This document shows positions 1 to 64,000 of a stretch of DNA of 64,000 bases, one piece after another; within the stretch, counting starts at the first letter, position 1, and every line of letters begins with the position of its first letter. The notes under the pieces were generated by a model. It did not search any database, was not told where the DNA came from, and worked only from the letters and a program-made list of their open reading frames with translations. The translations under genes were made by a program, and so were the position numbers. The stretch covers positions 1 through 64,000 of the forward strand of contig CAJVWI010000005.1 of assembly GCA_913009655.1 (NCBI GenBank). Reading direction: 5' to 3'. Source of the DNA: an uncultured Cryomorphaceae bacterium. Its GTDB lineage: Bacteria; Bacteroidota; Bacteroidia; Flavobacteriales; Schleiferiaceae.

Positions 1-838
1 CTTTCTTTCCTGTAAACACATTATCCTCATTTGTAGACAAAGGGCTCTTAAAAGCTTTTAAATAGGGCTTTATATACTCTCCAACAGGGACTATTCTATT
101 GCGCTTGCCTTTGTTTTGATTTCCAGCCAATGAAATCTGACTAAAGTCCTCAGATATGTCTCTCCAAGTAAGAAGTCTAATCTCTCTATGGGGTCTTAGT
201 AAACATCCATATGATAGTAAACAGCAAAGATGCAAAGCTCTATTGTATCCTTGAACACTAGTAAGAGCAGCTTGAACATCACGATATGGTTTGTGAAGCT
301 TAGCCGGACATCTTCTATTCGAAGTAAATGATTTTATGCTTCCCTTGTAACCGTATAGACAAAGAGTTTTCTCAAGAGCTATATAATGCCTTCTAAAGTT
401 GTTTTTGGTAGCTAAACTCCAATGGCTGTTGTCCAGGATATCTGCAACTCTTTTTGCTGTTGGCACTGTGCCTTTGAGCTCTCTTTTTAAAATAGATACA
501 ATCCATTTGAGTTGTTTATTGTAATGCCCAGAGTATCCTAGACTTAGTTTTTGCTGAACAGCATCTTCAAGCATTGATCTTGACGGTTTGATTTCTTTTG
601 GTCTTTCCTCAGTCCAATAATCTGAGGGTGTCCATCCCTTATCAATAGCTATTTTATATTCAACAGCTAGATGTTCGAATCCAATTGCGCGTTCAGCAGG
701 AGGGAGGGTTTGTGGTTTTGAAACAGATGCGATGGGATTTCCATTATAAAAACGAAAACGACAGTTATTCCAAATAAGCGAAAGACAATATCTTTCTTCG
801 GATACTTTGACAACTTTAATAGATTGAAATGATAACAT
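1..838 (-). CDS. Tyrosine recombinase/phage-type integrase, C-terminus cut by window edge
   Basis: Reading leftward from an ATG at 836-838, the open frame continues without a stop to base 1 (279 residues visible), so the C-terminal part lies outside the window. Residues about 95-190 look like the helical SAM-like core-binding domain. The catalytic domain begins near residue 195 and contains LLRPHREIRLLTW, with R215 matching the first catalytic arginine of tyrosine recombinases; this R-P-H-x-E form is common in Bacteroidota integrases. The remaining catalytic residues (H-x-x-R and the tyrosine nucleophile) would lie beyond the edge. It sits 63 bp from the 5' side of a tRNA-Arg. Such enzymes move integrative elements or act as Xer-like recombinases; which applies here cannot be told from this part. 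Confidence 0.85.
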   Translation of the reverse strand, partial: MLSFQSIKVVKVSEERYCLSLIWNNCRFRFYNGNPIASVSKPQTLPPAERAIGFEHLAVEYKIAIDKGWTPSDYWTEERPKEIKPSRSMLEDAVQQKLSLGYSGHYNKQLKWIVSILKRELKGTVPTAKRVADILDNSHWSLATKNNFRRHYIALEKTLCLYGYKGSIKSFTSNRRCPAKLHKPYRDVQAALTSVQGYNRALHLCCLLSYGCLLRPHREIRLLTWRDISEDFSQISLAGNQNKGKRNRIVPVGEYIKPYLKAFKSPLSTNEDNVFTGKK

Positions 839-839
839 A

Positions 840-859
840 GCGACTCAATTTGCGACTCA
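840..859. repeat. Two direct copies of GCGACTCA
   Basis: GCGACTCA occurs at 840-847 and again at 852-859, a 12-bp period, immediately upstream of the recombinase start codon. Short direct repeats beside an integrase gene can be arm-type binding sites, but two copies are few and the function is inference. Confidence 0.45.
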
Positions 860-901
860 CTTTCACAATTTTACTCTGTTAAAATTTCCTAAACGCAGTA
901 T

Positions 902-975
902 GGCTCCGTAGCTCAGCTGAATAGAGCATCTGACTTCGGATCAGACGGTCATAGGTTTGAATCCTATCGGAGTCA
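902..975 (+). tRNA. tRNA-Arg (anticodon UCG)
   Basis: A complete cloverleaf: acceptor strands GGCTCCG and CGGAGTC pair (one G-T) followed by discriminator A. The anticodon stem TCTGA/TCAGA closes the loop CTTCGGA, giving anticodon TCG, which reads CGA. The T-loop contains GGTTTGAATCC. CCA is not encoded. It is followed by a Rho-independent terminator. Confidence 0.95.
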
Positions 976-980
976 CTGAA

Positions 981-1007
981 AGCCTCGTAGCAATACGGGG
1001 CTTTTTT
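981..1007 (+). terminator. Rho-independent terminator of tRNA-Arg
   Basis: AGCCTCGTA and TACGGGGCT pair around a 4-base loop (one G-T) and run into six T's. The hairpin starts 5 bp after the tRNA. Confidence 0.85.
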
Positions 1008-1056
1008 CTATACTGGAATTGGGTTTCAGCGTTTCAAATGTGATTTCAGTCTTTAA

Positions 1057-1170
1057 GGGGTTCTCACTGCGGATAAAGTAAATATCAATGTAGTCACATT
1101 GCCCAAAGGTATTTATACTTTTTCCTTAATGGATGATACGAAAACCGTCCTAAAATTCATTAATAAATAA
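1057..1170 (+). pseudogene. Remnant of a T9SS type A C-terminal sorting domain
   Basis: After an in-frame TAA at 1054-1056 the plus strand reads 37 codons to a TAA at 1168-1170 without a start. The translation contains VTLPKGIYTFSLMDD and ends FINK, the typical last strands of Por-secretion (type A) sorting domains (L-x-x-G-x-Y-x-x-x, then a short basic end). The front of the domain and the whole cargo protein are missing, so this is the tail of a lost secreted-protein gene lying 82 bp behind the tRNA-Arg. Family assignment rests on this motif only. Confidence 0.55.
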
Positions 1171-1266
1171 TCACTTCGTTCCTGTAAAAGACATAGTGAC
1201 AATCTCATCATTGTAGCATACTATATCGGTTTGAATGAGCTGAAGCTGATTCAAATTCTATTTATT

Positions 1267-1620
1267 CTAGGAATTTCTTGCTTTTCTTGCTGCCCTAAAA
1301 CTTCGAATAAAACTTACCATTGCCCAAACAGTCGAAGCCATCATTAATCCAACTCTCAAAGTTGCCATTAAATCTTCTCTTCCTAGAGATGCAATAAAAG
1401 GTTTTATAAGACCTATAAGAATAAGAAATGTAATTAAAACAGCTATGTGTGCTGCTATTTTATTTTCTTTTTTAACACCAGGGTTAATAACTACTAGAAT
1501 TATTCCTACAAAAACAGGAATCAGAGCGGTAAAGGCTTCTCCACCGGAGTCAATATAACCCCAAGAACCTAACCCAATTAACAATGCCGCATTTATTAAA
1601 CTTATAATATTTGGTCTCAC
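1267..1620 (-). CDS. Small multi-pass membrane protein of unknown function
   Basis: A 117-residue protein that starts with GTG at 1618-1620; no in-frame ATG precedes the first membrane helix. Four hydrophobic segments are visible, at about residues 5-20, 30-46, 57-76 and 86-104, and the C-terminus is basic (RSFRAARKARNS), so it should be an inner-membrane protein with a cytoplasmic tail. I do not recognise the family beyond small integral membrane proteins of Flavobacteriia. It is the last gene of the leftward series and is separated by 153 bp from the DUF6607 gene, so co-transcription is uncertain. Confidence 0.6.
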   Translation of the reverse strand: MRPNIISLINAALLIGLGSWGYIDSGGEAFTALIPVFVGIILVVINPGVKKENKIAAHIAVLITFLILIGLIKPFIASLGREDLMATLRVGLMMASTVWAMVSFIRSFRAARKARNS

Positions 1621-1773
1621 TTTTTTATTTTTTTATTAAATTAAAAATCCTCTTAAGTCAAATTCTAGTTATAAAAAACCTTAGAACTATGAACTCTGAA
1701 ATGCATTTCAAAGATACCATATCCTCTTCTCTCAACTATGATAAATGAAATCAGTTCCAATGTTATTTTTAGT

Positions 1774-2682
1774 TCATGACTTTACAAAATCATTTATGAT
1801 TTTTTTAACACTTTTGTTTTTATCCGACGAGTCTAAAAAAAACAGGTACATGAATAGTCTTTTGTCATCTACCGTGAGGTGTAATTCAAGGTCTTTGTTT
1901 CTATTGTAAACTTTATCCCAGTTTTTTCGAACCAGCTTCCAAAGATCTTTATTTTCTATCCACCAATCTTTTGCGGCTTTGCATCTTAAAGAATCTACTC
2001 TTTTATAATGATTAAACCCTTTTTCTTGCGCTAAGGTTAAATCTTTGATATCCTTTTGTCTTATTACTTTATCATTATCTTGGTCATGAATCCAGCCATT
2101 CGCGGTAATCTCGTGTCGGTTTGTTCGTACCATAACATTGTAGTCTTCCCTTATTGTCATTTCTCTTCTTGGGAGAGGGGCGTCAGTAGTGTTTTCCCAG
2201 AATTTCCTACCATCTATATATACCCACGTTGCTGATCCTTCATATCTCGGGCTGTCATCAACTTGATAAACTTTTTGAGTCCATTGTCCTTCTACATCTT
2301 TTTTAGATTTAATAGAGTAATCCCATTTATTATTCGCATCAAACATATAAAAAGATGTGTTCTCAAATAGCCAGTCTTGCCTCCAATGTTTCATGATATA
2401 TTGAGAGCCTGGATTACCTGCCACCAGCAGATGTTGTAGCACGATTTTATCTTCTTCATTTTTTACAAGTTGAACCCACTCTAAAGCTCCAACTTGTTTA
2501 ACAGGGGAACTACGATAATTTGAATCCGTTGAGTAATTAAATGTCTCAGAAAAATTGAAATCAACTTCAAAGCAGCCGCACATTTGTTTAATTGTCTCTT
2601 TGTCCATTTCTTTTTTTGTTTGTGCATTTGATGGATTTAAAACTATTGTGAGCAGTGCAAGGAATAATATTCTCTTCATCAT
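1774..2682 (-). CDS. DUF6607 family exported protein
   Basis: A 302-residue protein with a signal peptide (hydrophobic residues 5-16, cleavage after NAQ near residue 21). The mature N-terminus carries the CGCFEVDFNFSETF block that I associate with DUF6607, an exported Bacteroidota family of unknown function. The rest is polar and rich in Trp and Tyr, with many WxxD/WTQKVYQVDD-type segments, and no catalytic motif is visible. The start could be M1 or M2; the second methionine gives the usual MKR signal start. It reads in the same direction as hemJ, 113 bp downstream of it; whether it belongs to heme metabolism is unknown. Confidence 0.75.
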   Translation of the reverse strand: MMKRILFLALLTIVLNPSNAQTKKEMDKETIKQMCGCFEVDFNFSETFNYSTDSNYRSSPVKQVGALEWVQLVKNEEDKIVLQHLLVAGNPGSQYIMKHWRQDWLFENTSFYMFDANNKWDYSIKSKKDVEGQWTQKVYQVDDSPRYEGSATWVYIDGRKFWENTTDAPLPRREMTIREDYNVMVRTNRHEITANGWIHDQDNDKVIRQKDIKDLTLAQEKGFNHYKRVDSLRCKAAKDWWIENKDLWKLVRKNWDKVYNRNKDLELHLTVDDKRLFMYLFFLDSSDKNKSVKKIINDFVKS

Positions 2683-2795
2683 TAATATTTCTTAGATATA
2701 TATTTGACGCAAATATATTGCTATTTAGAACGAATAAAAATAAGAATTTCTATTTTTCACTTTATATAGGATAATGAATTCTCTGAAATAGCAAA

Positions 2796-3344
2796 TCACT
2801 TATTTGGCTTGTTGGATAATCTTATTTTTTTGTAGAGCCTAATGCTCAACATCAATAATAGAGAAATCAGAATTAAACCAACGACCCCCCAAATCCAATT
2901 TATCGCACTTTTTAAGGTCACTAAAAAGACAACTGAAAATAAGATAATTGTAGCCAATTCATTCCATATCCTTAGATAAAATGAGCTGTATGGGATCTTA
3001 TTATTTTGAAGTTGGTTATATATTTTATGGCACTTAAAATGATAGACATACAGAACAAAAACAAATGATAATTTCACTAACATCCATGGTTGCTCTAGGT
3101 AAGCTGGATTATACCATAACATTAAAAATCCAAATAAGCTTGTTAAAACAGCGGATGGCCAGGTTATTATAAACCACAACCGTTTTTCCATTAGCTTGTA
3201 TTGGGTCTGCAGTATCTTCTTTGCAACTGGTTCCATTTGATCGGCTTCCGAATGATAAATAAATAGTCTAACAATATAAAATAACCCTGCGAACCAGGTG
3301 ACTACGAAAATAATATGAAGGGCTTTTATGTATAAAAAATCCAT
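2796..3344 (-). CDS. hemJ: Protoporphyrinogen IX oxidase HemJ
   Basis: HemJ oxidises protoporphyrinogen IX to protoporphyrin IX in the inner membrane, the next-to-last step of heme synthesis. The 182-residue protein has the usual size. It shows the family signature KALHIIFVVTWFAGLFYIVRL near the N-terminus, with the conserved histidine H10, and WPSAVLTSLFG in the next helix, with four to five membrane helices in all. No hemG or hemY is present in the window, so this is the likely enzyme of the pathway. It follows hemH by 51 bp on the same strand, matching metabolic order (its product is the ferrochelatase substrate). Confidence 0.93.
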   Translation of the reverse strand: MDFLYIKALHIIFVVTWFAGLFYIVRLFIYHSEADQMEPVAKKILQTQYKLMEKRLWFIITWPSAVLTSLFGFLMLWYNPAYLEQPWMLVKLSFVFVLYVYHFKCHKIYNQLQNNKIPYSSFYLRIWNELATIILFSVVFLVTLKSAINWIWGVVGLILISLLLMLSIRLYKKIRLSNKPNK

Positions 3345-3395
3345 AATATTTATTTAAAAATTGACACTTTTTAGAGATTTAATTTCATTTTACTT

Positions 3396-4424
3396 TTAGT
3401 ATGCTTTAGGCTTTTTAAAATCAGCTATCCATCCTGCAATAACATCTACCCATTCATCATTGTCATTGATGCAGGGTATCGTGTGAAACTCTTTACCTCC
3501 AGATTCTAAAAACTCTTCTTTTCCTTCCATTGCGATTTCTTCTAAAGTTTCAAGGCAGTCTGAGACGAAAGCTGGTGTTACAATAGCAAGTTTTTCAATT
3601 CCATCCTTTTCAGCTTTTTCGACAATAGTTTTGGCAGTGTAGGGTTGTAGCCATGGATTTGCTCCCAAGCGAGATTGAAATGAAGTTGAGACTTTTTTCC
3701 TGTCTAAGTTTAGCTCAGAGATTACATTTTCCGTTGTAGAAAGACATTGATGGCGATAACAGAATTCATGTGCTTTGGATGGCGTGTTGCAACAACTTCC
3801 ATCTATTTTACAATGACTTTTTGTAACGTCTGATTTATATATATGTCGTTCGGGAATTCCATGGTATGAGAATAGTAGATGATCATAGTCTATATTTTTC
3901 AAATTCTCTTTGATGCTATTTGACAATGCTTTTACATATTCGGGTTTATTATAAAAAGCTGGAATATGAGTTATTTTCATTTCTGGGAAATAATTACGTC
4001 GCAGTTCCTCTGATAAAACCAATATGGTTTCAGTTGTAGCCATTGCAAACTGAGGATATAATGGAATGACAAGAACTTCCTTAACTCCTTTTTCATACAA
4101 TTCACTTAAACCAGTTTTCATGGAAGGGTTTCCGTAACGCATTGACAATGCAACTGGGATATCTGTTTTCTTTATTACTTTTTGGTAAAGTCGCTTGGAT
4201 AGAACAATTAATGGAGATCCTTCCTTCCACCAGATTTTTTTGTAGGCTGCAGCAGACTTTTTAGGGCGAGTATTTAGGATAATGCCTTTCACTAAGAATG
4301 TTCTTAGCCAAAGAGGAAGATCTATTACGCGCTCATCCATTAAAAATTCACCCAAGTATTTTTTTACATCTTTTGGATCGATGCTGTCGGGAGAACCCAG
4401 ATTAACTATTAAAACTCCTTTCAT
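3396..4424 (-). CDS. hemH: Ferrochelatase
   Basis: Inserts ferrous iron into protoporphyrin IX, the last step of protoheme synthesis. The 342-residue protein begins with the canonical GVLIVNLGSPDS. It has the catalytic histidine in FSYHGIPERH (H188) and the acidic active-site segment SDCLETLEEIAMEG (E292). Between residues 205 and 227 it carries five cysteines (C205, C211, C212, C222, C227) in an insertion common in Bacteroidota ferrochelatases, reminiscent of the Fe-S-ligating cysteines of some other ferrochelatases. The gene lies 41 bp downstream of the AraC-type regulator and probably shares its transcript. Confidence 0.96.
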   Translation of the reverse strand: MKGVLIVNLGSPDSIDPKDVKKYLGEFLMDERVIDLPLWLRTFLVKGIILNTRPKKSAAAYKKIWWKEGSPLIVLSKRLYQKVIKKTDIPVALSMRYGNPSMKTGLSELYEKGVKEVLVIPLYPQFAMATTETILVLSEELRRNYFPEMKITHIPAFYNKPEYVKALSNSIKENLKNIDYDHLLFSYHGIPERHIYKSDVTKSHCKIDGSCCNTPSKAHEFCYRHQCLSTTENVISELNLDRKKVSTSFQSRLGANPWLQPYTAKTIVEKAEKDGIEKLAIVTPAFVSDCLETLEEIAMEGKEEFLESGGKEFHTIPCINDNDEWVDVIAGWIADFKKPKAY

Positions 4425-4465
4425 TTATGAAATTGTTATTGTTAAATATTTCCACGTCATAATTG

Positions 4466-5356
4466 TTAGCTTTGAAGGGAAAGAACATATTGTTTTGGAG
4501 TAGTTCCAAATTTCTTTTTGAAAGCGGCTATAAAATGACTCGCCATACTATAACCTATTTTTAAGCCAACCTCATTAACATTAAACTGATTACTCTCGAG
4601 CATGATTCTGGCTTGTTCCATCTTATAATCGAATAAAAAACTATAAACTGTATCCCCATATATCTGCTTAAAGCCTTCTTTGAGTTTTTTTAGACTCAAA
4701 CCAATTTCATTAGCCAGTTCATTTAGGCTTGGTGGGTTTGAGATTCTAGAAATTATGATGTCTTTAGCTTTTCTTATTTTTAAGATGTCCCCTTCATCAA
4801 CAAGAAAGGGACAATACTCTCCATCTGAAATCTTATCTTTTTCAAAGTGTAAACTCAATAGTTCATAAATTTTCCCTTTGAGATACAAATCACGGGTAGG
4901 GCTGTCTGTTTTTGAGTTAAGTAATTGCTGCAGAACATTTAAGACCGACGGCTTTATCGTACTGTCATCATAAAACTTTCTATTACTATTCTCTTCCGAT
5001 AGAAAAGGAATATAGTTTGCCTCTTTAGAGAACAATGAATGCAGTTTTTTTATAGAAACAAGTATAGAAATTAAATCCCCTTGGCCAGGCATTTCCAGAC
5101 GAATTGGGAGATTTTCCATCGGGTTATAGAGTAAAACGGAATGTTTGTTTAAAACATTGAAGACATAATTCCCATTATTGAATATGAAACTTGCGTTACC
5201 CTTTAAGCAAAAATGTAATTGAATAAAGGAGCTTTCAACATTGCGCTCAAAAATAACTTTTTCATTGTCATCATTTTGAAAATGAAGTAGATGAAATCCA
5301 TTATCTAAGTTGGTTTCTTGGAAAGTACTTCCTGCGACATTTTTTGACATATTCAA
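4466..5356 (-). CDS. AraC-family transcriptional regulator of the heme block
   Basis: A 296-residue regulator. The C-terminal 100 residues are a double helix-turn-helix: first unit at about residues 208-235 (SLNELANEIGLSLKKLKEGF), second unit ending SHFIAAFKKKFGTTPKQY, the AraC signature. The N-terminal 180 residues are unlike the sugar-binding cupins I know and presumably sense a signal; no obvious metal motif is visible. It is transcribed divergently from hemA and lies directly upstream of hemH, so it is placed to control both halves of the heme block. The 10-base repeats at 5513-5543 are the probable target. Ligand unknown; a pathway intermediate, heme or iron is inference. Confidence 0.9.
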   Translation of the reverse strand: MNMSKNVAGSTFQETNLDNGFHLLHFQNDDNEKVIFERNVESSFIQLHFCLKGNASFIFNNGNYVFNVLNKHSVLLYNPMENLPIRLEMPGQGDLISILVSIKKLHSLFSKEANYIPFLSEENSNRKFYDDSTIKPSVLNVLQQLLNSKTDSPTRDLYLKGKIYELLSLHFEKDKISDGEYCPFLVDEGDILKIRKAKDIIISRISNPPSLNELANEIGLSLKKLKEGFKQIYGDTVYSFLFDYKMEQARIMLESNQFNVNEVGLKIGYSMASHFIAAFKKKFGTTPKQYVLSLQS

Positions 5357-5512
5357 ATTTTCTGTATCAAAGTTGTTTCTATAAATATCTTATTTAGAAT
5401 AGTTCTAGATAGAAAGAATTAAAACCCATGCCCCGCCTGAACTAATTAAGAATCACAATTTTTTTTCGTGTTAGTTTAAAATCAATTTAACTTCTTCAAA
5501 ATTATGAACAAA

Positions 5513-5543
5513 AAGCGACATTAAAAGTTCTTTAAGCGACATT
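5513..5543 (+). promoter_or_regulatory. Tandem AraC-type operator before hemA
   Basis: AAGCGACATT occurs at 5513-5522 and identically at 5534-5543. The spacing is exactly 21 bp, two helical turns, in direct orientation, which is the classical arrangement of AraC half-sites. The second copy ends 19 bp before a perfect -7 box, so it occupies the place of the -33 element. A divergent araC-family gene starts 157 bp away. Binding is inferred, not shown. Confidence 0.65.
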
Positions 5544-5570
5544 TATTTTGTTTTGGCGGTTATATTTTTG
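5540..5570 (+). promoter_or_regulatory. hemA operon promoter
   Basis: TATTTTTG at 5563-5570 fits the Bacteroidetes -7 consensus TAnnTTTG. The -33 position, 19 bp upstream at 5540-5543, reads CATT instead of TTTG and is part of the second operator half-site. This is what one expects of a promoter that needs an activator. The leader before the hemA ATG at 5595 would be about 20 nt. Confidence 0.6.
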
Positions 5571-5594
5571 TCATCGATAAATTAATAGAGCTAA

Positions 5595-6851
5595 ATGAGT
5601 CTGTCTAATAAGCACATGAATCTTTATTGTATTGGCACCAACTTTAAGAAAGCTGATGCTTCTATTCGTGGAAAGTTTTCACTTTCCAGATTGGCTCAGT
5701 CTGCACTGCTGAAAGAAGCTAAGCAACAGGGTATCCAAGGAATATTTGTTCTATCTACTTGTAATCGAACAGAAATAACAGGTTTTGCTGAGCGTTCTTC
5801 TGATATAATTGGATTGTTATGTAAGTATTCCAAGGGATCAATTGATGAATTTGTAAAAATATCTTGTGTCCTAAAGAATGAAGATGCAGTTCGTCATCTT
5901 TTTCGTTTAGGTAGCGGCTTGGAAAGTCAAATTTTAGGCGATTATGAAATTATAGGGCAGCTCCGTAACGCTTTCAAGCATGCGAAAATTGAAGGAACAA
6001 CTAACGCTTATTTCGAGCGTCTTGTAAATAGCGTTACTCAAGCGAGCAAGCAAGTAAAAAATGAGACTAAACTAAGTTCGGGGACGACATCTGTTTCCTA
6101 CGCTGCTGTTCAATTCTTAAAAGAGAATTATCCTGATTATAATTCGAAGAATATTCTACTATTCGGGCTAGGGAAAATTGGAAAACATACATGTCAAAAT
6201 ATAGCTGAACATACTAGCAACAAGAGAGTTTCTTTGATTAATCGTTCTGAAAATAAGTTAGATGATATCAGAAATAAGTACTCATTTATCAGAAAAGCTG
6301 ATTTTAAAAATTTAGTGAGCGAGGTACGGAATACGGATGTATTAATAGTTTCTACTGGTTCAGATTCACCAACGATTACTTCAGAGCATATTTCAAAAGA
6401 TAAAGAGCTCATAATTCTCGATTTATCAATGCCTGCAAATGTTTCCTCAGAAGTTACAGGCATGGATAATGTCACTTTGGCTAATGTAGATATCCTTTCA
6501 AGGATAACTGATGAAACTTTACTCTCTCGTCAGGGCGAAGTTTTCCGAGCAGAAAGGATATTGGATAAGCATGAGACAGAATTTCACGAATGGTCTAATT
6601 ATCGGCGATTAACCCCGGCTTTAAATGCTTTAAAGGAATCGCTTCATCTTATAAAGCAAGATGAAATAAATTTTCATAAGAAGAAAACAGAGAACTTTAA
6701 TGAAAGTCAAGCGGAAATAATTTCATCAAGATTGATCCAAAAAATAACTTCACAATTTGCAAAGCACTTGAAGGACGAAAACACTTCAGTCAGTCAGAGT
6801 ATAGAGGTGATTTCGAAAGTGTTTGGCATAGCTCATGAGCAGAATAATTAA
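5595..6851 (+). CDS. hemA: Glutamyl-tRNA reductase
   Basis: First committed enzyme of C5 tetrapyrrole synthesis: reduces glutamyl-tRNA(Glu) to glutamate-1-semialdehyde with NADPH. The 418-residue protein has the catalytic cysteine in LSTCNRTEI (C56), the SQILGDYEI segment, the Rossmann motif LLFGLGKIGKHTC near residue 195, and a C-terminal dimerisation helix region. The first ATG gives a seven-residue lead before M8; M8 (MNLYCIGTNFK) is an alternative start that matches the usual family N-terminus. It heads the rightward heme operon behind an apparent activator-dependent promoter and overlaps the next gene by 17 bp. Confidence 0.96.
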   Translation: MSLSNKHMNLYCIGTNFKKADASIRGKFSLSRLAQSALLKEAKQQGIQGIFVLSTCNRTEITGFAERSSDIIGLLCKYSKGSIDEFVKISCVLKNEDAVRHLFRLGSGLESQILGDYEIIGQLRNAFKHAKIEGTTNAYFERLVNSVTQASKQVKNETKLSSGTTSVSYAAVQFLKENYPDYNSKNILLFGLGKIGKHTCQNIAEHTSNKRVSLINRSENKLDDIRNKYSFIRKADFKNLVSEVRNTDVLIVSTGSDSPTITSEHISKDKELIILDLSMPANVSSEVTGMDNVTLANVDILSRITDETLLSRQGEVFRAERILDKHETEFHEWSNYRRLTPALNALKESLHLIKQDEINFHKKKTENFNESQAEIISSRLIQKITSQFAKHLKDENTSVSQSIEVISKVFGIAHEQNN

Positions 6852-8421
6852 CATTGGTACCCGTAAAAGTAAGTTAGCCTTATGGCAGGCAAATGAGGTT
6901 AAAAGCCAGCTGGAAAATTATGGTTTTCAATGTAAAATTGTACCCATATTATCTCAAGGTGATCTAAACCTAGATAGACCTCTCCATGAGTTGGGCATTA
7001 CCGGAATTTTCACGAAAACCTTAGATATAGCATTATTAAATAAGGATATAGATGTTGCGGTGCATTCATTGAAGGATGTTCCTACAAAGCTTCCTGATGG
7101 AATTATTCAATCTGCTGTATTGGAAAGATCTGGCTTCAGTGATGTCTTTGTTATTAATGAAAAAAAAGACTTTGACATTAATTCTAAAACAATCATTGCA
7201 ACTGGTAGTTTAAGAAGAAGGGCTCAATGGCTTAATAAATATCCTCAAAGTCGTGTGATTGATCTCAGAGGAAACGTGAATACAAGACTGAAGAAGATAC
7301 AAGAAGGTAATTGTAATGGAGGGGTATTTGCAGAAGCTGGATTGGAACGATTGGGCATTAAGCCGAATAAGTCAATAACTCTGTCATGGATGGTTCCGGC
7401 ACCGGGTCAGGGTGTAATTATGCTTGCAGCCAGGGAAGACGACGATTTTATTAATAAGGCCTGTAATGTTCTAAATCATTTTAAAACTCAAGTTAGTTCA
7501 AGTATCGAAAGGGATTTCTTGAGAAAATTAGAAGGTGGATGTACCGCCCCGATTGGAGCTTTAGCCCAAATCGATAATATTTCTGAAAATATCAAATTTC
7601 AAGGAATCCTTTTATCTCGTGATGGCATTAGTAAGCTTACCGTAGAGATGACATGTGAACTTAAAAAATATAAATCTTTAGGTGATAAATGTGCCACGAT
7701 AATCCTAAATAAAGGAGGTAAAGATTTGATTGAAAAAGATCAAAAGGCAGGATCAAAATATACATTTTACTCCACAAAAAAATTATCACTCAAACAAAAG
7801 AATGAGTTACCTGAAAATATTAGCTTTAAGGAAAACGACTTTATTAATATTAGTTTTCTAGATATCCAAGAAGGAATATTAAAAAAGAAAATAAAGAACG
7901 TTATAATAACCAGCAAAAATTCGGTAGAATCAATATTACGCTCCTCAAAATCTATAAATATAGATTTTGAAAATATATTTTGCGTTGGCTTAAAAACAAA
8001 AGATCTTATCGAAGAGAATATAGGTAAAGTGAATCTCTGGAGAGAAAACTCAAAAGAATTGGCATCCGAACTAGCTCGAATTATTCCTGGTCAGGCAGTA
8101 ACTTATTTTTGCAGTGATATGCGGTTAGATACACTGCCTGCATTGCTTAGAGAAAATAGCATAGCAATTGAAGAGATAAAATCATACTCAACTATATTTG
8201 CTCCATCTCCTTTAAATCAAAAATTCTCTGCTGTTTTGTTTTTTAGCCCTTCAGCTGTTAAAAGCTTTATGGAAGTCAATGAGGCTATAGGTTCAGCGCT
8301 CTGTATCGGAGAGGAAACTGCATCTGAGGCTAAAAATTACTTTAAAGATGTCCAGACAGCAGACTCTCCAAATACTTCAAGTCTTTTGGAATTAGTAAGC
8401 TTGAATTTTAGAAAAAATTAA
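6835..8421 (+). CDS. hemCD: Fused hydroxymethylbilane synthase / uroporphyrinogen-III synthase
   Basis: Two consecutive heme enzymes in one 528-residue chain. Residues 1-about 300 are HemC (porphobilinogen deaminase): catalytic D81 in VAVHSLKDVPT, the arginine-rich TGSLRRRAQWL, and the dipyrromethane-cofactor cysteine C236 in EGGCTAPIGA. Residues about 307-528 are HemD: ITSKNSVES, FFSPSAVKSF and CIGEETASEAK match the TS-x-N-x-V and I-G-x-x-T-A motifs of uroporphyrinogen-III synthases. No stop or frameshift lies between them. In most bacteria these are separate genes. A fusion could pass the unstable hydroxymethylbilane directly to the closing enzyme. Overlaps hemA by 17 bp. Confidence 0.92.
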   Translation: MSRIINIGTRKSKLALWQANEVKSQLENYGFQCKIVPILSQGDLNLDRPLHELGITGIFTKTLDIALLNKDIDVAVHSLKDVPTKLPDGIIQSAVLERSGFSDVFVINEKKDFDINSKTIIATGSLRRRAQWLNKYPQSRVIDLRGNVNTRLKKIQEGNCNGGVFAEAGLERLGIKPNKSITLSWMVPAPGQGVIMLAAREDDDFINKACNVLNHFKTQVSSSIERDFLRKLEGGCTAPIGALAQIDNISENIKFQGILLSRDGISKLTVEMTCELKKYKSLGDKCATIILNKGGKDLIEKDQKAGSKYTFYSTKKLSLKQKNELPENISFKENDFINISFLDIQEGILKKKIKNVIITSKNSVESILRSSKSINIDFENIFCVGLKTKDLIEENIGKVNLWRENSKELASELARIIPGQAVTYFCSDMRLDTLPALLRENSIAIEEIKSYSTIFAPSPLNQKFSAVLFFSPSAVKSFMEVNEAIGSALCIGEETASEAKNYFKDVQTADSPNTSSLLELVSLNFRKN

Positions 8422-8472
8422 CAACATCGTTATTTTGATTTTTTGCATTGATGATAATTAAAAAAAGCAATT

Positions 8473-9444
8473 ATGTTTCGTACAAGAAGACTTAGAAAAA
8501 AAGAGGGGATAAGACGGTTAGTTCAGGAAACTAAATTATCTGTTGATGATTTTATTTATCCCTTGTTTATTGAGGAAGGAAAAAATATTGAAACAGAAAT
8601 TTCATCAATGCCAGGGATTAAAAGATTTTCGATAGACAGAATATCGAAGGAATTAGATGAGTTGGTTGATTTAAAAATATCGTCTGTTCTTTTATTTGGA
8701 ATTCCTGCAAGAAAAGATGAAGAAGGAACCCAGACTTGGAATGAAAATGGTATTATTCAAGAAGCGATTCGTTATATAAAAATACATTATCCTAAACTTT
8801 ACATAATAACGGATGTTTGTTTTTGCGAGTATACCTCACATGGGCACTGTGGTGTTATCATGGATAATGATGTTGATAATGATTCGACATTATTAAATAT
8901 TTCAAAGCAAGTTCTTTCTCATGCAAATGCCGGAGCTGATATGGTAGCTCCATCAGGGATGATGGACGGGTCTATTGAAAATATTCGTCAAACTTTAGAT
9001 AATAATGGATATTCCAATTTGCCAATTATGGGATATTCGGTAAAGTATTCATCATCTTTCTATGGCCCATTTAGAGAGGCTGCAGGGTCAACTCCTGGAT
9101 TTGGGAATAGAAAGACTTATCAAATGGATCCCTCAAATAGGCATGAAGCTCTAAGAGAAGCGAAATACGATAATCAAGAAGGGGCAGACATCTTAATGGT
9201 GAAACCTGCTTTGGCATATCTAGATATTATTCGAGATTTAAAAAACGCTTATGATCTTCCCATAGCTTGTTATAATGTTAGCGGTGAATATTCAATGATA
9301 AAAGCTGCAGCACAAAATGGATGGATTGATGGTGATATGGTAATGATGGAAACTCTCCTTTCGATGAAAAGGGCAGGAGCAGACATTATAATAACATATT
9401 TTGCAAAAGAAGCTGCAAGAATATTAGACTCCAATAATATCTAG
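8473..9444 (+). CDS. hemB: Porphobilinogen synthase (5-aminolevulinate dehydratase)
   Basis: Condenses two 5-aminolevulinate molecules to porphobilinogen. The 323-residue protein has full family length. Both Schiff-base lysines are present: K191 in GYSVKYSS and K244 in [11 protein letters not shown]. The metal site is the cysteine type, C116, C118 and C126 in [14 protein letters not shown], which indicates a zinc-dependent enzyme rather than the aspartate-rich magnesium form. Lies 51 bp after hemCD and 3 bp before hemL in the same operon. Confidence 0.97.
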
Positions 9445-9447
9445 GTT

Positions 9448-10740
9448 GTGAACTTTAATAAATCCCAAGAATTATATAAACAAGGCCTTGAGCATCTTGT
9501 AGGAGCAGTTAATTCTCCCGTGAGAGCTTTCTCTTCTGTTGGAGGAAACCCTCTTTTTATTAAAAAGGCAAAAGGAAGTAAAATTATAGATGTTGATGGG
9601 AATAGGTATATCGACTTAGTGCTATCCTATGGGCCAATGATTCTAGGACATCGTCATAGGAAAGTGGAGAGGGCTATTTCAAAATCTTTGAAATATGGTT
9701 ACACATTTGGAGCATCTACTGAGAATGAAATAAAATTAGCAGAGATCGTTTGTAGTGCTTTTCCAGCAATGGATAAGGTAAGGTTTGTGAACTCAGGAAC
9801 GGAAGCTGTAATAAGCGGAATTAGGCTTGCGAGAGCCTTTACAGGGAGAGATAAGATTATCAAATTCTCTGGATGCTATCATGGTCATCAAGATGCCCTT
9901 TTGGTTGCCGCAGGTTCAGGTCTTGCTACACTGAGTCTTCCTGGGAGTAAAGGAGTTCCTGATGCGGCCGTAGAAAATACATTGATATCTACCTACAATA
10001 ATATAGAGAGTGTAAAGGAGCATTTTAAGAAACACAATGATATTGCAGGAGTTATAATAGAGCCTGTAGGAGGAAACATGGGTGTGGTCATTCCTCAGGG
10101 TAGTTTCTTAGAAGAATTGAAGCAATTAACTCTTCAAAACGGTGCTCTTCTTATCGCGGATGAGGTAATGACAGGTTTTCGTTCAAAGTTCGGCGGGGCT
10201 CAAGAATTATTTAATGTCGAAGCAGACATAACATGTTTAGGGAAAGTTATAGGTGGAGGTTTTCCTGTTGGTGCATATGGAGCGAGAAATGAGATAATGG
10301 AAATGGTCGCGCCTTTAGGGGAAATGTATCAAGCGGGAACCCTATCAGGAAATCCCATAGCCATGGCAGCGGGTATATCAACGTTAAATGAGTTGAAAAA
10401 ACAAAATCCGTATGAAACTTTTGAGAAAGTAGCTGGAAAAATTCAATATTTCTTGGAAAATAGCGCAAAAAAATATGGAGTGGAGATTACGGTGAATAGA
10501 TTTGGATCAATGATGAACCCATTCTTTACGTGTGAAAAAGTAACTAATTTTCAAGAAGCTCAGACAACAAATACCGATAAATTCGCAATCTTTTTTTGGG
10601 AGATGATTAGAAATGGTGTCTTTCTTCCTCCATCTCAATTCGAAGCTTGGTTTCTGTCATCTGCATTGACAAAAAGAGATATTAAAAATTTAGAAATAGC
10701 TATAGATAGATCAATGAAAGCAGTATCAAAAAGTATATAA
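9448..10740 (+). CDS. hemL: Glutamate-1-semialdehyde 2,1-aminomutase
   Basis: Converts glutamate-1-semialdehyde to 5-aminolevulinate, completing the C5 entry with HemA. The 430-residue PLP enzyme starts with GTG three bases after the hemB stop; no ATG is available near. The PLP lysine is K266 in [14 protein letters not shown], the aspartate is in [12 protein letters not shown], and NSGTEA (residues 115-120) and YHGHQD are the other cofactor and substrate segments. Stop and the hemE start overlap by one base (TAATG), indicating translational coupling. Confidence 0.97.
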
Positions 10741-11765
10741 TGTTAAAAAACGATTTATTCCTACGTGCCTTAAAAGGTCAAAATGTAGCACGCCCACCAG
10801 TATGGATGATGCGCCAGGCAGGAAGGTACTTGCCTGAATTCATGGAAATCAAAAAAAAATATGATTTTTTCACAAGATGCAGGACACCAGAACTAGCATC
10901 TGAAATCACGATTCAGCCCATTCGTAGGTTCGGCATGGATGCAGCTGTATTATTTTCGGATATTTTAGTTATTCCGCAAGCTATGAATGTTGAGGTTCAA
11001 ATGAAGCCTGATTTTGGTCCTTATTTACCTAAACCTATAAGGACTCAAAGGGATGTTGATAATGTTATAGTCCCAGATATTCATTCAGAATTGAATTATG
11101 TTTATCAAGCTATACAAGCGTCAAAAGAAAAGTTAGACAATGAGATTCCATTGATAGGTTTTGCAGGATCTCCATGGACACTTTTATGCTATATGGTTCA
11201 AGGACAAGGGTCAAAGACTTTCGATAAAGCCAAAGAGTTTTGTTTTACAAACCCTTCTGGCGCCCATGAGCTACTCCAAAAATTAACGGATACGACAATT
11301 GAATACTTGAAAGCAAAGATAAATGCAGGAGTTGATGCTGTTCAGATTTTTGACTCATGGGGAGGGTTACTATCCCCAACAGATTATCAGGAGTTTTCGT
11401 GGAAGTATATTCAGCAAATTATTGATGCAGTAAAAAATCATGCTCCCATAATTGTTTTTGGAAAAGGGTGCTGGTTTGCACTAGGAGAAATGTCGAAGTC
11501 TGGAGCCTCTGCGTTAGGTGTAGATTGGACATGCTCAGCGAGAAATGCAAGATATCTATCTGGCGGTAATATCACATTACAGGGAAATCTTGATCCTTCG
11601 AGGTTATTTTCTTCTCCATCTGATATAAAAAAAATGGTAAATGAAATGATTAACGATTTTGGAAAAGACAAATATATTGTGAATCTTGGACATGGAATTT
11701 TACCGAATATCCCATTGGATAATGTTAAAGCATTTATTGACGCTGTTAAAGAATATAAAAGCTAA
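10740..11765 (+). CDS. hemE: Uroporphyrinogen decarboxylase
   Basis: Removes four carboxyl groups from uroporphyrinogen III to give coproporphyrinogen III. The 341-residue protein has the two signatures [16 protein letters not shown] near the N-terminus (active-site arginine) and [16 protein letters not shown] in the middle, plus the catalytic aspartate region [11 protein letters not shown] and the terminal LGHGILP. It shares one base with the end of hemL. Confidence 0.97.
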
Positions 11766-11787
11766 AATTGATTTTTTACTTTGAGCT

Positions 11788-12693
11788 ATGAAAACTCAGT
11801 TTCATAATTATATTATTGAATTACAAGACCACATATCTTCTAAACTTGAGGAAGTAGATGGAAAAGGTCAATTTCATGAAGATTCATGGGAAAGGCCTGG
11901 CGGAGGTGGAGGAAGAACACGCGTACTAGAAGATGGTGATGTTTTTGAAAAAGCTGGAGTAAATATCTCTGCAATTAATGGCTCTTTACCGGAGGCTTTA
12001 AAGAAGCAATTTAAAGTTGAGGAAGGAGATTTCTTTGCCTGTGGACTGAGTATAGTGATTCATCCAAAGAACCCCTTTGCGCCGACAGTTCACGCAAATT
12101 GGAGATATTTTGAAATGTACAATACTGAAGGTGAAATTATCAGTCAATGGTTTGGAGGTGGACAGGATCTAACGCCATATTATTTTTTTAAGGATGATGT
12201 CATCCATTTTCATGAAAATTGTAAGAAAGTATGCGATAAACACAGTTCAGATTTTTACAATGAATTTAAAAAGTCCTGCGATGAATACTTTTGGAATACT
12301 CATCGAAATGAGTTAAGGGGGGTAGGAGGTCTATTCTTTGACTATTTAAAAGAAACTAATGAGTTCTCGATTGAAGATAGGTTTAATTTCGTGTGCGAGG
12401 TTGGAAATAATTTTTTAGAGAGTTATCTACCAATTCTAAAGATCAGGAAGCACACTTCGTTTTCTAAAGAAAATAGATTGTGGCAAGAGATTCGAAGAGG
12501 CCGTTATGTCGAATTCAATTTGGTTCATGATCGGGGAACGTTATTCGGTTTAAAAACCAACGGTAGAATTGAAAGCATACTCATGAGTCTTCCTCCGAAG
12601 GTTCAGTGGAGGTATGACTACTCCCCAGAAATAGGAAGTAAAGAGGCAGAGTTATTGGATATTCTATCAAAGCCAATAAATTGGTTAGAATAA
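11788..12693 (+). CDS. hemF: Oxygen-dependent coproporphyrinogen III oxidase
   Basis: Aerobic oxidative decarboxylation of coproporphyrinogen III to protoporphyrinogen IX, using O2. The 301-residue protein shows the family blocks GGGGGRTRVLEDGDVFEKAGVN, PFAPTVHANWRYFE, WFGGGQDLTPYY, HRNELRGVGGLFFDY and RRGRYVEFNLVHDRGT. It is the last gene of the operon, 22 bp after hemE. Only this O2-using form is present in the window (no hemN), consistent with an aerobic organism. No clear terminator follows; about 200 bp of apparently non-coding sequence does. Confidence 0.97.
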   Translation: MKTQFHNYIIELQDHISSKLEEVDGKGQFHEDSWERPGGGGGRTRVLEDGDVFEKAGVNISAINGSLPEALKKQFKVEEGDFFACGLSIVIHPKNPFAPTVHANWRYFEMYNTEGEIISQWFGGGQDLTPYYFFKDDVIHFHENCKKVCDKHSSDFYNEFKKSCDEYFWNTHRNELRGVGGLFFDYLKETNEFSIEDRFNFVCEVGNNFLESYLPILKIRKHTSFSKENRLWQEIRRGRYVEFNLVHDRGTLFGLKTNGRIESILMSLPPKVQWRYDYSPEIGSKEAELLDILSKPINWLE

Positions 12694-12893
12694 TGAGCGA
12701 GAAATCTAGTATTTAATAATTACTTTTCAAAAAAGTTTACCCCTAACCTTACAGATAATTAAAATTCGAAATATCTGGAAAAAATCCGATAATCTAGTTG
12801 CGCTCAGTAATAGAGCCGCCCATGGATCCGGGAGATTAAATGGAAGTGAGTCGACGCTTTACTTTATATATTTAACGTTCACAAGAAGAAATT

Positions 12894-13457
12894 ATGAAAA
12901 ATATAATCTTTGTTTTTTTAGTCTTATTTTCATTTCCTATGCAGTCTCAGAATCTTGAAATCATAAATACGAAAAATGCCAAAGGAGTTAATAATTGGAG
13001 GGTTATTAATGATAACGTGATGGGTGGTATATCAAATTCCAAAATATTTCAAAACTCTTCAGGTGAGTTAGTTTTTAAAGGGAGCGTATCACTAGAAAAC
13101 AATGGCGGCTTTGCATCATGCAGATTGGATATTAGTAATGTTGATTTAGTAGGAGTAACTTCATTTCATTTGAGGGTAAAAGGTGACGGGAAGATTTATC
13201 AATTTAGAGTTGGAACGATAAATAATTATGCTAATTATTGTTTTGATTTTGAAACCCAAAAAGACAAATGGATAAATATAAATATCCCCATAGATATATT
13301 GACGCCGAGAATAATGGGCAGGTATTCGCCGCAATCTCCAGAATTTAAAATTGAGATGACTAGGAGGATTGGATTTTTAATTTCAAATAAGCAGCAAGGT
13401 GAATTTAATCTAGAGATAATGTCTGTAAAGGGAAGTAAAACAGATATTAATTTATAA
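12894..13457 (+). CDS. CIA30-domain secreted protein
   Basis: A 187-residue protein: signal peptide (MKNIIFVFLVLFSFPMQSQ, cut near residue 19), then one CIA30 jelly-roll-like domain recognised by WRVINDNVMGGISNS near its start, FKGSVSLENNGGFAS, and the final GFLISNKQQGEF block. Homologues of mitochondrial complex I assembly factor CIA30 occur widely in bacteria as exported or cytosolic proteins; the domain is a carbohydrate-binding-like fold and its role here is unknown. It stands alone, about 200 bp beyond hemF. Confidence 0.82.
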   Translation: MKNIIFVFLVLFSFPMQSQNLEIINTKNAKGVNNWRVINDNVMGGISNSKIFQNSSGELVFKGSVSLENNGGFASCRLDISNVDLVGVTSFHLRVKGDGKIYQFRVGTINNYANYCFDFETQKDKWININIPIDILTPRIMGRYSPQSPEFKIEMTRRIGFLISNKQQGEFNLEIMSVKGSKTDINL

Positions 13458-13507
13458 ACATACCCCCTGTGTAAAAACTCAAAATATTAATCAATAACAC
13501 TTATTTC

Positions 13508-13954
13508 TTGGATATTTATCAAATCTCATTTCTAATTTCCACTATTTGGGTTGGTCCTTTTTGGATTGCTATGTTAGTAAATCCGAAAAAAGAGAAAACT
13601 AAAAATTTACTGAGAGAACCTTTGTTCTTCGTTGGGCCGATAATTTTTTGGTTTATCCTTATGTTTTTAAATCCTCAAGGATTATTGGATTTTTTTAAAT
13701 CTCCATCTGATGCTGCTGGATTTTTAGATGGTCTTGGGGCTCTACTATCAACGAAGGCTGGGGTTTCTGCAACTTGGGCCCATATGGTTGTAGGAGATAT
13801 TTTTGTCACTAGATGGATTTGGACTAAATGCCTTGAGATTAAATGTAATCCATGGGTAATGAGGTCATCAATATTTTTTGGTGTGGTTCTGATGCCCCTT
13901 GGACTTGCAATATTTACAATTGCTAATCTTTTGAAAAGATCAGTTAAGGATTAA
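13508..13954 (+). CDS. ABA4-like (DUF4281) membrane protein
   Basis: A 148-residue, four-helix membrane protein. The central WAHMVVGDIFVTRWIW is the signature of the ABA4/DUF4281 family; plant ABA4 is needed for neoxanthin synthesis, while the bacterial members have no settled function. The open frame has no early ATG: after a stop at 13472-13474 the best start is TTG at 13508, because the first ATG (13571) would remove the first membrane helix. Its presence in a genome with crtZ and a lycopene cyclase (36 kb) fits a carotenoid-related or photoprotective role, but this is inference. Confidence 0.78.
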   Translation: MDIYQISFLISTIWVGPFWIAMLVNPKKEKTKNLLREPLFFVGPIIFWFILMFLNPQGLLDFFKSPSDAAGFLDGLGALLSTKAGVSATWAHMVVGDIFVTRWIWTKCLEIKCNPWVMRSSIFFGVVLMPLGLAIFTIANLLKRSVKD

Positions 13955-14012
13955 GTATGCACTTAACCAAGACCTCAAGAAGTCGCTGATAATAATATAA
14001 TCACTAAATATA

Positions 14013-14462
14013 ATGGGATTTAATATAGTATTGATTGAGCCTGAAATTCCTATGAACACTGGAAATATAGGGCGTTTAAGTCTAGCTTCAGGGTCAGTTT
14101 TACATTTAGTAAAACCCTTTGGCTTTGAGTTAAGCGATTCAAGATTAAAGCGTGCTGGGTTAGATTATTGGCAGTATATTTCCTTGAAAACTTATGAGAG
14201 CATAGAGGAGTTTTTATCAATTAATAGGGGTCAAAAGATGGTTTATCTTACGAGTCATGCAGAAAGGGATCATTATTCTATTGATTACAGTGACAATATG
14301 TTTTTTATTTTTGGAAAGGAGTCCGTGGGTTTGCCTAAAGATATAATCTCAGTCAATAAAGATCAATCTTTTAAAATACCCATATACAGTGACCATATTA
14401 GAAGTTTGAATCTTGCAAATGCTGTAAGTGTAGTTGTTTATGAAGGGTTAAGGCATTTATAG
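14013..14462 (+). CDS. trmL: tRNA (cytidine/uridine 34-2'-O)-methyltransferase
   Basis: Methylates the wobble ribose of tRNA-Leu species with S-adenosylmethionine. The 149-residue protein is a minimal SPOUT enzyme. N-terminal IEPEIPMNTGNIGRL, middle KPFGFELSDSRLKRAGLDYW, and the knot sequence FGKESVGLP with the C-terminal R-SLNLANAVSVVVYE are all diagnostic of TrmL rather than larger SpoU proteins. A single gene 58 bp after the ABA4-like gene. Confidence 0.95.
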   Translation: MGFNIVLIEPEIPMNTGNIGRLSLASGSVLHLVKPFGFELSDSRLKRAGLDYWQYISLKTYESIEEFLSINRGQKMVYLTSHAERDHYSIDYSDNMFFIFGKESVGLPKDIISVNKDQSFKIPIYSDHIRSLNLANAVSVVVYEGLRHL

Positions 14463-14572
14463 AATATTAACTTTGAAATAAGTCACGGGTCAAAATGTCC
14501 TGAAAGAAATTGAAAAAAGGAGTTATTTAATTTGAATAATTATATTTTCACAAATGGTTATTTATTTCCTTT

Positions 14573-14604
14573 TTTGGGTACAATTAATGTTATTCTTATT
14601 TTTG
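14573..14604 (+). promoter_or_regulatory. Bacteroidetes-type promoter
   Basis: TTTG at 14573-14576 and TATTTTTG at 14597-14604 are separated by 20 bp, matching the TTTG/TAnnTTTG consensus of Bacteroidota sigma-ABfr. The ATG of the next gene follows 18 bp later. Confidence 0.65.
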
Positions 14605-14622
14605 ATTCAACAAATTATATAA

Positions 14623-15279
14623 ATGAAGATGAGAAATAGATATACAATTTTTTTAATTGCGCTTTTATTTAGTTTTGGGAGTGCAGCTCAGGAATTTGCA
14701 AAAAACTCTGTGAGTATAAACACATCAGGACCTGTTCAGGCTTTTGGCTTCGCTTGGGGTCATCAGTTGACACCAAAGACTACGTTAACTGTTTTTTATG
14801 GACAGGGAGTTCCAAATTCTATCTCGGATTGGAATTTTGAACCAACAGACGCCGCCGGTGATCCAAATACCGCAAGTTCATTATATGGAATTGAATTTGA
14901 TGCTGAGTTCGGTACAAATAGCTCATGGCAGGGAGTTAATCTAAATTATCGTCCTTTTGATAATTTTGATGCTTTCAGAGTTGTCTTTGGCGGAGGTGTT
15001 GGAAGTTTAGGAGGAACATTAGTAGACCCCGACGGAGCAAGATATCTCGTGCGAGGAGGAGGAACTTTTTCATACCTCGGCCTTGGATATGGTTTAAAGC
15101 CAGTAAAAGGATTTCAATGGGGAGTTGATTTAGGAATTCTCAGAACAGGAACTTTTGAAGTGAATTGGAGTCCTGGAACAAGTAATAGCGCATGGCCACG
15201 AGCGATTGAAATAATGGAACAAAGTAATTCGGGCCATTGGATACCAAATTTACAACTCACCGTCGGTTGGGGTTTTTAA
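14623..15279 (+). CDS. Exported beta-rich protein of unknown function
   Basis: A 218-residue protein with a signal peptide (hydrophobic residues 8-20, cleavage after GSAAQ). The mature part is rich in Gly, aromatic and alternating hydrophobic residues (FGGGVGSLGGTLVD, GGGTFSYLGLGYGLKP) and ends LTVGWGF, with a terminal phenylalanine as in outer-membrane beta-barrels. I take it to be a small barrel-like outer-membrane protein; I do not recognise a named family. It has its own good promoter and is closed by a terminator 22 bp after the stop, so it is a single transcription unit. Confidence 0.7.
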   Translation: MKMRNRYTIFLIALLFSFGSAAQEFAKNSVSINTSGPVQAFGFAWGHQLTPKTTLTVFYGQGVPNSISDWNFEPTDAAGDPNTASSLYGIEFDAEFGTNSSWQGVNLNYRPFDNFDAFRVVFGGGVGSLGGTLVDPDGARYLVRGGGTFSYLGLGYGLKPVKGFQWGVDLGILRTGTFEVNWSPGTSNSAWPRAIEIMEQSNSGHWIPNLQLTVGWGF

Positions 15280-15301
15280 TTTAAAAACAATGGAATTATA
15301 T

Positions 15302-15328
15302 AAAAACCAGGCAATAGCCTGGTTTTTT
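15302..15328. terminator. Bidirectional terminator
   Basis: AAAAACCAGGC and GCCTGGTTTTTTT form an 11-bp stem around AATA, with A's before and T's after, so it can work on both strands. It lies between two convergent genes. Confidence 0.9.
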
Positions 15329-15349
15329 TGTATCAACTTTTTTGATACT

Positions 15350-15733
15350 CTAATCGTTAATATTCTCTTCATACTGAATAAACAAATTAATCCATATTGA
15401 TCGTGACAATCTAAATAAATATGGACTCAAGCAAATTAAAGAGAGTAGGCCTGTAATTAAGTAAAATTCTAATGAAAATTCAGGATAAAAAATCACGAGA
15501 GAAAAATAGACAACTGTTAGCCAGGCTATGGATGTTGCATATGATACATACATAGCCCCATAATAGAATCCCGGTTCTAAACTTAATCCTTGTTGACATT
15601 TGGGACAAGATTCTGGCATATCAAAGTATCCAGCGACTTTATATATTCTTTTTTCAATAAATAAGTCTGAATCATGACATTTTGGACATTTCAAAAAAAG
15701 TATGCTGTAAAGTTTAGAACCTTTATTAAACAT
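15350..15733 (-). CDS. DUF983 membrane protein
   Basis: From the ATG at 15731-15733 a 127-residue protein: a zinc-ribbon-like pair of motifs (CPKCHDS and CPKCQQG, four cysteines), then EPGFYYGAMYVSYATS and two membrane helices, which identify DUF983. Function unknown. The frame is open to an earlier ATG at 15767-15769, adding 12 residues, but that codon directly abuts the T-run of the terminator of the preceding gene, and homologues start close to the KGSKLYSILFLKCP block; I therefore prefer the internal start. Confidence 0.82.
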   Translation of the reverse strand: MFNKGSKLYSILFLKCPKCHDSDLFIEKRIYKVAGYFDMPESCPKCQQGLSLEPGFYYGAMYVSYATSIAWLTVVYFSLVIFYPEFSLEFYLITGLLSLICLSPYLFRLSRSIWINLFIQYEENIND

Positions 15734-15770
15734 ATCAGGTATTAATTTTTTTTCTAAAGTAATGCACATA

Positions 15771-15799
15771 AAAAGGCCACCCAGTTGGGGTGGCCTTTA
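15771..15799 (-). terminator. Terminator of the T9SS hydrolase gene
   Basis: Read leftward, AAAGGCCACCC and GGGTGGCCTTT form a strong GC-rich stem followed by T's (on the plus strand AAAAGGCCACCC..GGTGGCCTTT). It lies 33 bp after the stop codon at 15832. Confidence 0.88.
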
Positions 15800-15831
15800 A
15801 AATAAATAAATTTTAAGGTTTCAGAAATTAA

Positions 15832-17436
15832 TTAATTTCTTACCAGTTTAGAGGTTTTAACTCCTTTGTCTGTTTCAATTCTAACGATGTAAGTTCCTCT
15901 AGCCCAAGATGCTGTTGGAATCTCTGTTTGAGAGCTTTGAATATTTTCCAAAGCGTAAACAGGACGTCCTAATACATCATAAACGCTTACTGAACGTATG
16001 GTAGCTCCTTGACTTGAGATTAAAGAACTGTAGGTCGATGGGTTTGGACTAACTGAGATGTTAAAGTCAGGAAGTTCATCGGCGCCAACAGAGTATCCTA
16101 CAGCGTTCATAGCCTTTCCTACTCTTGGAAGGGTATAAGCCATAATCGTGTCGATATAAGCCATTGATTGAGCTTTGATATTTGGGTTGGTCTCATTAAC
16201 CGTCAAAGGATCGTTTCCATCCCACCAATCCCATGGATTTGAATTAACTCTGAAAGGCATAGCTGGATTTGGAGGAACCATATTGAAAGTGTAAATATTT
16301 TCCTCATTTCCAATATTGTAAGAATTTGAGCGAGCCAGTATTGAATGTGGGTCCATCATCATTGATGATCCTAAAACAGTATTGTTTCCTAAAGTATTGG
16401 CAACTTTGGCAGCAGTATGGCTTCCAGCTACTTCTACAACAGGAAAAAATGCTCCAGCTATTGGAACATTGACCATACCGCGATAATATGGAGCATAGAA
16501 GTCATAGCGGCTATGGAATGAAACCGATGGCGCATCTCCTGCTGAGGTCCATGCAGAATCTGCTAATGCCCCGCCGAGGTTTATTGTAAGATTTACATTG
16601 TCAGGTGCTCCTACAGCATTGGCAATATTTCTTCCAGGTTGTGTAAGGTCAATTATTGGTAATCCAGTTGTTGAATCTGATCCGATAATGGTTGCATATC
16701 CTCCAATGCCATTCCAATCTCCTACAATTGCAGTATCGATATATGGGTCACCAGCACTAACGGTACCCCCATAAATTCCTGGACCTGCTGCTGTGTATTG
16801 AAATTTTGTTGGGTTTGCTACTTCAGCATAATTATCAAGAGTGCTATAAGCTAATGCTATATAACCTCCAGAACCAGAACCGAGAAGGGAAATGAAATTC
16901 GGATCCATTCGCCATGCGTTATTTCCATAGGCTCTTCCACGCAATGAACGTACACACGCTTTAGTGTCTTGGATCGCCCCATATACTGCAGCTAAGTTAG
17001 TTCCACGTCTAAGGTCAAGATTAGTAGAATTGGCTAGCCAACCCACACGATATGACGCAGCAATTGCGACAAATCCTCTCTTAGCAAATCGCATTGCTAT
17101 TTCAACCATTACAGAATCTGTTCTTTCTCCAAGTGGAGATGCTAATCCTTTTGGTAGAAAAGATCCAGTGTGCAGAAGTACCACAACAGGCCTTGCATTT
17201 ACTGCATCTATGCTTGTATCCGGCATGTATACGTCATGAAACTGTGGGATTACTTGAGGCCCTCCAAAGGCCGCTGGAACATACTGACTGAAGTTAATGC
17301 CATATACGACATCTGAAAGTACCGTTATTTCGGAATCTGTAAATACCTCGTCAACATATCGCTCCTGCGCAGTTGCATTTAAATTGATCAAACAAAAAAG
17401 AATGATCAAGTTTTTTAATGAGTATAAGTTTTTCAT
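15832..17436 (-). CDS. Secreted alpha/beta-hydrolase with T9SS sorting domain
   Basis: A 534-residue protein with a signal peptide (cleavage after ATAQ, residue 24), an alpha/beta-hydrolase domain (about 60-440) and a type A sorting domain (about 455-534: VSPNPSTYSS, VYDVLGRPVY, WARGTYIVRIETDKG, final KLVRN). PVVVLLHTGSF (84-93) is the oxyanion-hole strand and LGSGSGGYIAL (185-195) the nucleophile elbow with S189, in the GxSxGG style of carboxylesterases. It should therefore be an esterase carried to the cell surface by T9SS. The next gene upstream is a TonB receptor reading in the same direction 60 bp away; the two may act on the same substrate. Substrate unknown. Confidence 0.85.
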   Translation of the reverse strand: MKNLYSLKNLIILFCLINLNATAQERYVDEVFTDSEITVLSDVVYGINFSQYVPAAFGGPQVIPQFHDVYMPDTSIDAVNARPVVVLLHTGSFLPKGLASPLGERTDSVMVEIAMRFAKRGFVAIAASYRVGWLANSTNLDLRRGTNLAAVYGAIQDTKACVRSLRGRAYGNNAWRMDPNFISLLGSGSGGYIALAYSTLDNYAEVANPTKFQYTAAGPGIYGGTVSAGDPYIDTAIVGDWNGIGGYATIIGSDSTTGLPIIDLTQPGRNIANAVGAPDNVNLTINLGGALADSAWTSAGDAPSVSFHSRYDFYAPYYRGMVNVPIAGAFFPVVEVAGSHTAAKVANTLGNNTVLGSSMMMDPHSILARSNSYNIGNEENIYTFNMVPPNPAMPFRVNSNPWDWWDGNDPLTVNETNPNIKAQSMAYIDTIMAYTLPRVGKAMNAVGYSVGADELPDFNISVSPNPSTYSSLISSQGATIRSVSVYDVLGRPVYALENIQSSQTEIPTASWARGTYIVRIETDKGVKTSKLVRN

Positions 17437-17496
17437 ATTATTTTTTTAATGAATAAGTATCGAAATTAGTCTTTTAATTTTTTAATCCTCTTAGAA

Positions 17497-20247
17497 TTAT
17501 TCTAAACTACAAGTAAGAGCTAAATAAGTGAGCCTTCCAATTGCTGGTCCTCCGTAAACCTGCACGACTTTTTGATTAAAGATATTACTACTTCCAATTT
17601 TTACAATCCACTTCTTTTCTTTTGAAGTCCAAGATAACTGAGCATCGGTTAAGCGATAGCTAGGAATTCTCCCAGTAAATTGAGGGGAGCCCTCAAATAA
17701 AAATCCCTGGACATATTTATGGGTAATCATATATCCTATTTTCCCATTTTTTATTTTCCAGTCAAGATCTCTAGCTGAAAAGGACAAATTATACTTGTTC
17801 TCTGGAGTATTATAAGCAGGTATAATAGGATCATTTACTGCTGAGTTTAATACGTTCCAGGTATAGTTTCCTGCAATTGTATAATTGGAAAAATAATAGT
17901 TTGTTCCTACACTAAAGCCTTGAGTCGTCACTTGCTGCTGGGCATTAGAAGAAATTCTATATGCCTTAACATCTTTTAATCGATTCGCAGCGCTCCCTCC
18001 TGGATCATCTTCAATCTTTAAAGCAACATGGTAACCAATAAAATCCTTGTACCAACTGTAGTAGTATGTTGCGTCTACATAAAAGCTTTTCCACCATGTA
18101 CTTCTATACCCAACTTCAATATTTTTTACTTTCTCTGGCAGAACTCCGTTCATATTGTAATAATTCCAATCCCATGCTGCTCTTTCTTGGACTCCTGACT
18201 CTAAAAAATCTCCTACCTCTGAAATGGTAATCAGGGAGTCATAACCATTTAAATTTCCCACAAGAGTTGCTCTTCCTACATTGTAAAATAGATATTGATC
18301 CTGTAAAGTAGGATTTCTAATTGCAGAAGACGCTCCGGCTCTCCAAACGGTCTTTTTATTTGGACGGTATACCATTGACATTGCGGGGGAAGCAAGCCAT
18401 GAAAAATTCTGATTTTTATCCAACCTCAAGGTTATGTTCATCGAAAGTTTTTCTGTTTCTTTCGAATAGCCAGAAAAGAACCCTAACTCTGAAACTTGAA
18501 GTTTTCTGCCATTGGTATCGCTGAATATTGTTCCTCTTGAATTGGGGTTGTAGCTCCGGTAGTTGCCACCAATAGAAATATTTCCATATTCGGAGTAATC
18601 AAATTTTCTTTGAAACTGAATATGTGACAAGGCTGATCGATCATAGAATCTTGAACCACCCAAATGAAAAGGGGTAGAAATGATGGATTGTTTCAAAGCA
18701 TTAAATGCCTGTGATCCAGGAATGAGAGAGCTGTCAGGGTCATATGCACCGCTCATCATAGCTCTATTTTCTGCGTGATAAGCAGCAAACTCATCGGGAT
18801 ATTCATCTCTGAGTAAAGACATTTGTTGCTCAAAATCTTCGTTGGATAAATTATCTGCTGGATATCCAGGAAGGTTTTTGATTTTTGATTTCTGAAAAAT
18901 ATTCCAAAATGAACGGTACTGCTGCGCCCAGAACCCCTCATCAAGAATGGAATCTTGCATTTTTAGTGCCGTAAAATATGCATCATAAGTTTTCCCTGCA
19001 TCTTCATTCGTGCTGTAAGCTCGGATAAACCATTTGTCTTTTTTTCTTAGCTCAAATCTATTTTGAAGAAATAAGATGTCTTTGAGGCTTAGCCTATTGT
19101 CTCCTTGATAAACGGTGGTTCCAGAACCAAAATTCATACTATAAATTGCCTCTAACCCAGTTCTTGTTTTGTAATGTATTGCGGTTGCTATTTTTAAATT
19201 TTCCGTATTGTAGTCTACAAGTTCTGACTCCTGAATTCCTCTACGATGATATGTTCCAATACCTGCATAGGTCTTTACATCACCTCCATTATCATAAACG
19301 ATCTCATCTCCGTATCTATTCACGGCATCATAACCTCCTGGATTGTTAATTTGAGATGTGGATTGATATGTTGGGTCCATATTGGTTGCTTCCCAATCAT
19401 TGGCCCTGAGTCCAAAAACATTGAGCTTAAAGCCCCAGCTGTCTGTGCCGTCACTCCGGGTAAGAGAATTGGCATATCTAAGAGAAGCTTCTGTTAATGC
19501 ACGTTCACCAATTTTTAGTTGAAATGATGTTCCTTGAGTTTTATATGGGTCTTTTGTGACCATGGATATAACTCCATTGAATGCAGAGGGTCCATACATT
19601 GCTCCTACAGCTCCAGAAATGATATCAACTTTTTGAATATCTAGTTCACTCGCACCCAAAAAGTTTCCTAAAGAAAAATTGAGCCCTGGAGCTTGGTTGT
19701 CAACTCCATCAATTATCTGCAGACTTCGAACAGGGCTGGTGCTATTGAACCCTCTTGTATTTATAATTTTAAAACCAATGCTAGCTGATGTTAGATCGAC
19801 ACCTTTCATGTTTCCGAGAGCTTCATAAAAATTCAGAGCTGGTGCTTCTTTAATACTAATGAGGTCTAGTGCCTCCACAGTCAATGGAGCTTGTTTTTGT
19901 CTTTCGGTAATTCGGGATGCAACGATCTCGGCTTCCGCAAGTATTATTTGATCGGCTTTGAGTTTAACCGTTAAGGATTTCTCATTTTGAACAATATTTA
20001 TATCTCGAGAATTATATCCGAAAGTTGTAAAAGTTAAAACCACCGGGAGTTTTTCTACATCAATATTAAATTCGCCATCGAGGTTGCCGATGACAGTGGT
20101 ATTTGCGCTTTTGATTACAACATTTTCTAAAGGCTTGTTTGTTTTTTCATCAACAATTTTACCAAAAAGATTGATTGACTGGGCCTCCAAAAAGTATCCT
20201 GAAAAGCAGAGAAAAAGGAGAATTAGTTTTTTATTTCCGATCCTCAT
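17497..20247 (-). CDS. TonB-dependent outer-membrane receptor
   Basis: A 916-residue receptor: signal peptide (to about residue 22), a carboxypeptidase-regulatory-like domain at about 25-110 (GKIVDEKTNKPLENVVI, GNLDGEFNI), a plug domain at about 118-235 (EALGNMKGVDLTSASIGF, RGFNSTSPVRSLQIIDGVDNQAPG), then a 22-strand-type barrel ending in a short aromatic-poor terminus (YLALTCSLE). It takes up a large ligand across the outer membrane using TonB energy. It is not a SusC type and no SusD is present. It is followed by the secreted hydrolase, so a hydrolyse-then-import pair is plausible. Confidence 0.92.
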   Translation of the reverse strand: MRIGNKKLILLFLCFSGYFLEAQSINLFGKIVDEKTNKPLENVVIKSANTTVIGNLDGEFNIDVEKLPVVLTFTTFGYNSRDINIVQNEKSLTVKLKADQIILAEAEIVASRITERQKQAPLTVEALDLISIKEAPALNFYEALGNMKGVDLTSASIGFKIINTRGFNSTSPVRSLQIIDGVDNQAPGLNFSLGNFLGASELDIQKVDIISGAVGAMYGPSAFNGVISMVTKDPYKTQGTSFQLKIGERALTEASLRYANSLTRSDGTDSWGFKLNVFGLRANDWEATNMDPTYQSTSQINNPGGYDAVNRYGDEIVYDNGGDVKTYAGIGTYHRRGIQESELVDYNTENLKIATAIHYKTRTGLEAIYSMNFGSGTTVYQGDNRLSLKDILFLQNRFELRKKDKWFIRAYSTNEDAGKTYDAYFTALKMQDSILDEGFWAQQYRSFWNIFQKSKIKNLPGYPADNLSNEDFEQQMSLLRDEYPDEFAAYHAENRAMMSGAYDPDSSLIPGSQAFNALKQSIISTPFHLGGSRFYDRSALSHIQFQRKFDYSEYGNISIGGNYRSYNPNSRGTIFSDTNGRKLQVSELGFFSGYSKETEKLSMNITLRLDKNQNFSWLASPAMSMVYRPNKKTVWRAGASSAIRNPTLQDQYLFYNVGRATLVGNLNGYDSLITISEVGDFLESGVQERAAWDWNYYNMNGVLPEKVKNIEVGYRSTWWKSFYVDATYYYSWYKDFIGYHVALKIEDDPGGSAANRLKDVKAYRISSNAQQQVTTQGFSVGTNYYFSNYTIAGNYTWNVLNSAVNDPIIPAYNTPENKYNLSFSARDLDWKIKNGKIGYMITHKYVQGFLFEGSPQFTGRIPSYRLTDAQLSWTSKEKKWIVKIGSSNIFNQKVVQVYGGPAIGRLTYLALTCSLE

Positions 20248-20390
20248 CCTGGGTTTTTTTTTGATAATTTATGGAATGACTTTTTAAGTCTGCCAAAGAT
20301 GGTTAATTTCTTTCTTTCAAACTGTATTTCAATTCTTAAATTTTCTTTGAGTATTAGTTTTAGCAAATAAATCGAATCTCAAAAGAAATT

Positions 20391-22574
20391 CTATTTAATT
20401 ATGAGAGCTGTGGCATGAATGACATCGTTTTCAAAGATTTGAATTTGATATTTACCTTTTGGCACATTAGATAAGTCAAACTTCTGTTTATTTTTAATTA
20501 TCATCGTATTTCGAACTATTCGTCCAGCATTGTCAATAATTTGAACCGGGTTCCCAATTAAATGCTCTGCAGTTGATAAGATGAAAATCCCGGAATTGGG
20601 ATTTGGTAATATGATATTTGATGATTCATTCTCTTCAATGCTAATATTATCAATAACCGTAAGTATTGCAGAGTTGGAAGTGTCATCACAGGTGGCATCT
20701 ATGGTACATCGATATTGATAGCCATCCATGTTAGTCGTAATTCCTGAAATTATTAATGAGTCGCTATTTGTCCCAGAATATTTGGCTCCGTTAATTATAT
20801 CAACCCATCCAGAACTAGGAGAGCTGTTTACTTGCCATTGGAAAGAGGCATTATTGTCTGTGTGAGATGTGGTAAAATATGCACCTCCTGGTGAAGTGTA
20901 GAAAGTTGATGATATTGGCTGTTTACTGATAGTGTCTTGACAAATAACATTTAATATCGCTGGGTCTGAAATCACGCAAGCGGAGTCTATTGAGCATCTA
21001 TAGAAGTAACCGTTCATATTTAATGAAACTCCTGAAATCACGAGCGAATCTGTCGCTGTTCCAGAGTACATTCCGCTATCACTGAGGTCAGACCAAGATG
21101 TGCCATTATTCTCTTGCCATCGATAGCTTGCAGAAGAAGAGGCATAAGAAACTTTAAAAAATGCATTTCCTTGATTTGGAACAGTAGATGCAATAGGCTG
21201 CTGAACTGGTCGTGGTAAAACATCAATTCTTAGGGTGATGATTTTAGATGCGGGAGCAGGGCATGCATCATCTAATACCTTCAGAGGAAAGTAATAGCTA
21301 TGACTTCCGCTACCGCAAGAATTTTGACCGGTAGTATGATTACAAGCGATTTGCCAAGAAAAATCTATGTTTAGTGAAGCAGGATTCGTAAATGAGGTCG
21401 CAGGAGAAACGGGTGTAACAAATGCACAAGGTGGTTCAGCGCAAGAGCCCGAGATTGTCGAATTATGAATTTGAGCATTGTTTGCTGAAAAAACTACATT
21501 TTGGACATTAAAAGATGGCGTCAGCTGACCATCTGTTGCCGTTAGTCTGAATTCAACTATATCACCGGGATAAACCGTAGCTTGGTAAAGCGTATCTATG
21601 CCAAAGCCCGAGTATTGTTTTGTAGGAACAATAACTTGACCAATAGATCCAGGGATAGAATCAACCGTCAAAAACGGAGGTAAATTTTGAGTGCTCGTAC
21701 CTGTTAATTCACAACCTGTTTTGATCACCATGGGTATATCTCTGAAGATCTCAGAAATTTTTTGACCACATCGATAAGATTCTACTTTAATACATGACAT
21801 GAAATTACCACCAACAGTAGGCTCAATAGTTATTAAACCAGTAGATGGAGTCAAGCCAACAGGGTTTCCTTGATTCGGAAAGGGACTGGTTACCGAGTAA
21901 GGAGAAGAGTATGTTGTAATGGTTGTAGCGTTTGACATTGGGTCCGTAAAAGAATAATAAACAGAATCAAACTCTGGTTCATGAGCATTTTGAGAGAAAG
22001 TGTAGGGGTAACCCGTACAAATAATAGATTTAGGCTTTTCGGCAAACTGTGGTGAGCTGTCATAGCAGGTGTTCATTGTGATAGGGTTTCCCGCTCCCGT
22101 AGGAGCATATGGATACATAACCGCACGAAGCCAAATTCCAGAACCAGAGCCATAATTTGTCAAAGAACCAGTTGGCCTACAGCATGTACCCCATGAAAAA
22201 ACCCACCCTGCTGGGGGAGGAGTTCCATTTAAACTAATCCAACCTGATTCAAAAACATGCTCTTCCATTCGCCCTTCTCCCGAGGGAGTTGAACATGCAA
22301 GCTGACCGCTGTAACATGTTGGAGAGACATTTGTGCCAGTTCCAACCCTGGTGCAGGATACAGAGCCTGCTGGTGAATTTGAAGATAGAATAAGAGTATT
22401 TTGATTAAATGAAATCCCACCGCACTCTCTGTAAATTATCGCTCTAAATTTAACTTTTCCAGCATTTGCACCTGATTTAGCGCACTGCCATGTTATCTCT
22501 CCACCCATAAGATGGGATGCAGATAGATTTTGTCCAAAAAACAACAAGACAGTTAATACTAAAATTTTTTTCAT
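20391..22574 (-). CDS. Large secreted multidomain protein with T9SS sorting domain
   Basis: From the ATG at 22572-22574 this is a 727-residue protein starting MKKILVLTVLLFFGQNLSA, a clear signal peptide. The frame extends to 22619 but the extra 15 residues precede the signal. The mature start SHLMGGEITWQCAKSG and the CGGISFNQNT block mark the N-terminal module found in many Bacteroidota surface proteins. Two Ig-like repeats follow (each with YRW/FQW-type strands, SGTxxDSLxISG and the YxYRCxID end, at about residues 475-550 and 565-645), then a type A sorting domain (LPNPNSGIF, IDNAGRIV, LSNVPKGKYQIQI). Probably a surface adhesin-like protein; no enzyme motif seen. Confidence 0.82.
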   Translation of the reverse strand: MKKILVLTVLLFFGQNLSASHLMGGEITWQCAKSGANAGKVKFRAIIYRECGGISFNQNTLILSSNSPAGSVSCTRVGTGTNVSPTCYSGQLACSTPSGEGRMEEHVFESGWISLNGTPPPAGWVFSWGTCCRPTGSLTNYGSGSGIWLRAVMYPYAPTGAGNPITMNTCYDSSPQFAEKPKSIICTGYPYTFSQNAHEPEFDSVYYSFTDPMSNATTITTYSSPYSVTSPFPNQGNPVGLTPSTGLITIEPTVGGNFMSCIKVESYRCGQKISEIFRDIPMVIKTGCELTGTSTQNLPPFLTVDSIPGSIGQVIVPTKQYSGFGIDTLYQATVYPGDIVEFRLTATDGQLTPSFNVQNVVFSANNAQIHNSTISGSCAEPPCAFVTPVSPATSFTNPASLNIDFSWQIACNHTTGQNSCGSGSHSYYFPLKVLDDACPAPASKIITLRIDVLPRPVQQPIASTVPNQGNAFFKVSYASSSASYRWQENNGTSWSDLSDSGMYSGTATDSLVISGVSLNMNGYFYRCSIDSACVISDPAILNVICQDTISKQPISSTFYTSPGGAYFTTSHTDNNASFQWQVNSSPSSGWVDIINGAKYSGTNSDSLIISGITTNMDGYQYRCTIDATCDDTSNSAILTVIDNISIEENESSNIILPNPNSGIFILSTAEHLIGNPVQIIDNAGRIVRNTMIIKNKQKFDLSNVPKGKYQIQIFENDVIHATALIIK

Positions 22575-22695
22575 AATATTTTTGTATAATCTTAGTAAAT
22601 GTAAAAAGTAACCAGACAACCTATGAATTCATTCATTAAAAGGCAGAAAATTCAAGACAAAAGGGTGATTATTTTGAGATACCGAAACGTCCGCT

Positions 22696-23850
22696 TTAAA
22701 TATTCTTCGATATCTCCCTACTAATTACCAGTTTCTGAATCTCTGAAGTACCCTCACCAATTGTACAAAGTTTAACATCTCTGAAGTATTTTTCCGCTGG
22801 ATAATCCTTTGTAAATCCATAGCCACCATGAATTTGAATACCTTCTGTGCAAGCCCTAACAGCCATCTCGCTAGCATAGTATTTCGCCATAGCAGACTCT
22901 TTCGTGACTTTTAACCCCTGATCCTTGAGAGATCCACAATGACGGATCATCAGTTCAGCGGCATAGATTTCTGTTTCCATGTCGGCCAGCTTAAAACCAA
23001 TAGCTTGAAAATCAGCTATTTTTTTACCAAATTGCTCACGCTCATGAGAATATTTAATAGCAGCATTAGTTGCACCCTTCGCTATGCCTAGAGATAGTGC
23101 CGCAATTGATATTCTTCCACCATCTAAAATTTTCATACTTTGAACAAAGCCCTCTCCTACTTCTCCGAGAATATTTGATTCTGGAACTCTGCAATTATCA
23201 AAGAACAAACAGGCTGTTTCACTGGCTCTCATACCCAGCTTATTTTCTTTTTTTCCTCCGGTAAACCCGGGGGTTCCTTTCTCAACAACGAATGCTGTCA
23301 TTCCGTGGGAGTCTCCTTTCTCTCCCGTTCTTACAATGACGACTGCAATATCTCCTGAAATAGCATGAGTTATAAAATTCTTCGATCCATTTAACACCCA
23401 GTCATTACCATCCTTTACAGCCGTAGTGTTCATGCCTCCAGCATCTGAACCAGTTCCCGTCTCCGTAAGGCCCCATGCGCCGATCCAATCAGCATTGGCA
23501 AGCTTAGGTAACCACTTGGACTTCTGATCCTCATTCCCAAATTGAGCAATATGCTGGGTACATAAAGAATTGTGTGCAGCAACAGATAATCCTATTGAAC
23601 CACAAACTTGAGAGATCTCATCAATTATTGTTATGTATTCAGCATATCCCATCGCTGAACCACCATATGCCTCGGGAACAAGAACTCCCATAAATCCTAA
23701 TTCGCCCATTTTTTTAAAAATATCTACCGGAAAATGTTGGGCTTCATCCCATTCCATAACATTTGGTAAAATATGTTTCTTTGCAAAATCTCTAGCAGAT
23801 TCTTTTATAAAATCTAGCTCACTGCTTTTTGATGCGGTTAAATGTCTCAA
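22696..23850 (-). CDS. Acyl-CoA dehydrogenase
   Basis: An FAD enzyme of about the standard 384 residues that introduces the 2,3-double bond of acyl-CoA in beta-oxidation or branched-chain amino acid breakdown. Visible are the flavin-binding [22 protein letters not shown], the adenine-side [13 protein letters not shown]-type block, and near the end the catalytic segment [33 protein letters not shown], whose glutamate in GEGT is the catalytic base position of short/medium-chain and branched enzymes. It lies 29 bp downstream of the acetyltransferase gene on the same strand. Confidence 0.95.
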
Positions 23851-23879
23851 TATTTATAGTTATTTATAATTAATAGATT

Positions 23880-24449
23880 CTATTTTTTTTGAACCTTGTT
23901 TTTAAAAATAAAATAAGACTCTTTGCTTTCCGGACAAGTTGCCTCACCATTTGAATCAAAGTCGAGCTTGTGACCGTACTCACTCATCCAACCTACCTGC
24001 CTTGATGGATTACCGACTACTAAAGCATAATCGGGAACATACTTTGTCACAACGGCACCAGCACCAATAAAAGCGAATTTACCAATATCATTGCCACAGA
24101 CTATAGTGGCATTTGCTCCTATAGTTGCTCCTTTACCAACATTCGTATTTTCATATTGGCCGCGTCTGACGACGTGTGACCTTGGATTTATAACATTAGT
24201 AAAAACACATGAAGGCCCAAGAAAAACATCATCGTCACATGTGACTCCAGAATAAATACTGACATTATTCTGAACTTTTACATTATTGCCCAAGATTACA
24301 TCAGATGACACAAGTACATTCTGCCCTAGATTACAGCCTCTTCCTATTATGGCATTTTTCATAACGTGGGAAAAATGCCAGATCACAGTACCATCACCTA
24401 TTTGACAAGGTTCATCAATTTCGGAAGTCGGATGGGATTTGTAGGACAT
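23880..24449 (-). CDS. Left-handed beta-helix N-acetyltransferase (WlbB/WbpD-like)
   Basis: A 189-residue hexapeptide-repeat protein. Repeats of the [LIV]-G-x4 type run from residue 15 to 140 (IGDGTVIWHFSHV, IGRGCNLGQNVLV, IGANATIVCGNDIGKFAFIGAGAVVTKYVPDYALVVGNPSRQVG). The pattern closely resembles UDP-2-acetamido-3-amino-sugar acetyltransferases (WlbB/WbpD), which acetylate the 3-amino group of a nucleotide sugar for surface polysaccharide. No other sugar genes are nearby, so the sugar cannot be named. Unusually it is paired with an acyl-CoA dehydrogenase gene. Confidence 0.85.
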   Translation of the reverse strand: MSYKSHPTSEIDEPCQIGDGTVIWHFSHVMKNAIIGRGCNLGQNVLVSSDVILGNNVKVQNNVSIYSGVTCDDDVFLGPSCVFTNVINPRSHVVRRGQYENTNVGKGATIGANATIVCGNDIGKFAFIGAGAVVTKYVPDYALVVGNPSRQVGWMSEYGHKLDFDSNGEATCPESKESYFIFKNKVQKK

Positions 24450-24501
24450 CTAGAATTTTACTTTATTTCAAAGTACTAAGATAGTGAGCAGTTAGCGGAT
24501 G

Positions 24502-24509
24502 TATATTTG
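24502..24509 (+). promoter_or_regulatory. -7 promoter box before the S1/P1 nuclease gene
   Basis: TATATTTG matches the Bacteroidetes -7 box exactly and lies 28 bp before the ATG. No good TTTG is seen at the -33 distance. Confidence 0.4.
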
Positions 24510-24537
24510 AAATTGATTCGAGTTATTAATATTCATT

Positions 24538-25329
24538 ATGAAAAACTTATTTTTTAGGATATCCACACTGGTTTTTATCTCTTTCACTGTTTCCAATCAA
24601 GCTCTTGCATGGGGGGCTAAAGGGCATAGAATAATAGGAGAAATTGCTCAACGCCATTTAGACCCAAAAGTTTTAAAAAAGGTTGATAAAATTCTTCAAG
24701 GAGAATCACTAGCGATTTGCTCTACTTGGATGGACCATATTAAGTCCAACGATTCATTTAATCACATGTATCCCTGGCACTATTGCACTATTCCTAATCA
24801 TAAAGAAAAATACGAAGACGGTAATGAAGCTGCTAAAAAAGGTGATATAATATTAACAATTGAAAGATTATTGAAAGAACTTTCATCAAAGAATTTTACT
24901 GATGGTGACGAAAGAATGGCAATACGTATGATTGCTCATCTTGTAGGAGACATTCATCAGCCATTGCATGTTGGGAACGGTGAAGATCGTGGGGGTAATG
25001 ATTTAAAAATTAAATGGTTTGGAAAAAAAAGCAACTTACATAGAATTTGGGATTCTGAATTGATCAATTACCAAGACCTTTCATATACCGAATACACAAA
25101 TTGGATAAACAAGGATAATACTGAAGTCGTCAGATCTTATCAAAATATCAATATTAGAGAGTGGGCATTGGAGTCTAAAAAAATAAGAATGAATGGACTT
25201 TATCCTGATGCGGATAAATCATCATTAGGTTATGATTATAACTTTAAACACGTCGAGACATTGAATTCAAGGCTTTTTCAGGCTGGAGTTCGCCTCGCGC
25301 AAATTTTAAATACGATTTATAAGAATTAG
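24538..25329 (+). CDS. Secreted S1/P1-type zinc nuclease
   Basis: A 263-residue zinc-dependent nuclease/3'-nucleotidase of the S1/P1 family acting outside the cytoplasm. The signal peptide ends ALA, leaving W25 as the mature N-terminus (WGAKGHRIIG); in this family the N-terminal Trp is itself a zinc ligand. Other trinuclear-zinc ligands are visible: H30, the aspartate in STWMDHIK, the histidine in PWHYC, HLVGDIHQPLH, and the GGND-x-H..WD stretch (KSNLHRIWDSEL). It would degrade extracellular RNA and single-stranded DNA for phosphate and nucleosides. Seven bases separate it from the Rrf2 regulator, so they may form one transcript. Confidence 0.95.
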   Translation: MKNLFFRISTLVFISFTVSNQALAWGAKGHRIIGEIAQRHLDPKVLKKVDKILQGESLAICSTWMDHIKSNDSFNHMYPWHYCTIPNHKEKYEDGNEAAKKGDIILTIERLLKELSSKNFTDGDERMAIRMIAHLVGDIHQPLHVGNGEDRGGNDLKIKWFGKKSNLHRIWDSELINYQDLSYTEYTNWINKDNTEVVRSYQNINIREWALESKKIRMNGLYPDADKSSLGYDYNFKHVETLNSRLFQAGVRLAQILNTIYKN

Positions 25330-25336
25330 GATCTAA

Positions 25337-25807
25337 ATGTTAAATCGAAAAACATATTATGGAATTCAATCTTTACTATTTATTGCTAGAAATAAAAGAG
25401 GAGACTTGACACCCATAACTGAAATAACAGATTCATTAAAAATATCCAGAAGGTTCCTTGAAAAGATTTTATCTGAACTCCGACATGAGGGCATTGTAAC
25501 AAGTAAAAAAGGAAGATCTGGTGGATATAGCATCAATAAAGATCTAGATTCGATCTCTCTAGCAGATATCGTTCGAATTCTAGAAGGTCCTATTGCTTTA
25601 TTACCTTGTGCATCTCATCGGTTTTATCAATCCTGTAGCGAATGTATAACTCCTGAGAAATGCGCACTCCAAGATGCGCTTGTAGGTGTAAGAAATGACA
25701 CTGTTCATAGCCTAAAGTCAATCAAAATTCAGGATCTTTTAACTAGAGAGGTTTTGCTCCAAAAAGACACTATTACAGCCAAACGACCAACCCCATATCA
25801 AGGTTAA
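25337..25807 (+). CDS. Rrf2-family transcriptional regulator
   Basis: A 156-residue regulator. The N-terminal winged helix shows RKTYYGIQSLLFIA, ISRRFLEKILSELR and the wing KKGRSGGYSI, typical of Rrf2 proteins. The middle region carries four cysteines, C91, C100, C103 and C109 (LPCASHRFYQSCSEC), placed like the three Fe-S-ligating cysteines of IscR, so an iron-sulfur or redox sensor is plausible. It is 31 bp upstream of a cystathionine-beta-synthase-like gene and very likely controls sulfur-amino-acid genes, as Rrf2 proteins such as CymR do elsewhere; that link is inferred from position. Confidence 0.92.
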   Translation: MLNRKTYYGIQSLLFIARNKRGDLTPITEITDSLKISRRFLEKILSELRHEGIVTSKKGRSGGYSINKDLDSISLADIVRILEGPIALLPCASHRFYQSCSECITPEKCALQDALVGVRNDTVHSLKSIKIQDLLTREVLLQKDTITAKRPTPYQG

Positions 25808-25838
25808 TTTCCTGTAGATTGATACTTATATTTGGAGC

Positions 25839-26837
25839 ATGAATAAAAAACGACCCAACCCTCCTGTATTTTCCAATATTCTTGAGACCATTGGAAATAC
25901 CCCAATGATAGAATTGAATATTATTGCAAAGGATATTCCAGGTCGTGTATTAGCAAAAGTGGAATATTTCAATCCAGGGCATAGCACAAAAGATAGAATG
26001 GCTCTAAAAATGGTTGAAGACGCTGAAGCAAACGGCCTGCTAAAACCTGGAGGGACAATTATTGAATGTACCTCGGGAAACACGGGGATGGGATTGGCTT
26101 TAGCTGCTATTATAAAAGGCTACAGCTTGATTTGTACCCTCAGCGACAAACAATCTAAAGAAAAAATAGATGTTTTAAAGGCATTAGGTGCAGAAATTCA
26201 TGTATGTCCCACTAATGTTTCGCCTGATCACCCGGAATCTTATTATTCAGTGGCGAAAAGACTCAATAAAGAAATTCCCAATAGCTATTTCCCAAATCAG
26301 TATGACAATTTGAGCAATAGGCAGGCTCATTATGAATCAACAGGTCCTGAAATATGGGATCAAACTGAAGGTAAAATCACTCATTTTATTGTTGGAGTTG
26401 GAACCGGTGGCACAATTTCGGGAGTAGCAAAATATTTGAAAGAGAAAAATCCTAATATTAAAATTTGGGGTATAGATTCTTATGGTTCAGTTTTTAAAAA
26501 ATACCACGAGACTGGAGAGTTTGACTCGTCGGAAATATATAGCTATATAACAGAAGGAATTGGCGAAGACATTATTCCAAAGAATGTGGAATTTGACTTG
26601 ATAGATAAATTTGAAAAAGTAACTGATAAAGATGGAGCTCTTGCAGCACGAGAGTTAGCCAGTAAAGAAGGTTTGCTACTTGGCTACAGCTGTGGTTCAG
26701 CATTTCAAGGGCTAAGACAGTTAAAACACTTCTTACCAAAAAATGCACTTTCTGTAGTATTATTCCATGATCATGGAAGTCGTTATATAAACAAGATTTA
26801 CAATGATGATTGGATGAAAAAGAATAAATTTCTCTAA
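25839..26837 (+). CDS. PLP-dependent cysteine synthase / cystathionine beta-synthase-like enzyme
   Basis: A 332-residue fold-type II PLP enzyme. It has TIGNTPMIEL, the PLP lysine K51 in PGHSTKDRMA (the usual GGSVKDR is altered to GHSTKDR), the phosphate-binding loop CTSGNTGMGLALAA (78-91), and GVGTGGTISGVAKYL. The sequence around LKALGAEIHVCPTN, HPESYYSVAKRLNKEIPNSY and the EGIGEDIIPKN block resembles the catalytic domain of cystathionine beta-synthase more than bacterial CysK. The C-terminal CBS pair of true cystathionine beta-synthases is missing. It probably joins serine or O-acetylserine with homocysteine or sulfide; which cannot be decided from sequence alone. Confidence 0.85.
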   Translation: MNKKRPNPPVFSNILETIGNTPMIELNIIAKDIPGRVLAKVEYFNPGHSTKDRMALKMVEDAEANGLLKPGGTIIECTSGNTGMGLALAAIIKGYSLICTLSDKQSKEKIDVLKALGAEIHVCPTNVSPDHPESYYSVAKRLNKEIPNSYFPNQYDNLSNRQAHYESTGPEIWDQTEGKITHFIVGVGTGGTISGVAKYLKEKNPNIKIWGIDSYGSVFKKYHETGEFDSSEIYSYITEGIGEDIIPKNVEFDLIDKFEKVTDKDGALAARELASKEGLLLGYSCGSAFQGLRQLKHFLPKNALSVVLFHDHGSRYINKIYNDDWMKKNKFL

Positions 26838-26862
26838 GTCACATTTTTAGATCAATTAGCAG

Positions 26863-26870
26863 TACATTTG
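26863..26870 (+). promoter_or_regulatory. -7 box of the rpsP-rimM promoter
   Basis: TACATTTG at 26863-26870 matches TAnnTTTG and is followed by a GC-richer start region, as at other strong Bacteroidetes promoters. The rpsP ATG is 48 bp further on. The -33 region has only a T-run. Confidence 0.5.
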
Positions 26871-26918
26871 CGCCTCGTTAATTAACAGGGTTTTGGACCC
26901 TTTTTAAACAATTAAGTT

Positions 26919-27590
26919 ATGGCAACAAGAATTCGCCTTCAAAGACACGGTCGCAAAGGCCGCCCAATTTACACAATAGTAGCAGCAGACTCAAGATCGA
27001 AAAGAGATGGCCGCAACATTGAAAACTTGGGACAATACAATCCTAATACCAACCCTGCGACGATTCGTTTGGATTTTGATAGAACATTAGACTGGATCAT
27101 GAAAGGAGCCGTCCCTTCAGATACTGCAAAAGCTATTTTGAAGTACAAGGGAATAATGATGAAAAAGCATTTATTAGTTGGTGTTCGCAAAGGTGCATTG
27201 ACTCCAGAACAAGCGGAAGATCGTTTTGAAAAATGGATGGCTGACAAGGCTGTAAGCATCGATAAAACTGTTGACTCAATTAACTCCGTCGAGAGTAAAG
27301 AAAAAGCTGAAAGATTAAAAGCGGAGACTGCTGTAAAAGATCAAAGAGCAGCTGATATCGCAGCCAAAAGTATACCTGAGCCGTTAGCTGAAGAAGCTGC
27401 TCCAGAAGCAAAAGATGAAGAGGTTGCTCCAGAAGTAAAAGCTGAAGAGGCTGCTCCAGAAGTGAAAGCTGAAGAGGCTGCTCCAGAAGTGAAAGCTAAA
27501 GAGGCTGCTCCAGAAGTAAAAGCTGAAGAGGCTGCTCCAGAAGTAAAAGCTGAAGAGGCTGCTGCAGATGCAAAAACTGAAGAATCATAA
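26919..27590 (+). CDS. rpsP: 30S ribosomal protein S16 with repetitive C-terminal extension
   Basis: Small-subunit protein S16. Residues 1-about 85 are the conserved core (ATRIRLQRHGRKGRPIYTIV, AADSRSKRDGRNIENLGQYNP). S16 is usually 80-90 residues, and Bacteroidota have a longer form, but here the chain reaches 223. After a charged helical linker (about 100-155) come seven nine-residue units of the form A-E-E-A-A-P-E-V-K, encoded by seven 27-bp direct repeats. The tail is acidic and Ala/Glu-rich and probably extends from the ribosome surface without affecting the core. rimM follows 9 bp later, the usual rpsP-rimM order. Confidence 0.95.
   Translation: MATRIRLQRHGRKGRPIYTIVAADSRSKRDGRNIENLGQYNPNTNPATIRLDFDRTLDWIMKGAVPSDTAKAILKYKGIMMKKHLLVGVRKGALTPEQAEDRFEKWMADKAVSIDKTVDSINSVESKEKAERLKAETAVKDQRAADIAAKSIPEPLAEEAAPEAKDEEVAPEVKAEEAAPEVKAEEAAPEVKAKEAAPEVKAEEAAPEVKAEEAAADAKTEES
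27387..27575 (+). repeat. Seven tandem 27-bp coding repeats in rpsP
   Basis: Seven consecutive 27-bp units code for AEEAAPEAK, DEEVAPEVK, AEEAAPEVK, AEEAAPEVK, AKEAAPEVK, AEEAAPEVK and AEEAAADAK. Units three and four are identical at the DNA level. Because the unit is a multiple of three, gain or loss of copies keeps the frame. Confidence 0.95.
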
Positions 27591-27599
27591 TAACCTGAC

Positions 27600-28118
27600 A
27601 TGGAGGGACACTTCCAACTTGGGTACATTCGAAAAAAACATGGGTTTAAAGGAGACATTGTTCTTCATATAGATTCTGACCATCCAGAAAAGTATACTTC
27701 TCTGGATGTTCTTTTTTTAGAGGATTCTGGCTCACCGCTTCCCTATTTTGTATCATCAATTAGAACTCATAAGCTAAATGAGGTAATTATTCGACTAGAT
27801 GGCATATCCTCTGAAGAGGAAGCTTCGAGACTCATAGGTAAGCTCATTTTCTTGCCAGAAGAGATATTACCCGAACTAAATTCTGATCAATTTTATTACC
27901 ATGAGATCATAGGATTTACCGCAGTCGACAGCTCTTTTCCCGGGGAAATGATAGTTACAGATGTTTTGGATAGGCCAGCCCAATGTATATTAAGCTTAAA
28001 GCACCCAGATAAAGAAGAACCTATTCTTATCCCATTAGTTGATGACTTTTGGATTAGTATTGACAAAAAATTAAAACTAATAAAGCTTTGCGCTCCGGCT
28101 GAACTTTATAGTCTTTAA
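27600..28118 (+). CDS. rimM: Ribosome maturation factor RimM
   Basis: Assists late assembly of the 30S subunit head and processing of 16S rRNA, binding S19. The 172-residue protein has the N-terminal RimM domain (LGYIRKKHGFKGDIVLHID, and LDGISSEEEASRLIGKLIFLP) and a C-terminal PRC-barrel segment (YYHEIIGF..ILIPLVDDFWISID). It follows rpsP by 9 bp. Its last four bases overlap the end of the convergent saccharopine-dehydrogenase-family gene, with no terminator between them. Confidence 0.95.
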   Translation: MEGHFQLGYIRKKHGFKGDIVLHIDSDHPEKYTSLDVLFLEDSGSPLPYFVSSIRTHKLNEVIIRLDGISSEEEASRLIGKLIFLPEEILPELNSDQFYYHEIIGFTAVDSSFPGEMIVTDVLDRPAQCILSLKHPDKEEPILIPLVDDFWISIDKKLKLIKLCAPAELYSL

Positions 28119-29458
28119 TCGTCTACTTTGATTACTCTCTCATCAAAGCGAACTCCCCACTTTGACAATTCAGAAAGAATAGGGCCATAAAGCTCCTTTT
28201 TCATTGGCAAAATAACCCCGCGAGATTTAATCTTATTTAGAGCTACTAATCGTGTCGCTATTGCTACTGGCAACCCTACAGTAAATGCCATAGCTGTGTC
28301 TTCAATCGTTTTACCTTTTACAACCATTGAAGATTCAAGACGATATTTTGAATTATTTTTTCTAAAGTAAACCCTGTGCCACATGACAAGCATGTCAATA
28401 TCACCATCCCCCATGGTCCATCTCTTCTCCAGCATATGCTGAAGTATTTGAGCTGGAGTTCCTTTTTCAAGCCCTACTTTCTCATCGCTTAAAATATTAA
28501 TGTCATTTAACATATTCATTATCTCAGAATCCTGAGGAATCTGCAGATAGTGCATAAGCTTCAACTCAACACTATCCGTAGGATGATAGGCCAGAAAACA
28601 ATTAATAAAACTTTTGTGCGTCATATTTGAGACATTATCCATCTCATAAGAGTCGTCAGTAGCTCCTAACTTAACAAAAACATCCCAAGCACGACAGAAG
28701 CCTGGGCGCCTCAAGGTTCCTCTAAACATAGTAGGAATACCCTCAAGACCGTACTCTGATATATATTTTAACGAATCTCTATTTGCATACCCTTCAAAAC
28801 GACCGTAACCCGGTATTTTTATAAATTCTGTACGCCTAAATAAGTTATTGTATGGGATGAATTTATATAAACCCTCTTGAATAAACTTCACTGCTGAACC
28901 TGCACCCGCGAGAACAACATTTCTTGGATTCCATGTGAATTTATAATTCCATAATGTTTTAGCGCTTTCAGGAGCAAGTATACCCCCAGTAAAACTTTCA
29001 TATGATAAAATTTCCGATTTTTCATCACGTAAACGCTCTATGATTTCCATAGTTGACATGTGATCGATACCCGGATCTACACCACATTCATTCATAAAAA
29101 TTAAGTCTTTTTCCCTAACCCTTTCGTCCAATGATTTCATTTCCTTTCCAGCATATGAAGCCGTTACCATATGCTTACTATATTTTATGCATTGGTTTGC
29201 CACTAGAGGATGCATAAAAGCAGGCAACATACTAACAATTATATCCCCTGACTGGATCCATTTATCTAAAATTTCAGAATTCCTTAGATCTTCAGCAACA
29301 CCTAGGACATTATTATATCTGTTACATTTTCTGTAGATGGTGTCCTTATCTATATCTACCACAGTTAGTTTCCACTTTGTATGATCTGAATGAGTAGCTA
29401 AATACTCTATTAAGGAAGATGTACTTCGGCCTGCTCCAAGAATAATTATTGATATCAC
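28115..29458 (-). CDS. Saccharopine dehydrogenase/reductase family protein
   Basis: A 447-residue NAD(P)-binding protein. The N-terminus is a Rossmann domain (ILGAGRSTSSLIEYL, with VVDIDKD at the end of the second strand). Then come MVTASYAG, NECGVDPGIDHMSTM and SYESFTGGILAPES, which match the LYS9-type saccharopine reductase/dehydrogenase group. These proteins act in lysine metabolism, but many bacterial members have untested substrates. It is convergent with rimM and divergent from pckA, so it is transcribed alone. Confidence 0.88.
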   Translation of the reverse strand: MISIIILGAGRSTSSLIEYLATHSDHTKWKLTVVDIDKDTIYRKCNRYNNVLGVAEDLRNSEILDKWIQSGDIIVSMLPAFMHPLVANQCIKYSKHMVTASYAGKEMKSLDERVREKDLIFMNECGVDPGIDHMSTMEIIERLRDEKSEILSYESFTGGILAPESAKTLWNYKFTWNPRNVVLAGAGSAVKFIQEGLYKFIPYNNLFRRTEFIKIPGYGRFEGYANRDSLKYISEYGLEGIPTMFRGTLRRPGFCRAWDVFVKLGATDDSYEMDNVSNMTHKSFINCFLAYHPTDSVELKLMHYLQIPQDSEIMNMLNDINILSDEKVGLEKGTPAQILQHMLEKRWTMGDGDIDMLVMWHRVYFRKNNSKYRLESSMVVKGKTIEDTAMAFTVGLPVAIATRLVALNKIKSRGVILPMKKELYGPILSELSKWGVRFDERVIKVDD

Positions 29459-29514
29459 TGTAAATCTGTTGAAAACTGTATAATATGACGTTAATCTGAG
29501 GCACTAAGGTATTT

Positions 29515-29522
29515 TAAATTTG
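29515..29522 (+). promoter_or_regulatory. -7 box before pckA
   Basis: TAAATTTG fits TAnnTTTG and lies 22 bp upstream of the pckA ATG. The -33 element is weak. Confidence 0.4.
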
Positions 29523-29544
29523 TCATAACCTTTGATAAAATATA

Positions 29545-31149
29545 ATGTCCTACAACTCTGATAAGACCACCCCTCTTATGTCATGGCTATCTAAACTCGG
29601 CTTTGACAACCCTGAAGTATCCTATCAATCTGATCATCAATTTCTTACACAAGAAACTGTTAGATTGAAACGTGGAAGACTCACACACAAAAAAGTTTTA
29701 GCAATAAATACAGGAACATTTACGGGAAGATCACCTGAAGACAGGTTTATCGTCAAAGACACTAATACTGAAAATAAAATTTGGTGGGGCGATATCAACA
29801 AACCATTTGATACAAATTCTTTTTTAAATCTTAAGAAAAAGATAGTTTCACATCTTAAAACAAAACATCTATACATAAGAGACGCCTTTGCCGGAACGGA
29901 CAAAAGACATCAGATAAAACTGAGAATAATAAATGAGTTTCCTGAGCATAATCTATTCGCTGGAAATATGTTCATTAACCCACAAGAAGAATCACTAACA
30001 AACTTTGCACCAGAATGGACAATTCTTCATGCTCCGGCATTTAAAGCAGATCCTAAAGTTGATAAAACCCGTCAAGGAAACTTTGCAATTATTAGCTTTT
30101 CTGAGAAAATGATCATTATCGGTGGAACTGGCTACACGGGAGAAATAAAAAAAGGTATATTTTCTGTACTTAATTTTATCCTCCCAACTGAACACAATAC
30201 TCTCCCCATGCATTGCTCTGCAAATATTGGAAGAGACGGAGAGACAGCTTTATTCTTTGGGCTATCTGGGACAGGTAAAACTACATTAAGTGCTGACCCA
30301 TCACGTTTTTTAATTGGTGATGATGAACACGGGTGGACAGAAGACGGCAGTATATTTAATTTTGAAGGTGGTTGCTACGCAAAAGTGATAAACCTATCTG
30401 AAGAGAATGAACCAGATATATACAGAGCTATAAGACCTGGCGCACTCCTTGAGAATGTAAAACTTGATTCTGAGGATCGACCTCTTTATGAAGACTCAAG
30501 CATTACGCCCAATACCAGAGTTTCATATCCCATAAATCACATTGACAATCTGGCTTTAGGACTCGGCAATTCTCCAAGACATATTTTCTTTTTAACCTGT
30601 GATGCATACGGCGTCCTGCCGCCAATCTCCAAGCTAAATCCAAATCAAGCGGCATACCATTTCATGTCAGGTTACACTGCTAAAGTTGCTGGAACAGAAG
30701 CAGGCGTAACAGAGCCAAAAGCTGTTTTCTCTGCTTGCTTTGGAGCACCATTTATGCCTTTACACCCTGCTAAATATGCGGAAAGACTTAAATCCAAAAT
30801 GGATGGCAAAGAATTGAACATTTGGTTAATAAACACTGGCTGGAGTGGCGGAAGCTATGGCGTGGGGGCAAGAATGCCACTAAATTATACAAGAGCAATG
30901 ATAGAGAATGCATTAAGCGGCTCTCTTAAAGATGCAAAATATATAAAAGACGAAATATTTGGACTTAATCGAGTTCAAAGTATCAGTAATATTCCAGAAG
31001 ATATCTTAGACCCAAAAAAATCCTGGAAAAATCCTGAAGAATATGATAAAATTGCAATTAACCTTGCGAAAAAATTCAATAAAAACTTTGAACAGTTTGA
31101 ATCTCAATCTTCAGAGGACATATTACTTGGAGGGCCTATTTTAAAGTAA
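29545..31149 (+). CDS. pckA: Phosphoenolpyruvate carboxykinase (ATP)
   Basis: Converts oxaloacetate and ATP to phosphoenolpyruvate, the first step of gluconeogenesis. The 534-residue protein is of normal length for the ATP-dependent type. It has the family's GRSPEDRF, the P-loop GLSGTGKTTLS at about residue 239, the metal and substrate site FIGDDEHGW-like LIGDDEHGWTEDG, the FEGGCYAK segment and NTGWSGGSYGVGARMP. It is a single gene, end to end with the convergent phoH-like gene (2 bp apart). Confidence 0.97.
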   Translation: MSYNSDKTTPLMSWLSKLGFDNPEVSYQSDHQFLTQETVRLKRGRLTHKKVLAINTGTFTGRSPEDRFIVKDTNTENKIWWGDINKPFDTNSFLNLKKKIVSHLKTKHLYIRDAFAGTDKRHQIKLRIINEFPEHNLFAGNMFINPQEESLTNFAPEWTILHAPAFKADPKVDKTRQGNFAIISFSEKMIIIGGTGYTGEIKKGIFSVLNFILPTEHNTLPMHCSANIGRDGETALFFGLSGTGKTTLSADPSRFLIGDDEHGWTEDGSIFNFEGGCYAKVINLSEENEPDIYRAIRPGALLENVKLDSEDRPLYEDSSITPNTRVSYPINHIDNLALGLGNSPRHIFFLTCDAYGVLPPISKLNPNQAAYHFMSGYTAKVAGTEAGVTEPKAVFSACFGAPFMPLHPAKYAERLKSKMDGKELNIWLINTGWSGGSYGVGARMPLNYTRAMIENALSGSLKDAKYIKDEIFGLNRVQSISNIPEDILDPKKSWKNPEEYDKIAINLAKKFNKNFEQFESQSSEDILLGGPILK

Positions 31150-31151
31150 AA

Positions 31152-32504
31152 TTATAATAAATCGTTAGCAAGATTTGCCAGCTCCGACCGTTCACCTTTT
31201 TCGAGCGTTGTATGAGCATATAAAGGCTGCCCCCGCAGTCTGTCAACAATATAAGATAAACCATTAGATTGTTCATCTAAATAAGGTGTATCAATTTGGT
31301 GGACATCTCCTGTGAAAATAAACTTTGAGTTTTCCCCTGCCCTTGTAATAATTGTCTTAATCTCATGTGGAGTTAAATTCTGAGCCTCATCAACAATAAA
31401 TATGACATTAGACAATGACCTTCCCCTTATATAAGCTAAGGGAGTGACAAGGATTTTTTCGCTCGCTACCATCTCGTCGATTTGTTTGTGATTACGATCT
31501 CGCTCACTGAATTGATTCTTTATAAACTTTAAATTATCCCAAAGGGGTTGCATATATGGATTGATTTTTTGTTCTGCATCTCCAGGAAGAAAACCAATAT
31601 CTCTATTTGATAGTGGTACAATTGGTCTTGCAAGATAAATTTGCTTAAAGTCTCGGCGCTGTTCTAAAGAACCAGCTAAAGCAAGAAGAGTCTTTCCTGT
31701 TCCTGCGACACCGGTCAAAGTGACCAATCGAATAGCTGGGTTCATTATGGCATGCAGAGCAAAGGCCTGCTCAGAATTCCTTGGTTTTATTCCATAAAAA
31801 CTAGCTTTTTCCACTAATTCCATACTCTTGGATTCTCCGCTAAAAAATCCTAAGGCTGAGTTTTTAGTTGATTTTAGTATATAAAATAAGTTCGGCTTTA
31901 ATTTAAATTTAATATTACTTTTTTCTTCAGGATCAAGAATCACTGACTTCTTATCATAGAGTTCCTGAATATGCTTTGCAGGGAAATTTAGTAATTCTGA
32001 TCGCCCAGAAAATCTTGTATTTGATTCCTTTACCCTGCCTGTCAAATAATCTTCAGAATGTAGATTGAGCGCCTTGGCTTTTAGTCTCAAATTAATATCC
32101 TTCGTTACGAGAATAACAGTTCTTTTAGGTTCCTTCTCCTGAAGAAAAAGTGCGGCATTTAGAATACTATGATCATTTTTCCCTTTACCGTATATCTCTG
32201 TTGCATCAACATCTAAACCCGGAGTTGCCATTATAACACGAAATTTTCCTCGCTTATCTCCATTGAGACTGATCCAGTCTGTTAATTGTTTATTCTCAGC
32301 TTTCTTATCAAGCATTCGAATAAACTCTCGTGCCTCAAAGTTTTTTGTATCGCTTCCCTTTTTGAACTCATCTAGTTCTTCTAAAACCGGAATTGGTATT
32401 GCAACATCATGTTCATCAAAATTCATTATCGCATTATGATCATACAATATAACAGAGGTATCAAGAACGAATATTTTGCGTTTTACTTTTAGCTTGGATG
32501 CCAT
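31152..32504 (-). CDS. PhoH-family protein with PIN domain
   Basis: A 450-residue two-domain protein. Residues 1-about 150 are a PIN ribonuclease-like domain (IFVLDTSVILYDHNAIMNF, acidic residues D10 and E44-E47, later VTKDINLRLKA). Residues about 230-450 are the PhoH ATPase with Walker A GVAGTGKTLLALA, the arginine-rich ARPIVPLSNRDIGFLPGD and Walker B NVIFIVDEAQNLTP. PhoH2-type proteins of this layout are described as RNA helicase plus RNase. There is no partner antitoxin-like gene beside it. Confidence 0.94.
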   Translation of the reverse strand: MASKLKVKRKIFVLDTSVILYDHNAIMNFDEHDVAIPIPVLEELDEFKKGSDTKNFEAREFIRMLDKKAENKQLTDWISLNGDKRGKFRVIMATPGLDVDATEIYGKGKNDHSILNAALFLQEKEPKRTVILVTKDINLRLKAKALNLHSEDYLTGRVKESNTRFSGRSELLNFPAKHIQELYDKKSVILDPEEKSNIKFKLKPNLFYILKSTKNSALGFFSGESKSMELVEKASFYGIKPRNSEQAFALHAIMNPAIRLVTLTGVAGTGKTLLALAGSLEQRRDFKQIYLARPIVPLSNRDIGFLPGDAEQKINPYMQPLWDNLKFIKNQFSERDRNHKQIDEMVASEKILVTPLAYIRGRSLSNVIFIVDEAQNLTPHEIKTIITRAGENSKFIFTGDVHQIDTPYLDEQSNGLSYIVDRLRGQPLYAHTTLEKGERSELANLANDLL

Positions 32505-32620
32505 TCTATGATTTTTAAAACTTCATGAAATTATGTCATTAAAGTTGTTGTTTTATTATTAGATGAATATGTTTTTAACATCTCATAGATAGTAACCATT
32601 TCAAGTGCTAATTTTACATT

Positions 32621-33136
32621 ATGATTCAAAAATATTTAAGATTGTTTATCGCTATTGGAGTTCTTGGATTTTCAATCCAGCAATTCATTGATTCGGAAAT
32701 AGGAAATGGTATTTTTTTAATACTCATCTCCTTCTTACCGATTTTATTTCATTTTAGAAATGAGAGAATATTAATGGCACTATGGCAAGTGAGAAAGCAA
32801 GATTTTGAAAAAGCCGGGAAGCAACTGGATAGAATAAAAAAACCAGAAAAAACATTAATAAAAGGTCAGCTAGCTTATTATTACTTTCTAAGAGGATTAA
32901 TGAACTCTCAAACCAACCTCACCAAGAGTGAGTCTTGGATGAGAAAGGCACTTTCCACAGGACTAAGAATGAAACAAGACCGTGCATTGGCTAAGATGCA
33001 ACTTTCTGCAATGGCTATGACTAAAAGAAAGAAAAAAGAGGCACAAACATTATTGACCGAAGCTAAAAAATTAGATAGCAAGGGATTATTAGCGGATCAA
33101 ATAAAAATGCTACAACAGCAAATGAAGAGAATATAA
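32621..33136 (+). CDS. Membrane-anchored TPR-like protein of unknown function
   Basis: A 171-residue protein with two membrane helices at about residues 4-20 and 28-46, then a basic helical cytoplasmic part. Segments such as LIKGQLAYYYFLRGLMNSQTN, and RALAKMQLSAMAMTKRKKKEAQTLLTEAKKLD look like two or three degenerate tetratricopeptide helix pairs. It may act as a protein-binding anchor. It stands alone between the divergent phoH-like gene and the convergent yajC. Confidence 0.7.
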   Translation: MIQKYLRLFIAIGVLGFSIQQFIDSEIGNGIFLILISFLPILFHFRNERILMALWQVRKQDFEKAGKQLDRIKKPEKTLIKGQLAYYYFLRGLMNSQTNLTKSESWMRKALSTGLRMKQDRALAKMQLSAMAMTKRKKKEAQTLLTEAKKLDSKGLLADQIKMLQQQMKRI

Positions 33137-33138
33137 TC

Positions 33139-33450
33139 TTATTTTTTTGCAGTAGGATTAACTGTGACGGTAAGATCCTTACTTATCGCAGCTCTCTCTA
33201 GTCGTAGACGACTATTTTCAGACTCAACCAATACAGTTTTTTCGTCCACATCTAGAATCTTAGCATGGATTCCACTAGTAGTAACTATTCGCATTCCTTT
33301 TACTAATTGGCTTCTAAACTTAGTTTCTTCTTTTTGCTTTTTCATTTGCGGACGAATAAAGAAGAAATACATTACAGCCACAATAGCTATTAAAGGTAAA
33401 AAGCTACTTATACCATTTGCAGAATTTGCCTGTAAAAATAAATTTGTCAT
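33139..33450 (-). CDS. yajC: Preprotein translocase subunit YajC
   Basis: Small accessory protein of the Sec translocon (SecDF-YajC). The 103 residues contain one membrane helix (SFLPLIAIVAVMYFFFIRPQMKKQKEE, about 16-35, with the invariant FFIRPQ) and a cytoplasmic part with GMRIVTTSGIHAKILDVDEKTV. It is the last gene of the nusB-DUF1573-yajC group, 13 bp after the DUF1573 gene. Confidence 0.96.
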   Translation of the reverse strand: MTNLFLQANSANGISSFLPLIAIVAVMYFFFIRPQMKKQKEETKFRSQLVKGMRIVTTSGIHAKILDVDEKTVLVESENSRLRLERAAISKDLTVTVNPTAKK

Positions 33451-33463
33451 GATTGAATATGTG

Positions 33464-33910
33464 TTATTGTAAAGCCACTTGGGCTTTTATTTTTAAAACC
33501 TTTGTATTTGGAACTGTATTTGCCGAAAGAGTGACAGTTTTCTCTTGACTACCACCCTTTCCTTTAGAATTAAATTGAACTGATATTATCCCCTTAGATC
33601 CTGGTGCAATTGGCTCATTAGAATACTTTGGAACTGTACATCCGCAACTTCCTTGGGCAGAACTTATAATTAGCGGAGACTCTCCTGTATTCATAAATTC
33701 AAAATCATGATCAACCACATCGCCATCTTTAATAGGACCAAAGTCCCAAACCTCCTCTTCGAAAGAAAAGACAGGTAACTCATTATTTTTTAAAATATCC
33801 GTTACCCCTTCTATTGACATTCTATCTTCAGCGTTTTTTATTTTTGAAGAAGCATCAGAACAAGAAATACATACTGTTACTGCAAGAATTATAAAAATTG
33901 TATGTTTCAT
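33464..33910 (-). CDS. DUF1573 lipoprotein
   Basis: A 148-residue exported protein. The leader ends with the lipobox-like VCISC (C17), so it is likely a lipoprotein. The domain begins EEEVWDFGPIKDGDVVDHDFEF, with the diagnostic SSAQGSCGCTVPKYSNEPIAPG and the closing IKAQV; this is a DUF1573 beta-sandwich (ASH/PapD-like). Function unknown. The gene order nusB-DUF1573-yajC recurs across Bacteroidota, suggesting a link to envelope biogenesis. Confidence 0.92.
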   Translation of the reverse strand: MKHTIFIILAVTVCISCSDASSKIKNAEDRMSIEGVTDILKNNELPVFSFEEEVWDFGPIKDGDVVDHDFEFMNTGESPLIISSAQGSCGCTVPKYSNEPIAPGSKGIISVQFNSKGKGGSQEKTVTLSANTVPNTKVLKIKAQVALQ

Positions 33911-33939
33911 GAATTATTATTTAGAAGACTGCGAATGTA

Positions 33940-34878
33940 CTAACCAATTAGTCCTCTCCCAATCTTTTTAACTTTTCCCTCCGAAATCATATCCTGAACA
34001 AGTGAGTCCAATAAACCATTTATAAATCCAGGAGACTTTTCTGTTGAATACTGTTTTGCCAACTCAATAGCTTCGTTAATAGTTACTTTAATGGGAACCT
34101 CAGTAGCATATTGAACCTCTATTATTGACTGCTCAATAATACATCTGTCAACAGGTGCTAGTCTTTCATAATCCCATTTTTCAGATTTCGAACGAATTTT
34201 ACCCATTAGTTCATCATGAGATGTTACAGATTTTATAAAAATCATTTCTGCAAATGCCTCATCGTCATCGTCCTTAAACAAATTAACCAATAGTGGCTTA
34301 CCTCTTTTTGCATTCTGGAGAGTTTGAACAGCCATCATTTGAGCTGCATCTAAATCGTCAGACCAATGCATACTTAGATCTTCGTAATATGATTGAATAG
34401 ATTCATTGTTTGCAATAGCATCACGATAAAATCTTTTAAACCAAAGAATACTGTCTTGTTCATCCGGTATTTCAGAAGAATTAAACCAATCGCTATCCAT
34501 TTCAGTTGCCCAAAAGGAAAAAAAAGCTCCACGAATCATATCGATATCATCTCCCCAATTAATTTTCTTTTTATCCCAAACATTGAATACCGACTTATCA
34601 GAAGATAAAGCGTGCATAAAAGGCATTGCAAGCAATGCTCTAATTCTAGATTCTCTATTCGGATTGGGGATTTTCTTTTGTTTTTCGATTTCCAAGCGTT
34701 CTTCTAAAAACTGATGAAAATGCCAAAACATTTTTAACTCATAAAGATATAATGTGTAAATATTTTGAATGCTTTTATTAAGATCTGACAATCCACTTTT
34801 TATATCTCTAGAATCGCCCTGATAAAAAGCAAATAGAGCCTGCATCACTTTGATGCGGATATGACGTCGAGTAAGCAT
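33940..34878 (-). CDS. nusB: Transcription antitermination factor NusB, long Bacteroidota form
   Basis: Binds boxA RNA with S10 for rRNA transcription antitermination. The usual NusB is about 140 residues; here 312. The C-terminal part (about 200-312) has the NusB features (DRCIIEQSIIEVQYATEVPIKVTINEAIELAKQYSTEKSPGFINGLLD). The N-terminal part starts LTRRHIRIKVMQALFAFYQG, also NusB-like, and contains an inserted helical region typical of Bacteroidetes. Start chosen at MLTRRHIR; no nearby alternative. Confidence 0.94.
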   Translation of the reverse strand: MLTRRHIRIKVMQALFAFYQGDSRDIKSGLSDLNKSIQNIYTLYLYELKMFWHFHQFLEERLEIEKQKKIPNPNRESRIRALLAMPFMHALSSDKSVFNVWDKKKINWGDDIDMIRGAFFSFWATEMDSDWFNSSEIPDEQDSILWFKRFYRDAIANNESIQSYYEDLSMHWSDDLDAAQMMAVQTLQNAKRGKPLLVNLFKDDDDEAFAEMIFIKSVTSHDELMGKIRSKSEKWDYERLAPVDRCIIEQSIIEVQYATEVPIKVTINEAIELAKQYSTEKSPGFINGLLDSLVQDMISEGKVKKIGRGLIG

Positions 34879-34917
34879 AGAACGATTTTAAGATGTAAAA
34901 GTACGATCAATTTTACT

Positions 34918-35523
34918 TTAAAACCGCTTCGTGTCACTATCAAAAAACAACTTTTCATTCGTTTTCGGATGATTAAAAGATAAATGACAGGCATGAAGCG
35001 CTACACCTTGATTATCCCATGCCTTTCCACCATAGAAAATATCTCCTAAAATCGGATAACCTCTATGACTCGCCTGAGCTCTAATTTGATGATAGCGCCC
35101 CGTGAATAGCTCAACTTCCGCAGAATTACTATCGATACGTATACCCCTTAAAGAAGCCCTTTTACCTTCATTTTTAGATACAATTATGCTCTTGAAGTTT
35201 AATTGGTCTTTTTTTAAAAAATCTTCCCAATTCCATGTCCCTTCCGGCAATTCGATATGACTTTTCAACTTATACCTCTTTCTAACCGTTCTAGATTCAA
35301 ATTGCCTCATCAGATGAGTACAAGAATACTTTTTTCGAGCCAAAACAACAAGACCACTTGTCGGGCGATCCAATCGATGGACAGCCCAAGTAATACCACC
35401 AAATTCATTTTCTGCCCAATCTTGTAAATTTGGATTGCCGAATTTATCCGGTTCAACCATTAACATAGCAGGTTTTGAAACAACAGCTATAGCCGCATCT
35501 AAGTAAAGAACTTCGGGATCCAT
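34918..35523 (-). CDS. RluA-family pseudouridine synthase (TruC-like)
   Basis: Isomerises a uridine in rRNA or tRNA. From the ATG at 35521-35523 the protein is 201 residues; the frame continues to 35568 but homologues begin at the PEVLYLDAAIAVVSKP strand. It has the catalytic aspartate in AVHRLDRPTSGLVVLA, and the closing ELFTGRYHQIRAQASHRGYPILGD. Short, with no S4 domain, it most resembles TruC (tRNA-U65). Its start overlaps the end of the lycopene cyclase gene by 25 bp. Confidence 0.88.
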   Translation of the reverse strand: MDPEVLYLDAAIAVVSKPAMLMVEPDKFGNPNLQDWAENEFGGITWAVHRLDRPTSGLVVLARKKYSCTHLMRQFESRTVRKRYKLKSHIELPEGTWNWEDFLKKDQLNFKSIIVSKNEGKRASLRGIRIDSNSAEVELFTGRYHQIRAQASHRGYPILGDIFYGGKAWDNQGVALHACHLSFNHPKTNEKLFFDSDTKRF

Positions 35524-36185
35524 TTTGTTTGCATTACTGCGGTGTATATAAGCATCATATCCATGCAATAAAAAGCATCTTCAACCGGAATTGTGAATAT
35601 TCTGTATCCTAAAATTTCTGATTCAGAATACCAAACAATGGGATTATCCAAAAATGAGCCTGTTAATAACCCATTAACGAGCAAAAAGGGAATCAACATT
35701 ATTAGAAATGACCTAAAAAAAGATTTAAGCCATTTCACTTTCCAAAGCCCGGCTAAAATCAATTCAGCACCAAGGGTAACACCAACAAGAATTGTATACA
35801 TACCTTTTTGTTGAATGCTTGCGTAAATTAAAAACGCTCCAACCAGGATAATGGTGTTATGCATCAATTTCGGTGTAAAATTTATTGGGAAGAAGAGCTG
35901 CATAACTTCATAAATAAAATAAGACGCAAAAGGAACAACAATAAAAAAAAGAACTTCTTCAATAGGAAGATTAGCAATATATATATCAACTAAATAATCA
36001 GAATTAAAACCCCAATATCCCTCTAGTGTGAACAAAATATCCCATGGAATCATTATTATCATAGTAAAAAAAGTCGCCAATAACATCCTCTTCCATTTAC
36101 TGTAATAAGCAATTCTCGGCTCAAATGATCTCGTTAACGGTCCGAGAAAAACAAAAGCATCTATTAATAAATATAGTCCCTTCAT
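35499..36185 (-). CDS. Lycopene beta-cyclase, CrtYcd-type membrane protein
   Basis: Closes the rings of lycopene to form beta-carotene. From the ATG at 36183-36185 it is 228 residues with about seven membrane helices. Two copies of the lycopene-cyclase domain are visible, each with its acidic motif: PIEEVLFFIVVPF in the first and IPVEDAFYCMDMM in the second, as in single-chain fusions of the heterodimeric CrtYc/CrtYd. The frame is open 17 codons further upstream, but the crtZ stop and this ATG overlap by one base, which fits translational coupling. Operon with crtZ; no crtE, crtB or crtI in the window. Confidence 0.92.
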   Translation of the reverse strand: MKGLYLLIDAFVFLGPLTRSFEPRIAYYSKWKRMLLATFFTMIIMIPWDILFTLEGYWGFNSDYLVDIYIANLPIEEVLFFIVVPFASYFIYEVMQLFFPINFTPKLMHNTIILVGAFLIYASIQQKGMYTILVGVTLGAELILAGLWKVKWLKSFFRSFLIMLIPFLLVNGLLTGSFLDNPIVWYSESEILGYRIFTIPVEDAFYCMDMMLIYTAVMQTKWIPKFFT

Positions 36186-36649
36186 TATGACCGCTTTTTT
36201 ATACGCTGAGAAGCAATTAACTCCCTTGATACCCAAAGTAAACCAAAATGCTCTGCTCCATGCTGATCTAGGTTTTTATGATGTAGTTTATGCTTTAATC
36301 TAACCGCTTTAAAATAAGGATTGCTGGTATTTCTGAAAAATCTAAATCGCTGATGAATAAAAATTTCGTGAACCAAGAAATAAGTCAAGCCATATCCAGC
36401 AATACCATATCCAAAAGCAACAGATTCAGATATACCGTATATCATCCCAAGCATGATGCAAAGCCAACTAGGAATTGCAAATATCAAAAAGAAAAAATCA
36501 TTTTTTTCAAAAAAACCTGGGTTCTTTGTGTGATGATCTGAATGTAAAACCCATAAAGGTCCATGCATTAAATATTTATGAGCAGCCCACGCTGCCCCTT
36601 CCATAAGAAAATAAGCTAACACCCCGAAAAACAAATCTATAATTTCCAT
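36185..36649 (-). CDS. crtZ: Beta-carotene hydroxylase
   Basis: Di-iron membrane hydroxylase that converts beta-carotene to zeaxanthin. The 154-residue protein carries the histidine boxes of this superfamily: HKYLMH, LHSDHH, HEIFIHQR and HKLHHKN, with HGAEHFG. It has three to four membrane helices. The gene precedes the lycopene cyclase and overlaps it by one base; together they yield zeaxanthin from lycopene. Confidence 0.95.
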   Translation of the reverse strand: MEIIDLFFGVLAYFLMEGAAWAAHKYLMHGPLWVLHSDHHTKNPGFFEKNDFFFLIFAIPSWLCIMLGMIYGISESVAFGYGIAGYGLTYFLVHEIFIHQRFRFFRNTSNPYFKAVRLKHKLHHKNLDQHGAEHFGLLWVSRELIASQRIKKRS

Positions 36650-36678
36650 AGAAAAAGTAAAATTATGAGTTTTTTATT

Positions 36679-38142
36679 TTATTTCAAACGCTTAAGAACC
36701 TCAACAAAATAAATCCATGACTTATTAACAGATTTGATTTCAACTCTTTCATCTGGAGAATGTGCGCCCCTTATATTAGGCCCAAAGGAAATCATCTCCA
36801 TTCCTGGACACCTTTCTCCAATTATTCCACATTCTAAACCTGCATGGCAAGCATTCACATTTGGATCTTCATCAAACAGTTCTTGATAAATATTTTTCAT
36901 CAAATCGGCTAGATAACCAGAAGGTGCTGGCTCCCAACCTGGATAAGAACCTGAAAAGGAAGTCTGAAATCCAGCCATATTAAGGTTACCAGCAATTCTA
37001 TTGGCACAATCCATTTTTTCAGATTCTGAAGATGAACGAGTCAGGCAGAGTATTTCGGCTTTGTCTATTCCAATTTTAACTCTAGCAACATTATTAGAAG
37101 TTTGAACTAGTCCTGAGACTTCGGGGCTCATTCTTACAATACCCACAGGGCATCCTGCAATTGAAGCAATAATTTTCTCCTGTTGAATTGAACTCAAAAC
37201 CTTAGGAACCAAATCATTGGATTTTATATTCTTACATTCTAAAATGAAATTAGGATCTGTTACTCTTAATTCACTTGATAATTCATCGCGCACTGACTGA
37301 ATTGAATTCAAAAGCAAATCAGAGTGAGCCTTACCCATTATTACTGTGGCAAAAGCTTCTCGAGGAATGGCGTTTCTCAGATTTCCTCCGTCAAAATCTA
37401 CGAGTAAAGCACACGCCTTTTTCTCTATTTCTCTTAAAACTCTTGCAAGTAAAACGTTTGCATTACCCAAACCCAAATGGATATCCATTCCAGAATGTCC
37501 CCCAGAAAGACCAGATATTCTAATCTCAAAAACTTCTGGATTATCCACAGGAGCATCTCTTCTCTCTAGCTTTAGAAAAGAGGAGACATCTATACCTCCA
37601 GCGCAACCAACAGTCAATTCTGTATCATCCTCAGTATCAATATTTAAGAGGTACTTTCCCTCTATCCATCCGGTTTTTAATCCCAAAGCTCCAGTCATTC
37701 CTGTTTCTTCATCTGATGTAAATAGAACTTCCAGAGGAGGGTGGGACAAATCCTTTGATCTTAATAAAGCAATTGCAAATGCCACACCGATACCATTGTC
37801 TGCACCAAGAGTAGTCCCTTTTGCTTTAACCCATCCATCATCAACATACATAGAAATAGGGTCTTCATACCAGTCATGATTTGTTCCATCATTTTTTTGA
37901 CAAACCATATCCAAATGAGCTTGTACCACTATCGGAGAGGCATTTATCATATCATTTGAGGCGGGTTTAGTTATTTTGACATTTCCAACTTCGTCTTTTT
38001 CAGTTAATAAATTCAAAGACTTTCCAATTTCTACAGCAAACTTCTGAACTTTGTCTTCTCTTTTTGAAGGTCTCGGAACTGAATTTAACTGGCCAAAAGC
38101 TTCCCAAACACTTTTTGGTTCTAATTTTGAAATATCACTCAT
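36679..38142 (-). CDS. pepD: Aminoacyl-histidine dipeptidase (M20 family)
   Basis: Cytosolic zinc dipeptidase of the PepD type. The 487-residue protein has VQAHLDMVCQK and LGADNGIGVAFA (first zinc His and bridging Asp), SDEETGMTGA (catalytic Glu and zinc Glu), LNIDTED, and a C-terminal CHAGLECGII/SFGPNIRGAHSPDERV block with the last ligand histidine. The dimerisation domain (GGHSGMDIH) is present. It stands 18 bp downstream of the PBP1-like gene's start side and separately from crtZ; shared transcription with either is uncertain. Confidence 0.95.
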   Translation of the reverse strand: MSDISKLEPKSVWEAFGQLNSVPRPSKREDKVQKFAVEIGKSLNLLTEKDEVGNVKITKPASNDMINASPIVVQAHLDMVCQKNDGTNHDWYEDPISMYVDDGWVKAKGTTLGADNGIGVAFAIALLRSKDLSHPPLEVLFTSDEETGMTGALGLKTGWIEGKYLLNIDTEDDTELTVGCAGGIDVSSFLKLERRDAPVDNPEVFEIRISGLSGGHSGMDIHLGLGNANVLLARVLREIEKKACALLVDFDGGNLRNAIPREAFATVIMGKAHSDLLLNSIQSVRDELSSELRVTDPNFILECKNIKSNDLVPKVLSSIQQEKIIASIAGCPVGIVRMSPEVSGLVQTSNNVARVKIGIDKAEILCLTRSSSESEKMDCANRIAGNLNMAGFQTSFSGSYPGWEPAPSGYLADLMKNIYQELFDEDPNVNACHAGLECGIIGERCPGMEMISFGPNIRGAHSPDERVEIKSVNKSWIYFVEVLKRLK

Positions 38143-38160
38143 GACCTCTTTATTTTAGTG

Positions 38161-39492
38161 TTAATTAATTATCAAACTATCTATTTCTTGTGGCCTATTA
38201 AAAGGCTCTAAACGGTCTAATGGGCGAACCCCAGTATGATCAAATCTAAACAACAAAGCTGATTCATTGATATACCCGTGGCCTTTGAGATGACTCCAAA
38301 CATAAAGTCTTCTTGGGCCCGCATATGCCATTGGTATATTACCTTTCATATAACTTGCATACCATGCCATATCATATCCCAACCATTCCCATCTTCCAGG
38401 AGAAAGCCTTGAGACGCGTTGAATAGAATTGTATATCTGATTCAGCTTTATGTAATCCGCTCTCTCGGTTTGAGCCCAAACTATAGGTTGGCGTAAAAGG
38501 AGATAGGAATCTAAGGAATTGCTTTTTAAAACAGAGCCCATCGACCAAAATTCTGTCAGTTCTGGATCTCTAATTCTGAATGCACTTAATAATTTAGCAG
38601 CCGTAAGGACACTATTATCTAAAAGCACATATCTGATCAACATATCCTTTGGACCTCTGGATACAAGCTCATTGAAATCAATTTGATCCGACAATTCAAG
38701 AGCTACAACTTCTATTGCTCCTCTTCCGGTTGAGGTATATGATTCTAAAAATGAACTATCTAATTTCATCCTGATGCTGCTCTGAGTTAACAATAAAACA
38801 GTTATACTACTGTCATTGTTCTGTCTATCCATTGCTGCTCTCTTACCCAAGGCACAGGATTCAGACTTCCTTGATGGAGCAGCGGCAATAAGCATTGGAT
38901 TATCTTTTACATTTACTGCTCGTGAGACTGGATTTATTACAGGTATCCCGATAGATTCCTTCGCTAATATCTCAGAGGCTTCAGAACGGAATGGGCCAAT
39001 TATTTTCTCCACGGACAAACGATTACAAATATCCATGAAATCTGTTGCAGAGTATTCATAAATAGAATTAAAGGGATCATCCTGAATTCGATATGAATTA
39101 TTCTTTTCGTTATGATCAACCAGTAAAAGTTGAATGTTTTGACCTAATTTATTCATTGAATCAACTGCGGATCTGAACCCAGAATAAAATTTTGTAGCCA
39201 TTTTATTTTTAATAATCCATTTCCTAGGGGGAGATTCACGAAATTCGTGAGATGCAGTATCTTGAGCACTATTATCTAAAACCATATTAAAAGGGAGCGC
39301 CAATGCCCAAACACGAATGATTTGATCTTCAGAAGTGATTTTTAAATTCCGCAGTCCATCAATAGTATCCGACTCATCTGAAGATTCTGTTTCAACAATA
39401 GTTGAAGTTGTAAACAAAGAGTCAAAAGTCTGACCTGAGACACCTATGCCAAGGGTCAAAAAAAGTATAAGTATAAATGTTTTTATTCCCAT
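38161..39492 (-). CDS. Exported periplasmic-binding-protein-like (PBP1-type) protein
   Basis: A 443-residue protein with a signal peptide (cleavage near GVSGQ, residue 21). The rest looks like a type-1 periplasmic-binding fold: [30 protein letters not shown], then [11 protein letters not shown] and a late [17 protein letters not shown] segment. In many Bacteroidota the gene after guaA encodes LysM repeats joined to such a fold; no LysM repeat is visible here. Function unknown; a cell-wall-fragment or amino-acid sensor is only a guess. Its first 10 bases overlap the end of guaA, so the two are co-transcribed. Confidence 0.7.
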
Positions 39493-41012
39493 TCAATTGT
39501 TGCTGGCGGTTTACTACTAATATCATAAACTACTCTATTGACACCTCTAACATTATTAATTATCTTATTGGATATCTCAGATAGGAAACTAAAGGGTAAA
39601 TGTACCCAATCCGCAGTCATCCCATCCGTCGATTCAACTGCTCTAAGCGCAACTACTTGCTCATATGTTCTCTCATCACCCATGACTCCAACAGATTTCA
39701 CAGGAAGAAGTATCGCCCCCGCTTGCCATACCTGATCATAGAGGCCTTCATCTTTTAATCCATTAATAAATATTGAGTCTACTTCTTGCAATATCTTAAC
39801 TCTTTCATGAGTTATAGACCCTAATATTCGAATTGCTAATCCTGGACCTGGAAATGGATGCCTTCCGAGTAATTCATTGGGCAAACCTAATTCCTTGCCC
39901 ACTCGCCGAACCTCATCCTTAAAAAGAGATCTTAGTGGTTCAACAACCTTCAATTTCATATACTCAGGAAGACCACCAACGTTATGGTGAGATTTTATAG
40001 TTACTGAAGGGCCATTAACACTAATTGATTCTATAACATCAGGATAAATCGTTCCCTGGGCTAAAAACTCCACTTCTGATATGAGCATAGATTCTTTGTC
40101 GAAAACGTCAATAAATGCCGCTCCAATAATTTTTCTTTTTGCTTCAGGGTCTTCAATACCTGTAAGTTTTGATAAAAAATCCAAAGAGGCATCAACACCT
40201 TTAACATTTAAGCCAAGACCCTTATATCTTTCCAGAACACTTTTAAATTCATTTTTTCGCAAGAGACCATTATTGACAAATATGCAATAAAGTCGATCAC
40301 CTATGGCCCTAGATAATAAAACTGCTGCCACTGTGCTGTCCACTCCACCACTCAAGCCCAAAACAACTTTTCCTGCTCCAATAGTTTTCTTTAACTGACC
40401 AATTGCACTTTCAACAAATGCCGCTGAAGTCCAGCTTGGTGAACAATTTGATATGGTATAAACAAAGTTTTTCAGCAACAATACTCCATGCTCAGTATGA
40501 TGCACTTCAGGATGGTATTGAATCCCGTAGGTCTCCTGATTATTTAATTTAAAGGAAGCTATTTCAACATCAGAAGTGGAACATTCTATCGCGGCGCCTT
40601 CTGGTAATCTAACAATGGTATCTCCATGGCTCATCCAAACTGATGAATCTCTAGGTATGCCTTTTAAAAGTTTCGAGCTATTATCTAATCTGTTGATATT
40701 GGCTCTTCCATATTCTCGATGTTGCGATGACACAACCTCACCACCCTCCATTTTTGCTATATATTGAGCACCATAGCAAATTCCAAGAACCGGTATTTCC
40801 CCTAAAAAGACATTAATGTCCGGCTTGGGAGCATCAGCTTCTAATGTGGAATAAGGTGAGCCACTTAGAATAACTGCATTGAATCGCTTCCAGTCTAGCG
40901 GGACATTATTGTATGGATGAATCTCACAATAGACTTTTAATTCACGAACTCTTCTGGCGATCAATTGAGTATACTGTGATCCAAAATCAAGTATTAAAAT
41001 AGCATCTTGCAT
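39483..41012 (-). CDS. guaA: GMP synthase (glutamine-hydrolysing)
   Basis: Makes GMP from XMP, ATP and glutamine. The 509-residue protein has the amidotransferase domain with [19 protein letters not shown], the nucleophile in [13 protein letters not shown] and the H/E pair in [12 protein letters not shown]; then the ATP-pyrophosphatase loop [18 protein letters not shown] at about residue 215, and the C-terminal dimerisation domain ending [14 protein letters not shown] good -7 box lies 7 bp before the ATG, so its mRNA may have almost no leader. Confidence 0.98.
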
Positions 41013-41018
41013 AGACTA

Positions 41019-41026
41019 CAAATATA
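41019..41026 (-). promoter_or_regulatory. -7 box of guaA, very close to the start codon
   Basis: Read leftward TATATTTG ends 7 bp before the guaA ATG, so transcription would begin at or next to the start codon. The box sits between bshC and guaA. No -33 TTTG is seen at normal spacing. Confidence 0.4.
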
Positions 41027-41031
41027 CCATC

Positions 41032-42582
41032 CTAGTCCGGTAGTATCCATAAAAACCCATTGCTTTCATTCTTCAAGCTCCGGCTATATTGTAAGCAAGG
41101 ATCTGAACCAAAATAATAAGTTAAATCTAGGATTGTCCACACTCTTTCTTGTAAGATATTTTTTGGGTGATGTTCGTCGCGAAAGGATTTAAACCTATTT
41201 AAATAAATACTCTCATCTTTCAAGGCATTTCTTCTAATACGTTCATTCATTCGCTCCTCATCTTTTTTTATTCTTTGAAGCCAAGAATTTACAGATCTTT
41301 CGATACTCTTTTTGTTGCCGTATAAATTTTTTATTATCGGTGCGATTTTTTCATGAACCGGAAAAGTATTTACCTCTGAAACTTCTAAAGATTTCAAAAG
41401 AAATGATCGAAATGATTTTTCTGTAGTCCAATAATTTAATTCTCTTTTCGAAATCTGACCCCATTTCCTTTCAACAGATTTTGTCCACCAGGCAAATGAA
41501 GTTCTAATTTTAATCCTAACCTCTGATTTCATATGATTCCTTAAATAGGGAATAAGCTCAAGCCAATATTCAATTTCACCTGAACCTCCTAAATAGGCAA
41601 CATTAGGAATTATATGCTCTTGATAAATTGGTCTTAGAAGGGCGTTAGGACTTACTCTTTCAGGATTAGATTTTAATTCATTAATCAACTCCTTAGGCTT
41701 CCAAGACTTTTTATTAGTTACATATTTTCCATTATCAAAATCAATTCTAGAACGCTTCCCATCAATCAGGTAAAACATCATCGACCTCTTAAACGGAACT
41801 GGAACCTTTCTTTTAGAGTTCTCCCACAAAGAGGAATCTCGAGAATTGTATAATGTTTGGTTCATGATCTCGTCTTCCCATAGGTTGCTAGCCATTTTTT
41901 TCAATCTGGGATCCGAGGCATCAATACAAATTACATCTGGATGCATATCATATACAAGCCTTCTTGTTGCATCCGAAAGAGTTCCTTCCTTATTGTAAGC
42001 TCGATAAAACTTTTCCAATAAATCATTTATTGGAGCATTTGTTCCAAGTAATAATTTCATTCTTTGTAAAACTTCAATAACAATAGCTGATGATATAGAT
42101 CCTACAGCTACGTCTTTTATATTATCTTCTATTGAAAATTTTTTGTTTTTGAATTCCCAATGTCGAATCTCTTCAAAGTCATGGTCCTCGGATGCCATCC
42201 AAAAAATAGGCACGACTGGGCGATTGTACTTATGAGACAATGTTTCTGCTAAGTGATGTGTCTCACGAATTTTTGAATGAACATATAATGGCCCCAAGCC
42301 TATGCACAATTGATGACCACATGTTACTGTGACTGATTGAGGATCTAATAACAGATCAATTCTTGATATCAGAACCTTATTTTCTTTCCATTCTATATAT
42401 TGATCTTTTAATACATCAACAAGAATAGTTCGCCTACTCTTCGGGAAACTTGAACTTCTTTGCTCAATACTCTGATGAGAAAAATCCTGAAAAAAGATAT
42501 CATTACTCAACTCAGAATTTATTTTTGAACGTACCCAAAGCCCATTTGGGTTATTCTCATTATTTGGAGAAAAATATTTCAT
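41032..42582 (-). CDS. bshC: Bacillithiol biosynthesis cysteine-adding enzyme BshC
   Basis: Adds cysteine to glucosaminyl-malate, the last step of bacillithiol synthesis. The 516-residue protein has the family blocks VTCGHQLCIGLGPLYVHSKIRETHHLAE, VVPIFWMASEDHDFEEIRHW and RPIYQEHIIPNVAYLGGSGEIEYWLEL, and a long C-terminal coiled coil. The start (ATG at 42580-42582) overlaps the end of the DUF4294 gene by four bases. No bshA or bshB is in the window. Its presence indicates that bacillithiol is the organism's low-molecular-weight thiol. Confidence 0.95.
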   Translation of the reverse strand: MKYFSPNNENNPNGLWVRSKINSELSNDIFFQDFSHQSIEQRSSSFPKSRRTILVDVLKDQYIEWKENKVLISRIDLLLDPQSVTVTCGHQLCIGLGPLYVHSKIRETHHLAETLSHKYNRPVVPIFWMASEDHDFEEIRHWEFKNKKFSIEDNIKDVAVGSISSAIVIEVLQRMKLLLGTNAPINDLLEKFYRAYNKEGTLSDATRRLVYDMHPDVICIDASDPRLKKMASNLWEDEIMNQTLYNSRDSSLWENSKRKVPVPFKRSMMFYLIDGKRSRIDFDNGKYVTNKKSWKPKELINELKSNPERVSPNALLRPIYQEHIIPNVAYLGGSGEIEYWLELIPYLRNHMKSEVRIKIRTSFAWWTKSVERKWGQISKRELNYWTTEKSFRSFLLKSLEVSEVNTFPVHEKIAPIIKNLYGNKKSIERSVNSWLQRIKKDEERMNERIRRNALKDESIYLNRFKSFRDEHHPKNILQERVWTILDLTYYFGSDPCLQYSRSLKNESNGFLWILPD

Positions 42583-43223
42583 TTTGAATTATAATAATAA
42601 GTTCCTGGCTCCAAGTAATTATTTGCAAATGCGCTCAATAATATTTTTTCAATTAAAGCATCTTCTTTATTACTATTTGGAAGATACTCTTTACGAATTG
42701 AAATATCCCACCAACTTGCAGTAATTCTCCAAAGAACAGCACTTAGAATATTTTTATAACCTTTGACAATATCAAAGATCGTCCTCTCCGTTTCTCTGTA
42801 AACCAATTTACAAAGTATCTGCCCCTCTGAAACTGTCAGTTTATGTAATTCTGGTTCAAATCGATCCTTTAAGGTTTTATAGTATTTTCTTATTATTTTC
42901 TTTCGTTTCAAATACCTAGGTTCTTTTTCAAGCCTTAAATTCAAGCTATCCAGCCTCTCTCCCATTCCTTTGGCATATGGATATACTTTTAAAACTCTTT
43001 GTCTGAGTGCATAATACTTCCTTCGCGCCTCAGAGCCAGAAAATATTGGATTATTAAGAACCAGAATATCATCTAGAAGAAGCCACGGAATGGTATCTCC
43101 ATTGATTATAGAAAATTGACTTTTTGAGGTATCATAATTTGATTCATACTGACCATAAAGACTAGTCCATAAAAACAGAACAGTTAGGAATATATATGTC
43201 CTTAATTGAATCGCGACCTCCAT
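42579..43223 (-). CDS. DUF4294 protein
   Basis: A 214-residue exported protein: a signal-like N-terminus (TYIFLTVLFLWTSLYGQ) followed by the DUF4294 block GDTIPWLLLDDILVLN, RRKYYALRQRVLKVYPYAKGMGERLDSL and the basic KKIIRKYYKTLKDRF. Function unknown, Bacteroidota-specific. It overlaps accC by 22 bp upstream and bshC by 4 bp downstream, so the three genes are translated as one unit. Confidence 0.9.
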   Translation of the reverse strand: MEVAIQLRTYIFLTVLFLWTSLYGQYESNYDTSKSQFSIINGDTIPWLLLDDILVLNNPIFSGSEARRKYYALRQRVLKVYPYAKGMGERLDSLNLRLEKEPRYLKRKKIIRKYYKTLKDRFEPELHKLTVSEGQILCKLVYRETERTIFDIVKGYKNILSAVLWRITASWWDISIRKEYLPNSNKEDALIEKILLSAFANNYLEPGTYYYNSK

Positions 43224-44674
43224 TTAGAAAGGGGTTGTTTTAAATCTTTCGAATAATTATTCTCATTTAACTTAAAGTCATGCAGCGAGATTGCAACTTG
43301 ATCGTACTCTTGGTTATTAACTTCATTTGGATGAAAATAATTTTCTACAAAATGAGTATTAAAATCGCCATTTAAGAAACTGGGATGGTTGAGTACAAAC
43401 TTTCCAAATCCAAGAGTGGTTTCAACCCCTACAATGACATAATCTTCGATAGCTCGAATCATCCGTTGAATTGCAATCTCTCTTGTCTCCCCCATAATTA
43501 TCAATTTAGCTATCATAGGGTCATAATGAATTGAAACATTCATCCCTTCCTCGACCCCATCATCTATGCGCACACCCGGTCCCTGAGGTCTCTTGTATAT
43601 TTCTAATATACCTGTGTCTGGCGAGAAATTATTGGTGCAGTCTTCAGCATAGACTCTTAATTCTATGGCATGGCCTCTGATCCTAATGTCTTGTTGTGAA
43701 TAACCAAGTTGCTCTCCATTTGCAATTCTGATCTGTTCTCTGACTAAATCTAAACCGGTTACGCATTCAGTTACTGGATGCTCTACCTGTAATCTTGTGT
43801 TCATCTCTAAAAAATAGAAAGCCCCTGACGTATCAAAAATAAATTCTACAGTTCCTGCGCCAACATAATCACATGATTTTCCAGCATTAATTGCAGCCTT
43901 TCCCATAGCCTCTCTAATTTCAGGAGTCAGCAATCTACTTGGAGCTTCTTCCATCACTTTTTGGTGCCGTCTCTGGATGGAACAATCTCTTTCATATAAA
44001 TGAACAAAATTACCATTGCCATCCGATAGAATTTGAATTTCAATATGACGAGGTGACATGATATATTTTTCTAAAAAAACATCTCCGTTACCAAAAGATT
44101 TCAAGGCCTCATTTACCGCCCGGGGAAACATCTCCTGTAGCTCTTGATCATCATTTGCTATGCGCATCCCCTTACCCCCGCCTCCTGCAGAAGCTTTTAT
44201 CATCAATGGAAAGCCTATTCGATCTGCTTCAATTTTTGCTTCCTCGATATCTTTTACCGGATGATTCGTACCTGGAACTAGGGGAACATCAAAGGCAGAA
44301 ACTGCTTTTTTAGCTAATAGCTTGTTACCCATTATTTCAATTGCCTCTGCAGTTGGTCCAACAAAAACAAATCCTAAATCAACTACTTTTTTCGCAAAAA
44401 CTGAATTTTCTGAGAGAAAACCATATCCTGGATGTACCGCATCTGCCTTAGATACTTTTGCAACTTGTAATACCTTTTCCATGTCCAGATAAGAAGATGA
44501 ACTTGGTGCATCACCAACAAAATATGATTCATCTGCCATGTATACATGCGGAGCGTTTTTATCCACTTCTGAATGAATGGAAATAGTAACTATTCCCATC
44601 TCCTTTGCTGTCCTTATAATTCTAAGGGCAATTTCTCCGCGATTGGCTATTAACAACCTATTAATCCTTGACAT
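43202..44674 (-). CDS. accC: Acetyl-CoA carboxylase biotin carboxylase subunit
   Basis: ATP-dependent carboxylation of the biotin carrier in fatty-acid synthesis or a related acyl-CoA carboxylase. The 490 residues include the N-terminal LLIANRGEIALRIIRTAKEMG, the ATP-grasp KASAGGGGKGMRIA, HIEIQIL, ERDCSIQRRHQKVMEEAPS and EMNTRLQVEHPVTECVTGLDLV. No biotinyl domain is attached; the carrier must be encoded elsewhere. It is the first gene of the accC-DUF4294-bshC unit. It might serve a propionyl- or methylcrotonyl-CoA carboxylase instead. Confidence 0.95.
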   Translation of the reverse strand: MSRINRLLIANRGEIALRIIRTAKEMGIVTISIHSEVDKNAPHVYMADESYFVGDAPSSSSYLDMEKVLQVAKVSKADAVHPGYGFLSENSVFAKKVVDLGFVFVGPTAEAIEIMGNKLLAKKAVSAFDVPLVPGTNHPVKDIEEAKIEADRIGFPLMIKASAGGGGKGMRIANDDQELQEMFPRAVNEALKSFGNGDVFLEKYIMSPRHIEIQILSDGNGNFVHLYERDCSIQRRHQKVMEEAPSRLLTPEIREAMGKAAINAGKSCDYVGAGTVEFIFDTSGAFYFLEMNTRLQVEHPVTECVTGLDLVREQIRIANGEQLGYSQQDIRIRGHAIELRVYAEDCTNNFSPDTGILEIYKRPQGPGVRIDDGVEEGMNVSIHYDPMIAKLIIMGETREIAIQRMIRAIEDYVIVGVETTLGFGKFVLNHPSFLNGDFNTHFVENYFHPNEVNNQEYDQVAISLHDFKLNENNYSKDLKQPLSKWRSRFN

Positions 44675-44752
44675 TATTTAGTGAAATTAAATGAATATGT
44701 TTTGTTCATGTTTTAGCAAGTGACACATTTAGTTAATTGTATGCCATTTTTA

Positions 44753-45058
44753 CTATGAGTCCACAGAGCTCAAAACTGCATCTAATTGAGACTCTAAAGA
44801 TCTGAGCCTTTCTGATATCTCATCTTCATTAACATTGGTCGATGAATTCTTCGAAACAATCATTTGATTAGCCATTTGCAACGCCGTCATCGCCAATGCA
44901 TCTTGCTTGTCACTTACTGCATATTTCTCTTCAAAACGTTCAATGGCCTGACGGATAATAACAACTGCCTTTCTAACTCTCTCCTCTTCATTTCTTTCAA
45001 TTGTCAAAGGATAGCTTCTATTAGCAATATTCACTTTTATTTTTAATGGATCGCTCAT
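44753..45058 (-). CDS. zapA: Cell division protein ZapA
   Basis: Z-ring-associated protein that bundles FtsZ. The 101 residues have the usual layout: N-terminal globular strand-helix part (KIKVNIANRSYPLTIERNEEERVRKAVVIIRQAIERFEEKY) and a C-terminal coiled coil (residues 68-98). Seventeen base pairs separate it from the upstream coiled-coil gene, its regular neighbour in Bacteroidota. Confidence 0.92.
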   Translation of the reverse strand: MSDPLKIKVNIANRSYPLTIERNEEERVRKAVVIIRQAIERFEEKYAVSDKQDALAMTALQMANQMIVSKNSSTNVNEDEISERLRSLESQLDAVLSSVDS

Positions 45059-45074
45059 AAATCTTTATATAATA

Positions 45075-45365
45075 TTAAACATTCAATATCGCCAAACACT
45101 TATTAATTTCTTTAACCCATTCATTTAATTGACTCTTCATAACAGAACGGTCCTTTTGATTTCCATCAAATGCAATAATCAAACGTAGTTGTTCAATCTG
45201 ACTATTTAAATCTGAATATTTTTTCTGTTCACCCTTGATCAGTTCGGCCAATCTAATCAACTCATTGGTTTTTTCATCCAGTTCATTTTTAGTCTCACGA
45301 TATATATCTACTAATCGATGTACTTGATTTTGAATATTTTGAACTTTATCTGTTGCAGTAGACAT
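45075..45365 (-). CDS. Small coiled-coil protein, likely ZapA partner (ZapB-like)
   Basis: A 96-residue protein consisting almost entirely of heptad-patterned helix (about residues 10-72), without signal or membrane segment. A small coiled-coil protein is found directly upstream of zapA in many Bacteroidota, so a role at the division ring is likely. No motif in the sequence itself proves this; the call rests on gene order and fold. Confidence 0.7.
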   Translation of the reverse strand: MSTATDKVQNIQNQVHRLVDIYRETKNELDEKTNELIRLAELIKGEQKKYSDLNSQIEQLRLIIAFDGNQKDRSVMKSQLNEWVKEINKCLAILNV

Positions 45366-45385
45366 TTAAGAATATTTTGATGTAA

Positions 45386-45393
45386 CAAACTTA
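45386..45393 (-). promoter_or_regulatory. -7 box of the zapA unit
   Basis: Read leftward TAAGTTTG matches TAnnTTTG and ends 21 bp before the ATG of the coiled-coil gene. The -33 region is poor. Confidence 0.35.
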
Positions 45394-45426
45394 ACTAAAA
45401 CGATAAGCATTTCCTATCTTAGAACC

Positions 45427-47049
45427 ATGATCGTCAGACTATTTTTTTTTATTTTTCTTACCTCCTACCCTTTAATAGCTCAGGTTAATCTTTTTAAAAA
45501 CCAACCTCTTTCACTAGAACCAAATTTAGCGGGAAGTTTTGGAGAACTTAGAAATCATCATTTCCATTCAGGAGTTGACCTCAGAACCCAAGGGAAAATT
45601 GGGCAACCTGTTCTAGCTGTTCAAGATGGATATCTAAAAAGACTTGTAGCTAAACCCAATGGTTTTGGAATGGCTCTTTACATAGCTCACCCGAGCGGTC
45701 ATACCTCTGTATACGCCCATTTAGACCGTTTCATTGATACATTTCAAGATCTGATTATCAAAACGTCGTTTAAAAGGAAATCTAATCGTTTGGATTTGTC
45801 CTTCTCTGCAAATGATTATCCGGTATCTGCTGGAGACACAATAGGTTGGTCTGGAAATTCTGGAAGTTCTTCAGGGCCACATTTGCATTTTGAATGGAGA
45901 GACAGCAGAAATGAAGAACCCCTAAACCCTGTCGAATATGGTTTAGATATCGGTAAGGATCAAGTAGAGCCAAAAATTTTATCAGTACAAACTAAGTCTG
46001 GTCAAAAAGTAAATTGTATTTGGTCTGATACTTTGATAATTTCTGATTGGCAGGATATCGGTGTAGAAATTTTAGAGCAACAACATATAGGCGGGCCAAA
46101 GCTTGGGATAAAATCAATGTCAGTTTGGATAGAAGACATAAATGAACCTAATCAACAAGAGGCTCCTGATTTCTCATGGAATATGAAACGATTTTCTTTT
46201 TCAGATACCAGAGGAGCAGATGGTCACATGCAGCATAATATTCATAGTAGGACAAGAAAAAGAACCTATCGAATTGCACCTATTTCTCAACCTGCTAAAA
46301 TTTGGAATAAGGTTTACTCTTTCCCCGGAAACGGGATTTATGACTTAACAATTATGATAGAAACCTTTAGTGGCCAGACTGCTATCTCTAAAGGCCCAGT
46401 AAAAAGAGACGGGCATAATTCACTATGGCATGGGCCTGATAAAACGATTTCTCCAATTGGATGGAAATCCCCACCAGGGGAAATTAAAATTGATAATATG
46501 ATTATCACCTGGTCCCAGGGGTCATTTATGGAACCAATGAAGCCTAAAATTGAAAGAGATGATTTCTCGAAAAAAGTGAGGTGGGTCTGTGAACCGGACT
46601 TACCAGTGATAAAATCAATAAATTATTATTGGACGCCACCAACAGATTACCCAAAGGAACTATTGTCAAAGACTGTTTTAATTGGAAACGACCCGAGGGG
46701 TTCCTCCAGAATTTTAGGTGAGCCTATTGAGAATGGACAAATACATTTTAAAATGAAAATCTGGGGCGAATTATCAATTACGTCTGATCAACAATCACCC
46801 CAAATTAACTATGTTGGAAAAACCACTTTTCAAAATAAAGATGCCGTTTGTTTTAAATTGAAAGATAATCTTCTCGATATAATTAATTATCGTGTAGAAA
46901 TAGATGGAAAATGGTGCTGGGCTTATTACGATGCTAAAAAAGAAAACTTACTTGTACCTATTCCCTCTGCTAAAGACAAAATGGACTTTAAAATATTTGC
47001 AGAAGATGAAGGGCATAACGGCACTACCTTTGAATATTCAATACAATAG
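45427..47049 (+). CDS. Exported M23-family peptidase with C-terminal extension
   Basis: A 540-residue exported protein. After the signal peptide (ending LIAQ, residue 19) comes a LytM/M23 domain: HHFHSGVDLRTQG (H47 and D51 are zinc ligands), the VYAHLDRF stretch, and GPHLHFEWR (about residue 153) with the HxH pair. The domain is complete, so it should cleave peptidoglycan cross-links. The remaining 370 residues are a beta-rich region without recognised motif, probably envelope-binding. It precedes a two-gene TonB receptor unit by 7 bp. Confidence 0.92.
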   Translation: MIVRLFFFIFLTSYPLIAQVNLFKNQPLSLEPNLAGSFGELRNHHFHSGVDLRTQGKIGQPVLAVQDGYLKRLVAKPNGFGMALYIAHPSGHTSVYAHLDRFIDTFQDLIIKTSFKRKSNRLDLSFSANDYPVSAGDTIGWSGNSGSSSGPHLHFEWRDSRNEEPLNPVEYGLDIGKDQVEPKILSVQTKSGQKVNCIWSDTLIISDWQDIGVEILEQQHIGGPKLGIKSMSVWIEDINEPNQQEAPDFSWNMKRFSFSDTRGADGHMQHNIHSRTRKRTYRIAPISQPAKIWNKVYSFPGNGIYDLTIMIETFSGQTAISKGPVKRDGHNSLWHGPDKTISPIGWKSPPGEIKIDNMIITWSQGSFMEPMKPKIERDDFSKKVRWVCEPDLPVIKSINYYWTPPTDYPKELLSKTVLIGNDPRGSSRILGEPIENGQIHFKMKIWGELSITSDQQSPQINYVGKTTFQNKDAVCFKLKDNLLDIINYRVEIDGKWCWAYYDAKKENLLVPIPSAKDKMDFKIFAEDEGHNGTTFEYSIQ

Positions 47050-47056
47050 ATTTAAT

Positions 47057-47701
47057 ATGCGATACAACATATTATTAGTTTTTATTTTTTCTTTCAACTA
47101 TCTATTTGCTCAAAATCAAGCAGTTCAAATTAGCGGAGTTGCTCTTACTTCTGACTCGGCTAAGAGCCCTATTCCAAATGCTAAATTTCAAGTCAAAGGA
47201 AGAAATTTTATCGCACAATCAGGAGCTGATGGGTTTTTTAGTCTTACCGCAATACCTGGTGACAGTATTTTCATAACTCGATTTGGATTCGAACCCAGCA
47301 AACTATCGGTTCCAGATACTTTACTAGGGGATTCTTACATAGCAATAGTGTCCCTTCAATTATCTACAACGGAATTAGACGAAGTAACTCTTTACCCTTG
47401 GCCAAGACCAGAAAACTTAAATAGAGAATTGTTATCAATGAATATTGAGACTACAGATAGAGATATTGCTCTTAGAAATTTAGCAATACAATCCTTAAAA
47501 GAACAGGCTAGGGCAATGGGTATGGATGCCGGAGAAATGCAACAGTACATTGTTAAATCTCAAGCTCAAAACATACATGACGCAAATCGTTATTATGGCG
47601 AAGGTGCAAATGCTGGAACCGCAATTTTGGGGAGGCTAACAAATCCATTTGCGTGGTCACAGTTTTTTAATGCCCTAAAAAGAGGGGATTTTAAGAATTA
47701 A
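47057..47701 (+). CDS. Exported carboxypeptidase-regulatory-like domain protein
   Basis: The gene starts at the ATG at 47057, giving a signal peptide (YNILLVFIFSFNYLFAQ); the frame extends 51 codons further upstream inside the peptidase gene, which is not meaningful. The 214-residue protein has a single CarboxypepD-reg-like domain (ISGVALTSDSAKSPIPNAKF, QSGADGFFSLTAIPGDSIFITRFGFEP) followed by a helical region of about 100 residues. It is 2 bp from the next gene, a TonB receptor that lacks this domain, so the pair looks like one receptor split into two genes. Confidence 0.8.
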   Translation: MRYNILLVFIFSFNYLFAQNQAVQISGVALTSDSAKSPIPNAKFQVKGRNFIAQSGADGFFSLTAIPGDSIFITRFGFEPSKLSVPDTLLGDSYIAIVSLQLSTTELDEVTLYPWPRPENLNRELLSMNIETTDRDIALRNLAIQSLKEQARAMGMDAGEMQQYIVKSQAQNIHDANRYYGEGANAGTAILGRLTNPFAWSQFFNALKRGDFKN

Positions 47702-47703
47702 CA

Positions 47704-49875
47704 ATGACTTTTGCGGGATTAATTATTTCAGTCATTCCTGGTCTATCTGGAATAAACGATACTATTCCAATCACAACGAGATTGAATGAAGTTGAAGTAA
47801 GTGCCGACAAAGTATCTACAGAGTCAGTAATGTCAATTGACCCATCTAGTCTTAAGGGAATTGGCAATCCAGGTGAGTCAATCGAAGGAGTAATCAGGAC
47901 ATTAGCTGGAGTTGCGGGGAGCGATGAGTTATCAAGCCAGTATAGTGTTAGAGGGGGTAATTTTGATGAAAACTTATTGGTTATTAATGGCTTTGAAATT
48001 TATCGACCACAGCTCGCTAGAAGCGGCCAGCAAGAAGGTTTGAGTGCTATAAATCCAGATATGGTTCAAAAAATTGAATTTTCCGCAGGTGGATTTGGAG
48101 CAAGCGAAGGAGATAAAATTTCATCAGTTCTCAGATTATCATATGATATACCAGGAAGAAGTGAAGCACAAAACAGAATAAGATTAGGAACTTACTCTGG
48201 GAGACTATTTTTAAGTTATCGGAAATTAAAAAAGTTTAAAAAAAAGAGTCACTCTAATGGTGGTCTAGCAATTCGATACAGAAGTAACTCACCTTTTATT
48301 AATACCGGAGATACAAGAGGAGATCTAAAGTCTATTTCATATGATGTTCAATGGATAGAAAATATTTTTAGAGGTAAATGGCACCATGAATTCTTAGGGA
48401 TCGCGCAATCAAGTGATTTTACGCTTAAACCTAGCAGCAGAACTACAGAGTTTGGAACTGTAACCGATGTTCTGAGGCTCAATGTTTTTATGAAAGGCCA
48501 AGAAAATTATATTTACAGAAATGCTTTCGCTGGCTGGAGAAGTTCATACCAGATAAATGATAAGTTTAAGACTTTCATTGAAGGTTCTGCAATCCAAGCG
48601 CTAGAAACTGAGAATGTTGATGTTATTTCTGCATATCTTATTGGGGAGGTAAATAACAATCTTGGATCGGATGACTTTGGAGAAATCTCATATCAAAGAG
48701 GGTCTGGTGGTCACCAGCGATATGCCCGAAATCATCTTTTTGCAAGAGAATCGCATATTTCCATTGGCGGATTAGTCAAGACAAACAATAGCTCTATTTC
48801 CTTTGCACTAGGAAGAAGAGGACAATTAGGTGTTGACCAATTATATGAATGGGTTAATATTGATTCTGCCGGGTACAGTATTCCCCACATGCCTACAGAG
48901 GTTCTTCTTCTCGAGAATGACACTCTGATGCAATTTAAAGAAACATTAGAACTATTTGAACTGACCAACTCATCCGGAGAATTAAGAAATTTTAAAACTT
49001 ATGGGTTTTACAGGCATAAATTTCTTAATGATAGCGAAATCCCCACTTGGTTATTAGATGGTGGCTTAAGATTAATTCATGACAGCAGAAGTGGTGAATT
49101 GAGACTCAGTCCAAGATTTACTGTAAGACACTGGGGAAGCAATGGTACAGTATGGGATTTTAAAATGGGCTCCTACGCACAAACTGCCAGTGTAAGAGAA
49201 TTAAGGAACTGGCGCAGTTCAACACTTGAATCAAGTAGCTACATGCAGCATGCATGGCATGGCATTATTGGTGCTGAGAGAAAATTCATATCTAAAGACA
49301 GACCTTTTTTCTGGAGAACAGAGGTCTATTATAAATTTCTGGATCGAGCTTTTCCTTTTGAACAAGATGGTATGCGTGTAAGATATTTAGGTGATGGACC
49401 TGGTGTTGCTAGAGTTATAGGAATTGATAATAGGATTCATAGCCAATGGCTCCCAAAAACAGAGTCATGGATATCTATGTCTCTATTTCGATCTCAGGAA
49501 AAGTTTTATAATACATGGGAAAGAAGAGGTAGTGACTATCGATATTCCTTCTCTTTGAGAGTGGAAGATGCCCTTAAGGGGCTACCCAATAACAAAGTAT
49601 ATATGCAAGCGTCAATTACAGGGGGATTCCCTTTTGGTTCACCCCTAGCCTACTCTAAACCCTTTAAAGCTCCACCGTATAGGCGAATGGATCTTGGATT
49701 TCAACATAATTTTAACGAAAACATTAGTATATCACTTGAAGTATTTAATCTTCTTGAAATTCGCAATACAGCCAGTTATTTTTGGATAATGGATATTTCG
49801 ACTGCCAGAGAATATGCTGTGCCAAACTATCTCACAAATCGATTAATAAATTTCATCTTTCAATATCAGTTATAG
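47704..49875 (+). CDS. TonB-dependent receptor with plug domain, no N-terminal regulatory domain
   Basis: A 723-residue receptor. It begins with a weak leader, MTFAGLIISVIPGLSGIN, then a TonB-box-like and plug region (TRLNEVEVSADKVSTESVMSID, GVIRTLAGVAGSDELSSQYSVRGGNFDENLLVINGFEIYRPQ, AINPDMVQKIEFSAGGFGASEGDK) and a barrel that ends RLINFIFQYQL. The usual CarboxypepD-reg-like domain in front of the plug is missing here but encoded by the gene two bases upstream. The ligand is unknown. The next ORF overlaps it by one base. Confidence 0.9.
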   Translation: MTFAGLIISVIPGLSGINDTIPITTRLNEVEVSADKVSTESVMSIDPSSLKGIGNPGESIEGVIRTLAGVAGSDELSSQYSVRGGNFDENLLVINGFEIYRPQLARSGQQEGLSAINPDMVQKIEFSAGGFGASEGDKISSVLRLSYDIPGRSEAQNRIRLGTYSGRLFLSYRKLKKFKKKSHSNGGLAIRYRSNSPFINTGDTRGDLKSISYDVQWIENIFRGKWHHEFLGIAQSSDFTLKPSSRTTEFGTVTDVLRLNVFMKGQENYIYRNAFAGWRSSYQINDKFKTFIEGSAIQALETENVDVISAYLIGEVNNNLGSDDFGEISYQRGSGGHQRYARNHLFARESHISIGGLVKTNNSSISFALGRRGQLGVDQLYEWVNIDSAGYSIPHMPTEVLLLENDTLMQFKETLELFELTNSSGELRNFKTYGFYRHKFLNDSEIPTWLLDGGLRLIHDSRSGELRLSPRFTVRHWGSNGTVWDFKMGSYAQTASVRELRNWRSSTLESSSYMQHAWHGIIGAERKFISKDRPFFWRTEVYYKFLDRAFPFEQDGMRVRYLGDGPGVARVIGIDNRIHSQWLPKTESWISMSLFRSQEKFYNTWERRGSDYRYSFSLRVEDALKGLPNNKVYMQASITGGFPFGSPLAYSKPFKAPPYRRMDLGFQHNFNENISISLEVFNLLEIRNTASYFWIMDISTAREYAVPNYLTNRLINFIFQYQL

Positions 49876-50108
49876 TGCGTATCGTAGAGCAAATTCCCCA
49901 TTCAAAATTTCGTATTGTTTTATACACTACTGAAATGCATTATATAATTGAAATTGAGGCGGGACCAATGCGCCAATCCTATAAATACCATAAAGACAAA
50001 TTTCCTGATGTTCCAAGTGTTAAGAAAACTTTAACTCAGGAATGGCTGGAGCAATTAAGGGTTATTTTTAATGAGATGTACATCAAGTGGTCAGAAGCCT
50101 CAAATTGA
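49875..50108 (+). CDS. Small conserved-looking protein of unknown function
   Basis: A 77-residue protein starting with GTG at 49875, the codon overlapping the TAG stop of the TonB receptor by one base. The sequence begins RIVEQIPHSKFRIVLY and ends LRVIFNEMYIKWSEASN, an alpha/beta-like composition with no signal or membrane segment. An open frame continues back to 49782 inside the receptor, but the overlap junction is the natural start. I recognise no family. One-base coupling suggests it is made with the receptor. Confidence 0.6.
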   Translation: MRIVEQIPHSKFRIVLYTTEMHYIIEIEAGPMRQSYKYHKDKFPDVPSVKKTLTQEWLEQLRVIFNEMYIKWSEASN

Positions 50109-50160
50109 TTTTACTCGTTGGATAACAAAATTGATTGTCATCTGACGAGATTGTTATCAT

Positions 50161-51387
50161 TTACCTATTTTCATATTCCCTGATTACTGCTTCAATAATG
50201 TCTAATGCCTCTAGCATTTGTTCTTTTGTTATTACCAATGGAGGCGCAAATCGAATTATATTGCCATGGGTTGGCTTTGCTAACAAGCCTTTGTTTTTTA
50301 ATGAAATACACATATCCCATGCGGTAGTGCTATCTGCGGAATCATTAATTACAATTGCATTTAATAATCCTTTTCCTCGAATTAAAGATATGAGAGCACA
50401 ACCATCAAGTCGAGATCTCAATTCTTCTCGGAATAAGTTTCCTAAATCCTCTGAATTTTGAGCTAAATTCTCATCAATTATAACTTCTAATGCAGACTGA
50501 GCTACGATGCATGCTAGAGGGTTCCCTCCAAATGTAGAACCATGCTCGCCGGGCTTGATACAAAGCATAATATCATCATCTGCTAAAACAGCGGACACGG
50601 GGTAAACTCCTCCTGATATGGCTTTACCTAAAATTAAGATATCTGGACGAGCATCTTCAAAATCTGTAGCAAGCATTCGACCTGTCCTTGCAATACCCGT
50701 CTGAACTTCATCAGCGATAAACAAAACATTAAATTTTGTACAAAGTGATCGAACGCCAGCTAAATATCCTTCATCGGGAACAATAACACCAGCCTCACCC
50801 TGGATTGGCTCCACCATAAATGCAGCAACATTAGGATCCTTTAATTCATTTTCTAAGGCATTTAGATCATTATAAGGAATCAGGTCATAACCCGGCATAT
50901 AAGGGCCAAAACCTTCATATGATGCTGGGTCGTCAGAACTAGATATAGCTGCTAATGTCCTGCCCCAAAAGTTGCCTTTTGCAAATATTATTCTTGCCTT
51001 ATTATTTGGAATCCCTTTCTTTACATAACCCCATTTTCTTGCTAATTTATTTGCTGTCTCTCCGCCTTCTACTCCCGTATTCATGGGCAAAACCTTATCA
51101 TATCCGAAAAGCTTGGTCATGAACTTTTCGTATTCACCTAAAATATTATTATGAAAGGCTCTTGATGTTAAAGTCAAAAGTGAAGCTTGGTCCTTAAGAG
51201 ACTTTATTATTTTTGGATGACAATGACCTTGATTAACAGCAGAATATGCCGATAAAAAATCAAAATATTTTACTCCCTCAACATCCCAAACATAAACTCC
51301 TTTACCTTTTTGCAAAACAACAGGCAATGGATGATAATTGTGCGCTCCATATTGATCTTCTAATTCTATAAATTTTTTCGAGTCCAT
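50161..51387 (-). CDS. rocD: Ornithine--oxo-acid aminotransferase
   Basis: Transfers the delta-amino group of ornithine to 2-oxoglutarate, giving glutamate-5-semialdehyde. From the ATG at 51385-51387 it is 408 residues; 14 upstream codons in frame are not family-like. Motifs: [61 protein letters not shown] and the PLP lysine in [15 protein letters not shown]. The near-identical block layout to RocD rules out other class III transaminases. It is convergent with the small gene before it and divergent from rlmD. Confidence 0.95.
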
Positions 51388-51444
51388 ATAGTAATTTTTC
51401 TTCCATTCAAAGATAAGCTTAACAAACACGAGTATCTTTATCCC

Positions 51445-52857
51445 ATGGTAATTAAGGATGTATTAATCAAACGTGCTGGAGGAAAAGGAATGTCCATTGG
51501 TCATGCCCCTGACGGCCAAACATTACTTGTTAAAGGAGCTGCTCCTGGAGATATCGCAGATGTTAGAATAATACGGAAGAGAAAAAAGCATCTTGAATGT
51601 GTAATAGATAATATCATTACGCCTAGCCCAAATAGAAGAGATCCATTATGTGAGCATGCAGAGTCATGCGGCGGTTGCAGCTGGCAGCATGTTAATTATG
51701 AAAGCCAAACAGAATTTAAATCTCAAGAAGTTCAAGATAATTTAACGAGAATAGGAAATATTGATAGCGGAGAATTCATCCCAATTATACATGCCCCTGA
51801 AGAATATAGATATAGGAATAAGCTTGAATTTAGCTTCTCTTCAAACCGCTGGCTTTCAATCGATGAAATAAATTCTGGAGTTGAAATAGTATCTCGTGAA
51901 GCACTAGGCTATCATGCTCCTGGAATGTGGGATAAAATAATGGACATTAATACATGTCATCTTCAACCCGAACCGTCTAACTCAATAAGGTTATTTATAA
52001 AACAATATGCTTTAGATCACGGATTATCATTTTATCACCCAAGAAAAAGACTTGGACTACTCAGAACAATGATGCTAAGGTCTACTCAAAAAGGTCAATG
52101 GATGCTTGTAATACAATTTTATGAGTCCCCTGAAGGAGATGGTATTAACTTACTGGATTCTGTTGCTGAAAAATTCCAAGAAATATCAAGCATATACTAC
52201 GCTCACAACACTAAAGGCAACGATTCAATTTATGATTTAGATCTTAAATTGCATTCTGGAGATTCAGCTTTAACCGAATATATGCCCTCTGCTCTTGATA
52301 ACGGAAAAGAACTTTCATTTAAAATTGGACCTAAAAGTTTCTACCAAACAAACCCAGCGCAGGCTCATAGACTTTATTGCGAAGTCATTAAGCTTGCTAA
52401 AATCGAAAAGGAAGACATCGTTTATGACCTTTATACGGGGACAGGTACAATAGCCTTATTCATGGCGCAAGTTGCTAAAAAAGTTGTTGGAATCGAGAGT
52501 GTACCTGAAGCAATTGAAGCCGCCAAGCAAAATGCATTGAACAATAATATTTCAAATGCACATTTTATAGTTGGAGATATGAGAAATGTCTTCGATGAGA
52601 AAATTTGGAATGAACATGGAAAGCCTAATGTTTTAGTTGCAGACCCACCCAGAGATGGAATGCATCCAAAAGTAATTCAACGATTAAATGAATTAAAAAT
52701 TCCAAGAATTATTTACGTTTCTTGTAATTCTGCAACTCAAGCTAGAGATTTAAGTATTCTAAATGAAATTTACAAAGTAGATTTAATTCAACCCATTGAC
52801 ATGTTTCCACAAACTCACCACGTTGAAAACATTCTATCATTGAGTCTTCGTTACTGA
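51445..52857 (+). CDS. rlmD: 23S rRNA (uracil-5-)-methyltransferase RlmD/RumA family
   Basis: SAM-dependent m5U methylation of 23S rRNA. The 470-residue protein has a TRAM domain at 5-70, an Fe-S cluster cysteine set ([16 protein letters not shown]69 to C78 region, plus CHLQPEP), the SAM site [23 protein letters not shown], and the catalytic cysteine in [14 protein letters not shown]. It might also modify a tRNA (TrmA relatives), but the TRAM and Fe-S features fit RlmD. Confidence 0.9.
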
Positions 52858-52914
52858 TTTTATTGATTCTTGAATTTGAGTCAAACCATTTGTTTTTGTC
52901 ACTAAATTGCAATT

Positions 52915-53415
52915 ATGACAGATAGAACCTTAATACTTGACCCGGCAAGACTTGATAGAGTGATTACTCGTATGGCTTGGCAAATACTTGAATTGAATTC
53001 AAATGAAAAAGATTTCCATCTTGTTGGTATCAGTAAATCTGGTTTTAAACTTTCCGAAAGACTATTGATTTGTTTAAATGAAATCTATGATGGGAAAGTT
53101 ATTCTCACTGAGATTTCAATAAATAAAAGAAATCCTTCAAAAGGGCCAACTTTGTGTAAACTATCGCCACAAGAATTTGAAGGAAAATCCATTGTTGTTG
53201 TAGATGATGTTCTGAACTCTGGAGGAACACTTATATATGCTGTCAACTACTTCCTACAAGCAAAAATAGAGCGGTTATCTACAGCTGTACTAATAGATAG
53301 GAATCATAAAAAATACCCTATAAAAGCTGATATAAAAGGAGTTAGCTTGAGCACAAGTTATCAGGACAGAGTTGAAGTCAACTTTGAAAGCCCATCAGCA
53401 GTATATCTAGTCTAG
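52915..53415 (+). CDS. Phosphoribosyltransferase-domain protein (PyrR-like)
   Basis: A 166-residue type I phosphoribosyltransferase fold with the PRPP loop IVVVDDVLNSGGTLIYAV at about residues 99-116. The N-terminal DRVITRMAWQILELN and the SKSGFKLSERL segment resemble PyrR and related uracil-binding regulators. It could be a regulator or a salvage enzyme. It reads away from the ABC exporter and aroK; a small phosphoribosyltransferase next to shikimate kinase is a common neighbour pair in this phylum. Confidence 0.82.
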   Translation: MTDRTLILDPARLDRVITRMAWQILELNSNEKDFHLVGISKSGFKLSERLLICLNEIYDGKVILTEISINKRNPSKGPTLCKLSPQEFEGKSIVVVDDVLNSGGTLIYAVNYFLQAKIERLSTAVLIDRNHKKYPIKADIKGVSLSTSYQDRVEVNFESPSAVYLV

Positions 53416-53447
53416 GTTAGTTGTTTCTGAACCAACTTCGAAGAACT

Positions 53448-55184
53448 CTACATTCTCGTTTGATAGGTGAATAATTCGTGATATCTCCCTTCATAGGCAA
53501 GTAATTCTTCATGTTTTCCACGTTCAACAATGTCACCATTTTCGATTACTAAAATCTGATCTGCTTTTTGAATTGTACTAAGTCGGTGAGCAATGACAAA
53601 AGTAGTTCTGTCCTTCATCAACAAACTAAGACTTTTTTGAATAAACGCCTCGCTTTGTGTATCTAAATTTGAAGTAGCCTCATCCAAAATAACAATCTTA
53701 GGTTTCGCTAGTAAAGCCCTTGCAATGGAAATTCTTTGTCTTTGACCTCCAGATAATTTGACTCCACGTTCACCAATAAGAGTGTCTATTCCCTTTTCAA
53801 AACGATCAGTGAATTCATCTACATAAGCTCCTTGTATTGCTTGCTCAAGTTCCATTTCGGTGGCATCGGGTCGTGGAAACAGAATGTTTTCTTTTATTGT
53901 GCCCTCATACAAGAAATCATCTTGAAGCACAACTCCTAATTGATTTCTATAACTTCTAAGGTCGACCTTTGATAAATCGACACCATCAATTAACACTTCT
54001 CCTGAATTTGGATTTAAGAATGCCGCAACTAATCCCGCAATAGTTGATTTTCCGGAACCAGAAGAACCTACCATAGCAATGACACTTCCATTTGGGACCT
54101 CAAATGAAATATCAGGTAATACGTTTACTTTATCATTGTAGGAGAAAGAAACATTTTTAAAGGAAATGTTTCCTTCAATTTGACCAAGAACTATTTTACG
54201 ATTTTCAGGATCATTTTCTTCAGGCAAGTTCATTAACTCCTGAGTTCTGTCTAGACCGGCAAAAGCCTCGGTAAGTTGACTCCCAATGTTACTCATTTGG
54301 ACAATAGGTGCAATCATAAAGCCCAAAAAAAGTGTAAATGAAACAAACTCACCGTACGTCATGCTATTATTCATTATAAAATAACCTCCCATCCCCATGA
54401 TGCCAGCGGATGCAAGTCCTAGTAAAAAAGTAGAGGAACTAGTTATAAATGCCGTGGTTGTTAAGCTTTTTTTTACATTTTGAAATAAATTATCTACCCC
54501 GTTTTCAAAGACTTTTTGCTCTTGTAATTCTGCATTGAAACCTTTTATCACACGAATTCCGTTTAAAGTTTCAGTTAAACGACCTGTAACTTCAGCATTA
54601 ATCTTTCCTCGAACTCTGAAAATAGGACGTATATAACTAAATGATTTTAAAGCAATTATAGCGAAAATTGAAACTGGAACAAGAACAAATAAGGTCATTT
54701 GTGCATTTATGTTTATTAGTATAATAAAGGAAATAATTGCACTAATACTTCCGCCAATTAGTTGAACTAACCCGGTACCAACTAAATTTCGAACACCCTC
54801 TACATCTGTCATCACTCTAGAAACCAAAGCACCTGATTTATTATCGTCAAAAAAGCTTACTGGTAGTGTAAGTAATTTTTTTTGAACTTTTGCACGTAAA
54901 ACAGAAATTAAATGCTGCGCCTCTACGCTTAAAACCCGAGTTAAAGAAAATGAACTTATTGACTGAAATAACAGGGCAGAACAAACAACGATCAATAATA
55001 CAATAAGAGCGTCAGTATCCTTAGATGGAATTACTTCATCAATAAGGTTTTTGCTCGCATACGGCAACACTAATCCTGAAATACTTCTAAAAATTATTAA
55101 AACTAATCCAAAAGAGACTACTCTCCTTCTGGGCCAGATAAATTCTTTAAAAGCCCAATTAAACGAGACTTTTTTATTATTCAC
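53448..55184 (-). CDS. ABC exporter, fused membrane and ATPase domains
   Basis: A 578-residue half-transporter: six membrane helices in residues 20-310, then an ATPase with Walker A GSSGSGKSTIAGL, the Q-loop VVLQDDFLYEG, the signature LSGGQRQRISIARALL, Walker B KIVILDEATSNLD and the H-loop FVIAHRLSTIQKAD. This is the MsbA/multidrug-lipid type, acting as a homodimer. Substrate unknown; in Bacteroidota such genes commonly export lipids or hydrophobic drugs. It lies 36 bp after aroK on the same strand. Confidence 0.94.
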   Translation of the reverse strand: MNNKKVSFNWAFKEFIWPRRRVVSFGLVLIIFRSISGLVLPYASKNLIDEVIPSKDTDALIVLLIVVCSALLFQSISSFSLTRVLSVEAQHLISVLRAKVQKKLLTLPVSFFDDNKSGALVSRVMTDVEGVRNLVGTGLVQLIGGSISAIISFIILININAQMTLFVLVPVSIFAIIALKSFSYIRPIFRVRGKINAEVTGRLTETLNGIRVIKGFNAELQEQKVFENGVDNLFQNVKKSLTTTAFITSSSTFLLGLASAGIMGMGGYFIMNNSMTYGEFVSFTLFLGFMIAPIVQMSNIGSQLTEAFAGLDRTQELMNLPEENDPENRKIVLGQIEGNISFKNVSFSYNDKVNVLPDISFEVPNGSVIAMVGSSGSGKSTIAGLVAAFLNPNSGEVLIDGVDLSKVDLRSYRNQLGVVLQDDFLYEGTIKENILFPRPDATEMELEQAIQGAYVDEFTDRFEKGIDTLIGERGVKLSGGQRQRISIARALLAKPKIVILDEATSNLDTQSEAFIQKSLSLLMKDRTTFVIAHRLSTIQKADQILVIENGDIVERGKHEELLAYEGRYHELFTYQTRM

Positions 55185-55220
55185 ATTTTTATTTATTAAT
55201 TAAACTTAATCGAGAAATAT

Positions 55221-55736
55221 CTAGTTTAGATTAGTTATTTTTTGGACCAACCCATCTTCCCAACCCAAAGTTTCTATATTACAACTAATTGAGGCCTGTT
55301 CATAAAAATATTGACGTTCAAAAAGATGCTTTGCAATAAACTCTGGAAGATCCTTCTTCTGCACGCCTCTTAATAATGGTCGTGTAACACCATCTTCTTT
55401 GCTCAGGTACTTAACAAGAGTAGGGATTTTTGCCCTTAAATAAATTGTTACTCCATTGGAATTCATCCAGTTCATATTATCATAAAAACATGGAGTTCCG
55501 CCGCCCATAGAAACAACACCAAAATTGACATTTAAGAGCCGCAATTGTTTATTTTCCATTTTCCGAAAGGATATTTCACCCTCTGAATTAAAGATTTCTT
55601 CAATAGTATTTCCATAAGTCTGAGAAATAAGATCATCAAGATCATGGTGACTACAATTTAGAGATTCGCTCAAAACCTTTGCCAGCCTGGACTTACCTGA
55701 CCCCATGTAGCCAATAATGAATATCGGTTTTTGCAT
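55221..55736 (-). CDS. aroK: Shikimate kinase
   Basis: Phosphorylates shikimate in aromatic amino-acid synthesis. The 171-residue protein has the P-loop GYMGSGKSRLAKVL (9-22), the shikimate-binding HDLDDLISQTYG and EISFRKMENKQL, and SMGGGTPCF, with the lid ERQYFYEQASI at the end. Typical length. First gene of a two-gene unit with the ABC exporter. Confidence 0.95.
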   Translation of the reverse strand: MQKPIFIIGYMGSGKSRLAKVLSESLNCSHHDLDDLISQTYGNTIEEIFNSEGEISFRKMENKQLRLLNVNFGVVSMGGGTPCFYDNMNWMNSNGVTIYLRAKIPTLVKYLSKEDGVTRPLLRGVQKKDLPEFIAKHLFERQYFYEQASISCNIETLGWEDGLVQKITNLN

Positions 55737-55793
55737 CCTTTAAATTATTACTTAAATAGACATTATCGCAACAATTAAATTAAAGTTTCTATC

Positions 55794-55801
55794 TATATTT
55801 G
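55794..55801 (+). promoter_or_regulatory. -7 box of the tRNA-Lys/tRNA-Leu unit
   Basis: TATATTTG, followed by GC, 23 bp before tRNA-Lys. The same TATATTTGC form precedes tRNA-Val. Confidence 0.55.
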
Positions 55802-55823
55802 CAGCCTCGTTTGAAAAAATGAA

Positions 55824-55896
55824 GACTCGATAGCTCAGCTGGTAGAGCAATACACTTTTAATGTATGGGTCCTGGGTTCGAGCCCCAGTCGGGTCA
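55824..55896 (+). tRNA. tRNA-Lys (anticodon UUU)
   Basis: GACTCGA pairs with TCGGGTC (one G-T), discriminator A. The anticodon stem ATACA/TGTAT encloses CTTTTAA, anticodon TTT. GGTTCGAGCCC forms the T-arm. 14 bp before tRNA-Leu. Confidence 0.97.
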
Positions 55897-55909
55897 CAAT
55901 ATTTCAATT

Positions 55910-55992
55910 GCCCTGGTGGTGAAATTGGTAGACACGCCACCTTGAGGGGGTGGTGACCTTTGGTTGTGCTGGTTCGAGTCCAGTTCAGGGCA
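55910..55992 (+). tRNA. tRNA-Leu (anticodon GAG)
   Basis: GCCCTGG pairs with TCAGGGC; the long variable arm and 83-base length mark a class II tRNA. The anticodon stem CCACC/GGTGG encloses TTGAGGG, anticodon GAG, reading CUC/CUU. T-arm GGTTCGAGTCC. Confidence 0.95.
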
Positions 55993-56090
55993 CTAAATAA
56001 ATTTCATTCAATACTAAAAAATATATTTAAGTAAATTTTTTTTAGTTTATATCTGAACCTTACATAGTCTTATTGCGTTCTGTAACCATA

Positions 56091-56570
56091 ATGAAAACAT
56101 ACTTTTTCGGATTAGTCCTTTTTCTCTTTTTATCCCAATGTCAGTCTCAAACTACAACCAGCATGTCTGATTTCAAACCTGAAATATCAAAGAATGAATC
56201 TCAATGGAAGCAGGATTTGAGCCCTGAAAGATTCCGAATTCTTCGTCAAAGGGGAACTGAATATCCTGGAACTGGTGAATATGACCAGCACTTTGAAATC
56301 GGTACTTACAGCTGCGCTGGATGCGGTTCTGAATTATTCACTTCGGATTCAAAATTTGATGCACATTGTGGATGGCCGAGTTTTGATAAAGAAATTATTA
56401 AAGGATCTATAACTGAGATTCGAGACTTTAGCGCAGGCATGGTTCGCACGGAAATTCTTTGTACCAAATGCGGAGGTCATCTTGGTCATGTATTTAACGA
56501 CGGCCCTACAGAAACTAAATTGAGGTATTGCGTTAATAGTCTGAGCATGTCCTTTGAAAGGAAAGACTAA
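56091..56570 (+). CDS. msrB: Methionine-R-sulfoxide reductase MsrB, exported
   Basis: Reduces methionine-R-sulfoxide in proteins. From the ATG at 56091 it is 159 residues; the frame extends to a TTG at 56073, but the ATG gives a proper leader, ending in a lipobox-like LSQC (C17), so it is probably membrane-anchored in the envelope. Zinc cysteines C75, C78, C124 and C127 (CAGC, CTKC) and the resolving/catalytic C147 in RYCVNSLSMSF are present, as is CGWPSFD. Single gene between two tRNA groups. Confidence 0.95.
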   Translation: MKTYFFGLVLFLFLSQCQSQTTTSMSDFKPEISKNESQWKQDLSPERFRILRQRGTEYPGTGEYDQHFEIGTYSCAGCGSELFTSDSKFDAHCGWPSFDKEIIKGSITEIRDFSAGMVRTEILCTKCGGHLGHVFNDGPTETKLRYCVNSLSMSFERKD

Positions 56571-56587
56571 TAGTTTAATTCATTTCT

Positions 56588-56603
56588 CTTTATTTAAATA
56601 AAG
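56588..56603. other. Perfect 16-bp AT-rich palindrome
   Basis: CTTTATTTAAATAAAG reads the same on both strands. It is 17 bp after the msrB stop codon. It has no T-run or loop, so it is not a usual terminator; a protein-binding site is possible. Confidence 0.3.
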
Positions 56604-56686
56604 TATTGATTTATAAGTGAATAGGCTCATCATTCTGGTCGTAAGTCAAAACAATTAAGGTGGCTAACTCATTTTTTTTAAAGGAC

Positions 56687-56716
56687 TTGTATAACGACTT
56701 CCAAAACCTATATTTG
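56687..56716 (+). promoter_or_regulatory. Promoter of tRNA-Val
   Basis: TTG at 56687-56689 and TATATTTG at 56709-56716 are separated by 19 bp, the Bacteroidetes spacing. tRNA-Val starts 10 bp after the -7 box. Confidence 0.65.
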
Positions 56717-56725
56717 CACCCCTCC

Positions 56726-56800
56726 GGGAGATTAGCTCAGCTGGTTCAGAGCACCTCGTTTACACCGAGGGGGTCGGGGGTTCGAACCCCTCATCTCCCA
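56726..56800 (+). tRNA. tRNA-Val (anticodon UAC)
   Basis: GGGAGAT pairs with ATCTCCC, discriminator A. The anticodon stem CCTCG/CGAGG encloses TTTACAC, anticodon TAC. T-arm GGTTCGAACCC. 75 bases, followed by a terminator. Confidence 0.97.
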
Positions 56801-56805
56801 CTAAA

Positions 56806-56848
56806 GCGGAATCTATCTCGTTATGAGTTAAGATTCCGTTTTTTTTTA
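56806..56848 (+). terminator. Terminator of tRNA-Val
   Basis: CGGAATCT and AGATTCCG pair around a 16-base loop and run into a stretch of nine T's, 6 bp after the tRNA. Confidence 0.75.
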
Positions 56849-56851
56849 ATT

Positions 56852-57070
56852 ATGTTCCAAAATAAAAATGAAAACAAAATTAGTTTCACCATTTATGGAT
56901 GTATTCATCTATTGATAGGTGCTTTTTTATGGGTTCAAGCTGTAATCGCTGGAAAGACAGGCATTCTTGTAGAACAACTCGCGAAAAAAGCTCCTGGACA
57001 AGAATTAACCGATGGAATTTATTTGGTTCTAGCAAGTACAGTAGACACTGTTGGAGCATTCAATATTTGA
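56852..57070 (+). CDS. Small membrane protein, uncertain
   Basis: Starting at the ATG at 56852, just after the tRNA-Val terminator, 72 codons run to a TGA. One clear membrane helix (GCIHLLIGAFLWVQAVIAG) is followed by a second mild hydrophobic stretch near the end. No family is recognised and the C-terminus (STVDTVGAFNI) looks abrupt, so it may be a truncated gene. The longer frame back to 56660 runs through the tRNA and is not real. Confidence 0.35.
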   Translation: MFQNKNENKISFTIYGCIHLLIGAFLWVQAVIAGKTGILVEQLAKKAPGQELTDGIYLVLASTVDTVGAFNI

Positions 57071-57140
57071 ATTCTAAATAGAAATTATACTATCACTTGA
57101 CTCTCAGACCTATAATCTCTAATAATGACTCTAATTTTAA

Positions 57141-58100
57141 TCATTGTCGGATAACCTTCAAATAATGAACTTGTAAATCATTTATCATTATGGCGATAAA
57201 GTAATGTCCCTTTGGTAGGTCTTTAGGAGGACTCCAATGCACAGAATATTTCTCAGGGTCTAATATTCTTTCATCAAGAGTAGCCACTACCCGACCTCCA
57301 ATGTCATATATCGATATATTAACTTTTGCCTTTTGAAAAACGCCATAATTAATTTCAAGATGATCAGTAAATGGATTGGGAGTTGCATTGTAAATAATTC
57401 CTTTATCAAGATGAATATTGTTTGTCCCAATGGAAACTCCATTGCCATCTATTATAATATCCCAAACCCCTTCAAGATCTCCATTAGAGTTTGTGATTAA
57501 TGGAATGATACGGTCAGTAGCATCATATGACCCACTAGTAATTGAAGCAGCAGCATCAGAAGGTATATAGGGATCTCCTTGAAAATAAAGTTGAGTTATT
57601 AATGTGCTAAAACCTGGAGGTGTTATTTTAAAATGAATATGTGATGGTCGAAAAGTAGATCCATTAAGGTAATATCCTGGTTTTACCGTCTCAAACAAAT
57701 AAAACCCTTGACTATTTGTTGTTGTCTTTCCTCTCAAATTATACCCAAGGTTATCATATTGGCCAGCATTATTAGCTTGCCAGACATCAATTTCTGTATT
57801 TGGAATAACTTCTGAGCAGTCCAAATTATACACCTGACCACTAATAATAATTCGTGTACCAACTTCGTTGACACCTGAAAGCTTGTCATTCTGAATAGTT
57901 GGTGCGTTTGCAGTGTAAAAAGGCCCTTGTCCATATGCGTCTTCAGTAGATTCATCACATGTACTAGTCAAATCCTCTTCGTCCATAGAAACTTTTAGAT
58001 TCGAAGCTTTAAGAATATTTGGGATAGCTGCAACTGACAGCAAAGACAAAGCGGTGTTTTTTAAAAATTGCCTTCGATTTTCGTTTCCCGGTTTCTTCAT
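57141..58100 (-). CDS. Intradiol ring-cleavage dioxygenase with twin-arginine leader and T9SS sorting domain
   Basis: A 319-residue protein. The leader has NRRQFLKNTALSLLSVAA, a twin-arginine (Tat) type signal. The middle domain (about 50-220) is the protocatechuate/catechol 1,2-dioxygenase beta-sandwich, with DAYGQGPFY, the iron ligands Y115 (QYDN), Y143 or Y144 (PGYY), H154 and H156 (RPSHIHF) and the R151 of the active site. The C-terminal 80 residues (NATPNPFTDHLEI, YDIGGRVV, KDLPKGHYFIAI) are a type A sorting domain. It should cleave a catechol-like aromatic ring outside the cell. Substrate unknown. Confidence 0.88.
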   Translation of the reverse strand: MKKPGNENRRQFLKNTALSLLSVAAIPNILKASNLKVSMDEEDLTSTCDESTEDAYGQGPFYTANAPTIQNDKLSGVNEVGTRIIISGQVYNLDCSEVIPNTEIDVWQANNAGQYDNLGYNLRGKTTTNSQGFYLFETVKPGYYLNGSTFRPSHIHFKITPPGFSTLITQLYFQGDPYIPSDAAASITSGSYDATDRIIPLITNSNGDLEGVWDIIIDGNGVSIGTNNIHLDKGIIYNATPNPFTDHLEINYGVFQKAKVNISIYDIGGRVVATLDERILDPEKYSVHWSPPKDLPKGHYFIAIMINDLQVHYLKVIRQ

Positions 58101-58231
58101 AGATCCAACTTACTCAAATTTTGGGACAAATTAAATAATTATGACATCTTTAAATAAGAGAATATTTTGATAATGAAAAAAAGCTATTGAAGATATTTAA
58201 AGAGTTTTTAAAATATTATTTTCTCGGATAT

Positions 58232-58363
58232 TTATTTAGACCTATTTAGTCTGCATTTTTGACTACAGTATTTAACATCATCCCAATTTTTTTTCCATTT
58301 TTTTCTCCAATTAAAAGGTCGGTTACAAACGATACAGGTTTTTGAGGGTAAATTTTTAGGCAT
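58232..58363 (-). CDS. DUF2256 zinc-ribbon protein, 43 residues
   Basis: A short gene easily missed: ATG at 58361-58363, stop at 58232-58234. Its sequence has PSKTCIVCNRPFNWRKKW, DDVKYCSQKCR and the pattern CxxC (C10, C13) and CxxxC (C33, C37), which matches the DUF2256 family of small zinc-ribbon-like proteins. It overlaps the last 8 bases of the photolyase gene, so it is translationally coupled with it. Genes of this family are known to occur beside cryptochrome/photolyase genes in other bacteria. Function unknown. Confidence 0.85.
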   Translation of the reverse strand: MPKNLPSKTCIVCNRPFNWRKKWKKNWDDVKYCSQKCRLNRSK

Positions 58364-59438
58364 TCTTCTGAAAAATTTCTTTTTTCGCTTTCTTCCAAAA
58401 TGAGAAGAAAGAAGAATGATAACCTTTTATGGAGCTCATCCACTCTCTTTGATCCTGAATCCCCTTATAGTTTTTATTAAGTGGATGTTCCTTAAAAACA
58501 ACTTGCGACTCCCTAATTGGCAATTGATTAAATTCACCTACAAAGACTTTTATACCATCGATATTTCTAGCTAGGGAAAGCATGAAATTCATTGCTTTTT
58601 TCCCTATTGGATATTTACCAAAAACACTGGGTTCAATAAGTAGGACCCTATGATATTTAGATTCTTTTCTCCAGTTTGGGTCTAGATTGTAATAATTATA
58701 GACACAAACACTTCGCCCATCATTGATATCAAAGGTTTCAAATTCCGGATATGTTATTTCAAAATCAAATTTGGATAAATCTCTTAGCTCTTCTGGTTGT
58801 GAGATTAAACTCAATTTTTGATAATCTACATCTAGATATGAACCTTTTTGATTGGTACGTGTATACTTATTGATATTTTCTTGATTTGCGATATAGTTTT
58901 TATTGCTGTTTGCTCCCGCCACCCACTGCCAACTTAAAGCATTAGATGCCCAATCCCCATCTAATAAATGATAATACATCCATTTAGCTGGAACTTTCCA
59001 ATGATTCTTTGCCACATTAGTACTTAGTGCCGCAACATACATTCTAAGGTGGTTATGCATATAACCTGTTCGATAAAGCTCATTAATCTGGAAATCAATA
59101 GCTTCAATACCCGTATTTGCATTTACTATACTTTCAGAGACACCATAACCAATTACATCTTTTTGGCGATGTTTAATCTCAATATCAATATTCTTTTCTT
59201 GCCAAACTCTCTGCCAATAGTCTCTCCAAGCTAACTCTTGTATCATTTTTTCTATTTTACCCAAATCAAAACCCCTCTTAATGAGACTATCAAGAACCTG
59301 GCGTGTTGATAGAACGCCTCTTGATATATAAGGTGATAATCTGGTAACCTCTCCGTCTATATAGTTTCTGTTAAACCCATATTCAATGGGCTTAATACTA
59401 TTTAACTGCTCCAATAAAACTTTGTAATCAGTTTGCAT
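58356..59438 (-). CDS. Photolyase/cryptochrome-type FAD-binding protein with permuted domains
   Basis: A 360-residue flavoprotein. Residues 1-210 resemble the FAD-binding half of DNA photolyases: LSPYISRGVLS, MIQELAWRDYWQRVW, the helix GYMHNHLRMYVAA and DWASNALSWQWVAG. The N-terminal antenna Rossmann domain of ordinary photolyases is absent. Instead a C-terminal segment (about 240-360) contains VLLIEPSVFGKYPIGKKAMNFML, which looks like the alpha/beta domain of cryptochrome-related proteins moved to the end. Only one cysteine is present, so no Fe-S cluster. It may repair UV photoproducts or sense blue light. Confidence 0.85.
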   Translation of the reverse strand: MQTDYKVLLEQLNSIKPIEYGFNRNYIDGEVTRLSPYISRGVLSTRQVLDSLIKRGFDLGKIEKMIQELAWRDYWQRVWQEKNIDIEIKHRQKDVIGYGVSESIVNANTGIEAIDFQINELYRTGYMHNHLRMYVAALSTNVAKNHWKVPAKWMYYHLLDGDWASNALSWQWVAGANSNKNYIANQENINKYTRTNQKGSYLDVDYQKLSLISQPEELRDLSKFDFEITYPEFETFDINDGRSVCVYNYYNLDPNWRKESKYHRVLLIEPSVFGKYPIGKKAMNFMLSLARNIDGIKVFVGEFNQLPIRESQVVFKEHPLNKNYKGIQDQREWMSSIKGYHSSFFSFWKKAKKEIFQKNA

Positions 59439-59542
59439 AAATATTAAATTGCTGTGTTCATAGAATTATAAATAAACATATTAAAGACTAAGTATCGTAG
59501 ATTTATTTACTGCAAAAATAAAAGACCATAAATAGAAAATGC

Positions 59543-60445
59543 ATGAATTCTAAAAAATGGAAATTTTTTCTTCTGGGACTTTGTTTATTGACCTCAAGCC
59601 TTCTTTACTCTCAAGACTCTTCTGACTCTTATTCGGAATTAATAGTAGTTAGTTGGAATATCCAAATGCTGCCGAATAATTTTTCTTTTCTATCTAAGTT
59701 TTTAAGAAAAAAGCAAAACATTAGAGCGCCCTGGATAATAAATCACTGCATTAATAACAATTTTGATATTATTGTCTTTCAAGAAGTATTTGACCTGAAT
59801 ATTCGAAGAAAATTAATGAAAGAACTCAAAAGCTCATATCCATACCAAGTAATGCCCTTCAAGGGCAATAAGGCATTCGTAAGTAACGGGATTCTAATAA
59901 TAAGTAAAGTTCCTCTTAAATATATTGACCATATTATATTTAAGCCTGGAGTCACTGCAGATAAGTTTGCAGCAAAAGGGTGTACGTTGGTGGAAGCGCA
60001 AAAAGATGGATCTAAAATTCAAATCGCAGGAACCCATTTACAGGCAGGGAAATCGGAAAAAGCACAAATTCAACGTGACATGCAATACTCTGATATTCAT
60101 AGACTCCTTGAGCAAAATAAAAAACAAACTGTACCGGTTATCTTACTTGGAGATTTGAATACAAAAAAATCAAATTCTAAGGATTATTCAAAAATGCTAG
60201 AAACCATTTCTATGAACGATCCCACAATAAATAAAAAAAAATTATACACTTTTGATTCTAATAATTACTGGAACAATAATGCTTCCTCTTCCCAACTAGA
60301 TTATATATTGATTCAGTGTCGCAAAACAGATTCTAAAATTGTCAATACTAAAATACTCAAACCGAAATTTATGTTTAAAGAAAATCAAATTGACCTAGCT
60401 GATCACTATGCTATCTCTGCCAAGATAATTTTCACAAACAATTAG
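59543..60445 (+). CDS. Secreted endonuclease/exonuclease/phosphatase-family hydrolase, sphingomyelinase-like
   Basis: A 300-residue enzyme with a signal peptide (LLGLCLLTSSLLYSQ). The metal-dependent phosphoesterase motifs are VVSWNIQML, FQEVFDL, GTHLQAGKS, LLGDLNTKKS and the terminal DHYAIS (D and H of the EEP catalytic set). The AAKGCTLVEAQ-x-x-GTHLQAG order resembles neutral sphingomyelinases (sphingomyelin phosphodiesterase C), which also have it before THLQA. Likely a secreted phospholipid diesterase; a nuclease is possible. A single gene. Confidence 0.85.
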   Translation: MNSKKWKFFLLGLCLLTSSLLYSQDSSDSYSELIVVSWNIQMLPNNFSFLSKFLRKKQNIRAPWIINHCINNNFDIIVFQEVFDLNIRRKLMKELKSSYPYQVMPFKGNKAFVSNGILIISKVPLKYIDHIIFKPGVTADKFAAKGCTLVEAQKDGSKIQIAGTHLQAGKSEKAQIQRDMQYSDIHRLLEQNKKQTVPVILLGDLNTKKSNSKDYSKMLETISMNDPTINKKKLYTFDSNNYWNNNASSSQLDYILIQCRKTDSKIVNTKILKPKFMFKENQIDLADHYAISAKIIFTNN

Positions 60446-60454
60446 GACGAATCT

Positions 60455-61384
60455 CTAGGCTAAACCTATCTCTTTTAATCTCTGTTGCAAATATTCACCA
60501 GCGGTAATATCATCGAAAGCCTTGGGATTGTTTTCAGAAATACACATTTCTAGACAATTCAGTGGCATCCTTTCATCCGGGTGAACAAAAAATGGCATGG
60601 AAAACCTCGGAAGATGAAGTCTTTCCTGAGGAGGATTTACTACTCGATGAGTGGTTGAGCGCATGATATTATTTGTTAATCGCTGCAGCATGTCTCCAAC
60701 ATTGATAACCAATGCATCACTTGTGACGTGAATGGGAAGCCAATCACCTTCCTTGTTGAGTAGCTCCAATCCTTCTGCTGATGCACCCATGAGAAGGGTT
60801 ATCAAATTAATGTCTTCATGGGCAGCCGCACGAATTCCTTTGGGGCTTGAATGAGTTTGCCCGGGATAGTGAATGGCCCTAAATATTGAATGACCTTGAT
60901 CTAAATAAGATTCAAAAAAACCTTGCGGAAGAGAAAGGTGCAATGCAATTGCTCTCATCAGATTTTGTCCAATTTTTTCGAGTTTATTATATGCATTTGA
61001 AACGGCACTATCCATCTCTGATATATGCGAAACCAATACATTTTTATCAAGCCCTCTTTCTACAGCGTTCATTGGACCCCATTGAAAAAACTCTTTTAAA
61101 TCTGGCCTCGTTTCTCCTTTTGCGTGCTCAACTCCAAAAGGAGTGAAGCCTCTTTGGCCTTTAGCAGTAGGAACATGAGATTTCATTTTTGAAGAATCGC
61201 TCTGATTGAAAAAGTCTTTTATTACTTTTTGTAATAACTCACGGTCTTTGTTTGTGAAATCATGACCTTCAATTGCTGCAAATCCAATTGTCTCAAATGC
61301 TTCACCAAGGTCTGACACAAAGTTATTCCGATCAATGTCAGATCCTTTTGTGAATTTATTTAGATTAATTGTCTTTAAATTCAT
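60455..61384 (-). CDS. 2-oxoglutarate/Fe(II)-dependent oxygenase, isopenicillin-N-synthase family
   Basis: A 309-residue oxygenase. The N-terminal DIOX-N-like segment is followed by the jelly-roll core with the iron triad H189-x-D191 (AAHEDINLI) and H246 (TTHRVVNP), and the 2-oxoglutarate arginine pair R260-x-S262 (PRFSMPFF). These enzymes hydroxylate or desaturate small molecules using O2. No neighbouring pathway gene tells the substrate. It lies between a convergent hydrolase gene and a divergent dehydrogenase gene. Confidence 0.92.
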   Translation of the reverse strand: MNLKTINLNKFTKGSDIDRNNFVSDLGEAFETIGFAAIEGHDFTNKDRELLQKVIKDFFNQSDSSKMKSHVPTAKGQRGFTPFGVEHAKGETRPDLKEFFQWGPMNAVERGLDKNVLVSHISEMDSAVSNAYNKLEKIGQNLMRAIALHLSLPQGFFESYLDQGHSIFRAIHYPGQTHSSPKGIRAAAHEDINLITLLMGASAEGLELLNKEGDWLPIHVTSDALVINVGDMLQRLTNNIMRSTTHRVVNPPQERLHLPRFSMPFFVHPDERMPLNCLEMCISENNPKAFDDITAGEYLQQRLKEIGLA

Positions 61385-61454
61385 AATGACAAAGATAATA
61401 GGATTGTTTCGTTAATGATTGTACCCCACCTTTGTCTCCTAACCTAATAGCAAA

Positions 61455-63434
61455 ATGGCCTTCTACTCTAATCTTTCTAAAAAAGATGCGATTAATCACT
61501 ATAAAAGCTTATTCATCCCTCGCGCTGTTGAGGACCGAATGCTTTTAGCTTTGAGACAAGGTGTTATTTCGAAATGGTTTTCAAGCTACGGTCAAGAAGT
61601 TGTTTCAGTAGCCAATACTATAGCTATGCATGAAGATGAGTGGATTTGCACGATGCACAGGAACCTAGGAGTTTTTACCTCACGCAATGTCCCCTTACTT
61701 AAGTTATTCTCTCAATTTCAAGGAAAAGCTACTGGATTCACAAAAGGGCGTGATCGTTCGTTTCATTTTGGCAGTCAGGAACATAAGATATTTGGAATGA
61801 TTAGTCATTTGGGAGCCCAAATGGGAGTAGCTGATGGATTAGCGCTGGCCAGGAAATTGAAAAATGAAAAAAAATGTGTTTTGGTTTTCACAGGTGATGG
61901 CGGAGCTTCTCAAGGAGATTTCCATGAAGCCTTGAATGTTGCATCAGTATGGAGCCTTCCTGTTCTTTTTGTAATTGAAAACAATCAATGGGGACTTTCA
62001 ACCCCTTCTAATGAACAATTTAATTTTGATTCATTTACTGTGAAAGGAGATTCCTTTGGAATTGAAGCTTACAGCGTAGACGGTAACGATTTTGCCAAGA
62101 CTCTTGAGATATCAAAAAAACTAACTTCAACAATACGTAAAAACCCAAGGCCCATTATACTGGAATGTAAAACTTTTAGAATTAGAGGACATGAAGAGGC
62201 TTCTGGGACAAAGTATTACCCAGACGGCTTGATAGATTCATGGAAACTAAAAGATCCAATTCTAACATTTCGGCAAAACTTAATTTCAAATGAAATTTTA
62301 TCTCAAAAAGAGATAGATGAAATAGAAAAATCCATTAATAAAAACGTTTTAGATAATCTTCAATCTGCATTAAAAGAACCCAATGCTGAATTCAATCTTG
62401 AAAACGAACTTAGAGATGTATTTGATAATAATCAATATGAATCCTCTGATAATAAGTCAGCAGGAAATATCAAAAACATGCGTTTTATAGATGCTATACA
62501 CTCAGGCTTAGAGCAAGCATTGATGGAGCATGATAATTTGATCTTCATGGGGCAAGATATAGCGAATTATGGTGGTGTTTTTAAAGCTACAGATTCTTTT
62601 ATAGAGCGTTTCGGAAAAGATAGGGTAATGAATACACCCTTGTGCGAATCGGCAATTGTAGGAACAGGCGTAGGTCTCTCGGTTATGGGGATGAAAACAA
62701 TGATTGAAATGCAGTTTTCTGATTTTGTCTCCGAAGCGATGACTCAAATATGCAACCAAGCTGCAAAGCTATATTACCGATGGGGACAAAATGTTGATAT
62801 GGTAATCAGAATGCCCACCGGTGCCGGTGTTAACGCTGGACCTTTCCATTCCCAAAGCACAGAATCGTGGTTCACCAGAATTCCCGGACTTAAAGTAGTT
62901 TATCCATCAAATGCCTATGATGCAAAAGGATTGTTACTTCAAGCTTTTGAAGACCCAAACCCCGTATTATTTTTCGAGCATAAAGCCCTTTACAGGTCGC
63001 AAGATAACGAGGTTCCTGAAGGTTATTATACAATACCGTTTGGTAAAGCCAACCTATTAGCAAAGGGAGAACAAATAACCATAGTGAGTTACGGACTAGG
63101 AATTCGATGGGTACAAGATTGGATGTTAAAAAATCCTGAAGTCTCAGTTGATTTAATTGATCTTAGAACTTTTGTACCCTTAGACTCGGATACAATTATC
63201 GATTCAGTCAAAAAGACTGGACGCTGCGTAATAGTTCAAGAAGATACTTTTAGAGGGAGTATTGGTAATGATATTTCTCAAATAATACAATCAAAATGCT
63301 TCAACTATTTGGATGCACCGGTGAAAGTTGCAGCCAGTATTGATACACCAATACCTTTTGCCGCAGAGCTTGAAAAAGGATATTTAGCCAATAGATATAT
63401 GGATGAAATTCTCAGAAAAACCCTTAATTTCTAA
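61455..63434 (+). CDS. 2-oxoacid dehydrogenase E1, fused alpha and beta subunits
   Basis: Thiamine-diphosphate-dependent E1 of a branched-chain (2-oxoisovalerate) dehydrogenase-like complex. Residues 1-about 320 are the alpha subunit: GDGGASQGDFHEALN (147-161), VIENNQWG (173-180), the thiamine-phosphate motif with GDG and NN. Residues about 340-659 are the beta subunit: AIHSGLEQALMEHDNLIFMGQDIANYGGVF, MPTGAGVNAGPFHSQSTE. In most bacteria these are two genes; the fusion is common in Bacteroidota. The acyl-CoA dehydrogenase at 22.7 kb could work further down such a pathway. Single gene. Confidence 0.93.
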   Translation: MAFYSNLSKKDAINHYKSLFIPRAVEDRMLLALRQGVISKWFSSYGQEVVSVANTIAMHEDEWICTMHRNLGVFTSRNVPLLKLFSQFQGKATGFTKGRDRSFHFGSQEHKIFGMISHLGAQMGVADGLALARKLKNEKKCVLVFTGDGGASQGDFHEALNVASVWSLPVLFVIENNQWGLSTPSNEQFNFDSFTVKGDSFGIEAYSVDGNDFAKTLEISKKLTSTIRKNPRPIILECKTFRIRGHEEASGTKYYPDGLIDSWKLKDPILTFRQNLISNEILSQKEIDEIEKSINKNVLDNLQSALKEPNAEFNLENELRDVFDNNQYESSDNKSAGNIKNMRFIDAIHSGLEQALMEHDNLIFMGQDIANYGGVFKATDSFIERFGKDRVMNTPLCESAIVGTGVGLSVMGMKTMIEMQFSDFVSEAMTQICNQAAKLYYRWGQNVDMVIRMPTGAGVNAGPFHSQSTESWFTRIPGLKVVYPSNAYDAKGLLLQAFEDPNPVLFFEHKALYRSQDNEVPEGYYTIPFGKANLLAKGEQITIVSYGLGIRWVQDWMLKNPEVSVDLIDLRTFVPLDSDTIIDSVKKTGRCVIVQEDTFRGSIGNDISQIIQSKCFNYLDAPVKVAASIDTPIPFAAELEKGYLANRYMDEILRKTLNF

Positions 63435-63439
63435 AACTG

Positions 63440-63874
63440 TCAAGATTTTTTTATTAAAACCACTTTGAGTAGTTGTTTATAATAAAACAGGCATAAAGAG
63501 ATATTTAAAGCCAGAAGTATACCAGTTTCAATGTTTTCTCCAATTCTATTATCAAAAAAAACATGCATTCCGAATATGTTAAAAATTATTGGAAGCAGTA
63601 ATAAAAGGCCTAAGAGTCTTGTCTTTGGTATTATCATGAGAATACCTGCAAAAATCTGAAAAAATGCTATCATTCGTAAAAACCCTGACTGCCGAAATGT
63701 ATTCATTGTGATCTTGTATCCAACTGGGGCTTCATATGAATTTTTCTCAATTATTGTATTCACAATTTCGTCTTTCGATATATCTTTCAGCTTAATTGGT
63801 ATTTTATCAAATCCTTTATAAATAAAGAAAAAAGCTAAAACTAGCGTTAAAGATGTGTGAATGACTGTTTTCAT
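63440..63874 (-). CDS. DoxX-like membrane protein
   Basis: A 144-residue protein with four membrane helices (about residues 5-22, 73-91, 94-112, 121-140). FIYKGFDKIPIK near the N-terminus and FFQIFAGILMIIPKTRLLGLLLLLPIIFNIFGMHVFF match DoxX/DoxD-type small quinone-related membrane proteins. Function unknown. It reads leftward and meets the E1 gene (5 bp apart) end to end. Confidence 0.75.
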   Translation of the reverse strand: MKTVIHTSLTLVLAFFFIYKGFDKIPIKLKDISKDEIVNTIIEKNSYEAPVGYKITMNTFRQSGFLRMIAFFQIFAGILMIIPKTRLLGLLLLLPIIFNIFGMHVFFDNRIGENIETGILLALNISLCLFYYKQLLKVVLIKKS

Positions 63875-63907
63875 AGTTGATATTTGTATTTGGTGTCTCC
63901 CCCGCTC

Positions 63908-64000
63908 CTATTGATCATTATAATTTGTCACTTTGAGGGACTTCAAAAGCGGTTTAACAAGGTTTCTAAAAGGATTTAATAAGTTGTTTACAAAAGAATC
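63908..64000 (-). CDS. 3' end of a leftward gene, cut by window edge
   Basis: The minus strand is open from base 64000 to a TAG at 63908-63910, 30 codons. The tail contains NNLLNPFRNLVKPLLKSLKVT, basic and amphipathic. It is too short to identify. Its end lies 34 bp upstream of the DoxX-like start. Confidence 0.4.
   Translation of the reverse strand, partial: DSFVNNLLNPFRNLVKPLLKSLKVTNYNDQ

Follow-up and report, generated by a model that had tools for sequence, protein, structure and literature searches.

A conserved candidate operator for an AraC-type regulator at the heme-synthesis promoter of flavobacteria

Which regulator controls the promoter of hemA in this genome, and does the AraC-type gene that lies divergently beside it take part in that control? 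In the window (the whole stretch of 64,000 nucleotides analysed here, from the genome called G000 below), this promoter is followed on the + strand, between 5595 and 12693, by hemA (glutamyl-tRNA reductase, 5595-6851; TIGR01035, 248.8 bits), a hemC-hemD fusion (6835-8421; Porphobil_deam and HEM4 in one frame), hemB (porphobilinogen synthase, 8473-9444), hemL (glutamate-1-semialdehyde aminomutase, 9448-10740; TIGR00713), hemE (uroporphyrinogen decarboxylase, 10740-11765; TIGR01464) and hemF (coproporphyrinogen oxidase, 11788-12693; PF01218, NF003727). On the - strand, the gene of an AraC-family regulator of 294 residues (4466-5350) precedes hemH (ferrochelatase, 3396-4424) and hemJ (protoporphyrinogen oxidase, 2796-3344), as the first-pass annotation of this DNA had noted. 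The assignment of HemJ rests on Pfam UPF0093, the NCBIfam model TIGR00701 being matched under its cut-off (114.9 vs 138.05 bits). Both strands combined hold a gene set leading from glutamyl-tRNA to heme.

Between the two divergent genes, the word AAGCGACATT is found twice on the + strand, at 5513-5522 and at 5534-5543. The two copies are identical and stand in a direct register of 21 bp. They are the only exact copies on either strand of the window, and in the whole genome an exact pair with a spacer of 8-14 bp is confined to this one place. Between the end of the second copy and a perfect -7 box, TATTTTTG at 5563-5570, lie 19 bp. The repeat, its 21-bp register and the distance to the -7 box had been read correctly at first. 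The start of araC had been placed 157 bp to the left of the repeat, which is right if translation begins at TTG 5356; the alignment favours ATG 5350, hence 163 bp. It had also been claimed that the second copy replaces the -33 element, no TTTG being present there. Indeed, no TTG precedes the -7 box of the window at a spacer of 17-23, and it is likewise missing in 79 of 81 loci (the window and the best 80 of the 566 titled loci described below) and present in the two others. However, only 1778 of 14141 random anchors (12.6%) carry a TTG at this place and about 87% do not. The 2/81 is at most a mild depletion and the absence alone shows little, so that we abandoned the missing -33 TTG as evidence. 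That the second copy stands in for the -33 element is plausible in view of the promoter's fixed geometry, and not because TTTG is absent.

With the regulator protein alone as a query, 566 titled loci were confirmed, of which the best 80 were used, a choice that under-samples distant cases; 78 of them are Flavobacteriaceae by title or genus and two are titled only Flavobacteriales. In 80/80 of these flavobacterial loci, araC is divergent from hemA and hemCD and the repeat is conserved beside the orthologous pair, the very point on which the first-pass annotation had staked its claim. Within the fetched flanks, some of them shortened, hemH is present in 68 and hemJ in 54 of these best 80 of 566. 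The 81 intergenic regions (the best 80 of 566 and the window) have in common a block of 46 bp, AAAAAAC-N4-AACGAYATTAAAAGTTCTTTTAGCGAYATTTTT, located at 5503-5548 on the + strand of the window, where its A-tract is only partly kept. The distal word is aligned to the conserved AACGAYATT, and the proximal one, at the place of the -33 element, to TAGCGAYATTTTT. In the information profile of the 81 loci, where position 0 is 5514 and the block runs from -11 to +34, the invariant positions are, among others, C(-5), C-G(2-3), A(6), C(16) and C-G(23-24). The pairs C(-5)/C(16), CG(2-3)/CG(23-24) and A(6)/A(27), the last with A27 kept at 93%, recur with the 21-bp period, so that each half-site probably measures about 20 bp, with the 10-mer as its core. 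The two 10-mers first described are thus both present, but the conserved element is longer (about 5503-5548) and its halves are non-identical in most relatives.

The position of this block with respect to the promoter is strictly kept, the -7 box starting 49 bp after position 0 in 81/81 loci (best 80 of 566 and the window). Over the same 81 loci, the distance from the -7 box to the hemA match takes 30 values between 22 and 67, and that from the start of the araC match to the operator takes 10. Some of these loci are close relatives; alignment A1, which also shows the block, was freed of near-copies and retains 60 loci plus the window, 61 rows in all. A pair of direct half-sites some 21 bp apart, which abuts or overlaps the core promoter at a constant distance, is the layout of a class II site. 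This class II-like placement, the halves 21 bp apart and the dedicated araC-hem unit agree with the first description of a paired operator with AraC half-site geometry. The repeat pair is a probable landing site of the neighbouring AraC-type regulator, strongly conserved in many flavobacteria.

A test of the spacing that presumes no sequence was also carried out: for each spacing between 12 and 40 bp, the 200 bp upstream of hemA were scored by their best self-match over 13 letters, at least two of the matched letters being G or C. Three groups of araC-linked loci were compared. In the 81 loci (best 80 of 566 and the window), spacing 21 has the top mean, 8.20 vs 4.58 (sd 0.76) for the other spacings. 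It is also on top in 24 loci of families f1, f4 and f10, 22 from the family of G000 and two from other families (8.88 vs 6.36, sd 0.61), and in 14 further loci of family f3, which may include species already in the 80 (7.93 vs 5.25, sd 0.80). Loci with at least 10 of 13 letters at spacing 21 number 8/81 in the first group (next 6, at 12), and 5/24 (next 3) and 2/14 (tied) in the two others, a small lead. Within the group of 24, the 21-bp repeat is visible as a group mean while single loci vary, one of them (L028) having 19 bp by eye. The half-sites of own-family loci are altered, for example to GGTATTAATTCTACTTCTAGAGGTATTTTT in L013, and are still 21 bp apart. In the hemA promoter of another locus, L242, three operator words in steps of about 21 bp, and not two, can be seen by eye.

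Among 296 genomes of the phylum, the regulator is found at E <= 1e-30 in 33, namely G000, 29 genomes of family f3 and three of family f22, which belongs to another order; no hemA was found in the regions taken from these three f22 genomes. A hemA gene is present in 47 genomes, of which 29 also have the regulator at E below 1e-50. The gene neighbourhood was read for one of the three regulators of the other order (L266, contig G284:C2, 2070-10400): this regulator, 39% identical, lies between HmuY/TonB-receptor genes and the FixG/FixH/FixP (cbb3-oxidase) genes.

The protein encoded by araC has the C-terminal double helix-turn-helix of the AraC/XylS family, with Pfam HTH_18 (1.9e-17) and HTH_AraC (7.5e-09) above their cut-offs, and its DNA-binding domain matches the fold of AraC (2k9s) with an rmsd of 1.6. 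The AlphaFold model (mean pLDDT 82, pTM 0.64) consists of a beta-rich N-domain, a helical part and the AraC helix-turn-helix. The N-domain, compared here with the cupin-like ligand/dimer domain of the AraC-like branch, has no Pfam match; it is made of nine beta strands and matches AraC (1xja) and BgaR at TM 0.46-0.59 (by target length). The fold matches are AraC-family proteins (ToxT, Rns, BgaR, AraC), those over the whole length having a low TM of about 0.3. The PchR/siderophore regulators may be considered as a parent family; no NCBIfam model reached its cut-off among the matches listed (25 of 29).

Residue conservation was counted in 112 of 114 aligned regulators (85 flavobacterial, 22 own-family and five genus copies, L028 and L029 being excluded). 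His104, Cys180, Pro181 and Leu183 are kept at 100% in each of the three groups (112/112), and the residue between the last two is Phe, rarely Tyr; a Cys-Pro motif followed by a hydrophobic residue, C180-P181-F/Y-L183, is thus present in all 112. It is also kept in the three regulators of the other order, in the G319 paralog and in the genus copies, which stand apart from heme genes. On the other hand, Cys-Pro is missing in 6/6 distant AraC paralogs and His104 in the 4/4 that could be judged. Cys180 borders a low-confidence linker in the AlphaFold model. Given the Cys-Pro motif and the heme genes nearby, heme sensing is a fair guess and no more, and Cys-Pro-Phe/Tyr-Leu together with His104 could be the heme-sensing motif.

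The first picture of this promoter region had overlooked a second element, placed before araC-hemH-hemJ. This is a Fur-box-like dyad, ATTTAGAATAGTTCTAGAT, at 5392-5410, 41 bp before the ATG of araC, which shares 17/19 letters with the better strand of the Fur box published for Riemerella anatipestifer. The latter, ATTTAGAATTATTCTAAAT, is likewise a 19-bp dyad near the start codon, within 100 bp of it, and is supported by gel shifts on four promoters; the 11 genes of Table 5 in that paper include two hypothetical proteins and, in contrast with the window, no AraC regulator and no gene of heme synthesis (PMC5609570). A match of at least 15/19 is found in 81/81 and of at least 16/19 in 79/81 regions (best 80 of 566 and the window), beginning 19-41 bp from the start of the araC match, whereas 2.3% of 1620 shuffled regions reach 15/19 and 0.24% reach 16/19. 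A Fur-like dyad also precedes feoA-feoB (Pfam FeoA, FeoB_N) in G000 (L197) and in Polaribacter porphyrae (L199). Because of its presence in 81/81 regions and before feoA-feoB, and of its match to the gel-shift-supported Riemerella box, araC-hemH-hemJ is probably under Fur control.

For the other regulators, the best Fur-like match is 16/19 at L266, nothing is above 12/19 in the stretch read at L267 and L268, and a genus copy (L112) has 14/19. The scan of five genomes with the Fur box gave other matches too, whose neighbouring genes were read in part; one is a fully matching dyad before a 116-residue protein without Pfam match in a Tenacibaculum genome (L187, 1501-1519). A conserved -7 box for araC was looked for and given up. 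The possible one in the window, CAACTTTG at 5368-5375 on the - strand, is weak, with one mismatch to TAnnTTTG; a perfect box exists in 2/81 regions (best 80 of 566 and the window), at no fixed place, and only the Fur-like box is fixed there.

We propose that these elements form a local, dedicated AraC-type transcription switch for heme synthesis, with class II activation, an input from Fur and a heme or porphyrin signal, and we consider this reading a likely one. The AraC-family protein (4466-5350) would bind the two direct half-sites of the block (about 5503-5548), which are separated by two helical turns. As the proximal half-site would cover the -33 region, the bound protein could contact RNA polymerase and, by class II activation, open a promoter whose only good core element would be the -7 box; the predicted output is the operon hemA-hemCD-hemB-hemL-hemE-hemF. 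The regulator itself would be made with hemH and hemJ from the promoter with the Fur-like box, so that iron status could set the amounts of regulator and ferrochelatase. The signal would most likely be heme or a porphyrin, perhaps perceived through the invariant Cys180-Pro181 and His104, which would provide end-product feedback. The first suggestion, of a regulator that switches on the entire pathway, fits the genes from hemA to hemF, but hemH and hemJ follow araC on the divergent side, where the Fur-like box sits.

In Escherichia coli, AraC at araI1-araI2 is a case of class II activation, with direct half-sites 21 bp apart and the proximal one against the core promoter. The present locus resembles it by its AraC-family helix-turn-helix, its 21-bp direct half-sites and its divergent regulator gene, and departs from it by serving heme synthesis and not sugar use, by its -7/-33 Bacteroidota promoter and by the Fur-like box at the regulator gene. 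The latter raises a question of sign. With Fur as a repressor of araC when iron abounds and AraC as an activator, the heme genes would go up in iron shortage, contrary to what is usual; one of the steps may have been given the wrong sign, or feedback by heme may dominate. One could assume from this that the regulator is mainly a repressor acting on the same operator, where it would cover the -33 region and keep hemA off until heme is low or a ligand releases it. The overlap of the proximal half-site with the core promoter would suit such a repressor and, with the Fur box, more regulator in iron shortage would mean less heme synthesis, which is physiologically sensible. However, the constant 49 bp to the -7 box is needed by an activator and less by a repressor; this geometry would favour class II activation, and AraC-family members are mostly activators, so that we hold repression to be rather unlikely.

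It could also be that the block is the site of some other regulator, araC being adjacent only through operon history. In 28 genomes besides G000, the distance between regulator and hemA is 212-310 bp in 26 and about 1.8 kb in two, and in L117, the one of these two that was read, hemA has kept the operator. The hemA genes of genomes without araC served as a control, 16 of 18 such genomes being included; G078 and G097, which belong to the same genus as two of the 16, were omitted. Spacing 21 is unremarkable in these 16 loci (6.88 vs 6.35, sd 0.49; highest at 16), but the control is weak, as 7/16 look operon-internal. In the nine others, spacing 21 ties with 36 for the highest value (7.0 vs 5.96, sd 0.64), which speaks weakly for another regulator. 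The weakness of this control led us to lower our confidence in the dedicated AraC-type switch slightly and to raise the competing readings by a very small step.

Against such another regulator stands a sequence-only model of the operator, R1, with which nine genomes were scanned. It gave one strong site per genome in 9/9, with 38-65 bits and always at the hemA promoter, the next best match having 23.3 bits. Four of the nine genomes (those of the window, L056, L096 and L101) had given R1 a row, so that the scores of these four are not independent, while their uniqueness is. A single strong site in each genome is not what a global regulator would lead one to expect, and suggests a dedicated switch, not a wider regulon. 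A wider regulon was indeed sought among the next matches (23.3, 22.1 and, at L220, 20.7 bits) and rejected: of the two inspected (23.3 and 22.1 bits), one lies between convergent genes and the other within a coding frame, and no heme gene could be recognised at either. Moreover, regulator and half-site letters vary together in the own family, and control of the block by another regulator appears to us very improbable.

Dinucleotide shuffles of the 244-bp intergenic region contain any identical 10-mer pair 10-40 bp apart in 40/1000 cases, identical 10-mers exactly 21 bp apart in 4/3000 and a pair with at least four G/C at 10-40 bp in 3/3000. These statistics are suggestive and not decisive alone, conservation being the stronger evidence. 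Although the intergenic DNA is A-T-rich, a chance or low-complexity origin of a repeat conserved over 81 loci (best 80 of 566 and the window) at a fixed distance to the -7 box is hardly credible.

In Alphaproteobacteria, Irr and the iron control element, a similar dyad, provide a Fur-superfamily control of heme synthesis. Irr acts directly on heme genes, whereas the Fur-like site of the window sits at the gene of the AraC regulator. As regards Bacteroidota, no described transcriptional regulator of heme synthesis was found among the top matches of our literature searches, and no described AraC regulator of hemA in the literature consulted; subscription papers and regulon databases lay outside its scope, and a prior description is possible. 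Within these limits, the initial remark that no such system is known as described in Bacteroidota agrees with our searches, and we regard the locus as a real, conserved regulatory unit of the AraC kind, undescribed as far as searched. The transcriptome map of Flavobacterium psychrophilum shares the TAnnTTTG -7 box with the window and reports that heme-synthesis enzymes are up under oxygen limitation together with the cbb3 oxidase; the term 'AraC' has 0 matches in its main text (PMC9723704).

The origin of the heme unit in this genome, whose araC-hem linkage had been recognized from the start, had escaped attention. Neither hemA nor hemE has a match in 21/21 same-genus assemblies (63-98% complete, 11 of them at least 90%). 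The flanks in the window match genus-mates at 81-93% in their best stretches on both sides, hence the contig belongs to the genome, and a mis-binned contig is an unlikely source of these Flavobacteriaceae-like heme genes. Trees were built from 50 AraC and 43 HemA rows, using 16 of the 80 titled loci (best 80 of 566); their roots were set at the midpoint, and a program warning concerned long branches in other parts of them. The AraC of the window falls inside the Tenacibaculum/Polaribacter group (100/99) and its HemA beside this group (100/99), whereas a second AraC of G000 clusters with part of its own family (99/96). Together with the lack of hemA in the 21 same-genus assemblies, the trees point to a probable transfer of the whole unit (2796-12693). 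The best reading is that heme block, regulator and operator were probably gained together from a donor of another family, similar to Tenacibaculum/Polaribacter, and that some relatives have lost them.

This would be an apparent case of a regulated pathway gained whole. Through Fur, the unit would link heme output to iron; it suggests an AraC branch that senses heme, and its operator offers a precise and cheap test in tractable flavobacteria, for which essentially one site per genome is predicted. A broader and more tentative hypothesis, possible but doubtful in our view, is that an as yet undescribed subfamily of Bacteroidota AraC proteins would bind and sense heme by Cys-Pro and His within a two-layer circuit with Fur, iron acting at the regulator gene and heme at the regulator protein. 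Such a circuit would serve heme synthesis, to which heme uptake and the cbb3 oxidase would be added in another order, and the self-contained unit of regulator, operator and nine enzyme functions could move and turn heme-dependent lineages into heme makers.

Some further observations concern the genus of G000. A hemJ 93% identical to that of the window is found in G011 (L182, contig G011:C71, 6130-6675), at the very end of its contig; this genome is 79% complete, and its heme block may be present but unassembled. A hemF tail of 38 residues stands at the syntenic place in G013 (L183, contig G013:C10, 1679-1792), and both could be what is left, or what was assembled, of a heme block. The second araC of G000 (L112, contig G000:C15, 3630-4547) is of own-family type, keeps Cys-Pro and has counterparts in many genus-mates, with no heme gene within the 14 kb read around it. 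Finally, a tRNA-Arg gene at 902-976 of the window, near the left side of the heme block, is a possible integration landmark.
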